Origin: a virus
Strand: one strand, 5' to 3'
Virus record (IMG/VR): IMGVR_UViG_3300006028_000338
Span: 1-36,760 of that record
Length of the DNA: 36,760 bases
Numbering within the stretch: position 1 is the first letter of the stretch; every line of letters begins with the position of its first letter. The position numbers and the translations under genes were made by a program. The notes beneath the pieces were generated by a model, which had not been told where the DNA came from, searched no databases, and worked only from the letters and a program-made list of their open reading frames with translations. This document shows, one piece after another, positions 1 through 36,760 of the stretch.

Positions 1-201
1 ATGACCGACGCCAACACAGACCAAGCAAAGCTTGCTGAAGCCATCACCAAACTCGCTGGCGCGACCGAGTTACAGACAAGGATGCTGGAGCTTCTTACCG
101 AAGGCATGAAGCCTTCAACTGAAGCAGCGATTCTCGGAGTATCGACTCGCACGGTGAGCCGACGCCGTAAGGCGCGACGATACGCAAGGCTAATGTCGTA
201 G
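1..201 (+). CDS. Small helix-turn-helix DNA-binding protein
   Basis: A 66-residue protein that starts at the first base of the window. Residues 1-35 look like an amphipathic, Leu-rich helix that could dimerise. Residues 38-60 read as a helix-turn-helix, with AAILGVSTRTVSRRRKARR showing the typical 'LGVS-x-x-TV' recognition-helix pattern and a basic tail. Proteins of this size and shape are common phage regulators or transposon/terminase-like HTH adaptors, but no specific family is recognised. A strong hairpin terminator follows 55 bases after the stop, so the gene seems to end its own transcript. The start is taken from the ATG at base 1; since the window is cut there, a longer upstream form cannot be excluded. 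Confidence 0.6.
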   Translation: MTDANTDQAKLAEAITKLAGATELQTRMLELLTEGMKPSTEAAILGVSTRTVSRRRKARRYARLMS

Positions 202-255
202 TACGTGTCACCATGAACCTGATACGGTTGAGGGATCTTGCCCGACCGCCCAAAA

Positions 256-282
256 AAAGCCCGCTCTCAAGGAGCGGGCTTT
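256..282. terminator. Bidirectional Rho-independent terminator
   Basis: A perfect 11-bp stem (AAAGCCCGCTC with GAGCGGGCTTT) closes a 5-base loop. On the plus strand only three T follow. On the minus strand the stem runs straight into seven T (the A run at 252-258), so the signal is stronger for leftward transcription. It can end the 1-201 transcript and could also end a leftward RNA from the 300-600 region. Confidence 0.8.
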
Positions 283-515
283 AAAAACCCAGAGGAGCTA
301 AGCTCTACTAAGGGCTTTTGGCGGGAGGGAATACTATCCTGCAACTCCGGCGTGAAAAAGCAAGCAGCAACATCGCGGGAACATCGTCTTTTGCTCTAAT
401 AATTTCAGGAGAATCCCCTAGCGGACTCCCCGCAGCCGTTGGGCTTGGTATGCCCTTTATCGTCTCCCACGGCTTACGAGCGCAGAAAATTTCCGAGCGG
501 CTGCGGATCATATTT

Positions 516-570
516 TTAGGCGTAACTAACGCCTGAATACAAGAAATGCCTGCCGTGTCACCGGCAGGCA
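516..570. promoter_or_regulatory. Two tandem hairpins before the early operon
   Basis: The first hairpin pairs AGGCGT (518-523) with ACGCCT (529-534), extended by a G-T and an A-T pair. The second is a perfect 9-bp stem, TGCCTGCCG (547-555) with CGGCAGGCA (562-570), around a 6-base loop. No T run follows either, so they are not standard terminators. They end about 35 bases before the start at 606. An operator, an attenuator or an mRNA-stabilising structure are all possible. The first also contains CTAACGC, the core word of the proposed origin at 3.4-3.65 kb. Confidence 0.45.
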
Positions 571-605
571 CAACTAATAACACCTAATAGCTAAACAAAG
601 GTTAA

Positions 606-1007
606 ATGAACTCAGTCATCGATTCCGTCAAGACCAGCACAAAGCTGGTCGTAACGCGTAACATCAAGCGCCAAGAGGCCCACGAGCCGAGATTCCAAAC
701 GCGTTTCGCTAACGAGCCTGCGACGTGCTATGGTCCAAAAAGTTCGATAGTTATCGGCGAAGTTAAGTTTGAGAGCACTCGCGGAAGGGAAGAATTCAAG
801 GGCGAGCAAGGTTTCGGCTGTGGCACCATTGTGGTGGGCGAGCCGGTAGCGGACCTCACTGAAGCAATTGCCGCTCCATTGGTTCGTATCGAATTCAATG
901 GGCGTGGTTTCGTGGAGGCGGACGCACGCCCGTCGATGCCGGCGCGGTACCTCGAAGGCGCTCAGCTCGTCGTCTTCAATAAACACGGAATGTTCGCCGT
1001 TCTCTAA
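606..1007 (+). CDS. Hypothetical early phage protein
   Basis: A 133-residue protein of unknown function, first gene of the plus-strand early operon. The ATG is preceded by AAAGG with a 5-base gap, one of the better ribosome sites here. The N-terminal 45 residues are basic and polar. Residues 50-133 look like a small beta-rich domain with alternating hydrophobic residues (SIVIGEVKF, GTIVVGEPV, LVRIEF, QLVVFNKHGMFAVL). There is no signal peptide or membrane segment. An open frame on the opposite strand (612-1193) was judged a shadow, because the plus frame has an ATG, a ribosome site and the operon's direction. Its place ahead of recombination genes fits an accessory early role. Confidence 0.55.
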   Translation: MNSVIDSVKTSTKLVVTRNIKRQEAHEPRFQTRFANEPATCYGPKSSIVIGEVKFESTRGREEFKGEQGFGCGTIVVGEPVADLTEAIAAPLVRIEFNGRGFVEADARPSMPARYLEGAQLVVFNKHGMFAVL

Positions 1008-1076
1008 GCGAATTTGTCCCGCTGGCAGACCGGGAGAACTGTCTGCTTCTATCGACAAAAAAACAGCCAAAAGACA

Positions 1077-1973
1077 ATGAACGTACAAGTTTTGTCTGCA
1101 GAAAAACAAACCCTCACTTCCGCTCCTTCTGCGGCCCAAACCGGGGAAACCGCTGCGGCCGTCGTCGCCGCACAGGCGGCTGCCCTCATCCAAGCTCGCT
1201 ATGTCATCGCGATGAAACGTCCCCGCGATCTGGATATTGTCCGGGAGAAATTGTTGAAGGAGTGCACGCGGCCATCCTTCGCGCGGGTAGCTCGCTATCG
1301 TAAGCCTATAGGCGACGGAATCGTCGGCCCTTCGATTCGCTTTGCTGAGGCGGCCATCCGCCTAATGGGTAACATTGTGGTGGATACTGTAACGCTGTTC
1401 GACGATCAGGAGAAACGTATCGTGCAGCTGAGCGTAAGCGATCTTGAATCGAATGTTTCCTATCCGTCTTCGATCACGGTGAGCAAAACGGTCGAACGGA
1501 AGAACCCGAAGGAGGGAGATACGATCATCGGAAAGCGTCAGAATTCAAAAAATGAGACGGTATATTTAGTCGAGGCAACGGAAGACAACCTGCTGAATAA
1601 GCAGGCTGCGTTGATATCAAAAGCGATCCGGAGCAACGGTCTTCGGCTGGTCCCTGGTGACATCATTGACGAGTGCATGTGGCAGGTCGTGGAGACACAA
1701 AAGAAGGAAGATGCGAAAGATCCCGACGGTGAAAAACTCCGGATCTTCGATCTCTTCGGTGCCCTTGGCGTGACCGTCGCGCAGCTCAAGAAACACCTTG
1801 GCCACGATGGCGCGACGCTCAATCCGAAGGAGCTAATCGATCTGCGCGCTTTGTATTCGGCGATCAAGGACGGAGAAACTTCCTGGAGGGAAGTTATGGA
1901 AGCACGAGAACCAGCCCAGAAAAAACGGCTCAGTGAGATGGTCGATCCATCGGAGAAAGGAGCAGCCCAGTGA
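1077..1973 (+). CDS. Putative phage recombination/annealing protein
   Basis: A 298-residue protein, probably the partner of the exonuclease encoded next. The N-terminal 45 residues are Ala/Thr-rich and look disordered. The core (about 55-240) carries the pattern 'VGPSIRFAEAAIRLMGNI' followed by beta strands and later 'NKQAALISKAIRSNGLRLVPGDIIDE'. I know this arrangement from phage proteins that sit next to RecE- or lambda-Exo-like nucleases and are often guessed to be single-strand annealing or DNA-binding proteins. The gene order nuclease/annealing pair is the main support; no catalytic motif is visible. The start is placed at ATG 1077; an in-frame TTG at 1014 would add 21 unlikely residues. 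The stop overlaps the next start (GTGA). Confidence 0.55.
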   Translation: MNVQVLSAEKQTLTSAPSAAQTGETAAAVVAAQAAALIQARYVIAMKRPRDLDIVREKLLKECTRPSFARVARYRKPIGDGIVGPSIRFAEAAIRLMGNIVVDTVTLFDDQEKRIVQLSVSDLESNVSYPSSITVSKTVERKNPKEGDTIIGKRQNSKNETVYLVEATEDNLLNKQAALISKAIRSNGLRLVPGDIIDECMWQVVETQKKEDAKDPDGEKLRIFDLFGALGVTVAQLKKHLGHDGATLNPKELIDLRALYSAIKDGETSWREVMEAREPAQKKRLSEMVDPSEKGAAQ

Positions 1974-2920
1974 ACGATTCCCTTTCCTCCATGCAGTTGG
2001 GCATGATTCCGAACGAGGATATAGATACGTATCATTCCTCTAAGGCCATCTCGAATACCAAACTGAAGTTCTTTAAGGATAATTTTCCTCTAAAGTATTA
2101 TCAGAAGTATATTGCAAAGGTGCTCACGCCAGAGCCGAGAAAAGCGCATTTTGATTTTGGTCACGCGTTGGAGGCGCGTGTTTACGGCGAACGGGCGTTC
2201 GAAGCGCTTGTATCCATAAGCCCTTACAATGACTATAAAAAGGACGCCGCGAAACACTGGCGAAATGAGCAATGGGCAGCTGGCAAAATCGTGCTCAGTC
2301 CCGACGAAGACCTGCTCTGCAGCCGTTGTTATGACGCGGTCATGGGCAACCCAGATGCTCGAGCAATCGTTGAGGCCAGCCACCCGCAAGTGACGTTCCG
2401 GGCGAAGTTGTCCACGGTGGCGGTACAATGTCGTTCCGACCTTTGGTGCCCGGCAGGCGTCACGCTCCCCAGTGACGGTTTTGAGACCGGCCCATTTGAT
2501 TGCGATATAAAGACCACGGAGAGCATTTCTCCTGGAGCTTTCATGGGGTTCGACAAACAAGCGTGCGAGCTCGGGTACCATCACGCAGCGGTTTTCTACC
2601 GCTATGTGATCCGGCTGGCACTTGCTGGCCAGTATGCGGTCGAAGAAACGGAGATCCCGTTTGTTCGCCGATTGTTTATCGTGGTAGATAAACAAGAGTG
2701 GCCATCGTGTACGGTTTATAGTTTGCCCGATGAGTTGCTCGAACTTGCTGAAAAGGAGCTGATCGGCACCGAGTACGAGCCAGGAATTCTCCCGCGTCTT
2801 GTGTCGTGCTACCGGGAGAACAGTTGGCCAGGTGCCCCGGTGCGAAAAGCGATCGAACCTAGTGGCTGGATCAAACGGAAACTAAAGCCCGCCCCTCAAG
2901 AATTCTACGCGTGGGCTTAA
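1970..2920 (+). CDS. RecE-like PD-(D/E)XK exonuclease
   Basis: A 316-residue protein resembling the phage exodeoxyribonuclease VIII/RecE-type PD-(D/E)XK nucleases. These digest one strand of duplex DNA from an end to load an annealing protein. Visible signs: an N-terminal YHSSKAISNTKLKFF helix region; HFDFGHALEARVYG near residues 60-75, where the family has a conserved 'G-x-A-x-H/E' block; then the nuclease core with D157 and D179-I-K181 (the D-x-K of the active site), followed by 'LGYHHAAVFYR', a common Q/Y-rich motif after the core. GTG start at 1970 overlaps the previous stop by four bases, with AAAGGAG seven bases upstream. It is likely made with the annealing protein as a two-gene recombination unit for replication or repair of phage DNA. 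Confidence 0.75.
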   Translation: MNDSLSSMQLGMIPNEDIDTYHSSKAISNTKLKFFKDNFPLKYYQKYIAKVLTPEPRKAHFDFGHALEARVYGERAFEALVSISPYNDYKKDAAKHWRNEQWAAGKIVLSPDEDLLCSRCYDAVMGNPDARAIVEASHPQVTFRAKLSTVAVQCRSDLWCPAGVTLPSDGFETGPFDCDIKTTESISPGAFMGFDKQACELGYHHAAVFYRYVIRLALAGQYAVEETEIPFVRRLFIVVDKQEWPSCTVYSLPDELLELAEKELIGTEYEPGILPRLVSCYRENSWPGAPVRKAIEPSGWIKRKLKPAPQEFYAWA

Positions 2921-3156
2921 AATTCTTCGAGTTTAGGGTAACGAATATGCAGACCGGGGAATCCGCAGGGTTCCTCGGTCAAGGCACAACGATGCAAGAA
3001 GCGTGGAGCGACGGCACGGCGAACGTGGTGGCCAGCTTTAGGCCAAAGCAGGACGGCAAGGCACGTAGGCAGCATGGTTTAGCCGTAGTCACTAAAACCG
3101 GTGGAGTAGTTATAAAATCGCTACAAGAATTTGAAAATGATACGAACAATTTCTAA
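2911..3156 (+). CDS. Small hypothetical early protein
   Basis: An 81-residue protein without a recognised family. The sequence is a plausible small alpha/beta domain: a first strand FFEFRVTNMQTGE, a 'FLGQGTTMQEAWSDG' turn-helix segment and a basic region at 45-60. The GTG start overlaps the nuclease stop by ten bases. An alternative ATG at 2947 has a better AGGG upstream but would remove the first strand, which looks coding. It may be an accessory to the recombination pair. The last codon region contains CTAACGC (3153-3159), the same core word as the proposed origin. Confidence 0.5.
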   Translation: MGLKFFEFRVTNMQTGESAGFLGQGTTMQEAWSDGTANVVASFRPKQDGKARRQHGLAVVTKTGGVVIKSLQEFENDTNNF

Positions 3157-3245
3157 CGCGCAGAAAAACCCTGCCGCGCAAATCGCTCAAAGGATGGTCG
3201 TGGTCGCATTGGCGAATCGGTCAAGTATCACCGGAAGGGGGCGTT

Positions 3246-4055
3246 ATGGCCGGTAACTGGATCAAGTTTGAGAAGTGCACATTTGATAAGCCGGAGGTAT
3301 TCGCAATTGCCGAGCGCCTAAACATCGAGCCGGTGGCAGTTGTCGGAAGACTTTTGCGAATCTGGAGCTGGTTTGATGAGCACACGACTGACGGTAACGC
3401 TGTTGGCGTTACCATATCACTACTGGACTGGCAGGCTGGAGTTGCTGGATTCGCGGAAGCGATGATGGCTGTGGGTTGGCTCATTAAAGAAGATGGAAAC
3501 ATCTCCCTTTCTCATTTTGACCGTCACAATGGGGAAACCGCTAAAAAGCGGGCACTTACAGCAAAAAGAGCCGCCGCATTTAAATCAAAAAGTAAGGCTA
3601 GTGCTAACGCTCCTACTAACGCAACCAGCGTTAATAGTGCGTTACCTAGAGAAGATAAGAGAAGAGAAGAATATATACAGAAAGAAGAAGGAGAAGAAGA
3701 ACGCGGGCGGGCGCGCGAGGAGGAACTTCTCAAAGTCGAGGTCGTGCACTCCGAGCCCATCTGGCAAAAAGATCACGGCTGGCAGGGGATCAGCGCCGAG
3801 GAAAAACAGCGTTGGAAGCTCGCCTATCCCGCCTGCGACATCGAGCGCCAGCTGCTGCAGATGGATATTTGGCTAAGGGCCAACCCGGCCGAGAGCCACA
3901 AGACGCAGTGGATGAAATTCATCACCGGCTGGCTCAAGCGTGAGCAGGATAAGGGCGGCGATGTTCGCGCAGACCGTCGCACCAATCCGATGACCGCAAG
4001 GAAGGGCGGCAATCCGTTTCAAATGAAAAAGTCCGACCATTCCCAGGGGTTTTAA
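3246..4055 (+). CDS. Phage replisome organizer (replication initiator)
   Basis: A 269-residue protein with the layout of phage O/DnaT-type replication proteins. Residues 1-95 form a winged-helix-like domain (WIKFEKCTFDKPEVFAIAE, then 'VVGRLLRIWSWFDEHTTDG'), a pattern I know from phage replisome organizers. Residues about 96-152 are a polar, low-complexity linker. Residues 170-235 carry the family C-terminus (WKLAYPACDIERQLLQM, 'WLRANP', 'KFITGWLKREQ'). It should bind the origin and hand over to the helicase loader encoded next. The ATG has GGAAGGGGG just upstream. The DNA encoding the linker holds repeated TAACGC words and a purine/AT-rich tract (see the origin entry), as lambda gene O holds lambda's origin. 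Confidence 0.7.
   Translation: MAGNWIKFEKCTFDKPEVFAIAERLNIEPVAVVGRLLRIWSWFDEHTTDGNAVGVTISLLDWQAGVAGFAEAMMAVGWLIKEDGNISLSHFDRHNGETAKKRALTAKRAAAFKSKSKASANAPTNATSVNSALPREDKRREEYIQKEEGEEERGRAREEELLKVEVVHSEPIWQKDHGWQGISAEEKQRWKLAYPACDIERQLLQMDIWLRANPAESHKTQWMKFITGWLKREQDKGGDVRADRRTNPMTARKGGNPFQMKKSDHSQGF
3393..3701 (+). other. Candidate replication origin inside the initiator gene
   Basis: An 8-bp inverted pair GGTAACGC (3393-3400) / GCGTTACC (3406-3413) with a 5-base gap is followed 190 bases later by four copies of the TAACGC core in 44 bp. These are CTAACGC at 3604-3610 and 3616-3622 (12-bp step), then GCGTTA at 3628-3633 and GCGTTACC at 3639-3646 on the other strand. Directly after comes 3648-3701, with only five pyrimidines in 54 bases and an ATATATA core at 3671-3677, a plausible unwinding element. 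A given hexamer is expected on either strand about once per 2 kb in random sequence, so six in 260 bases is striking. Origin function is inferred from the resemblance to lambda ori. Confidence 0.55.
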
Positions 4056-4058
4056 TCG

Positions 4059-4967
4059 ATGAACTCACCCACCGATTTTATGATCGAGACGGCAGCTCCC
4101 GAAGACCTGGAGCGTTCGCCCTTCGAGGCCGACTACGAAACGCATGCCGATGACCGCAGCGGGCGCGTAACAGCGGAGCCAATACGCATCGCCGCCGAGG
4201 CCGTCAGTTATTTCATGGTCGGCGTCGACGATCCGCAGCAGCACGCCCATCCCTATGAGGGCAAATGCAAGGTTTGCGACCAGCTGCTTGAGGGACAGCT
4301 GTGGCGTACAATCGATCATCCGCGCTCGCCCGGCTACTATCCGGTGAACTGTTGCGATGCGTGCTACCAAAACGCTCAGATTGATCACGAGCGTCTCAAA
4401 CGTAACCGCGAAGCCTGGGAGAAACTCTGCCCGACCGAATTCCGCTCCGATTGGGACAACGCGAAAGGCAGCCAGGCTCTATATAAACGCGTTACGGACT
4501 GGGCCGCAGAGTGGAATCTCGCCGAGCAGAAAGCGCCGAAAAAGGGGCTTCTCATCCATGGCGACAGCAGCACCGCGAAGACGCGCGTTTGTTGGCAGCT
4601 TTGCCGCAAACTCGCAGAGGAAGGCGTGCCATTCTTGTTCGTCGAAGCGATGGATCTTCTCGATGAAATGCCCAAGGAGGCGTTCCACGTCCCGTGCCTC
4701 GTGATTGATGATCTCGGCAATGACACGCTCGACTACAAGAAGGAGCAGCGACTCTTAAAACTCCTGCGCTCTCGTTCGCAATGGCATCGGCCCTACGTAG
4801 TGACGACACAATACGTCGGCGCTGATCTCGTCGCACGATTCTCTCAAGAGCCAGCCGGTGAAGCGGTCGTTCGTAGGCTACGCGAATTCTGCGAGCCAGT
4901 GCGTGCCCGTGCTCCAGGCGAAGGCGCAATCAAGCGAGACGCTAACGGCAAAGCTATACTCTCCTGA
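4059..4967 (+). CDS. DnaC-like AAA+ helicase loader
   Basis: A 302-residue ATPase of the DnaC/IstB type that would load the host replicative helicase at the phage origin. The N-terminal part contains a Cys cluster (C70-x2-C73, C98, C99-x2-C102), probably a zinc-binding module. The AAA+ core has Walker A G168-DSSTAKT and Walker B CLVIDDLG with D217-D218. Further on, 'VTTQYVGADLVARF' fits the sensor-1 region and 'AVVRRLREFCEPV' a sensor-2/arginine-containing end. Walker A lacks the usual second glycine (GDSSTAKT rather than GxxGxGKT) but keeps the Lys-Thr pair. The start lies 3 bases after the previous stop with AGGGG upstream. The pairing with the initiator gene is the classic O/P or DnaT/DnaC arrangement. 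Confidence 0.8.
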   Translation: MNSPTDFMIETAAPEDLERSPFEADYETHADDRSGRVTAEPIRIAAEAVSYFMVGVDDPQQHAHPYEGKCKVCDQLLEGQLWRTIDHPRSPGYYPVNCCDACYQNAQIDHERLKRNREAWEKLCPTEFRSDWDNAKGSQALYKRVTDWAAEWNLAEQKAPKKGLLIHGDSSTAKTRVCWQLCRKLAEEGVPFLFVEAMDLLDEMPKEAFHVPCLVIDDLGNDTLDYKKEQRLLKLLRSRSQWHRPYVVTTQYVGADLVARFSQEPAGEAVVRRLREFCEPVRARAPGEGAIKRDANGKAILS

Positions 4968-5213
4968 CCTCGGGCCAGCACCGGAGAGACCGATCTGAAA
5001 CGATCCGGAAAACCTACGGCTTCGTGAGTCTATATTCAGAAGGGCGTAGGCAAAAAATGCCGTCAAGAATTTTAGATAATATAGGCCGTAATTATTTTGT
5101 TGATACCGGTGGATAATGAGTCGCCCCAGGGCGGCCCCCTCCCCCCGCCCCCCAAAGGAATCTTTTTAGGGCCCCGTTTCTCTGCAGGGGCCAAACAACT
5201 GCCTTTCCCTTCT
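4968..5213. other. Intergenic gap with GC-rich block and hairpin
   Basis: The longest untranslated gap between the replication and packaging genes. The left half is ordinary. Positions 5060-5100 are AT-rich. Then comes GGGCGGC (5129-5135) and three C runs (5135-5139, 5141-5146, 5148-5153). A hairpin, GGCCCC (5170-5175) with GGGGCC (5187-5192), sits 21 bases before the methyltransferase ATG. The methyltransferase frame stays open back to a TTG at 5097, so the C runs might be translated. A packaging (cos) site, a promoter region or a translational switch are all possible; none is proven. Confidence 0.4.
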
Positions 5214-6467
5214 ATGACTGCCGAAAAAACGAAAGTCTCACTCTCGCAAAATCTGCCGCTCCCCCGCTCCGAAATTTGGCCGCTCAGTCGCCTGAAACCA
5301 GCGGACTATAATCCGCGCAAAATTGACCAAGTTTCCCTCGACAGATTGGCAAAATCGCTTGCGGAATTTGGTAACCTACAGCCGATCGTGGTGAACGTTC
5401 GGACGGGAAACATCGTTGGAGGTCACCAGAAGCTAAAATGCCTACTTTTTCAGAGGAAGAGTGAGACTGAAGTGTGGCTTGTTGATTTGGACCCTCTGAA
5501 GGAAAAAGCGGCTAATCTCACGCTCAACAACTTTGCCGGGACCTGGGACACCGAGGCGCTCGACAAAATTATTTCCGAACTCAAGGCCGCGAATATAGAT
5601 CTCGACCTGACGGGTTTTGCGCCGGATTCGCTCGATGAAATTCTCGCGTCGCTGGACGAGCCAGTGAACGACGTCGATGCCGAGCCGCAGATCGATCAAG
5701 CGGATGCGTTACGTGAAAAGTGGGGCGTTGAACTCGGGCAGGTGTGGCAGTTGGGTGAGCACCGGATCACCTGCGGGGATGCCACTAGCGAGGAAGTGGT
5801 GAAGCGTGTCCTGGCCGGCGACCTTCCGCATTTGATGGTGACGGATCCTCCGTATGGCGTGGAATACGACGCCAGCTGGAGAAACGAAGTCATCCGGGCC
5901 GACGGGTCGAAAGTGGAGGCTCGGGCAGTCGGGAAGGTCGCAAACGATGATCGAGCCGACTGGCGCGACGCATGGGAGCAGTTCCCCGGTGACGTGGCGT
6001 ACGTCTGGCACGCTGGAATGTTTGCTCCGGTTGTAGCGGAGAGTCTGGCCGCAGCGGATTTTAATATACGGGCGCAGATTGTTTGGGCCAAAAATCAATT
6101 TGCGATCGGCCGGGGCGATTATCACTGGCAGCACGAGCCGTGTTGGTATGCGGTCAGGAAAGGGAAGGTAGGGCACTACTGCGGGGACCGGAGCCAGAGC
6201 ACCCTCTGGGAAATCGATAAACCGAAAAAATCAGAAACCGGTCACAGCACGCAAAAGCCGGTGGAGTGCATGGAGCGTCCGATTCGAAACAACTCAAAAC
6301 GAGGCGATCTTGTATATGAACCGTTTAGTGGAAGCGGCACGACGATCATTGCGTGCGAACGCACCGGGCGGAAATGCCGAGCGATAGAGTTGAATCCTGG
6401 ATATGTGGCGGTGGCGATTCAGCGTTGGGTCGACGCGACGAAAGGGAGCCCACGTAAGCTCGCATGA
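5214..6467 (+). CDS. ParB-domain DNA methyltransferase (amino-methyl type)
   Basis: A 417-residue two-domain protein. Residues 15-110 are a ParB/sulfiredoxin-like domain ('NPRKIDQVSLDRLAKSLAEFG', 'IVGGHQKLKCL' with its GGH signature). The rest is an N6-adenine or N4-cytosine methyltransferase of the beta order: D211-PPY first, then Y368-EPFSGSGTT (AdoMet site) and 'CRAIELNPGYVAVAIQRW' at the end. It probably methylates phage DNA to evade host restriction, or marks DNA for another phage process. No restriction nuclease is encoded nearby, so it is an orphan enzyme. The ATG at 5214 has no clear ribosome site; the frame stays open to a TTG at 5097 through a proline-rich stretch. The stop overlaps the next gene (ATGA). 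Confidence 0.85.
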   Translation: MTAEKTKVSLSQNLPLPRSEIWPLSRLKPADYNPRKIDQVSLDRLAKSLAEFGNLQPIVVNVRTGNIVGGHQKLKCLLFQRKSETEVWLVDLDPLKEKAANLTLNNFAGTWDTEALDKIISELKAANIDLDLTGFAPDSLDEILASLDEPVNDVDAEPQIDQADALREKWGVELGQVWQLGEHRITCGDATSEEVVKRVLAGDLPHLMVTDPPYGVEYDASWRNEVIRADGSKVEARAVGKVANDDRADWRDAWEQFPGDVAYVWHAGMFAPVVAESLAAADFNIRAQIVWAKNQFAIGRGDYHWQHEPCWYAVRKGKVGHYCGDRSQSTLWEIDKPKKSETGHSTQKPVECMERPIRNNSKRGDLVYEPFSGSGTTIIACERTGRKCRAIELNPGYVAVAIQRWVDATKGSPRKLA

Positions 6468-7096
6468 GCCTAACGCCTCAACAACGAGAGCAACTTTTAG
6501 AAGCAGACGCGAAAGCGAGACTCAGATCTGCGGTGGAAAAACTACGTGCTAACAAGCCGCTCACCCCGGCCGAGCGAAAATTTATCGAGGAAGCGAACGA
6601 AGCCGACACTTCCGAAGCCGAGGGAGACGCGGCGGCGTGGCCCAAATGGGCGAAGTCAAAAGCCGACGCTCAACGAATCACCGGGATCCGCCGCGAAATC
6701 CTTCTCCGTTACGAAAAAGCTGGGTGTCGCGCCTTTCGCTCCAGCGGAAAAGTAAACTTGCACGAGTTGCGCGCTTGGATGGAAGAAAACGACAAACGCG
6801 GAGGGCAGCAGGCGAGTGCGAGCATTGGCGAAGCGCGTATCCGAGTTTTGAATCTACAGGCGCGGAAACTTGAGATCGAGATCGCTCGCGAGGAAGGTAA
6901 AATCGTGGACGTCGAGGTTGCCCATGCTGCGGAGGATCGGTGCATCGCCAAGGCGCGGGCCGTTCTGGTGCAGAAATTCGAAACTGAACTTCCGCCCAAA
7001 CAAGACGGCATGCCGGCCACGAAAATCGCCGAACTCAATCGCCAGGCGCTCGATCAGGTTTTCGCCATCCTTGGCGACATGAAGACCTACGAATGA
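6464..7096 (+). CDS. Terminase small subunit (Nu1-like)
   Basis: A 210-residue protein directly upstream of, and overlapping (ATGA), the large terminase. Residues 60-105 contain a winged-helix-like segment ('SKADAQRITGIRREILLRYEK', then 'SSGKVNLHELRAWMEEND'), the DNA-binding pattern of Nu1-type small subunits. The second half is a long, charged helical region (LNLQARKLEIEIAREEGKIV, 'AEDRCIAKARAVLVQKFETELPP') that in this family builds the oligomer and contacts the large subunit. It would recognise the packaging site on phage DNA. Position and length agree well with the family; recognition is by pattern, so a more general 'HTH packaging protein' label is the cautious form. Confidence 0.7.
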   Translation: MSLTPQQREQLLEADAKARLRSAVEKLRANKPLTPAERKFIEEANEADTSEAEGDAAAWPKWAKSKADAQRITGIRREILLRYEKAGCRAFRSSGKVNLHELRAWMEENDKRGGQQASASIGEARIRVLNLQARKLEIEIAREEGKIVDVEVAHAAEDRCIAKARAVLVQKFETELPPKQDGMPATKIAELNRQALDQVFAILGDMKTYE

Positions 7097-8904
7097 TCCA
7101 TTCGGCGACGCAACGTTTCGCGCGTGGGTTTGCTCCAGCCGATCGCCGACCGATCGACGAGTGGGGCCGTGAAAACATCAAAGTTGGGGCGTGGTCACCC
7201 TGGGAAGGCGACTTTTCCACGGACCGCACACCGCAGATCGTGGAGCCCCTGCGCGTGCTGGGGCTGCCGGGGCCGCGCCGGTTGACGATTATTGGGCCGG
7301 CTGCCGGAAGTAAGTCCACGATCATGGAGGTTTTCCTCGCGTGGCTGATCGACAACGCGCCCGGATTCGCCGTCTGGTATGCTCAAGACGAGGAGGCGGC
7401 GAAGGAATTTGCGGAAACGCGGGTCAACCGATTTTTGGAGTCATGTGAGCGGGTGTCGCGCTGGTTTCCGTCGGGATCTTCGCGAAATAAAAAACGGACC
7501 CAGGCGATTCATTTTCCGCATATGTCGTTTGTGATCCAGGCCGCAAACCTGGGTAACGTGCAGTCGAAGCATATTCGGCACATGCTCTGCGATGAAACCC
7601 ACCTATGGGAGCCGGGAATGTTGGCCGCGGCGCACAAACGCACCACTCGCTTTAGTCATAACCGAACGATTATAGAAAGTTCTACGGGATCGCTGGAAGG
7701 CGACGAGACCGATCAGGCATGGCACCAGGGGACGAAGCAACGTTGGCAGCTTTTTTGCCCGAACTGCGGCACCCACCACGTGCCGAAGTGGTCGTTCGGA
7801 AAAGTAGGGAGCCGCGGAGGAGTCAAGTGGTCGCAGGCCGCGAAAAGTAAGAGCGGTGTTTGGGACGTGCGGAAGGTCGCGGAAACAACCGGATACGAAT
7901 GCCCGCTCTGCCAAAAGCTCTATGAGGCGAATCCAGCTAATGGATACACGCTTAATAAGGATGGCATCTATACTCCACCGGCCCCGGATGCGATGCCGCG
8001 CCATTGGTCGTTTCATTGGAACTGCATCTGCACGGATTTCTCGCAGTTGGGAACAATCGCAGTCGAGTACCTTCAGGCGAAAGCGGCGGTCAAACGCGGC
8101 ACCACGCAACTCCTTAAAGAATTTCGGCAGAAGAAGGAGGCTGAGGCATGGAAAGAGGAGCCTCCAGAAATTCAACTAGCGGATTTAGATAGTGACTACT
8201 CACTCGGTGAGCCGTGGGCGGACGAAGCGATCCGTATATTGGTCGTCGATTGCCAAATGACGCATTTTTGGGCGTTGGTGCGGCTGTTCTCCAAGGATGG
8301 GCGCTCTCGGCTTTATGCCTGCGCCCGGCTCGAAAGCTGGGAAGCGGTGAAGGCCTATCAAACGAACAACGCAGTCCCCAACGATTGCGTGGTGGTGGAT
8401 TCGGGAAAATTCACCGATGATGTTTATACAGCCTGCTGTTTGCATGGCTGGTTTTGTATTAAAGGCGAAAAAGCGCCCGGTGGGTATTTGATGACGCTCC
8501 CGGACAAGCGAAAGGCGTACGTCATTGCGCGGGCGTCTGCCGATGTGAATGGAAGGATGGTCGCACACTATCCCACCCAGCTTGCGCCGGGGTCAAAACT
8601 ACGCGCCTGCAATCTTTTTCTCGTTTCCGATGAGATGAGTTCCCAGGTGCTAGCGAAAGCTCGCGCGGGCGAACTTGCCGGGTGGACGGTCGCAAAAGAC
8701 GCTCCGGAATTCTATCGGCAGCAACTTGCCTCAATGGTGCGGCTATCAAAGCCTCATCCGCTCACCAACGCACCCGAGTGGTATTGGAAAATACTCGGTC
8801 AGGCGGGGAATCACTTGTGGGACTGCGAGCGATACGCCATGGCCGCGGCGTTTGTTGCGGGATATTTTTATTTAACCGAGGCGACGTATAAAGAAGCGGC
8901 GTAA
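7093..8904 (+). CDS. Terminase large subunit, lambda gpA family
   Basis: A 603-residue packaging motor and nuclease. The ATPase half has an altered P-loop G68-PAAGSKST and Walker B LCDE with D167-E168. Residues 215-280 carry two CxxC pairs ('CPNCG' and 'CPLC'), the zinc-ribbon insertion usual in the gpA family. The nuclease half has the three expected acidic residues: D386 in LVVDCQ, D436 in VVVDSGKFTDD and D577 in WDCERYAMAAA. It cuts concatemers and drives DNA into the prohead through the portal. The gpA family is typical of cos-type phages and goes with the lambda-type portal downstream. ATGA overlap with the small subunit shows coupling. Confidence 0.9.
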   Translation: MIHSATQRFARGFAPADRRPIDEWGRENIKVGAWSPWEGDFSTDRTPQIVEPLRVLGLPGPRRLTIIGPAAGSKSTIMEVFLAWLIDNAPGFAVWYAQDEEAAKEFAETRVNRFLESCERVSRWFPSGSSRNKKRTQAIHFPHMSFVIQAANLGNVQSKHIRHMLCDETHLWEPGMLAAAHKRTTRFSHNRTIIESSTGSLEGDETDQAWHQGTKQRWQLFCPNCGTHHVPKWSFGKVGSRGGVKWSQAAKSKSGVWDVRKVAETTGYECPLCQKLYEANPANGYTLNKDGIYTPPAPDAMPRHWSFHWNCICTDFSQLGTIAVEYLQAKAAVKRGTTQLLKEFRQKKEAEAWKEEPPEIQLADLDSDYSLGEPWADEAIRILVVDCQMTHFWALVRLFSKDGRSRLYACARLESWEAVKAYQTNNAVPNDCVVVDSGKFTDDVYTACCLHGWFCIKGEKAPGGYLMTLPDKRKAYVIARASADVNGRMVAHYPTQLAPGSKLRACNLFLVSDEMSSQVLAKARAGELAGWTVAKDAPEFYRQQLASMVRLSKPHPLTNAPEWYWKILGQAGNHLWDCERYAMAAAFVAGYFYLTEATYKEAA

Positions 8905-8918
8905 ATAATTTGGCTACA

Positions 8919-9152
8919 ATGAATGTTATTAAAAATACCAACGTCACTGCCCAAAAGTATCTTTCTGCGAAGGAACTCGTTTTCGAGATCAAGAAAGAAT
9001 TCGGTTTAGTCGTATCCGAGAATTTCGTACGCTCAATGATGCGAGCCGGAGTCAAACGAATCGGATATAAGGCGCGTCTAAGTGACGTGATGGAGTGGTG
9101 GGAAAAAAATCCCGATTTCTCACCCCGCTCAAAAAAGGCGTCGCCTGGCTAA
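8919..9152 (+). CDS. Small HTH-like protein in the head cluster
   Basis: A 77-residue protein between terminase and portal. The sequence YLSAKELVFEIKKEFGLVV followed by 'ENFVRSMMRAGVKRIGYKARLSDVMEWWEKNP' reads as a small winged-helix/excisionase-like DNA-binding fold: a first helix, a recognition helix, then a 'R-x-S-D-V-x-x-W' closing element common in MerR/Xis-like proteins. It could be a regulator or a second small packaging protein. ATG 8919 is preferred over an in-frame TTG at 8910; the ribosome site is weak. No signal peptide. Confidence 0.55.
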   Translation: MNVIKNTNVTAQKYLSAKELVFEIKKEFGLVVSENFVRSMMRAGVKRIGYKARLSDVMEWWEKNPDFSPRSKKASPG

Positions 9153-9247
9153 GCAGTCACCTCGGCGTAAGTTTGGGTAAGCGGCGGTGAGAACGGGAAC
9201 GTTATGCGAGTTAGCCAACGACAGGAGGAAAAGGGCAGCGTGGTCCC

Positions 9248-9619
9248 GTGCCAGTCACCACGGAAACCAAGTGCAATCTGATAGAAAACTTCGCCGAACA
9301 AGCGGAGGCGAGTGGCGTTTCGCTCCTTTCAATTCTGAAGGACGCGAGGCGAGAGGTGGTTGCCCAACTCATGGCGGGGAAGATTTTGATCGAGGCTCGC
9401 GGCGAAGGAGTAATGGCTCGTTATGAAGTTCCTGTAGGGAGAGGACCACTACGACTTCAGGACGTCGGCGACGCGATTTCCGAACTGATTAGCCTTTATC
9501 GCGTCGTCAGTGGCTCGCTGGTTAGCCCGACAGATGCAGAAATCCTTAGCGGTATGCTTGGACAACTAACGATTGTCCGTTCCTGCGGCTGGGATTTTTC
9601 GACCTCCCTTTGCCGATGA
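9248..9619 (+). CDS. Hypothetical head protein (gpW position)
   Basis: A 123-residue mostly helical protein without a recognised family. It lies exactly between terminase and portal, where lambdoid phages encode the head-tail joining protein gpW, but it is longer than gpW (68 residues) and shows only a loose similarity of pattern ('LQDVGDAISELISLYRVVSG'). The GTG start is the best available; AGGAGG lies 19 bases upstream, rather far, so the true start is uncertain. The stop overlaps the portal start (ATGA), so it is translated with the portal. Confidence 0.45.
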   Translation: MPVTTETKCNLIENFAEQAEASGVSLLSILKDARREVVAQLMAGKILIEARGEGVMARYEVPVGRGPLRLQDVGDAISELISLYRVVSGSLVSPTDAEILSGMLGQLTIVRSCGWDFSTSLCR

Positions 9620-11130
9620 AAAACCTTTGGGAGAAATTCACGCGTTGGGTCGCAAAAAAGGAGATCGCGCAAATTCAAGGACGCTATGAGGCCGCGTATT
9701 GGAATCTCAACCGGTCCTACTTGCCCGGGTTTATACAATCGGCGCACGAAGATATTAACGCGCTCTCACGCCAAGAAATTCTCCGGCGCGTCCGGTACTT
9801 CGAGAAAAATTCCAATGTACTCTCGAAAGTATTGACGATCCTGGACGTAAACGTGGTCGGCGCGGGCATCACGCCGACGCCAGCCACCTCGAACGTAGGA
9901 TGGAACAAGTCAGCCTTGGAATGGTGGACGGAGTGGAGCCAAAGCGCGGACGTGACCGGTATGCGGACGATTCCGCAATGTCAGTCGATCGTTTTTCGGG
10001 GTCAAAATGTCGACGGTGACCACGGAGTTGAGCTCACGGAGACACCTTCGGGACGTCCGGCCGTCGCTCTCGTGGAGGGCCACCGGATCAACAGTCTCGG
10101 TTACGATTCGGAGTTTATCGACGCGCAGGGTTTCCGGGTTGTTGACGGCGTTTTAGTGGACAAACGAACCGGCCGCCCGATGGCGTACTTGGTTTCCGAC
10201 GAATTCGACAAGTCGTCGGTGCGGCCGATTCCGACGAGCCGGTTTATTCATTTTCTTCGGCAAAAACGGGCGGGTCAGTACCGAGGAATCACAATTTTTC
10301 ACGCAGCGATCGTTGATCTGCACGACTCAGACGACTTGCAGAGATTCGAAATGATTGCGGCGAAAGTCGCGTCTTCGCGCGCTGAATACATCAAAACAGC
10401 GCAGGGATCGATAACGCCAAGTGAACCAATGATTGGGCGCTCTTTGCAGCTCGCTCCACCGACGGGCAACACGGTCGAGCGGGAGAAATACTATGCGCAA
10501 GCCTTCGGTGGGGAAAGCAAGGTCCTTTTCCCTGGTGATGACGTGACGCAGGCCCGCAGCGATCGGCCTAGTGCTGCGATCTCTGGATTCTGGGACCGGC
10601 TTGACAACAAGATCGTGCAAGGAGCCGGTGTCTCCTACGCGGCGCTCGTAGATTATCGAGGCAATTGGGGTGGGGCGACCCTTCGTGCCGCGGTTCAATC
10701 CGACAATCGACTATACGAACTCAATACGATCGAACAAGCGATCGGCTGGCAAAAAGTTTGGGAATACGCCGTGGGCTGGGCGATCCAGCACGGCGAACTC
10801 GCTCCAAATGTTGAATACAGAAAAGTGCGCTGGCACCCGCCGCGTCGTGCGACCGTAGATATTGGTCACGAGTCCCAAGCTATGCTCGCGGAATTGCAAG
10901 CGGGCGCAAAGACGTTCCAAGACCTTTACGGTGAACTGGGCGAGGATTGGAAAGATCGACTGACCCAGCGCGCCGACGAGGAGGCGTTCATCGACCAGCT
11001 TGCAAAGGAAAAGAAGATCCCGCGCCAACTCATTTCCAGTTTCGCGCAAGAGCGGCTAAACGGCCAAGCACCCGACGCGGTGGGCACTGCCCCCGCGGGC
11101 GGTGGTATGGGAGAAAGGAAAGCCGCATGA
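9616..11130 (+). CDS. Portal protein, lambda gpB family
   Basis: A 504-residue portal protein. It forms the twelve-subunit ring at one prohead vertex through which DNA enters and leaves. Family signs: an N-terminal Tyr/Trp-rich segment ('YWNLNRSYLPGFIQSAHEDINALSR'), then 'VRYFEKNSNVLSKVLTILDVNVVGAGI', a hallmark of the lambda-type portal family (phage_portal_2). These are followed by 'GHRINSLGYDSEF', 'HFLRQKRAGQYRGI' and the C-terminal clip/wing 'GNWGGATLRAA'. Length matches the family (about 500-530). The start at ATG 9616 overlaps the upstream stop, and the stop overlaps the capsid start (ATGA). A Gly/Ala-rich tail ends the protein. Confidence 0.88.
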   Translation: MKNLWEKFTRWVAKKEIAQIQGRYEAAYWNLNRSYLPGFIQSAHEDINALSRQEILRRVRYFEKNSNVLSKVLTILDVNVVGAGITPTPATSNVGWNKSALEWWTEWSQSADVTGMRTIPQCQSIVFRGQNVDGDHGVELTETPSGRPAVALVEGHRINSLGYDSEFIDAQGFRVVDGVLVDKRTGRPMAYLVSDEFDKSSVRPIPTSRFIHFLRQKRAGQYRGITIFHAAIVDLHDSDDLQRFEMIAAKVASSRAEYIKTAQGSITPSEPMIGRSLQLAPPTGNTVEREKYYAQAFGGESKVLFPGDDVTQARSDRPSAAISGFWDRLDNKIVQGAGVSYAALVDYRGNWGGATLRAAVQSDNRLYELNTIEQAIGWQKVWEYAVGWAIQHGELAPNVEYRKVRWHPPRRATVDIGHESQAMLAELQAGAKTFQDLYGELGEDWKDRLTQRADEEAFIDQLAKEKKIPRQLISSFAQERLNGQAPDAVGTAPAGGGMGERKAA

Positions 11131-13157
11131 AAACGCGCCTACGTATCCAGGCAAAGGGTACACAACCAATTATCGCCTTCGCTGCGCCGTCGCAGCTGAC
11201 GACACCCGACAAGGCAGAAAACCCGCTCCCCGAGGCCATTGTATGGATGCCAGCCGGGCGCCACGCGATCAACGCGGGCACCCTGGACGGGTCAACCTTC
11301 ACGGGGTCGGTTATCTGTGACGAACAAGCAGCGAGGGCGATTTCTTCTTCGTTTACGCAAATTCAGTCATCGGGCCAGCGAGTTTGGATCGATTTCGATC
11401 ATGAGGACGGCGAAGCCGCTGCATGGGTAAAGTCGTTTTCGTGGGATCCCGCTCGCGGAATATTGGCGCACGTCGACTGGACGACCAAGGGAGCGGAGGC
11501 GGTGCGGGGCAAATCGTATTATTCGTTCAGCCCAGCCTTTGAAGCGGAAGGACGATCCGGCCGCGTCTTGGGTTTAATCGGAGGACATGCGGCCGGAGGA
11601 CTCGTAAACGCACCGGCTTTTGGCGCGGCGATGCCGTCACTCATCGCCGCTCGTATTGGAAAATTCACGACACCGGAGGGACAAACTACTATTATGAAGG
11701 AACTACTCGTAAAACTACTTGCTGCTATGGCAATCAGTGCCCCAGCAGATGCGTCCGAGGAAACGCTTGTTTCCCTTGTGGCGAAACACACGGCGGAGGC
11801 TCATAAGTCCGGAGCGGAAGTCGACGCCCTAAAAAAGGAGATCGCAGCCGCGCAGACTGCAGCAAAAACCGCGACTGATACGCTCGCCCTCCAGGCGAAG
11901 AAAGCGCAGGAGGAGAAAGACGCGCTCGCGAAGGAACTCGGCGAAGTTCGAGCGGTGCAGGCTGCTCTTTCCGCTCGGGGCGCGGGAAGTGTTACGGTGA
12001 CGAGCCAAGATCTCGTGGATCTTCTCGCGTCCTATGCGGGCAAGGATCCAGCGCAGCTCCCTGCCCACGAGCGTTTCTCCAATGCTCGCGAGGAATTGGC
12101 CCGGGAACGTGCAGGGATTTGGGCGAAACATTTTGCTCCGTTTGTTCGGCGCGAAAGCCTCTACGATTTGGTTTGCTTAGCGGAGCAGCGGTCGGTCGAC
12201 GTTAAACGAGTTGCGGCTAAAAACGTAACCGGACCGGTGGCGATCTTTGCAGCGAACAATCTGGGCACGCTCACCGGATCCCTGATTACTCAGCAAAGTC
12301 TGTCGCTCCTCAAAGCGGATTTGCCGGCGTTGGACATGTTCACGACTGATTTCTCGCCTGCAGCGGCGAAACTGAATCAGACGATCATCACGCGGACTCG
12401 AGGAATTCCTGCGGTGCAATCCTACACGGCGAACAATGGCTACGTGTCGGGTGGAACGTCGACCCAAGACATTCCGGTCTCGATTAACGCGCACCAGTAT
12501 GTCCAGTTTGAATACAATGTAAGCGAACTAGCGAGTACCAACCGGGATCTGTTTGGCGAGCAAGCCGAAGGGGCGATTTATGCGCTCGGCAAGGACATGC
12601 TCGACACCTCACTGACCCTCTTTACCGCGGCAAACTATAATCTGCCGACGCAAAAGTCTGTGGTTGCGCAGGCGAATTTCAATCGCTCTGCCATCGTAGC
12701 TCAGCAGGTGGCGTTGCGGAAGCGGAAGGTACAAGCGAAGGTCAAATTTGCGCTCTGTAACGAGGACTATTTCGGAACCCTCTCCGAAGATCCTTCAATT
12801 GTATCGCTCGCGACCTTCCAGCGGCCTGAGATCATCACCGACTACGTTCTGCCGAACGTAGCAGGCTTCCGAATCACTGGATACGTCGATTTGCCATCCA
12901 CCGGCAACCTTGCCGCCGTCTTCGGCACCAAAGAGGCACTCATTATTGCGGCGCGTCTGCCCTATGATTACGTCGATGCGCAGGCCGGAGCGAGTAACGG
13001 TGTCGTGTCGCAGATCACCGATCCTAGCACCGGGTTGTCGGTGATGCTTGTCCAGTGGGTGAGTCACGACGCGGGTGCGAGCAAGTATCGTGTCGCTCTC
13101 ATGTACGGCTCGGCCGTAGGCGATAAAACCCGCGCTCAGTTGGTCCTTGCGGCCTAA
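11127..13157 (+). CDS. Protease-scaffold-major capsid fusion protein
   Basis: A single 676-residue open frame with three parts. Residues 1-180 resemble the Mu gpI-type prohead protease: H92 in 'WIDFDHEDG', S133/S135 in 'YYSFSPAF', and 'GGLVNAPAFG'. Residues 190-300 begin with M190-KELLVKLL and continue as an Ala/Lys/Glu coiled coil, the usual scaffold or delta-domain. Residues about 370-676 look like an HK97-fold major capsid protein ('LITQQSLSLLKADLPALDMFTTDFS', 'RTRGIPAVQSYTANNGYV', 'RVALMYGSAVGD'). In Mu these are separate genes, I (with internal Z) and T. No stop or frameshift separates them here. An internal ATG at 11694 (residue 190), with GGAGGG 13 bases upstream, could give a protease-free capsid form. 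Starts at ATG 11127, overlapping the portal stop. Confidence 0.8.
   Translation: MKTRLRIQAKGTQPIIAFAAPSQLTTPDKAENPLPEAIVWMPAGRHAINAGTLDGSTFTGSVICDEQAARAISSSFTQIQSSGQRVWIDFDHEDGEAAAWVKSFSWDPARGILAHVDWTTKGAEAVRGKSYYSFSPAFEAEGRSGRVLGLIGGHAAGGLVNAPAFGAAMPSLIAARIGKFTTPEGQTTIMKELLVKLLAAMAISAPADASEETLVSLVAKHTAEAHKSGAEVDALKKEIAAAQTAAKTATDTLALQAKKAQEEKDALAKELGEVRAVQAALSARGAGSVTVTSQDLVDLLASYAGKDPAQLPAHERFSNAREELARERAGIWAKHFAPFVRRESLYDLVCLAEQRSVDVKRVAAKNVTGPVAIFAANNLGTLTGSLITQQSLSLLKADLPALDMFTTDFSPAAAKLNQTIITRTRGIPAVQSYTANNGYVSGGTSTQDIPVSINAHQYVQFEYNVSELASTNRDLFGEQAEGAIYALGKDMLDTSLTLFTAANYNLPTQKSVVAQANFNRSAIVAQQVALRKRKVQAKVKFALCNEDYFGTLSEDPSIVSLATFQRPEIITDYVLPNVAGFRITGYVDLPSTGNLAAVFGTKEALIIAARLPYDYVDAQAGASNGVVSQITDPSTGLSVMLVQWVSHDAGASKYRVALMYGSAVGDKTRAQLVLAA
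11675..11696 (+). promoter_or_regulatory. Candidate internal ribosome site and start for scaffold-capsid form
   Basis: GGAGGG at 11675-11680 lies 13 bases before an in-frame ATG (11694-11696). It falls exactly at the junction between the protease domain and the coiled coil. The spacing is longer than ideal. In Mu and lambda the scaffold is made from an internal start within the protease gene, so the position fits known practice. Confidence 0.4.
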
Positions 13158-13161
13158 TACC

Positions 13162-13488
13162 ATGCCGAGCCCGGTTCAGTCTGCTCTTCAGGAGGCGCTG
13201 GCGACAATAAAGCGCAGTGCCTCGATCAAACTGACGTTTTCATCGGTCACGTTCGACGCGTGGCCGGTGAAAATGCCAGAGACTGAGCAGGGCTCGGTGG
13301 CGGGTTCGCAAACGCTAAAAGTGTGGCTGGAGGCGCAGTCGGCCCCCGCCTTCAAACGAGGTGATAGTCTTGAAGGGGTGAATATGAGCACCGGCGCCCG
13401 GGAATATTATACCGTTTCCGATCGGTATCCGACCAATCTCTACAAAGGGACGTTCATTTTTGCGCTGCTACCAGGGAGGGACGAATGA
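13162..13488 (+). CDS. Head-tail connector candidate
   Basis: A 108-residue protein between the capsid and a tail-completion candidate. It has alternating hydrophobic strands ('IKLTFSSVTFDAWPVKM', 'TLKVWLEAQ', 'YKGTFIFALLPG'), so it is probably a small beta-rich protein of the head-closure/stopper type. The conclusion rests mostly on gene order. The ATG at 13162 follows the capsid stop by 4 bases; an upstream in-frame TTG would overlap the capsid gene and is less likely. The stop overlaps the next start (ATGA). Confidence 0.5.
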   Translation: MPSPVQSALQEALATIKRSASIKLTFSSVTFDAWPVKMPETEQGSVAGSQTLKVWLEAQSAPAFKRGDSLEGVNMSTGAREYYTVSDRYPTNLYKGTFIFALLPGRDE

Positions 13489-14297
13489 GCGACGGGATCA
13501 CTTTGCAGGTAAATGAGGGGCCGCTGCAACAGCTCCTGGCGGTGATGGAGGACTACATCGCTCTCACTGGTAAGCCTCAGTCGACGGCGCTTCTAAAAGC
13601 CGCACGCGAAGTGGACTATGCGATGCTTTTGGAAATGCGCGTCCAACCGCCGCGGCCGGTCGCGGGTACGATCACAGCAGCGGCGAAGGCTCGTGGTTGG
13701 ACCGTGAATACAAATTCGGACGGATATTTCACCGGCTATGGCCAGGCGCTCAAGTTACTCGGTGGTTACAAGAGCGGGTACTTTCGCATTTTTGAGAAAA
13801 ACGGGCGAATCCTCGTTGATCCCGTTTTCCTCGGCGTGTCTGGTAAGGTTCTAAAGCAGGGCAGGGGGAAAAAAAGCGCCGGTTATTCGCTCGTTACCGA
13901 CGCAGGACAGGCATCAGTCCCATCAGGAGCCAAGCGTCTCAATCTCGGCGCACTCGCAACGCTGCTTGCCATTCAGGGAAGAGAAAAAGCCGCTGCGGGC
14001 GGATACATGGCGCAGGAGTTTAAGACCTACAAAGCATTAGACCGCGGGGCCGTCGAATCGGCGACCTATTACACCAAGAACCAAAAGGGAGTCGGCCGAG
14101 TAGATGCCGAGTCTACGAACGGAAACGTTCACCGTGTAACGATTCGTGGATACGTCCCGCGGGCGGCAAACATCGCCGAAAAATATGGGATTGTGAACAA
14201 AGCGTTCAGTCGCGGTGCCGACCTCTATCGCACCGACATGTACGAATACATCGTTCAGAAAAATAGAGACCTTCTAGCGAAGCTGGGACAAGGATGA
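13485..14297 (+). CDS. Hypothetical neck/tail-completion protein
   Basis: A 270-residue protein without a recognised family. It lies where siphophages encode the neck protein (HK97 gp10-like/tail completion), but is about twice as long as most of those. The N-terminal third is helical (LQQLLAVMEDYIALTGKP, then 'LLKAAREVDYAMLLEMR'). The middle has Gly/Tyr/Lys-rich loops (GYFTGYGQALKLLGGYKSGY). The C-terminal third ends in a charged helix. There is no signal peptide or membrane segment. GGGAGG just before the ATG is one of the best ribosome sites of the cluster. ATGA overlaps occur on both sides. Confidence 0.45.
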   Translation: MSDGITLQVNEGPLQQLLAVMEDYIALTGKPQSTALLKAAREVDYAMLLEMRVQPPRPVAGTITAAAKARGWTVNTNSDGYFTGYGQALKLLGGYKSGYFRIFEKNGRILVDPVFLGVSGKVLKQGRGKKSAGYSLVTDAGQASVPSGAKRLNLGALATLLAIQGREKAAAGGYMAQEFKTYKALDRGAVESATYYTKNQKGVGRVDAESTNGNVHRVTIRGYVPRAANIAEKYGIVNKAFSRGADLYRTDMYEYIVQKNRDLLAKLGQG

Positions 14298-14701
14298 CGC
14301 TCGAGAATGTTCAACCGCAGGTGGTCGCTTTGCTGACTGCTAGCCCATCGCTCGCGCCCTTCGCCCCCTTCTTGATTGAAGACGGCGTCACTGACCATTC
14401 CAGCGCGATCGACAAAGGACTAAATCTTCGTGGCGCATGTATCATTCTAGGTGACGTTACTGGAGGGCACGTAGACCCAAACGATCCCACGGTGACGTCA
14501 GTCGTCACCTTCCCAGTTTTTGTCTTCGGCGCACCGAGTCGACCACACGACCCGGCCGGGCTTTCACTTCTTAAATCGATCATTCAGGCGCTCACCGCTC
14601 GGCATCAATTTCGCCTCCTTCAGTTCGGTCGGTTCATGAACGAAAAGGGCGGGACGCTCACAATCTGCGAATTTTGTTCGACCGTCGTATTTAACGTATA
14701 A
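14294..14701 (+). CDS. Tail terminator candidate
   Basis: A 135-residue alpha/beta protein just before the major tail protein, the position of the tail terminator (gpU-like) that caps tail growth and joins tail to head. Residues 20-100 show the usual mix: a strand 'GACIILGDVTGGH', 'SVVTFPVFVFGAPS' and a helix 'LSLLKSIIQALTAR', ending in a strand 'FCSTVVFNV'. This agrees with the family's small alpha/beta fold and length (130-150). The assignment relies on position and secondary-structure pattern. ATG start with GGGACAAGG upstream; overlaps the preceding stop. Confidence 0.5.
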   Translation: MTLENVQPQVVALLTASPSLAPFAPFLIEDGVTDHSSAIDKGLNLRGACIILGDVTGGHVDPNDPTVTSVVTFPVFVFGAPSRPHDPAGLSLLKSIIQALTARHQFRLLQFGRFMNEKGGTLTICEFCSTVVFNV

Positions 14702-14706
14702 CTACA

Positions 14707-15240
14707 ATGGGTACTCCACACACTCACCGAATCGGTTCGCTTAAATTTTATTATTTGGGCGGAGCACTTCCTCCAGCGACACTCAATAGTCCGGCGCTTT
14801 ACCTGACCACGTTTGCCGAAGGCAAAGGCGAATTTGATCCCGGGATTAAGACCACGGAAATTACAAGCCCCCTCGCCGGAGTAAACCGCCGAGTCGCTCT
14901 TCCGATCACGGAGGCGTTTCCGGAATATAAGATCACGACGAGCCTCTATAACGCGAACTTGGAGGCGCTTTGGTATGGTGGTGTAAATCCCACCTCGGAC
15001 ACGGCTCCGGCGACGATCAACGTCGGTGAAAACTACCTCTTCACCGGCTGGGGTCTCATTATGGAATACAACGTCGGCGACGTCCTGAACGTTCCCTCGA
15101 TGGTCCATGCCGGGTTTAGATGCCAACTCCTCCCGGACGGGAAAATTGCCCGTGAGCCCGGGAAACCCACCGAGCTTACTTATCGCGTCGTCCTGATCGA
15201 TGCCATGAACGCTGGGATTCGTTCGACGACCGGAGTCTAA
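14707..15240 (+). CDS. Major tail (tube) protein candidate
   Basis: A 177-residue protein placed directly before the tail chaperone pair and the tape measure, the constant position of the tail tube protein. It is rich in beta strands and Gly/Pro/Asn turns, e.g. 'GSLKFYYLGGALPPATLNSPALYLT', 'EYKITTSLYNANLEALWYGG' and 'FLFTGWGLIMEYNVGD'-like segments. It lacks long helices or a signal peptide. Size agrees with siphophage tube proteins (150-250 residues). The start follows the previous stop by 5 bases; the ribosome site is weak. Confidence 0.6.
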   Translation: MGTPHTHRIGSLKFYYLGGALPPATLNSPALYLTTFAEGKGEFDPGIKTTEITSPLAGVNRRVALPITEAFPEYKITTSLYNANLEALWYGGVNPTSDTAPATINVGENYLFTGWGLIMEYNVGDVLNVPSMVHAGFRCQLLPDGKIAREPGKPTELTYRVVLIDAMNAGIRSTTGV

Positions 15241-15243
15241 CCG

Positions 15244-15648
15244 ATGGAAACGAAGAAACGCCTAGAGCCATCCGCGTGGGCCGCAATCTTTGGATGGGAA
15301 GACGTGGAGGTGCAACTGGCCGACGGCACGCCGCTCGCTGTTCGAGTCCGCATCGTTCGCGCCGGTCAAGCCTTTCACCTCCTCGGTATCTACGAGGACG
15401 CGTACCAGGTGCTTGAATACGTATGCATTTCACCGACGGGCAATCCGCTGCCCGAAGGATGGATTGACCTTCTCTCGGCTGGCTCCCACCGGGCACTAGT
15501 TAAAAAGGCACGAGAATTAAATTTTCCAGTGATCCTCGGCGAAGTCGAAGAACGGTACGGAGCGGTCGAGGATCTGGAGAAAGCGCTCCCAGCAGTGCAA
15601 AAGGCGCAAGGCTTGAAGACTTCCTTGATGAGTGCTGCTGCGTCTTAA
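15244..15648 (+). CDS. Tail assembly chaperone, short form (gpG-like)
   Basis: A 134-residue protein between the tube and tape measure genes, the position of lambda G and its relatives. Those coat the tape measure during tail assembly and are absent from the virion. It starts with a small beta-rich part ('EDVEVQLADGTPLAVRVRIVR') followed by helices ('ALVKKARELNFPVILGEVEERYG', 'VEDLEKALPAVQKAQG'). The gene ends at TAA 15648, but a second frame (-1) is open across its end and continues to 15920 with protein-like sequence. This is the G/GT arrangement; see the frameshift entry. Confidence 0.65.
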   Translation: METKKRLEPSAWAAIFGWEDVEVQLADGTPLAVRVRIVRAGQAFHLLGIYEDAYQVLEYVCISPTGNPLPEGWIDLLSAGSHRALVKKARELNFPVILGEVEERYGAVEDLEKALPAVQKAQGLKTSLMSAAAS

Positions 15649-15920
15649 AACGCAGTTACGAGCAAATCCTAAACGAATATTCGATTCCGCAGCTTGAGCG
15701 GCTGATGAAGTGCCAAGCGTTGCGGGAGGCAAAATCTCAACTGTCGATGTTCTGGGCATTTCACCGCGCCTATACGGCAGCTCGAAGCGAGGAAGGTAAA
15801 GACAAGGCGGACGAGTACCTGCATAGCTTGCGCGAATTTATCTATGGACCGCTTCCGCCCTTGGATCCGGCTGAAGTCGACCGGATGTTTTCGGCCGTGG
15901 GTGTGAAGGTGAAAAAATGA
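15600..15920 (+). CDS. Tail chaperone -1 frameshift extension (GT-like)
   Basis: The frame one base back from the chaperone gene is free of stops from well before 15600 to TGA 15918-15920, which overlaps the tape-measure ATG. Its first ATG is only at 15705. The sequence before it is clearly protein-like: LEDFLDECCCVLKRS, then 'YEQILNEYSIPQLERLMK' and 'QLSMFWAFHRAYTAARS'. That points to expression by ribosomal slippage rather than a new start. The candidate site is the A run before AAG (15599-15603), where a lysyl-tRNA could slip from AAG to AAA. With that site the fused product is about 225 residues. No ideal X-XXY-YYZ heptamer is present, so the exact site is uncertain. Confidence 0.6.
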   Translation, partial: KGARLEDFLDECCCVLKRSYEQILNEYSIPQLERLMKCQALREAKSQLSMFWAFHRAYTAARSEEGKDKADEYLHSLREFIYGPLPPLDPAEVDRMFSAVGVKVKK

Positions 15921-18826
15921 GCGATACAACCGCAACGATTGGTCTTGTGCTGGAGTTAAAGGCCAAGACGGAGGAACTCCGCCGAGGCCAGGAGGAAATT
16001 ATTGCGTTCGCGAAGTCGGCGCAAGATGCGTCCAAGGCGGCAAGTAGTATTGCGTCGGGTTTTACTCAAGGGCTGGGGATTGGCGGCGCTTTGTCGGTCG
16101 TGGGGCTAGTGAAGTCTACAATCAGTGCGGCGGTCGGTGAGTTGAAGGCCTTGGTCGTTGAAGGTATTCACTTGAACGCTACAATGGAGACGGCGCAGAT
16201 CAGCGTCGCGGGTGCGTTGCGGCAATTTTACCCCGAGCGCTTTAAGAGTTTTAACGAAGCGCTCACCGGATCGGCCGACGTGATCGATCAGATGCGGAAG
16301 AAGTCGGTGGATTTCGGTCTATCGTTCGACGACCTGGCTCATACCTATCAATCGACCGTCCGAGCCATGTTTCGGGCCGGGATCTTTGATATTAGTAAGC
16401 AGATCGAGCTAACGGCTACACTTCAGCGATCTCTCGCCGGGCTAGGAGTCACCGGTCAGCGCGCAGCGCGCGACATTGCTGACATTTTTAACGGGCAGGC
16501 CAATCGCATTATTGCCGCTAAAGCATTGGGAATTTCCAACGAGGAAATCGCCGCGGCGAAACAGCGCGGTGAACTCTACGAATATCTCCAAGGTAAACTC
16601 AGCGGATATAAAGAAGCCGTCGATTTTGCTGCGGATTCGACCGAGCGTTTGGAAAGTCGGCTCGCGAATACGAAAGCAAGCGTTGCAGCTGATGCGACCA
16701 AGGAATTGTCGGCGGCCTATAAAGACCTACTTAAATCGCTGATTGAGTTGGTAAAGTCGGATGCCTTTCGCGATGCGATTAAACTTTTGGCCGATGCGGC
16801 CAAAGGCACGATCAATGTAGTCAAAAGCGCTGTCGATTTTGTCCGCAAAGATTATAGCAATACGCCGGGAAACGTCAGTCGACGGTTTGACGCCGAGGCG
16901 ATTGAATTGGCAAAGCGGATACCCAGTGCCCGCTCGCAAGAGGATCTCGAAAAAATCAAAGCTGATATAAAGGCAAAGATTGATGAGATCCAGGCGTCGA
17001 TGGACGGAGAAAATTTCCACCTCCGTTTCCCCGCGGTTGTTCGTGACCGGTCTGATACGATCGAGCGACTCAAGTACACCGCGTCACGTATCGACGATGC
17101 GGGCAAAGAAGCCATCGCGCAAAATAAGATCGCCGACGCAGAAAAGGCACGAGAAGAAGCGGCCGCACGCGTCCGCGAAGCGGAGGACGCGGCCGGGCTG
17201 GAACTCGAAAAGAACGCCTCCAAGGCGGATATATTGAGGCAGAAGCTGGAACTTGTAGGAGCGAGAGATGAGGCACGGCTGGAAATTTTAGAAAAGATCC
17301 GGATCGAGACCGAACGCGAGTTCGCGACCAAATCACTTGGTGCGACCGGTCCAAATCAGATCGCACTGATTGAAGAACAACGTCAAAAGGCGCTCGTTCC
17401 AATTCTTTCGCAGATTGCGTCGACGAAGGAAAAAATTGCGACTGAGAGCGAGCGGCAGGCGAAGGCGGTGGAGCGTGAACTGACGCAGTATTTCAATGCG
17501 GTGGAAAGCGAGGCCGCTCGGTTGGAAATTGAAAAGGCGCGGGAGAGGTTGACGCAGATCGATGCGCAAAAGGCGGAGATCGAAAATGATCGATACAAAA
17601 CTCGTCAGGACAAACAGAGGGAAATTCTGGCTCTTCTCAAAGAAGAGCCAGCCGCACTCGATGCGATTATTTCCAAGCTGGAACTGGTGGCGCAACACAC
17701 CGAAGACGCAGCGGCCGCTCAGGCCATCACAGCGGAGGTTAATTCACTCAAAAAGCGCCGGGCGCAAATCCCCGCAGTGGCGGAGAAGAATGCGACGCCG
17801 GAAACGCCGCTTGAGGAAGCGCAGGCGGGCGTGGTTGAAGCGCAAAACAATTTTCTCACTCTTGGACGAGCCGTAGCCAACTCCGTCAGTGTGATGATTG
17901 GAGGTGTTTCAAATGGGTTTGAGGGATTGCTAAACCGGACGGAAACGGTAGGGCAGGCGATTCAATCGATTTACGTGGGACTCGCGCGATCGGTCGTGAA
18001 AGCGATTTCCGACATGGCAGCGCAGTGGCTCGTGCAACACACGGTGATGGCGGGAATCAGTGCACTTTTCCACGAGCGAGAAGTAGCCGGCCATGCTGCG
18101 ACCGAAGCGGCAAAAACAGGCGCAAGCGTTGCGGGTGAGAGTACACGGACCGGCACAACCTTGGTAGGTTCGCTTACGCGCCGGGGTATTCACCTAGCAG
18201 AGACGGTATTCCATGGTGTCCAAGTAGCCATCCGCACGGCGGCCCACATTGCCGGTGAAATCATGAAAACCGCGATCTCCGTCGTTCAAGCCGGTATTCG
18301 CATCGGAGTCATTGTAGCCGAGTCGATCGCATCGGTTGTTAAAGGCGCGGTCGAAGCGTTTTCGGCCATGGCGTCAATTCCCTACGTGGGACCATTTCTC
18401 GGCGCAGCGGCGATGGCAGCAGCGCTAGCAGCGGGTTTTTCGTTGGTGAACGGAGTCAGCAAAGGCTTCGCAGACGGGGGGTACCATGCCGGGCCCGGGA
18501 GCTCTCGCTCAGATAGTATCCCGATTCGTGTATCCAATGGTGAATACACGTTGAGCGCTCCGACCGTTTCGCGAATTGGTGTGGACCGGTTAGACGCGAT
18601 GAATTTCGGGGGCGCGTACCTGGAGGACATGGTGAATCACGGTCCGATCGTAAACGCAAAGCCGACGAGCAGCAGCCGTTCGTCAGATTCGCAGGCGGCT
18701 CCGAGTGTAAACCTCACCCCCCGCTTTATCGTAGTCGACAGTGACCGCGAAGCGCAGCGCTTGGCCGATACCGAGGCAAATGAGGCCTACATCCTCAAGA
18801 TCGCCAGAAAGCACGGGTTCTACTAA
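15917..18826 (+). CDS. Tail tape measure protein
   Basis: A 969-residue protein that sets tail length and is ejected with DNA. Signs: a hydrophobic N-terminal segment around residues 45-85; a very long charged coiled coil (about 370-640, rich in Ala, Glu, Lys, Arg); hydrophobic, Gly/Ala-rich stretches at 660-850; and a typical C-terminus 'FADGGYHAGPG' followed by 'SIPIRVSNGEYTLSAPTV', 'LDAMNFGG'. This last motif recurs at the end of many tape measures. By the known rule of about 0.15 nm per residue, the tail would be about 145 nm. It starts at an ATGA overlap with the chaperone extension and has GAAGGTGA upstream. Confidence 0.88.
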   Translation: MSDTTATIGLVLELKAKTEELRRGQEEIIAFAKSAQDASKAASSIASGFTQGLGIGGALSVVGLVKSTISAAVGELKALVVEGIHLNATMETAQISVAGALRQFYPERFKSFNEALTGSADVIDQMRKKSVDFGLSFDDLAHTYQSTVRAMFRAGIFDISKQIELTATLQRSLAGLGVTGQRAARDIADIFNGQANRIIAAKALGISNEEIAAAKQRGELYEYLQGKLSGYKEAVDFAADSTERLESRLANTKASVAADATKELSAAYKDLLKSLIELVKSDAFRDAIKLLADAAKGTINVVKSAVDFVRKDYSNTPGNVSRRFDAEAIELAKRIPSARSQEDLEKIKADIKAKIDEIQASMDGENFHLRFPAVVRDRSDTIERLKYTASRIDDAGKEAIAQNKIADAEKAREEAAARVREAEDAAGLELEKNASKADILRQKLELVGARDEARLEILEKIRIETEREFATKSLGATGPNQIALIEEQRQKALVPILSQIASTKEKIATESERQAKAVERELTQYFNAVESEAARLEIEKARERLTQIDAQKAEIENDRYKTRQDKQREILALLKEEPAALDAIISKLELVAQHTEDAAAAQAITAEVNSLKKRRAQIPAVAEKNATPETPLEEAQAGVVEAQNNFLTLGRAVANSVSVMIGGVSNGFEGLLNRTETVGQAIQSIYVGLARSVVKAISDMAAQWLVQHTVMAGISALFHEREVAGHAATEAAKTGASVAGESTRTGTTLVGSLTRRGIHLAETVFHGVQVAIRTAAHIAGEIMKTAISVVQAGIRIGVIVAESIASVVKGAVEAFSAMASIPYVGPFLGAAAMAAALAAGFSLVNGVSKGFADGGYHAGPGSSRSDSIPIRVSNGEYTLSAPTVSRIGVDRLDAMNFGGAYLEDMVNHGPIVNAKPTSSSRSSDSQAAPSVNLTPRFIVVDSDREAQRLADTEANEAYILKIARKHGFY

Positions 18827-20916
18827 TGCAGTACCCGTTTCCAGTCACCACCCTGACCGCTGCTCCGGTCGGGAATTCTTTCCCCAGCGGATCCAACCTT
18901 CTCACCGTGACGCCGGCCGGCACGGTCGAGCAGACTCCGGTTTCGCTTCTTCCAAACCAGCCACTCTATAGAGCTGTAACGAACTTTGGCGCGAAAGGAG
19001 ACGGGATCACCGATGACACGGCCGCAGTTGCATCGTGCTTTGCGACCGCACCCGAAGGCACCACGATCGTTTTTCCACCTGGTGGCACGTTTTTAATAAC
19101 ACGCCCTATCGCGATCGTGGCAGATCGGATCAGGATTATTGGGATAGGATCGAGGATCATCAGCAATGCTCCGGGGCAGGATCGGAAGTTCGCTGTCTCG
19201 GGTCGCAAAGGCGTCGAGTTCCATTACCTAACGATTGACGGCGGCGGATATACTTTCCTTCCGAAAACGTATGTTTTCGACACCTACAGTCCTAGAACTC
19301 ACCCGGGCACGCTGCATTTTGTGGATTGCGTCAAGGGGAAGGTTTTTAACTGCGATATTCAAGGCGTTAACTGGCCGGTTACGCTGCTGGGAAGCTGCGA
19401 CAATATCCATATTAGCGAGTGCGTTTTTGCGGGTTATTATGCAGCGATTTATGGGTATTTTTCGGGAGACACCGGACCTTCGCCTAAACGGGTAAAAATT
19501 CGGGATAATCATTTTAAGGCGGGAAAGTTTCCCACTGTTCCCTTGGCTCCGAGCGGTAGTCCACGGTCGACGGCTGTTGATGACGTATGGTGTTCGGGTG
19601 CGATCAAATTCCGAGGCACGCCAACCGACGCTCAGGAGTTTTCGTATACCGGCCACGTGATCAGCGGCAATACGATCGTCGAAGCGGGGCAAATGGGGAT
19701 CGAACTCCAAGGCGTCAACGATAGCGCGGTTTCGGATAACAATATTACAAGTTGCACTCTGGGAATTTCGCTCAGCTTTGCCCGCAGAATTTCGGTTGAG
19801 AACAACACCATCAAAGATGCGATTTACACCTGCATCGAAGTCGATGGGCGCAATGACGGGGTTTTCATTGATGTATCCTCGACCGATGCGATTTCGCTCA
19901 CCGGTAATACGCTCGATGGACGTGATGAGTACGGCCGCCCAGTCGACTGGGTAAATAACTATGGAATCGTTCTGTCCAACGTGTCGCTTAACGTCAGCGT
20001 CACGGGTGGGGCGATCAAGTATTGCAAGACTGCGATCGCGGTTACGTCGCACACGAATAAACTCCTCATTACCGGGGTTAAAATCGTAACCAACGAACAG
20101 AGCGACTACGGCGGTATCGGAGGATTCGATACGAGCCAGGGAATACTTCTAAAAGGTGTTTTCGATGTGGACATCAATGGCTGCAAGTTGGAGCCGGTCC
20201 AAAATAGCTGGCAGCGGATGATAAATATCCTCGAATCGAGCGGGGTTCGGATTCGCGGGTGCACGATCACGAGCAACAATTGTCCGGTCTATATTCATAA
20301 TTCCTCCAATGTGCTCGTGGAGAATTGCCTCTTAAAAATGGGCGCGGCTCCGGTTCCTGGCTCGGCTGGCACGTCGTTTGTTGGCGTGGATTCGCGAGAG
20401 GACGTGTGCGAGGTGATCCGGATTCGCGGAAATACGATGGTAGGGGCGGTCACTTACGGGATCAGCCTGTATTCGCCCGCCAATCACATCTCGGACGTTC
20501 TAATCACGGACAACGACACGTCCCTTGCTTCGTGCGGCGCAGCGTCCTTTTTGACCCGGTCTGTATCCGGCACGGGTTCAATCAGTGGCCTAAAAGTTTT
20601 CGGCAATCACGGTTCCGGCGATGCCAGCCCACAAACGAACCTCGGCGTTCCGGTTTACCTTCTTACCGGCACGATCATGGATTTGCCCGAGTATGAAACG
20701 ATTCTAGCGGAGTGGACCTGCGTCGTGAATTTGCAGACCGCGGTAGGGTACAATGGGAAAATCAAACGGGTCATCTGCGTTTCTCCCTTCAGCACGGTCA
20801 CCCTTCGTCCTCAGTCCGGGGAAAAAATCAGCGGGAACGCGGGCGATCTCGTCATGAACACGCAGTGGGACAAGCGCACGCTCCTTTCTGACGGAGCTAA
20901 CTGGCATTTAATATGA
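18826..20916 (+). CDS. Tailspike with pectate-lyase-like beta-helix
   Basis: A 696-residue protein. Residues 50-64 contain the motif NFGAKGDGITDDTAA, the signature at the start of the pectate-lyase-3/glycosyl-hydrolase-28-like right-handed beta-helix found in phage tailspikes. It is followed by many short Asn/Gly-rich strand repeats ('VISGNTIVEAG', 'AVSDNNITSC', 'SVENNTIKDA', 'VRIRGCTITSNN', 'VLVENCLLKM', 'VIRIRGNTMVG') to about residue 600. The last 80 residues are a distinct beta-rich cap. Such proteins bind and often cleave host polysaccharide. The short N-terminal region (1-45) may be the virion anchor. Unusually, the gene sits between the tape measure and the tail-tip genes. One-base overlap (TAATG) with the tape measure, four-base overlap with the next gene. 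Confidence 0.8.
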   Translation: MQYPFPVTTLTAAPVGNSFPSGSNLLTVTPAGTVEQTPVSLLPNQPLYRAVTNFGAKGDGITDDTAAVASCFATAPEGTTIVFPPGGTFLITRPIAIVADRIRIIGIGSRIISNAPGQDRKFAVSGRKGVEFHYLTIDGGGYTFLPKTYVFDTYSPRTHPGTLHFVDCVKGKVFNCDIQGVNWPVTLLGSCDNIHISECVFAGYYAAIYGYFSGDTGPSPKRVKIRDNHFKAGKFPTVPLAPSGSPRSTAVDDVWCSGAIKFRGTPTDAQEFSYTGHVISGNTIVEAGQMGIELQGVNDSAVSDNNITSCTLGISLSFARRISVENNTIKDAIYTCIEVDGRNDGVFIDVSSTDAISLTGNTLDGRDEYGRPVDWVNNYGIVLSNVSLNVSVTGGAIKYCKTAIAVTSHTNKLLITGVKIVTNEQSDYGGIGGFDTSQGILLKGVFDVDINGCKLEPVQNSWQRMINILESSGVRIRGCTITSNNCPVYIHNSSNVLVENCLLKMGAAPVPGSAGTSFVGVDSREDVCEVIRIRGNTMVGAVTYGISLYSPANHISDVLITDNDTSLASCGAASFLTRSVSGTGSISGLKVFGNHGSGDASPQTNLGVPVYLLTGTIMDLPEYETILAEWTCVVNLQTAVGYNGKIKRVICVSPFSTVTLRPQSGEKISGNAGDLVMNTQWDKRTLLSDGANWHLI

Positions 20917-23036
20917 TTCCTCTAAATTTTCAGGGAGAGGACGTTTATCTCCTAAACGAACGAGCCAACTGGCTGCCCGGTATGAGCGCCTTCTTTTCGC
21001 GTATGAGCGACGTTGAGGGCTCGGCCGAGGGACTTGAATCCCGCACCCCGCTCAATCTTTCGGTGCGCACGCGTCTCGCGTTTCAGCTAATTCTTTCTCT
21101 TCGGGAAAGTGCCGAATTTCGCGTGGGCCTCCAGCGACTCGAAAACAGGCGGATTCTCTGTCCCTTTTGGGCTGCCGCTCACCGCTATTATACCGGAGGC
21201 TCAGTCTATATTGCGGTGCCCGGTAGTGAGGTTTACACCGCTATACCGGGCGGCGAAGTGTACGTTTCGGGGACAGGCGAAGCGCCTCGGGTCGGAGCGG
21301 GTATCTGGCTTACCTTTGAGCCGGATCGGTCGGCCTACGAAGTGCACGTAACCGATGCGCCTGTCATAATGGCACCGAGCCTCGCGGCCATTCGCGTGCC
21401 TCTCCTTCTAGGTTACTTCGAAGCGGCTCCGGAGCCAGTCCCATACACGGACGAACTCCTGAAGTGCGATATAAAGTTCAAGCAATCGTCGGCTGGAGCA
21501 TTTTCCCTAAAACCGATCAACACGGTTTTTGCTGACGGCCCGGCAGTTTCAAACCGTCTCCCCCAGGTGTTTCCCATTCGACCCAACTGGGCAAAACCCG
21601 TCGCGGCTGGAGGCGCGAGCGTTGAGGTGGAGCGCAACGACTTGGGCTTTGGTGGAGAGAGTTTGGAAGTTTACTATCCTCAAAAAAGTAAGCGAGCGAT
21701 GCAGCTAGGGTTTACGCTGATCGGGTGGAAGGAAATCGCTCAACTTTTAGGTTTCTTCCACAAGCGCAGTGGAAACGTAGAGAGCTTTTGGATACCGGGC
21801 GCACTTGCAGAATGCAAACTCGCGGCCCCCTCCTCGGATTCAAGTTCAGTTATCACCGTCGACCACGCGGCCGGGTTCGGGGATAATCTTTTCATCGCGT
21901 TTGTGACGCCAGGCGGTGCCCCCGTCATGCGGCGGATTCTGTCAATTGCCGCAAACGAGGTCACGCTCGATGCCCCTCCGGGAATATTTTATCCAGGAAG
22001 AGTCGGCATCGTTTCGCTGCTTCTCGCTCGCTTTCGAAAAACTGAGATGGAGGTGAAATTCGACACAGACCTCGTCGCTTCGGCGCAGATTCAGTTTATC
22101 GAGACCTCAGACGAATATTCAACGGCCCCAGGAGAAACGCTTAGCGCCACCTACGGCGCTCTGCCAGCGAAAGCGTTTCTGTACCGGTTCTATCAACGGT
22201 ATCCTCTGGGTACGGTGATCGACCGCTTCACCTCGTTCGAGGGTACGATCAACGCCGCTGGAGAAATTTTTATTTCTCGAAAAGGGCATATCGATCACGC
22301 CGATATTGAGGACTCGCTCGATATTGAGCGCACGTCGGTCAAGGTGCGTTCCCGCGCTTTTGAGGGCAATCCGCTTCTGCTCCTCTTTCCCAATTCAATC
22401 GACGTTCCCCTTGAACTGGAAATTTTGGAGTGCTCGCCTGACTCGGCTAACATCGCAGGCGCACCGCGGCAGCTCTTTATTGGTGAAGTCACTTCCCCAA
22501 GCCAAGTCGGGCCGAAGCTCACCGCTCTAGTGACGCACAAGTTGAGCACGTTTTCGGCAAACGTGCCGACGATGCTCGTTCAGCCGACTTGCCCCTATAA
22601 ACTCTATAGCGGCCCCTGTGGCTTGGTTGAGGCAGACTGGCGGTTCAGCGCGGTGGTGGTGTCGTACACGCCCTCTGCTGCTCGTCTGGTCGTGGGATCC
22701 ATCTCGCGGGCTCTCGGCCTCCCGGCGTTTGACTTGGGCTGGTTTAGATTTGGGAAAGTTTATGGTGGAGTCGGAGCCGGCCAGTGGCTCCGTACAATTT
22801 ACGAATCGACCGCGCCATTTGAGGGCAATCTTACCCTCACTTTGTCGTTTCCGATCAAAAACCCACCCAGTGTAGGGGAGATCGTGTATCTAACTCCTGG
22901 ATGCACGGGAACAGTTAACGAATGCGAAAACAAGTTCGCGAACTATCCAAAAAATTTCGGGGGTTCGCCGTTTGTTCCTAATGGCGATCCTTCGTTCGGC
23001 GAAGCGCCAAAAACCGCGGGAACGGGGAAAAAATGA
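20913..23036 (+). CDS. Tail-tip protein with BR0599/gpL-like cysteine domain
   Basis: A 707-residue structural protein of at least two parts. Residues about 1-410 look like a distal-tail protein; 'MQLGFTLIGWKEIAQLLGFFHKRS' followed by 'ESFWIPG' recalls the DUF2460-type pattern 'LLxFFRARxGxxxxF'. Residues about 415-700 resemble the DUF2163/BR0599 family ('ARQLFIGEVTS'-like strand block, 'CPYKLYSGPCGL', 'PGCTGTVNECENKFANYPKNFGG'). Four Cys (C560, C569, C664, C671) are spaced x8 and x6, as expected for the iron-sulphur-binding C-terminal domain of lambda gpL relatives. It would sit at the baseplate between the tail tube and the gpJ-like protein. In gene transfer agents the two domains are separate proteins. 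ATGA overlaps on both sides. Confidence 0.7.
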   Translation: MIPLNFQGEDVYLLNERANWLPGMSAFFSRMSDVEGSAEGLESRTPLNLSVRTRLAFQLILSLRESAEFRVGLQRLENRRILCPFWAAAHRYYTGGSVYIAVPGSEVYTAIPGGEVYVSGTGEAPRVGAGIWLTFEPDRSAYEVHVTDAPVIMAPSLAAIRVPLLLGYFEAAPEPVPYTDELLKCDIKFKQSSAGAFSLKPINTVFADGPAVSNRLPQVFPIRPNWAKPVAAGGASVEVERNDLGFGGESLEVYYPQKSKRAMQLGFTLIGWKEIAQLLGFFHKRSGNVESFWIPGALAECKLAAPSSDSSSVITVDHAAGFGDNLFIAFVTPGGAPVMRRILSIAANEVTLDAPPGIFYPGRVGIVSLLLARFRKTEMEVKFDTDLVASAQIQFIETSDEYSTAPGETLSATYGALPAKAFLYRFYQRYPLGTVIDRFTSFEGTINAAGEIFISRKGHIDHADIEDSLDIERTSVKVRSRAFEGNPLLLLFPNSIDVPLELEILECSPDSANIAGAPRQLFIGEVTSPSQVGPKLTALVTHKLSTFSANVPTMLVQPTCPYKLYSGPCGLVEADWRFSAVVVSYTPSAARLVVGSISRALGLPAFDLGWFRFGKVYGGVGAGQWLRTIYESTAPFEGNLTLTLSFPIKNPPSVGEIVYLTPGCTGTVNECENKFANYPKNFGGSPFVPNGDPSFGEAPKTAGTGKK

Positions 23037-23494
23037 AAACGTACTCTTGGTACAATACTCCGGAAAAACTTAGCAAATTGAGCATGGCGGCAAACTCATG
23101 GCTCGGCACGCCTTTTGTTCAAAACAGTCGGATCAGAGGGCCAAGTGGCGGCGTGTCCTGCCAAATGCTTTGCGCGGCGCTGCAGATCGAAACAGGGGCG
23201 GTTGAGGTATTCGACCCTCCTCGTGCCCCCATGAATTGGGCGAAGCACAATAAGACAAGTTTGGTTGAGCCTTACATGGATGCGCATCCCCGGTTTGTTC
23301 GGATTTTAAACGAACCGCTGCATCCTGGAGATGTGCTTGGTTTCAAGCTTGGAGGATGTATTCATCATATGGGTACTTACTTGGGCGTGAATGACTTCAT
23401 CCACGTTTTTGAAAATGTGGGTGTCTTTAAGGCAAGTATCCACGAACCCACCTATAGTAAGCGCCTTCTGGTCGTCTGGAGGGTAGTTCCATGA
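23033..23494 (+). CDS. NlpC/P60 tail-tip peptidoglycan peptidase
   Basis: A 153-residue NlpC/P60-like cysteine peptidase, the counterpart of lambda gpK and the GTA peptidase. It would cut cell-wall peptide bridges during DNA entry. Visible residues: 'AANSWLGTPFVQNS' at the N-terminus (family: 'A..wlGtPy..g'), catalytic C43 in VSCQML (family: 'xDCSG/Q'), and 'GGCIHHMGTYLG' with H112 as the probable general base, followed by 'FIHV'. The Asp before the Cys in most members is a Ser here. Gene order (BR0599-like, NlpC, small protein, gpJ-like) is that of GTA and many siphophages. Confidence 0.8.
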   Translation: MKTYSWYNTPEKLSKLSMAANSWLGTPFVQNSRIRGPSGGVSCQMLCAALQIETGAVEVFDPPRAPMNWAKHNKTSLVEPYMDAHPRFVRILNEPLHPGDVLGFKLGGCIHHMGTYLGVNDFIHVFENVGVFKASIHEPTYSKRLLVVWRVVP

Positions 23495-23691
23495 GTTTTG
23501 GGGGAAATGCGTCGACCAGTGCGGACAATCTTAATTTGTCCGGTATCAATCCCGACGTGGAGCCGACCTATCAGGAGGCAATTGTCGCCTCCTATTGGAC
23601 AGGAACGCGCAAAATCGGCGTTCAGTGGCTGAGCCCGGTATATAACGAATATGCGGTCGAAGCACCGCAAACTAGACCCGCGAAAAAATGA
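23491..23691 (+). CDS. Small tail-tip protein
   Basis: A 66-residue protein between the peptidase and the gpJ-like protein, where lambda has gpI. No family is recognised. It has a Ser/Asn/Gly-rich first half and a 'YQEAIVASYWTGTRKIGVQWLSPVYNEY' second half. It has no membrane segment. GGAGGG precedes the ATG closely, and it overlaps both neighbours by four bases, so it is very probably translated. Confidence 0.5.
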   Translation: MSFGGNASTSADNLNLSGINPDVEPTYQEAIVASYWTGTRKIGVQWLSPVYNEYAVEAPQTRPAKK

Positions 23692-26600
23692 GCAGCGGCA
23701 AAGGCGGCTCTGCCGCGTCGAAAACGTACAATAATTTCGGCTCAATCGCCGCGCGGGTTCGCGCCGGGCGGACCGACATTTTATGGGCCATTGAACTCGA
23801 CGGCAAAGTCATTTGGGAGGGACCGCTTTACCGGAAAAATTCGCCGAATCCAGTTGTCATCACAATCCCAGGACGGGGAATTGCACGTTATTACTGGGGT
23901 CTAGCTAACCAGTTCACGGTTGACCCTGTGCTGACGGTCTCAGGCAACAACCAAGGCCATGCTCATCCCGCCTATACTGGGCAATCCTATATCGTCTTTG
24001 AGAACTTTCTCTTTGGACAGGAACGCAGTTTCGCGAACCGGGTGAAGGTTGTCGCATCGGCAATTCCAGAACAGAGCCTAATCGGGGGCAGTGCGGCCGA
24101 ACTCGATGCCGATGGTCAAGCGAATCCCTATGCGATCCTCGCTGAACTCGCAACCAGCGAGCGGTTCGGCCAAGGGCTGCCCGCATCGATCTTCAAGGCG
24201 TTATCTTGGCAAGCGTCCGCTGACGCGGCGCTCCAGCAAAGCGGATTAACCTACGTATCCACACTCCTAACACAGCAGAAGACGTTAAAACAGGTTGCGG
24301 ACGATCTGCTTGTTCTTTGCGACGGGTGGCTGCGCGCCGATCGCGAAACCGGTGCCTGCGAAGCAGGATTCTTTCCGCAACCAGAGACGATCGATCCCAC
24401 GGTCTTGCCGTTAATCGACAGTAGCTCGATTGCGGCCGGAGAAAATCCGAGCTGGGACTCGGAGACGTGGCGCGATGTTAAGACCAGCTGGGTCTGTATC
24501 TATTCCGATAAAGACAAAGATTACAAAAGCCGGCCGTCGCAAAGGTATGACGATCCTCGCGCCCTAGCAGCGCGTTCGCTGCGAGATCCGGAAACACTGG
24601 AGCGTCCGCACATTTGCCGGGCAGGCCAAGCCTTCGGACACGCGCATCGTTACGGACGGCGCTTCGCCGTTCCCGGTGCGAAGGGAGAAATTCCCGTCCG
24701 ACGAGTGGTGGCGGAAAACTTAAAGCCGGGACAACACCTGAAGCTCGACATCGATCCCGAACCGGGTGGGGCGCAGCTCCAGCAGGTTTGCCGGCTGGTC
24801 TCCATCACTCGCCCGCAATTGGGCTCGGCGACGTTGAAGGTTGAAATCGAACCCACGCTTCAACCGGTCGCCATTATTGCGCCCGTTATTCCTTCGGTAC
24901 CACCTCCTCCGGCTGCCATTCCCGATGTTCAGTTTGTGCGGTTTTTTGAGGTGCCGATTGGACTCGTTGCAGAAAACTTTGCCGTTGGGGTGCTCTCGTC
25001 TCGTCCGAGTGGGCTCGTGGTCGACTTTTTGGTTTACTACGACCGAAACCTTTCGGGCGCATTTCCACTAGTGGGGGGATCTCGCTCCTATGCCCTTCGT
25101 GGGAAGTTGAGTCAGGCGTTCGCCGTTGATGCGGCGGGGCCAGTCGTGGTTGACCTTATCGATCCACTAAACCGAGAAATCATTGGGCAAGATCCTGGGG
25201 ATGCGGCTGCGCGTGATGACGCGCTCCTTATGGTCATTTTAAAGATTGCTGGGAGTGGGCAGATTGAAGCCGACGCAAGCGGGAAGGGCTGGATTGAGAT
25301 TTTTAGCTGCGAAGCTTTTATTGCGAGCGGCGCAAATCAGGTATCCGTGACGGCCCTACGCGCCCGCCAGGGCACGCCAGCTCGGGATTTTGCCGCTGGG
25401 GACGAGTTGTGGTTTATTCGACGCAATGCACTCACGATTCTCGAGCATGCTGATTTCCCGAAAATTGCGGCCGAGCAGGTTTCCGCCTATTTTAAACTCC
25501 AACCTGGAACGCAGCGCGAAGAGCGTCCGCTCGAAGACTGCGCCCTTTGGACGTTCAGCTTTTCACTGAACCGTGAACAGCCCACCCAGAACAAGTTTTT
25601 AGAACGGCGTTATCTGCGCTCCAATGTTCCGGCAACGCCGCCATCCAATGTTGATCTGCCCTTTGGATGGTCGCTTGAGCGGCCGAGTGGCGCTGGTGCC
25701 ATTTGGGTGATCGAAGGATATAAATCGATTGAGACCGGTCACCTTCTCGGCTCTTGGAGTGCACCGGTGCGGGAGAGCGGATCGATTTATTTCTTCGATG
25801 CGGTCGATCCAGTCTCTCTCGGCTACGCGGTTGAGATTAATGACGTGTGGGTCGAGACCGACGCCGATAATAAAACCTTCAGCTGGAGTGGGGCAGGGTG
25901 GACTCCACGGTTTGCGCCCATTCTCAAGCACAACGGCGGCATCGTTTACGGGCTCCAGACCGCTGCCGGCGGGAATTATGATTACGTTCTGGTTTATGGA
26001 GACAAGTTCCAGATCTGGAACGGCAAAGACGCTGAAGTTCCCTTCGAGGTGGTTGGCGATCCTGCACGGGTTTATATCAAAGACGGTTTCATCCGCGAAT
26101 TAGCAGCGGGGAAAATCACGTCGGGGGCGATCGATTCCCAAGAGATCGTTTTAAGCGGTGGCGTGAACGGAATCATTCGCTCTGCGAATTTTGAACCAGG
26201 ACTTGCTGGGTTTATCTTCCGCGGGGACGGCTCGGGGGAGTTGAACGATCTCACAATTCGCGGCCGACTTGCCGCGGGCAAGATCGCAACCGAGGCGGCA
26301 ATCTACAATCACAGCGACCCAGAGCATGAGGACAGCACGTTTCCGGCCGTCCTGGCGCAGTCGAACAGTACGGCCGTCGACGTAAGCAGTGGTCTGGGGC
26401 CGGTCATCACCGTTAACTTTTTCGGTTGGAAAACTGGAGGTGGCTACGCTCGCGATCGATTCGGGCGCAGCGATCCAGTTTTTCTCCTCCAATTTAACGG
26501 CGTCTTGGACCACTACGTTTCCCTTTGGTATCAGATCGACGGCGGAGCGTGGACTTACGTCAACGGCACGCAGCAGGTGGAGCCCTTGAACGGATACGGC

Positions 26601-26756
26601 AGCACTGGCACGCAAGGGACACTTTCTCTCGCGGGGCTAGCAGGGACCGAGACCATTACTTTTGGCGTCCGGGGGACCAATTCCAGCGGAGCTTTTTTAG
26701 ATAATTCGAAGCAGCTGATCCGCGGCACCCTTTCGGTGATTTGCTTTAATTTTTGA
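23688..26756 (+). CDS. Large tail-tip/fibre protein (gpJ-like)
   Basis: A 1022-residue protein at the end of the tail cluster, in the place of the lambda gpJ or GTA megatron protein. The N-terminal part (1-400) has hub-like features: 'YNNFGSIAARVRAGRTDILWAIELDGKVIWEGP', then 'YAILAELATSERFGQGLP' and 'LLVLCDGWLRAD', the pattern of the gpJ tail-hub region that calls for a 'GKQ/LY' cell-specific domain. A proline-rich hinge lies near 395-410. The middle part has repeated fibronectin-like strand patterns. The C-terminal 120 residues are Gly/Thr/Ser-rich beta structure ending in 'RGTLSVICFNF', probably the exposed tip. It likely helps host recognition together with the tailspike. ATGA overlap at the start. 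Confidence 0.75.
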   Translation: MSSGKGGSAASKTYNNFGSIAARVRAGRTDILWAIELDGKVIWEGPLYRKNSPNPVVITIPGRGIARYYWGLANQFTVDPVLTVSGNNQGHAHPAYTGQSYIVFENFLFGQERSFANRVKVVASAIPEQSLIGGSAAELDADGQANPYAILAELATSERFGQGLPASIFKALSWQASADAALQQSGLTYVSTLLTQQKTLKQVADDLLVLCDGWLRADRETGACEAGFFPQPETIDPTVLPLIDSSSIAAGENPSWDSETWRDVKTSWVCIYSDKDKDYKSRPSQRYDDPRALAARSLRDPETLERPHICRAGQAFGHAHRYGRRFAVPGAKGEIPVRRVVAENLKPGQHLKLDIDPEPGGAQLQQVCRLVSITRPQLGSATLKVEIEPTLQPVAIIAPVIPSVPPPPAAIPDVQFVRFFEVPIGLVAENFAVGVLSSRPSGLVVDFLVYYDRNLSGAFPLVGGSRSYALRGKLSQAFAVDAAGPVVVDLIDPLNREIIGQDPGDAAARDDALLMVILKIAGSGQIEADASGKGWIEIFSCEAFIASGANQVSVTALRARQGTPARDFAAGDELWFIRRNALTILEHADFPKIAAEQVSAYFKLQPGTQREERPLEDCALWTFSFSLNREQPTQNKFLERRYLRSNVPATPPSNVDLPFGWSLERPSGAGAIWVIEGYKSIETGHLLGSWSAPVRESGSIYFFDAVDPVSLGYAVEINDVWVETDADNKTFSWSGAGWTPRFAPILKHNGGIVYGLQTAAGGNYDYVLVYGDKFQIWNGKDAEVPFEVVGDPARVYIKDGFIRELAAGKITSGAIDSQEIVLSGGVNGIIRSANFEPGLAGFIFRGDGSGELNDLTIRGRLAAGKIATEAAIYNHSDPEHEDSTFPAVLAQSNSTAVDVSSGLGPVITVNFFGWKTGGGYARDRFGRSDPVFLLQFNGVLDHYVSLWYQIDGGAWTYVNGTQQVEPLNGYGSTGTQGTLSLAGLAGTETITFGVRGTNSSGAFLDNSKQLIRGTLSVICFNF

Positions 26757-26761
26757 ACTAT

Positions 26762-27568
26762 ATGAAAGTATCAGGTCGGTCATTACAAGTTCTGTCCATC
26801 ATCACGCTGGCACTGTTCGTTGCCTCGTGCGCTCAGCCTCCCGCGGTCGTCAAAGTAAATGCCGCGCCCGGAGCTTCCGAAGTGCGGTACAGGGAAATCG
26901 GGGAAGCGGAGAATTCGAAGGCCGCTGCTGCGGTCAAAGCCGCAATCAACGCCAACGAGCGGAATGCCGATGGGCTGCCCAAGATGGCAACCTCCGGCGC
27001 TTTGAGCGTTGCCTCTGGCTTTTTGCCGGAACCGACAGAAATCGATCAAGCCGAAGCACAGGCGCTCGTAGATGCCGCCCTTTCGGGTGATATTGCGACA
27101 GCACGCAAAGGATGGGCACTGGCGCACGTTCAGGCGGGGCAATTGCGAGCGCAGCTCGTTGCGGCGCAAGTCGCGGCCGAACAGGAGCGGAAGGACAATG
27201 CAGCGAAATGGGAACGAGCCCAGGCCGAGTGGAAGGCTGCGGTGGATGATGAACGCAGGAAGGGAGAAGCGGAAACGCGTCGGCTTGTGGGATATGTATT
27301 TTTCGGCGGCGCGGCATTATCTTTTGCGGCTGGCGTCGGATGCTTGACGATCTTGGCTGGTCTTCCATTTATGTGTGGTAAAATCACACAAGGATGTTTT
27401 ATATTAGGGGGAATACTTTCTGCCGTAGGAATTGGATTATCACAAATACTTTATTGTACTTGGATAAATTATGCCGAGTGCGTTGCGGCAATCGTTGTTG
27501 CGGTCCTGGTGACCTTAGCTTGGTCAAATCATCGGCATGCAAAAGCGCCACCTATTAAGGTCTCGTAA
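26762..27568 (+). CDS. Lipoprotein with coiled coil and three membrane helices (spanin/holin-like)
   Basis: A 268-residue protein at the end of the late operon, where a lysis gene is expected. It has a lipoprotein signal: hydrophobic residues 8-20 and the lipobox V20-A-S-C23. Then comes a periplasmic region of about 150 residues, of which 110-175 form an Ala/Glu/Lys/Arg coiled coil. The C-terminal part has three hydrophobic segments (about 175-203, 211-231, 238-255) and a short basic tail. An outer-membrane lipid anchor, a coiled-coil spacer and an inner-membrane segment is the architecture of a unimolecular spanin, which fuses the two membranes at lysis. Three helices instead of one recall holins. 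No family match is claimed. The ATG at 26762 is chosen; a TTG at 26753 overlaps the previous stop. Confidence 0.65.
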   Translation: MKVSGRSLQVLSIITLALFVASCAQPPAVVKVNAAPGASEVRYREIGEAENSKAAAAVKAAINANERNADGLPKMATSGALSVASGFLPEPTEIDQAEAQALVDAALSGDIATARKGWALAHVQAGQLRAQLVAAQVAAEQERKDNAAKWERAQAEWKAAVDDERRKGEAETRRLVGYVFFGGAALSFAAGVGCLTILAGLPFMCGKITQGCFILGGILSAVGIGLSQILYCTWINYAECVAAIVVAVLVTLAWSNHRHAKAPPIKVS

Positions 27569-27680
27569 GGAGCTCACAGTATCGGTCGGTAGATGTGCGA
27601 CCATTTAGAATTTCGATATTTTAAGCAGTAGGCCCAAAATACCACCTTGCGACGGGAGACCTCGATAATGGGTCGCTTTA

Positions 27681-29483
27681 CTAGTCCTGTGATATCAACA
27701 TGGTGTAGATCGAAGCAGCGACCGAAGCATGGGATCGCAGCAGGCGAGGGGAGTGGCCTTCGCCATATAAAGTCATCCAGAAGCCTCTCTTACCTTCTAA
27801 AGATTCAGGGCCAAAAATTGTTTTTATGTAGTTAACTGCTTCAATTGGTTTTAATGGGTCGTTTTCTCCTTGTAATAAGGTGACCTTGTACTGGTTATCC
27901 GGGATAGGTCTGAAATCCTTTACTATGTCAACTAGACCCCGGAGAACCAGGATTCCTTGCTTATCAGATAGATTGCCGGCAGTACGAATTACGAACGATG
28001 TACCAACGCTTTCCCCAAAAAGTAGAATTTTGTCCGCCCGTACTCCAATGACCGATTTGGCGTATTCGATCAATTCCATTGCATCCTTTATGTCGTCGTT
28101 TAATGCAGTATTGAAGATCGTTGGATCTTCAAGTTTTTGAGGTCGAAATCCAAAGGATATATAATCGAAACCTTTGCTGACGAGGTATTGAACGGCTCCA
28201 TTGAATTCGGATGAAGGATTATCGGTTCTGTTTGTGGGAAACCTAATGATTAAACCTCGGTTCTTCCCGCGATCTGCCCGCCAAATCAATGCATTTAGCA
28301 AGTTTCCCTCCCTTAGTGGGATTGATAGGCGTTGTGGCTCTACGCCTTTAATATTTTCTGTGCCGGGCGTCTTATAAACCACTTTGTAGTCGGTCTCATC
28401 GGTCAAATTTACCCTATATAATTGCCTCGGCTCAGTACTGCTTGTGTGACTAATTATAAGGGAATTGCGCGTTTTTTCCAAGCATCCGTACCAATTTGTA
28501 CCGTTGGGAAAGACAAAAGGATGAGGTTCTGTGTCTAAGCCCGCAATCATCTGGATGGCCATTCCTTCGCCAAATAAATCGAACAGGAACCGACCATCAG
28601 GTAACGGATTTTCAGTCCCAATTACGCGGCCAGAAGGCGGCGACGCGACGATACTTGAGCGGCCGTCGAGGTCAACAGACCTTACAGTGAAGTCGCCGCG
28701 TCCCGCCGTCCTACATGCTGTGATCACGTTTTTCCCATCGAGGGACCAAGTGACGTGATTAATACGCTGTCCACGAGAAACTCGTAGAGTCTTTAGGTTT
28801 TTACCCTGCGGGTCCAAAAGTATTAGCGCACCATCAGTGCCTTCTAATGAAAGACAAATTGTTTTGGCATCCGGCGACCAAGCAAAATCTAATATAGATT
28901 CAGCCTCAAAAATGGTTTTGGGAGCTTCTGAAGGCTTCTCCATGTCGAATAAGCAAAGCTGTTCTTTGGTTAAATCGGTAGTTGGAATGCGAAAGCCAAG
29001 ATAGCGGCCGTCGGGCGACCACCGCATTGTTTTATACCCCTGCGACATTATAGGCACGTTTGGGACAGCTATTTTAGAGTCCCGCGGCGTCCAGAAAGTT
29101 AACTGGAATTTATGGTCACCTTTATTGTCGTTAACAAACGACATCATTTTACTTTTTGGTCGCCACAATATCAGTAATGGATTGCCTTCGTCATAGCGCC
29201 CAATTTGTTCGCCGGACTCAAAATATTGCAGCAGGATTTCCGCATTGCCATTTGGAAGGTCACGTTTTGTCAATAGTTCAGTTCCGTCCGGTGAAAGTAA
29301 AAGGGGAGCTCTATCAGAAATCCAAGGAAGTAGTTCAGACGCTATGGAGAGAACCTGTGTTTCGGCAGATGCCGATTGATCTGGACTGGCTATAGCAGGT
29401 TGTGTATTTAGATAGGCTATCGCGCATCCGAACAATATATGGGGAAAAAGTCCGCAATATTGGAGTATTTGTGTGCGTATCAT
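27681..29483 (-). CDS. Secreted S9-type serine hydrolase (prolyl-oligopeptidase-like)
   Basis: A 600-residue exported protein. An N-terminal signal peptide (hydrophobic to about residue 30, AIA-S cleavage-like) is followed by a beta-propeller-like domain (about 40-370) with TolB/WD-type repeats ('MRWSPDGRYLGFRIP', 'FAWSPDAKTICLSLEG', 'VTWSLDGKNVITACR'). The C-terminal alpha/beta-hydrolase carries the triad S492 in GESVG, D542 in 'GENDPLK' and H577 in 'GEGHSPRLL'. This is the arrangement of prolyl oligopeptidases/acylaminoacyl peptidases, which cut short peptides in the periplasm. The exact substrate cannot be told. Transcribed towards the phage genes; AT-richer than them, so it is probably chromosomal or an acquired cargo gene. 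Confidence 0.8.
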   Translation of the reverse strand: MIRTQILQYCGLFPHILFGCAIAYLNTQPAIASPDQSASAETQVLSIASELLPWISDRAPLLLSPDGTELLTKRDLPNGNAEILLQYFESGEQIGRYDEGNPLLILWRPKSKMMSFVNDNKGDHKFQLTFWTPRDSKIAVPNVPIMSQGYKTMRWSPDGRYLGFRIPTTDLTKEQLCLFDMEKPSEAPKTIFEAESILDFAWSPDAKTICLSLEGTDGALILLDPQGKNLKTLRVSRGQRINHVTWSLDGKNVITACRTAGRGDFTVRSVDLDGRSSIVASPPSGRVIGTENPLPDGRFLFDLFGEGMAIQMIAGLDTEPHPFVFPNGTNWYGCLEKTRNSLIISHTSSTEPRQLYRVNLTDETDYKVVYKTPGTENIKGVEPQRLSIPLREGNLLNALIWRADRGKNRGLIIRFPTNRTDNPSSEFNGAVQYLVSKGFDYISFGFRPQKLEDPTIFNTALNDDIKDAMELIEYAKSVIGVRADKILLFGESVGTSFVIRTAGNLSDKQGILVLRGLVDIVKDFRPIPDNQYKVTLLQGENDPLKPIEAVNYIKTIFGPESLEGKRGFWMTLYGEGHSPRLLRSHASVAASIYTMLISQD

Positions 29484-29836
29484 AGAATTTAGGCCGTATC
29501 AGAGTAAGTTGCGAACGATTTTCCAATCCCGCCGGTTGATTTTAAGAGACCTTAGAAAAAGTTTCCTGTCAAAGCGCCCACTAACGGAAGTGTCGGGCAA
29601 ACGGCTGTCAATGACAACATAAAGATAAGCGGGGAAGGGAATTTTAAATTAATAAATAGAGCGAGTGCGCGTATATTAAGTGACAGCGCCCCGTCCCTTG
29701 TGGCAAATAAATGGCGTTAGTTCCCTGAAAAACATTTCGGTTGAAAACTAAAGAAATTACAAGAACAACAAGTTCACGTTTATGTCGTTTACTGGGGGTG
29801 GCAGAGTGCCCGTCTGTGATCGCAAAACTTACTACC
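29484..29836. other. Divergent intergenic region
   Basis: About 350 AT-rich bases between the leftward hydrolase gene and the rightward gene at 29837. Short open frames on both strands look like shadows. The plus-strand region 29741-29836 is open but reads as a polar, unconvincing extension. It must hold the promoters of both genes, but no good -35/-10 pair was found by eye. Confidence 0.4.
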
Positions 29837-30289
29837 ATGAATATCCGATTCGCAATTAGCCTCCTGGGAGCAGTTTCATTAGCCTTTTTGATTCCACGCC
29901 TTTTCGGCGAGTCTCCGAAGCAGGACGTAGGCATAGCGGAAAGGATAGGTAAATTATCGCCGACTGAAATAGATGCCTCAATTCTATTAGATAATGGAAC
30001 CATACTCGCAGTTTTTAAAAATGGTGATCAAGCAGTAATTCTAAAGTTTCCTCCTTTGAGTAAAAAAGCGGGAGCGGCCCAGGAAGTTAAATTAAGTTTG
30101 CAGCCTGGAATGCCCGACGAAGTAGATGTTCAGCCCAATTCGCCTATAGAGAAAAGCCTTTTAAAAATGACGAAAGACGTGCTGGGATCGACGGGCGAAA
30201 TATCTGCGCGTTCCAAGCTCGTAGCGCAAAATTGTTACTCTCTTCTATTCGATAGAAAGACGATCGCGCTTAATCTAAGGTGGCCATAA
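29837..30289 (+). CDS. Hypothetical exported protein
   Basis: A 150-residue protein beginning with a hydrophobic N-terminal segment (residues 5-22, 'FAISLLGAVSLAFLI'), a signal peptide or anchor, followed by a soluble part with no known domain ('DASILLDNGTILAVFKNGDQAVILKFPP'). It ends in 'CYSLLFDRKTIALNLRWP'. An in-frame ATG further back (29741) would place the hydrophobic stretch internally, so 29837 is preferred. It is followed after 46 bases by another exported protein on the same strand and could be co-transcribed. Function unknown. Confidence 0.5.
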   Translation: MNIRFAISLLGAVSLAFLIPRLFGESPKQDVGIAERIGKLSPTEIDASILLDNGTILAVFKNGDQAVILKFPPLSKKAGAAQEVKLSLQPGMPDEVDVQPNSPIEKSLLKMTKDVLGSTGEISARSKLVAQNCYSLLFDRKTIALNLRWP

Positions 30290-30335
30290 TCCGTTCGTGC
30301 CAGCCAAACCAGCATATCCACTACAAGTTGCTAGA

Positions 30336-31217
30336 ATGAAAAAATCTTATATTGTTATCCTTTGCTTCGCGATTATGGCCCTTATTATAGATAATATTCG
30401 GTTACGCAGTCTTGCCCGGGAAAAGGACGTTGTAAAAATTACGAGCCAAGCGGCTGAAAAGGCTAGCCCTTTACAACCGAATGATGTTGCGGCCGGGAAG
30501 GATTTGGTAACGAAGAAAGGTGAAGATCCGGCGGTACTTGCAAAAAAGAAGGAAGATGCGATAAAGGCCAGGCAGTTATTAGACGAGGCGTTTATGAAGG
30601 CTAGCAGTGTTCAAACTGCAATTGGCCCGGAGCTGCGCACTGCAAGATCTAGACGGGAGGTTGAAAAGGCTCTTTCCCCATATTTGTCGGAGCTCAACCT
30701 AGATCCAACAAAACTTCTTGCTGTAAAAAATATATTGGCGGAAAGAACTTCAACCGCAGCTGACACCCGGGAGCTAGCTCGTAAGCAGCGGCTAACACGG
30801 GACGAAACGGAGGCGTTAATTGAGGATGCGGAGAAAAAGTTGAATGACGATCTTGTGAATTTAGTTGGTCAAGCAGCCTTCGACAAGATAGCGGAAATTT
30901 CCAAAATGCAACCGGAGCTGCAGTTGATTCAAAATACGTATGCACTAGACATGTCATATTCTGGTGTTCCGCTCAATCCTTCTCAGGTAAAGTCATTAGC
31001 AGGCCTCATCACTAAATATTCGGGCACTGACCCAGAAACTCGTCGGCGACGCACGAGTATAGCAAATACCTCAACAAATACTTCCGAGATTGACCAAGAA
31101 GTACTGGCCAAAGCAGCGACTTTCTTGGATGAAAAACAATTGGCGGTATTACGTTCAGATCTGGCTGTCGCAACAAAAGGAGCAATTGCTGGTACGGTGG
31201 TTAACGCGCAGAAGTAG
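30336..31217 (+). CDS. Hypothetical membrane-anchored helical protein
   Basis: A 293-residue protein with one N-terminal membrane segment (residues 5-18, 'VILCFAIMALIIDNI') and a long, charged, mostly helical domain outside. The segment 'LDPTKLLAVKNILAERTS', followed by a long 'DEAEAL..EKKLNDDLVNLVG' helix and, near the end, 'EEVLAKAATFLDEKQLAVL'-like text, recalls a family of hypothetical proteins I associate with Verrucomicrobiota and other PVC bacteria. Its function is unknown. It may act with the exported protein just upstream. ATG 30336 is preferred over a TTG/GTG-type start at 30297, since the hydrophobic stretch then comes at the N-terminus. Confidence 0.55.
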   Translation: MKKSYIVILCFAIMALIIDNIRLRSLAREKDVVKITSQAAEKASPLQPNDVAAGKDLVTKKGEDPAVLAKKKEDAIKARQLLDEAFMKASSVQTAIGPELRTARSRREVEKALSPYLSELNLDPTKLLAVKNILAERTSTAADTRELARKQRLTRDETEALIEDAEKKLNDDLVNLVGQAAFDKIAEISKMQPELQLIQNTYALDMSYSGVPLNPSQVKSLAGLITKYSGTDPETRRRRTSIANTSTNTSEIDQEVLAKAATFLDEKQLAVLRSDLAVATKGAIAGTVVNAQK

Positions 31218-31343
31218 AACTTCTAAATGCCCGTAAATTAGACGGAGGCACCAGCGCGCTGTGAATGTGATCTTCGATCAGTAAGATAACCCGGTCTCGC
31301 GTTTGCCCCAATATCTAGGATTTCTTGGTGCAGGAAGAAGTTC

Positions 31344-32282
31344 TCAGTTACTCTCCTCCTTAGTAAGGATCCGATTACTACGTAGATTTAATGTCCATCG
31401 GATGCGTTTCTTAACTGCCTCGGTTTCATTGTTGGCAACGGCATGTATATTATAAGTGTCACGAGTGAAACTATATCGCCATTGGCCGTCGTTTATGACG
31501 ATGGGAGGAAGGGGCGTAATTGGTTTATAGTATTCTGACCATTTCATCTGGCCCCATATAAAATCCGATCGATTTGTTTGATCACCTATTCGCGAAATAA
31601 GTTTGTTCTCGTACTTGATATAGATCGCGTTAGCGGGGTTTTCGGATCTGCCCGCGCTTGCTAGCTGTTGATTTTCGTTATATGACAAACGATATAAGGT
31701 GCCTCGATTAACGATGCCAACGGGCTGATGACTGTTGTTTAGTGTCAATACTATAGTTGGTACTTCCCGGGATTGGCCGCTCCAGATTTTTATAGTGTTC
31801 GCGATGCGCTCAAAAGTAAGCTCATATTGGTCGGTTTTGGCGTAAATCACTTCGCAATTTATGAATGAATATAGGTCGCCAGCCGAACTCTCAATCTGCT
31901 TTGAGGCACCTTCTGGAGCTGCGTCTCGGACCATCCAAGACCGGCCAAACGCCAAAGTAGGCTTTGTTTTACTGATAATTATAAACTCGCCGCCCGGTGT
32001 TTCCCATAAAAAATTGTCATCGTTGAGCGGAGTTAGGTACGACAAGACTCCAATTAGCCGAAATGCACTATAATATGTGGAGCCATCGTACTCAATTTGG
32101 TGGCGCAGATAAGGGGCTTTGATTCCCTTTGTAACGGGCGGCCCTACCGATATGGACACAATAGGACTACCGTCCGCTGATATTAAAAATGGCCATTTAT
32201 TGTCGGTCGCTAGTACATCTTGGCAACTAAACCCCCAAGAGAGTAGTGCAATGAAATGCGTGTATATTCTCTTACTTATCAT
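31344..32282 (-). CDS. Hypothetical secreted protein, YD/RHS-like strand pattern
   Basis: A 312-residue exported protein with a signal peptide (residues 1-26, ending 'DVLA'). The rest is rich in beta strands. It includes 'LYRLSYNENQQLASAGR' and 'AIYIKYENKLISRIGDQTN', which resemble single YD/RHS-type strand units, but no full repeat array is present. There are no catalytic motifs. Its start overlaps the end of the Wzy-like gene by 11 bases, so the two are probably expressed together. A role at the cell surface is inferred only from the signal peptide and the partner gene. Confidence 0.5.
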   Translation of the reverse strand: MISKRIYTHFIALLSWGFSCQDVLATDNKWPFLISADGSPIVSISVGPPVTKGIKAPYLRHQIEYDGSTYYSAFRLIGVLSYLTPLNDDNFLWETPGGEFIIISKTKPTLAFGRSWMVRDAAPEGASKQIESSAGDLYSFINCEVIYAKTDQYELTFERIANTIKIWSGQSREVPTIVLTLNNSHQPVGIVNRGTLYRLSYNENQQLASAGRSENPANAIYIKYENKLISRIGDQTNRSDFIWGQMKWSEYYKPITPLPPIVINDGQWRYSFTRDTYNIHAVANNETEAVKKRIRWTLNLRSNRILTKEESN

Positions 32283-33690
32283 ATCCTATTAAGGCGTCTT
32301 TTAAAAATGAACACCAGGTGGACCGTACATCTTGACCGCAGCTAGGTAGAACCGTGACTCGTGTTTTTCGCGCTGAACAATATTTTAGCCACTGGTCATT
32401 GAATCCAAGTTGATCGAATGATGGAATACCTATAGCATTTATATTCGCAACCTCTGTGCTATTTGTTACCGGACCTGTAGGAGCAACGGCAATGATAAAC
32501 TTACCTTTAGTCCTCATAAGAACATCAACTATCTTTGGGCCAAATGCCACAACGATTTGTTCGTCCGAGGGCTTATACGCCTTATCGGCGGGGAATATTA
32601 TTACCGAGTACGAATCCAGTGATAAAAGTTCAAGCGTTTTGCGTATTTCCTTACCGTAGTCTAATCCCAAGCTCCGGTTATCGGGGACAAAGCAGATTGA
32701 TTGATTCGCACGTGCATTGCGATTAATTAGATAAATTTGCCCTTCTTGCCCTTTTTTGATTTTCCAGCGTTCACCGTGTCCAAACGCGAAGGAAAGCATG
32801 AAAATGCAGGTAGCTACAGCGGCGGAAATAACCAAGGTGCAAAGCGCAGTGGTTCTTAGAAAGGCGTAATCTTGTCTGCTAACCGATCGATGTAGAAACA
32901 ATAGTAAGAGAATTATGTCGAAAGTTAGCGGTAACCAGACAATAGAAGCGTACATCCATAATGTAGAAAAAAATGCAGCGGCAAGAAAGGCTATAAAACC
33001 TGACGAAAAACTTTGTATTACGTATGTATCAAACGCGCTGTCGTCCTCATTTGAACGCATACAGAAGACAAATGGGGCCACCAAGAAGGTCGTGACCACG
33101 AAGAACATAGGCAGTCCGGCTTCTACGGCTATATGAAGGAAACTGTTAACCATCCCTCCATAAAGTTCCTTGGATGAATATGGTTGAACCCAATGACGAA
33201 ATGCGTTCCCGGACTCGCCGAGCCCCCACCCAGTAAGGGGACTGCTATTTATAAGGCAAAGGCCGCCGGCCCACAATTGGAGGCGGTTGGCTACAGACTT
33301 GTCGGATCCGATTTCTATAAACCTGCTAAATACGCCGATCGCCAACGCCGAGATCAGCAGAAGGCTTAAGTGTGGAATGACAAAATCTGCAAATTGCCGA
33401 ATGGAGTTGCCGCGCGCTTTTGATCGGATTAGCCCATACCAAATGTATGCGATCGCGACTGCTGTAATAGCTCCTCTCGAAAATGTTAAAGAAATTGCGA
33501 GTAATAGTGCGACTTCTCCAGCCCATCCTACAACTCTAGGAATTATTGCCTTAAATCCTTCGAGCGGTATGAATAACGGAGTAATGCAGGCGAGAAATGC
33601 TGCTGCGTGGTTAGGATTTGCCCATCCAAACCCAAGGCGATGAGCTCCATTAACTACATAATCCGTTTTAAAGAATTCAAGGAAGGCCAT
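32272..33690 (-). CDS. Wzy/O-antigen-ligase-like membrane protein, N-terminally short
   Basis: A 472-residue protein. Residues 1-310 carry about seven to eight hydrophobic segments with the Wzy_C pattern: 'GFGWANPNHAAAFLACITPLFIP' (family: 'NPN..A..L'), 'LLLAISLTFSRGAI' (family: 'TxSRga'), and the periplasmic loop 'LTGWGLGESGNAFRHW'. Such proteins polymerise or ligate O-antigen or glycan chains. Family members usually have four or five more membrane helices before the NPN motif; here an in-frame stop lies three codons upstream of the ATG. The gene is therefore either truncated or a minimal variant. After the last helix, residues 315-472 are a soluble domain with alpha/beta pattern ('YSVIIFPADKAYKPSDEQIVVAFG', 'VTVLPSCGQDVRSTWCSFLKDAL') that I cannot name. 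Confidence 0.6.
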   Translation of the reverse strand: MAFLEFFKTDYVVNGAHRLGFGWANPNHAAAFLACITPLFIPLEGFKAIIPRVVGWAGEVALLLAISLTFSRGAITAVAIAYIWYGLIRSKARGNSIRQFADFVIPHLSLLLISALAIGVFSRFIEIGSDKSVANRLQLWAGGLCLINSSPLTGWGLGESGNAFRHWVQPYSSKELYGGMVNSFLHIAVEAGLPMFFVVTTFLVAPFVFCMRSNEDDSAFDTYVIQSFSSGFIAFLAAAFFSTLWMYASIVWLPLTFDIILLLLFLHRSVSRQDYAFLRTTALCTLVISAAVATCIFMLSFAFGHGERWKIKKGQEGQIYLINRNARANQSICFVPDNRSLGLDYGKEIRKTLELLSLDSYSVIIFPADKAYKPSDEQIVVAFGPKIVDVLMRTKGKFIIAVAPTGPVTNSTEVANINAIGIPSFDQLGFNDQWLKYCSARKTRVTVLPSCGQDVRSTWCSFLKDALIGYDK

Positions 33691-33702
33691 CTTGGCTTAC
33701 GA

Positions 33703-33756
33703 TGAAGCCGAGGACGAAAACGGCTGAGAGGCGCCGCTTTCTATGCCTCGGCTTCA
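33703..33756. repeat. 11-bp perfect inverted repeat upstream of the Wzy-like gene
   Basis: TGAAGCCGAGG (33703-33713) and CCTCGGCTTCA (33746-33756) are exact reverse complements, 32 bases apart, with a smaller GC-rich pairing possible between them. It lies between the stop of the secreted-protein gene and the start of the Wzy-like gene, both leftward. No T run follows on either strand. It may be a terminator-like or attenuating stem, a REP-type element, or the scar of a rearrangement. Confidence 0.5.
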
Positions 33757-33806
33757 ATTTGATCTCGAAATAGTGGCGTAGTAAACGTCGACTACTCCCT
33801 TGCTGC

Positions 33807-34358
33807 TTAATTTTCGATATACATTGGCGCCATTTGGTAGACAGGTTGGTAATTTATATCGCCCTCTCCAGCCGCAATGTCTTTACCTACAGTATCTGGA
33901 TATATGGTGCCAACTTCCTTGCTCCTAGGATCGTACTCAAGATTCATGCCACAATGAAATGTTGCGTCGACATTTGCTTCCGCGTACCAGGTTGTATCTA
34001 CCACGGGTCCAGCAGTTGTAGATAGTGTTCCCTGATATGTGGGCGTACTGTAAGGCGTCTCCCGATCATAATTTCCATGCATCACTGCATAATTGGAGTC
34101 GCCGGCATCAGGACTGCTTGTCAGGTCGTTTAATTCATCTAAATTATCAACAACCTTGAGCACAAAATAATCCCCCGTGGTTTGAGCAGCCGCGCTGTTC
34201 AGGTTATTGACAACACCCGCCATTGCTGCGCCCGTTGCTTGATCTAAGGCAGCGTTCCCGGATCGGACGTAGATTACGTCGACGGTTTCCTGGCTATAGG
34301 ACAGTTGAAAAAGCGCCAAAAAGGCGCAAATTACTAACGATATTTTGATATGTTTCAT
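33807..34358 (-). CDS. Hypothetical secreted protein
   Basis: A 183-residue exported protein with a clear signal peptide (basic MKHIK, hydrophobic 6-18, 'LSYSQ' cleavage region). The mature part is acidic and rich in Asp, Asn, Tyr and Thr ('VDVIYVRSGNAALDQATGAAMAGVV', 'DNLDELNDLTSSPDAGD', 'AVMHGNYDRETPYSTPTYQGTL'), fitting an extracellular or periplasmic soluble protein. A single Cys is present (FHCGMN). No family recognised. AT-rich like its neighbours. Confidence 0.55.
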   Translation of the reverse strand: MKHIKISLVICAFLALFQLSYSQETVDVIYVRSGNAALDQATGAAMAGVVNNLNSAAAQTTGDYFVLKVVDNLDELNDLTSSPDAGDSNYAVMHGNYDRETPYSTPTYQGTLSTTAGPVVDTTWYAEANVDATFHCGMNLEYDPRSKEVGTIYPDTVGKDIAAGEGDINYQPVYQMAPMYIEN

Positions 34359-34756
34359 TTGTCTCCCGATATTAGTTTGAATTGCCGATGGGGGAGAATC
34401 AGCAAGTTAAACATTATTCAAGCGTATTTATTTTTTCTTCTAGTTACGGCTATGAATTTGCCAATTTAGATCACTTGATACGAGGTAAGATTACAATGAG
34501 ACTATCCTTAAGTACAGGTGACGTTTCAGCTGCCCGGTTTGATAGATTCGTGGACAATATTGGCGGTGAAATTAAATAGGCGTAGATTTAAAATGGCTTT
34601 AATCAAGGGGTGACGCTGCAAGGGGCTGGCGATTGATGTCGAGGGTCTAAAAAGTGAGCTGAAAAGGCTTATACCTGAGACTGTATATGACGGCGGTTTC
34701 CTCTTGAACAGCTAGCTGCGATGGATGTCGATATGCATTTAGACAAGTTGCTGGAA
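34359..34756. other. Intergenic region with possible gene debris
   Basis: About 400 AT-rich bases. A weak plus-strand frame (TTG 34382 or ATG 34388 to 34579) ends in 'GDVSAARFDRFVDNIGGEIK', and a second piece follows at 34614-34715 (see pseudogene entry). A 15-codon frame from ATG 34721 ends inside the 3' end of the next, leftward gene. Nothing here is convincing as an intact gene. Confidence 0.35.
34614..34715 (+). pseudogene. Possible gene fragment
   Basis: A stop-to-stop stretch without a start codon reads KGLAIDVEGLKSELKRLIP followed by 'ETVYDGGFLLNS'. The amino-acid pattern is more protein-like than chance suggests, but it is only 33 codons. It could be a remnant of a small gene that also included the frame ending at 34579. 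Low confidence. Confidence 0.25.
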
Positions 34757-35230
34757 TCAATAAATTAATCTGAAATTAAGTTCTGGTCGCCGGAATGTAA
34801 TAGCTGCAATAGAATCGCTCGAAAACTGATTCTTGTGACCATATACTGTCTCGAGCTTCGGGAATTTATGTAGCGTGATAATATCTCTGTTGGAGATGCT
34901 TGTCCGTGCAATGTCTAAGGTTTTTAGTCCGATTTGGTCTGGTAAACTTACGAGTAATTCTCCAGAAACCCGTTTATTGCCTTTTAAATTTAGATGCTGA
35001 ATTTCCATGGCGTCTCCGAGGAATTTAAGATCGTCGTCGTCAAGGGCTTCTAGTTCAAGTTTGACGCTGCTGAATCGGCCCCCAATAAACAGTTTTACCC
35101 AATCTGCTGCCCCAGCTTTTAAAAATGCGGGTGCGTAGTCCGCATAAACTGTTATTAGGTTATCTGCATTTAGCTGAGCATGTACCCGCCCAGTACGGTT
35201 TAATAGATCCGCTCGCTCCTTTGGAGTCAT
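34757..35230 (-). CDS. Leucine-rich-repeat-like protein
   Basis: A 157-residue protein. Residues 50-150 show irregular leucine-rich-repeat units ('DLKFLGDAMEIQHLNLKGN', 'IGLKTLDIARTSISNRDII', 'FPKLETVYGHKNQFSSDSI') ending in an 'ELNFRLIY' cap. The first 45 residues are a charged helix and turn region without a signal peptide. Small LRR proteins of this kind are frequent in Planctomycetota and Verrucomicrobiota, usually with unknown partners. It is short for an LRR domain (about four units), so it may be partial. ATG start; no ribosome site seen. Confidence 0.5.
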   Translation of the reverse strand: MTPKERADLLNRTGRVHAQLNADNLITVYADYAPAFLKAGAADWVKLFIGGRFSSVKLELEALDDDDLKFLGDAMEIQHLNLKGNKRVSGELLVSLPDQIGLKTLDIARTSISNRDIITLHKFPKLETVYGHKNQFSSDSIAAITFRRPELNFRLIY

Positions 35231-35436
35231 TGATGGTTTTGTTGAGAATTTTATGCGGTTGTGCTTTGATGTGGGCTGTTGTAGCTGCTAATTTTTAATC
35301 ATTTGGCCGCAAGGCAACTTGCACCAGTGGTTGTACAAAATACGTGATGTTTTCGGCCCTTTTGGGCGGCAAAGCTGTGAGGTCGTCGATTCGAGTGTAG
35401 GGCATCTAAGCGCGACGCGCTTTTCCTGCTTCGGAA
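35231..35436. other. Short intergenic region
   Basis: About 200 bases between two leftward genes. A 6-bp stem AAGCGC (35408-35413) / GCGCTT (35417-35422) with a 3-base loop lies just past the stop of the gene at 35437 and might help to end it, though on that strand no T run follows. No tRNA could be folded here. Confidence 0.3.
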
Positions 35437-35664
35437 TCACTGTCTAAATTTCTCGGGTTGAACCCACACCCACAATAACACGGCTGAAATAATACTGAAC
35501 GGCGGTATCAAAACTGATCGAGTGAGACTCGCCCGGCGCTTTGCCTCTAACGTTTCGCGCTTTGTCATGATATTAATCAAATGATGTTGAGCTGCTTCAC
35601 GAGGCTTTTTGAAAGGGGTAGCCACCCCTGAAACATATTGTCGTACTATCCTTAGACGGATCAA
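35437..35664 (-). CDS. Small membrane protein candidate
   Basis: Up to 75 residues from a TTG at 35664, which overlaps the previous leftward stop by four bases, or 43 residues from ATG 35568. In either case one hydrophobic segment near the C-terminus ('SVLIPPFSIISAVLLWVWV') would cross the membrane, preceded by a basic, charged stretch (TKRETLEAKRRASLTR), which suggests an N-in topology. The overlap with the upstream gene supports the longer form and translational coupling. No function can be assigned. Confidence 0.45.
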   Translation of the reverse strand: MIRLRIVRQYVSGVATPFKKPREAAQHHLINIMTKRETLEAKRRASLTRSVLIPPFSIISAVLLWVWVQPEKFRQ

Positions 35665-36188
35665 AGCCCCACCACGTACACGCTGTATTTTTTACCTTTT
35701 AGCTCGATCAGCGCACGAAGATCGCTGCGTTGTTCTGGGCGAGTATAGAGCATCCAGGCACGGCGGCATTTCGTTGCTTCCGCTTCTGTGTTTACGGTTA
35801 CGACCTCGCCCCTGTTAAGCTGTTCAGCATACCACTTATATCGCCCATGCTCTCGAAAATCGCTGTCGAGCAGGCTTCCGGGTTTCGGCTTGGACGGGTC
35901 TTGGGGGATTAGTAGCCAGAGATCGGGCTTCACTTGCCTGATGTAAAGTTGAAGGTCCAACTTGTGGTGCTGCTTGTAGCGGGTAAACAGCTTAAAAAAG
36001 GTCGGGTATTCCTTTTTGTTATGAATCCCGACCATCGTGCCGTCACCCAGGGCCTCCACGTAGTATTGCTTGTTGGGACGCAACGGCGAATTTTTTGGCG
36101 TTTCTGGGAACTCGATATACTCGCCCAGCGCAACTTCAGCGCGTAAAGGCTCGAGGGTTAAGGTGGAGGCGGTGGACTTGATTGGCAT
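35661..36188 (-). CDS. Hypothetical soluble protein
   Basis: A 175-residue soluble protein with higher GC than the block to its left. It has an 'ELGEYIEFPETPKNSPL' region, aromatic/basic central helices ('FFKLFTRYKQHHKLDLQLYIRQ') and a C-terminal part 'VVTVNTEAEATKCRRAWMLYTRPEQRSDLRALIELKG'. No known domain is recognised. Its composition is closer to that of the phage part, so it may belong to phage or mobile backbone rather than to the envelope block. It begins divergently to the last gene of the window. Confidence 0.5.
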   Translation of the reverse strand: MPIKSTASTLTLEPLRAEVALGEYIEFPETPKNSPLRPNKQYYVEALGDGTMVGIHNKKEYPTFFKLFTRYKQHHKLDLQLYIRQVKPDLWLLIPQDPSKPKPGSLLDSDFREHGRYKWYAEQLNRGEVVTVNTEAEATKCRRAWMLYTRPEQRSDLRALIELKGKKYSVYVVGL

Positions 36189-36349
36189 CGAGCGACGAAA
36201 GAGGCGTAAAGATTCATTGTCAATGGATCTTCGATTTCACTTTAGCCCCACCAATTTCATTGCCAAGTCGCTCATCGTTAGAGGACGTCAGGCGTGAGGT
36301 AAATTTTCGGCTCGCCGAGGTCGTGGACGGCAGTGTCCAAAAGAACACT

Positions 36350-36760
36350 ATGTCGCCCGAGAGCTACCCCGTTTACTTCCGTTTGCTGTGTGGACTACCC
36401 ATTCACCTAACATTCCCCTCAGTCTCTTGGATGCTAGCGATTTATCAAATCAGTGGTGGTGGTAGCCCATTTATCCTCGAAGGTTGTCCAGCTACGGGCG
36501 GATGGTGGGCACTTAGTGAACGTTTCACTTGGCGAGACGACTTAGAAGACGCCCTTTTCAAATATGGAATCGAGTTCAGACACGACCGAATCAGTGGGAC
36601 AGTCGTTCGTGGCCTCGTCTGGCGTGGCTGGGCGGAGATCGTCCCGCCGCCGCACCCCAAAACGCTTTGGCGACCAAAAGCGCAGCGTGAGTACCTGGGA
36701 TGTACCGCGTTCGAGTATCTCAATCGTGAGCGCAGCCAAACCGAATCCGGCCGTCCATGA
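36350..36760 (+). CDS. Hypothetical protein at the right edge
   Basis: A 136-residue protein from ATG 36350; the frame is open back to a TTG at 36182 (192 residues), which would overlap the divergent gene's start. It contains a hydrophobic, Gly-rich middle ('FPSVSWMLAIYQISGGGSPF', 'CPATGGWWALSERF') and a basic C-terminus ('KTLWRPKAQREYLGC'). No family recognised. Its stop is the last codon of the window. Composition (about 57% GC in one sampled line) resembles the phage region. Confidence 0.4.
   Translation: MSPESYPVYFRLLCGLPIHLTFPSVSWMLAIYQISGGGSPFILEGCPATGGWWALSERFTWRDDLEDALFKYGIEFRHDRISGTVVRGLVWRGWAEIVPPPHPKTLWRPKAQREYLGCTAFEYLNRERSQTESGRP

Follow-up and report, generated by a model that had tools for sequence, protein, structure and literature searches.

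An initiator gene and its neighbors

Where does replication of this phage begin? The question is raised by a group of short inverted repeats inside the gene for its putative replication initiator, which the initial annotation read as a lambda-ori-like origin. The window, meaning the whole stretch of DNA that was analyzed, is a virus record of 36,760 bases. Its initiator gene (3246..4055, + strand) encodes a 269-aa protein made up of a YdaU-type N-domain, a linker and a C-domain. Profile searches matched this protein over most of its length (residues 1-234 of 269) to phrog_2509, a replication initiation protein profile (E 4e-60), and also to phrog_9474 (E 3e-34), placing it among the YdaU-type phage replication initiators. 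A Pfam search up to E 1 returned no O-type replication family, and Pfam together with NCBIfam gave the initiator no name. Its homologues include YdaU of the Rac prophage in E. coli 442/2 and proteins of Xanthomonas phage CP2, Pseudomonas phages VW-6S and PAN70, and Escherichia phage TL-2011b; Salmonella phage epsilon15 encodes a more distant one. Some plasmid records that carry this initiator resemble phage genomes, and they offer a hint, not a proof, of autonomous replication.

An AlphaFold2 model of residues 1-122 (mean pLDDT 84.5) predicted a winged-helix body, which together with the alignments was assigned to residues 1-96 (3246..3533, +), and a long basic helix before the linker at residues 97-120 (3534..3605, +). 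The helix was modeled with moderate confidence (pLDDT about 59-75), below that of the rest of the model. Searching the PDB with the N-domain profile by sequence gave no match, and searching by fold gave mostly generic winged-helix domains, none at E <= 0.001. The C-terminal part (3720..4052, +), which presumably interacts with a helicase loader or helicase, varies among relatives and, when searched alone, had no Pfam, PHROG or convincing PDB match. The next gene (4059..4967, +) encodes a DnaC-like helicase loader of the AAA+ class (phrog_50, E 7e-12).

At about 27.6 kb, the G+C content of the window falls from about 55% to about 45%. Positions 27600-36760 are the probable host flank of a prophage; they include cellular-looking genes, one O-antigen ligase-like (32275-33690) and one leucine-rich-repeat-like (34760-35230), and no tRNA was found there.

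Inverted half-sites within the initiator gene

Six copies of TAACGC or its complement GCGTTA lie in the initiator gene, at 3395(+), 3406(-), 3605(+), 3617(+), 3628(-) and 3639(-). As the initial annotation had said, they fall within about 250 bp; the span is exactly 250 bp. The copies at 3395 and 3406 belong to an upstream array (3393..3413, gene nt 148-168) of the form GGTAACGC-N5-GCGTTACC, previously described as a perfect inverted pair and found here to be one, with the sequence GGTAACGC-TGTTG-GCGTTACC. Its TAACG-N7-CGTTA is kept in relatives. The other four copies form an array at the domain linker (3605-3644), whose layout is likewise conserved. Half-site 1 (3605..3610, +) is followed by half-sites 2 (3617..3622, +) and 3 (3628..3633, -), the left and right arms of a palindrome at 3617-3633, and by half-site 4 (3639..3644, -), which abuts the purine tract described below through the junction GCGTTACCTAGAGAAGAG. 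The expected cluster of two direct and two inverted copies was thus recovered, in 40 bp and in the order ++--. The reading frames of the six half-sites are 2, 1, 2, 2, 1 and 0.

Further copies of the hexamer lie outside the gene. Those listed earlier at 652 and 1390 were placed correctly, those given as 526 and 3153 start one base later, at 527 and 3154, and one at 3241(-) had been missed. The copy at 3154 is upstream of the initiator start codon, and that at 3241 overlaps it.

Enrichment of TAACGC did not extend to the window as a whole, which contains 25 copies against 20.4 expected; only their clustering is unusual. The 17-bp palindrome TAACGC-N5-GCGTTA occurs twice (3395-3411 and 3617-3633) against an expectation of 0.01. 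In a control that allowed any hexamer at any place, four copies within 45 bp arose in 44 of 2000 dinucleotide shuffles of the window, six copies within 250 bp in 36, and both densities together in 4. The significance to be drawn from the window alone is modest, and it is the comparison with relatives that makes the clustering decisive. Cumulative GC skew rises steadily over the window with no turn at 3.4-3.7 kb, and thus neither supports nor refutes an origin there.

Conservation of the layout across relatives

In the linker DNA of relatives, inverted half-sites are followed by a run such as CTAGAGAAGAGAAGAGAAGAT. We typed 182 unique relatives by half-site: 84 carry TAACG (type A), 81 GTCCG (type B), 7 CGTCA, 6 GTCAC and 4 TTCGC, and four more could not be assigned to a type. 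Epsilon15 and about 80 relatives show the same layout with GTCCGC replacing TAACGC, and CGTCA, TTCGC and GTCAC occupy it as well. The half-sites form a lattice with 11-12-bp steps, one helical turn, between copies in the same orientation and, across the dyad, 12 bp (type A) or 14 bp (type B) between 5-mer starts. These spacings are locked, at ++12, +-12 and --11 in type A and at ++11, +-14 and --11 in type B. Among 42 nonredundant type A genes, for which at least three linker half-sites were required, TAACG-N7-CGTTA was present in the linker of 41, in the upstream region of 40, and in no case elsewhere in the gene.

Two of the three N-domain clades have two arrays per gene, at nt 145-210 and 330-420 in the window's clade (DKPE) and at nt 30-120 and 330-400 in the epsilon15 clade; the third (WDDPR) has the linker array only. 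The 3393-3413 pair, which had been treated as part of one cluster, is therefore a separate upstream array conserved within its clade. GTCAC-type genes of the DKPE clade carry GTCAC in both arrays, at the same two places, and the two array places of this clade switch half-site together. One 405-aa relative on a Pantoea dispersa plasmid (L098, pML.8a3, 1501-2718) has an expanded set of TAACG sites, some of which map close to codon 50, and its linker contains many repeats of the VT type.

A purine-rich tract adjoining the array

The array is followed by a purine-rich tract (3647..3700, +) of WAGAR-type units (TAGAG, AAGAT, AAGAG, AAGAG, AAGAA) around a TATATA core, presumably an unwinding or strand-capture element. 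The description of a stretch with few pyrimidines and an ATATATA core after the cluster was borne out: 47 of the 52 bases at 3648-3699 are purines, making this the most purine-rich 52 nt in the 36.8-kb window, and ATATATA lies at 3671-3677. The tract is strand-asymmetric and A+T-rich (67% A+T, vs 74% in lambda). In family genes, where tracts were detected by anchoring on the first WAGA motif, the units are 5-6-nt WAGAR and usually abut the half-site array, and for each of the five half-site types the tract is most self-similar at a shift of 5 nt instead of 3.

The 18-mer that spans the junction of array and tract (GCGTTACCTAGAGAAGAG) was found at 80 viral loci, taken from 109 matched stretches; 79 of these lie in genes of this initiator family and the remaining one in a truncated gene of the same family. 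Of the 80 viral loci at which a 24-mer from the tract alone was found, 58 belong to this family, one more is a frame-shifted member, and the remaining 21 code for other proteins. Five of these 21 were scanned against profiles, and three proved initiator-like (Phage_rep_org_N; primosomal protein). Several of the 21, initiator-like proteins at L403, L409, L441, L448 and L473, carry the same AGAGAAGAGAAGAGAAGAGAAGAT tract with their own, different palindromic or repeated sites just upstream. Since near-copies of one unclassified protein without obvious repeats make up about half of the 21, a tract common to unrelated initiators is better regarded as a lead than as a result.

In 42 of 181 family genes (for example L005), vs 2 of 1587 blocks elsewhere, a pair of C-runs (CCCC-N2-8-CCCC) lies no more than 70 nt downstream of the tract. 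The pair is also present in ydaU of the MG1655 Rac prophage (L090), which has an unrelated N-domain, and is possibly a further origin element. The window initiator gene does not have the pair seen in its relatives; C-clusters (CCCCAGGGCGGCCCCCTCCCCCCGCCCCCC) are found in the intergenic DNA after the loader gene, at 5118-5155.

Half-site type and residues 105 and 109

Across types, the residues most informative on half-site type are 105 (codon at 3558-3560) and 109 (3570-3572). Both lie in the predicted helix, and both codons are upstream of the linker half-sites. The residue pairs are T/V for TAACG, D or E/K for GTCCG, M/S for CGTCA, E/M for TTCGC and D/K for GTCAC. In a few type A proteins, position 105 is V or A and position 109 is A or Q; T105 and A109 are the residues of the window protein. 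Because GTCAC and GTCCG are not told apart by these positions, the two residues are not the whole code.

The WDDPR clade includes both type A and type B, and residues 105 and 109 split the two without exception. On a tree of residues 1-96 (35 rows), half-site type required 10 changes (8-10 across bootstrap trees) vs a mean of 11.8 after shuffling, and none of 200 bootstrap trees recovered types A and B as two clades. The strongly supported branches alone force one to two independent switches of type; few branches are strong, which leaves the number of switches uncertain. In this clade, half-site type thus appears nearly unlinked to residues 1-96. We consider it likely, from this covariation and the structural model, that helix 97-120 reads the half-site, and the simplest reading is that helix and array travel together. 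As the helix codons adjoin the array, sequence alone does not distinguish between linkage by exchange and functional matching. The origin signal seems to co-evolve with its reader.

Comparison with known in-gene origins

Phage origins inside genes are already known from lambda gene O and SPP1 gene 38. The lambda ori lies within gene O (PMC7466680, PMC5043065), with its annotated iterons at nt 349-433; the window array occupies gene nt 360-399 and the tract begins at about nt 401, in agreement with the earlier proposal that the cluster falls in the linker where lambda O carries its origin. As in lambda and its Stx-phage relatives, repeats predicted to bind the initiator are located within the initiator gene at a nearly identical position and followed by a strand-asymmetric A- or purine-rich tract. 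Replication gene P comes next in lambda, and the DnaC-like loader gene in the window. Unlike lambda, which has four direct 18-bp iterons, the window has inverted ++-- half-sites in 11-12-bp steps and a second array about 200 bp upstream; tandem direct 18-bp iterons of the lambda ori type were not found in it. The window initiator also differs in having no match to a Pfam O family. The proposed likeness to lambda thus holds for the way the origin would work and not for the classification of the protein.

In SPP1 oriL, too, repeats are combined with an AT-rich unwinding element within the gene of the origin-binding protein, and the system includes the helicase loader gp39 (PMC6316719). The window shares repeats and tract inside the initiator gene and a helicase loader; SPP1 differs in its direct repeats and in having another origin, oriR, at a distance of about 13 kb. 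Among relatives, the epsilon15 initiator belongs to the same family and has the same layout of two arrays and the same tract, differing in its GTCCGC half-site and in a C-terminal part that matches DnaT. Epsilon15 and some relatives, unlike the window, do not have an adjacent DnaC-like gene.

The Rac prophage was compared in two strains. YdaU of strain 442/2 is homologous to the window protein and comes with TAACGC arrays, the purine tract and the DnaC-like YdaV, whereas YdaU of MG1655 has an unrelated N-domain, other repeats (TGTTCAAACA) and a different tract. The two ydaU genes show no detectable DNA homology before nt 428, where the tract ends, and are then 92% identical through ydaV. N-domain, repeats and tract have been swapped as a unit between the two prophages. 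Rac has been reported to possess an active origin, oriJ (PMC3945230). Our literature search found no map position of oriJ within Rac in accessible papers, and nothing usable on YdaU/YdaV or on recognition-helix specificity in phage initiators.

Selection on the DNA and alternative explanations

Repeats within a coding sequence could be a by-product of a linker peptide (SANAPTNATSVNSALPREDKRREE) that is conserved for itself. The peptide REEKRRE is indeed the commonest over the tract (75 genes), and GNA..V[ST] recurs at the upstream site. Synonymous positions are fixed nevertheless: the codons GGT, AAC and GTT at the upstream site are each found in 83 of 83 genes (36/36 nonredundant) vs backgrounds of 19%, 75% and 20%, TTA encodes the Leu of ALP, where the linker array ends, in 81 of 81 genes (33/33 nonredundant) vs 9% elsewhere, and the tract Arg codons are AGA in 368 of 369 cases vs 8% elsewhere; as most rows are related, nominal P values overstate independence and are to be taken as effect sizes. 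One and the same half-site is encoded in several reading frames and on both strands, the tract has a period of 5 nt, and a change of half-site alters the peptide yet leaves the spacing in place. The locked codon choice and the occurrence of sites in several frames indicate that selection acts on the DNA, in keeping with the original argument that protein repetition alone does not account for the repeats, and we regard this explanation as very improbable. An equally remote alternative is a recombination hot spot, in which conserved linker DNA allows N- and C-terminal halves to be swapped. It would fit the start of Rac homology exactly at the tract end, the common C-terminal sequence and different N-domains of Xanthomonas phages SAC and CP2, and the near absence of linkage between type and residues 1-96 in one clade. 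It leaves unexplained the inverted half-sites, the lattice spacing and the match of half-site to residues 105 and 109, and exchange follows more simply from an origin sited between two domains.

The half-sites might instead be an operator through which the initiator represses or tunes its own transcription, with replication starting elsewhere. Palindromic half-site arrays suit an autorepressor too, and a site that the initiator binds for regulation only could be conserved in the same way. In some type A genes, additional half-sites lie in the 120 nt before the start, as they do in the window at 3154 and 3241, a mild excess that possibly reflects autoregulation; such copies are sparse, with 22 in 82 genes over 120 nt. 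The universally kept array lies 330-400 nt into the gene and is joined directly to a strand-biased tract, for which a repressor would have no need, and the layout matches lambda ori. Tract and junction favor an origin, and we consider an operator unlikely, if less so than the other two alternatives.

We therefore favor the reading, with a probability of roughly 0.9, that the phage replication origin consists of 3393-3413 and 3605-3700 and lies inside the phage's own initiator gene. This reading is based on the recurrence of the layout, the constraint at the DNA level, the switching of specificity, the covariation with residues 105 and 109, the exclusiveness of the junction, the Rac cassette exchange, the lambda position and the loader gene. 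We counted against it the flat GC skew here, the tract A+T below that of lambda, and the relatives without an adjacent DnaC-like gene. The initial proposal of a lambda-ori-like origin in the initiator gene is thereby supported by the 182 typed relatives, codon constraint, frame independence, half-site switching, the adjacent loader and the lambda position match.

Proposed mechanism and implications

By analogy with lambda and SPP1 (PMC7466680, PMC5043065, PMC6316719), assembly on half-sites would be followed by tract melting and helicase loading. Initiator molecules would bind half-sites via basic helix 97-120, with residues 105 and 109 contacting the variable bases, with pairing across each dyad and outward growth in steps of one helical turn. 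A bridge would probably connect the two arrays of the window's clade over the roughly 200 bp between them. The initiator complex would melt the adjacent purine tract, one strand of which would be held, and the C-terminal domain and the DnaC-like loader would load the host DnaB helicase. We give the details of bridging and melting about an even chance of being right. Transcription of the initiator gene would traverse the origin, as it does in lambda.

No description of the origins of this phage family was found in the open papers searched. What is new is the predicted family-wide origin, with its inverted lattice, second array, switchable specificity with candidate residues, and a tract that may be common to unrelated initiators. 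In-gene origins might more generally be modular, an idea that we hold with no leaning either way: a specificity-switching cassette of helix plus half-sites, with residues 105 and 109 part of a simple code, would be combined with a common tract of WAGAR pentamers that, occurring also in unrelated initiator families, would be a widespread and as yet unnamed origin-opening element. For a large family of temperate phages and prophages, among them a Rac prophage and epsilon15, our findings would locate the origin at single-base resolution. The natural series of five half-site specificities and the two candidate residues make recognition and its switching directly testable with existing phage genes, and the half-site array plus WAGAR tract may serve as a sequence signature for finding origins in unannotated phages.
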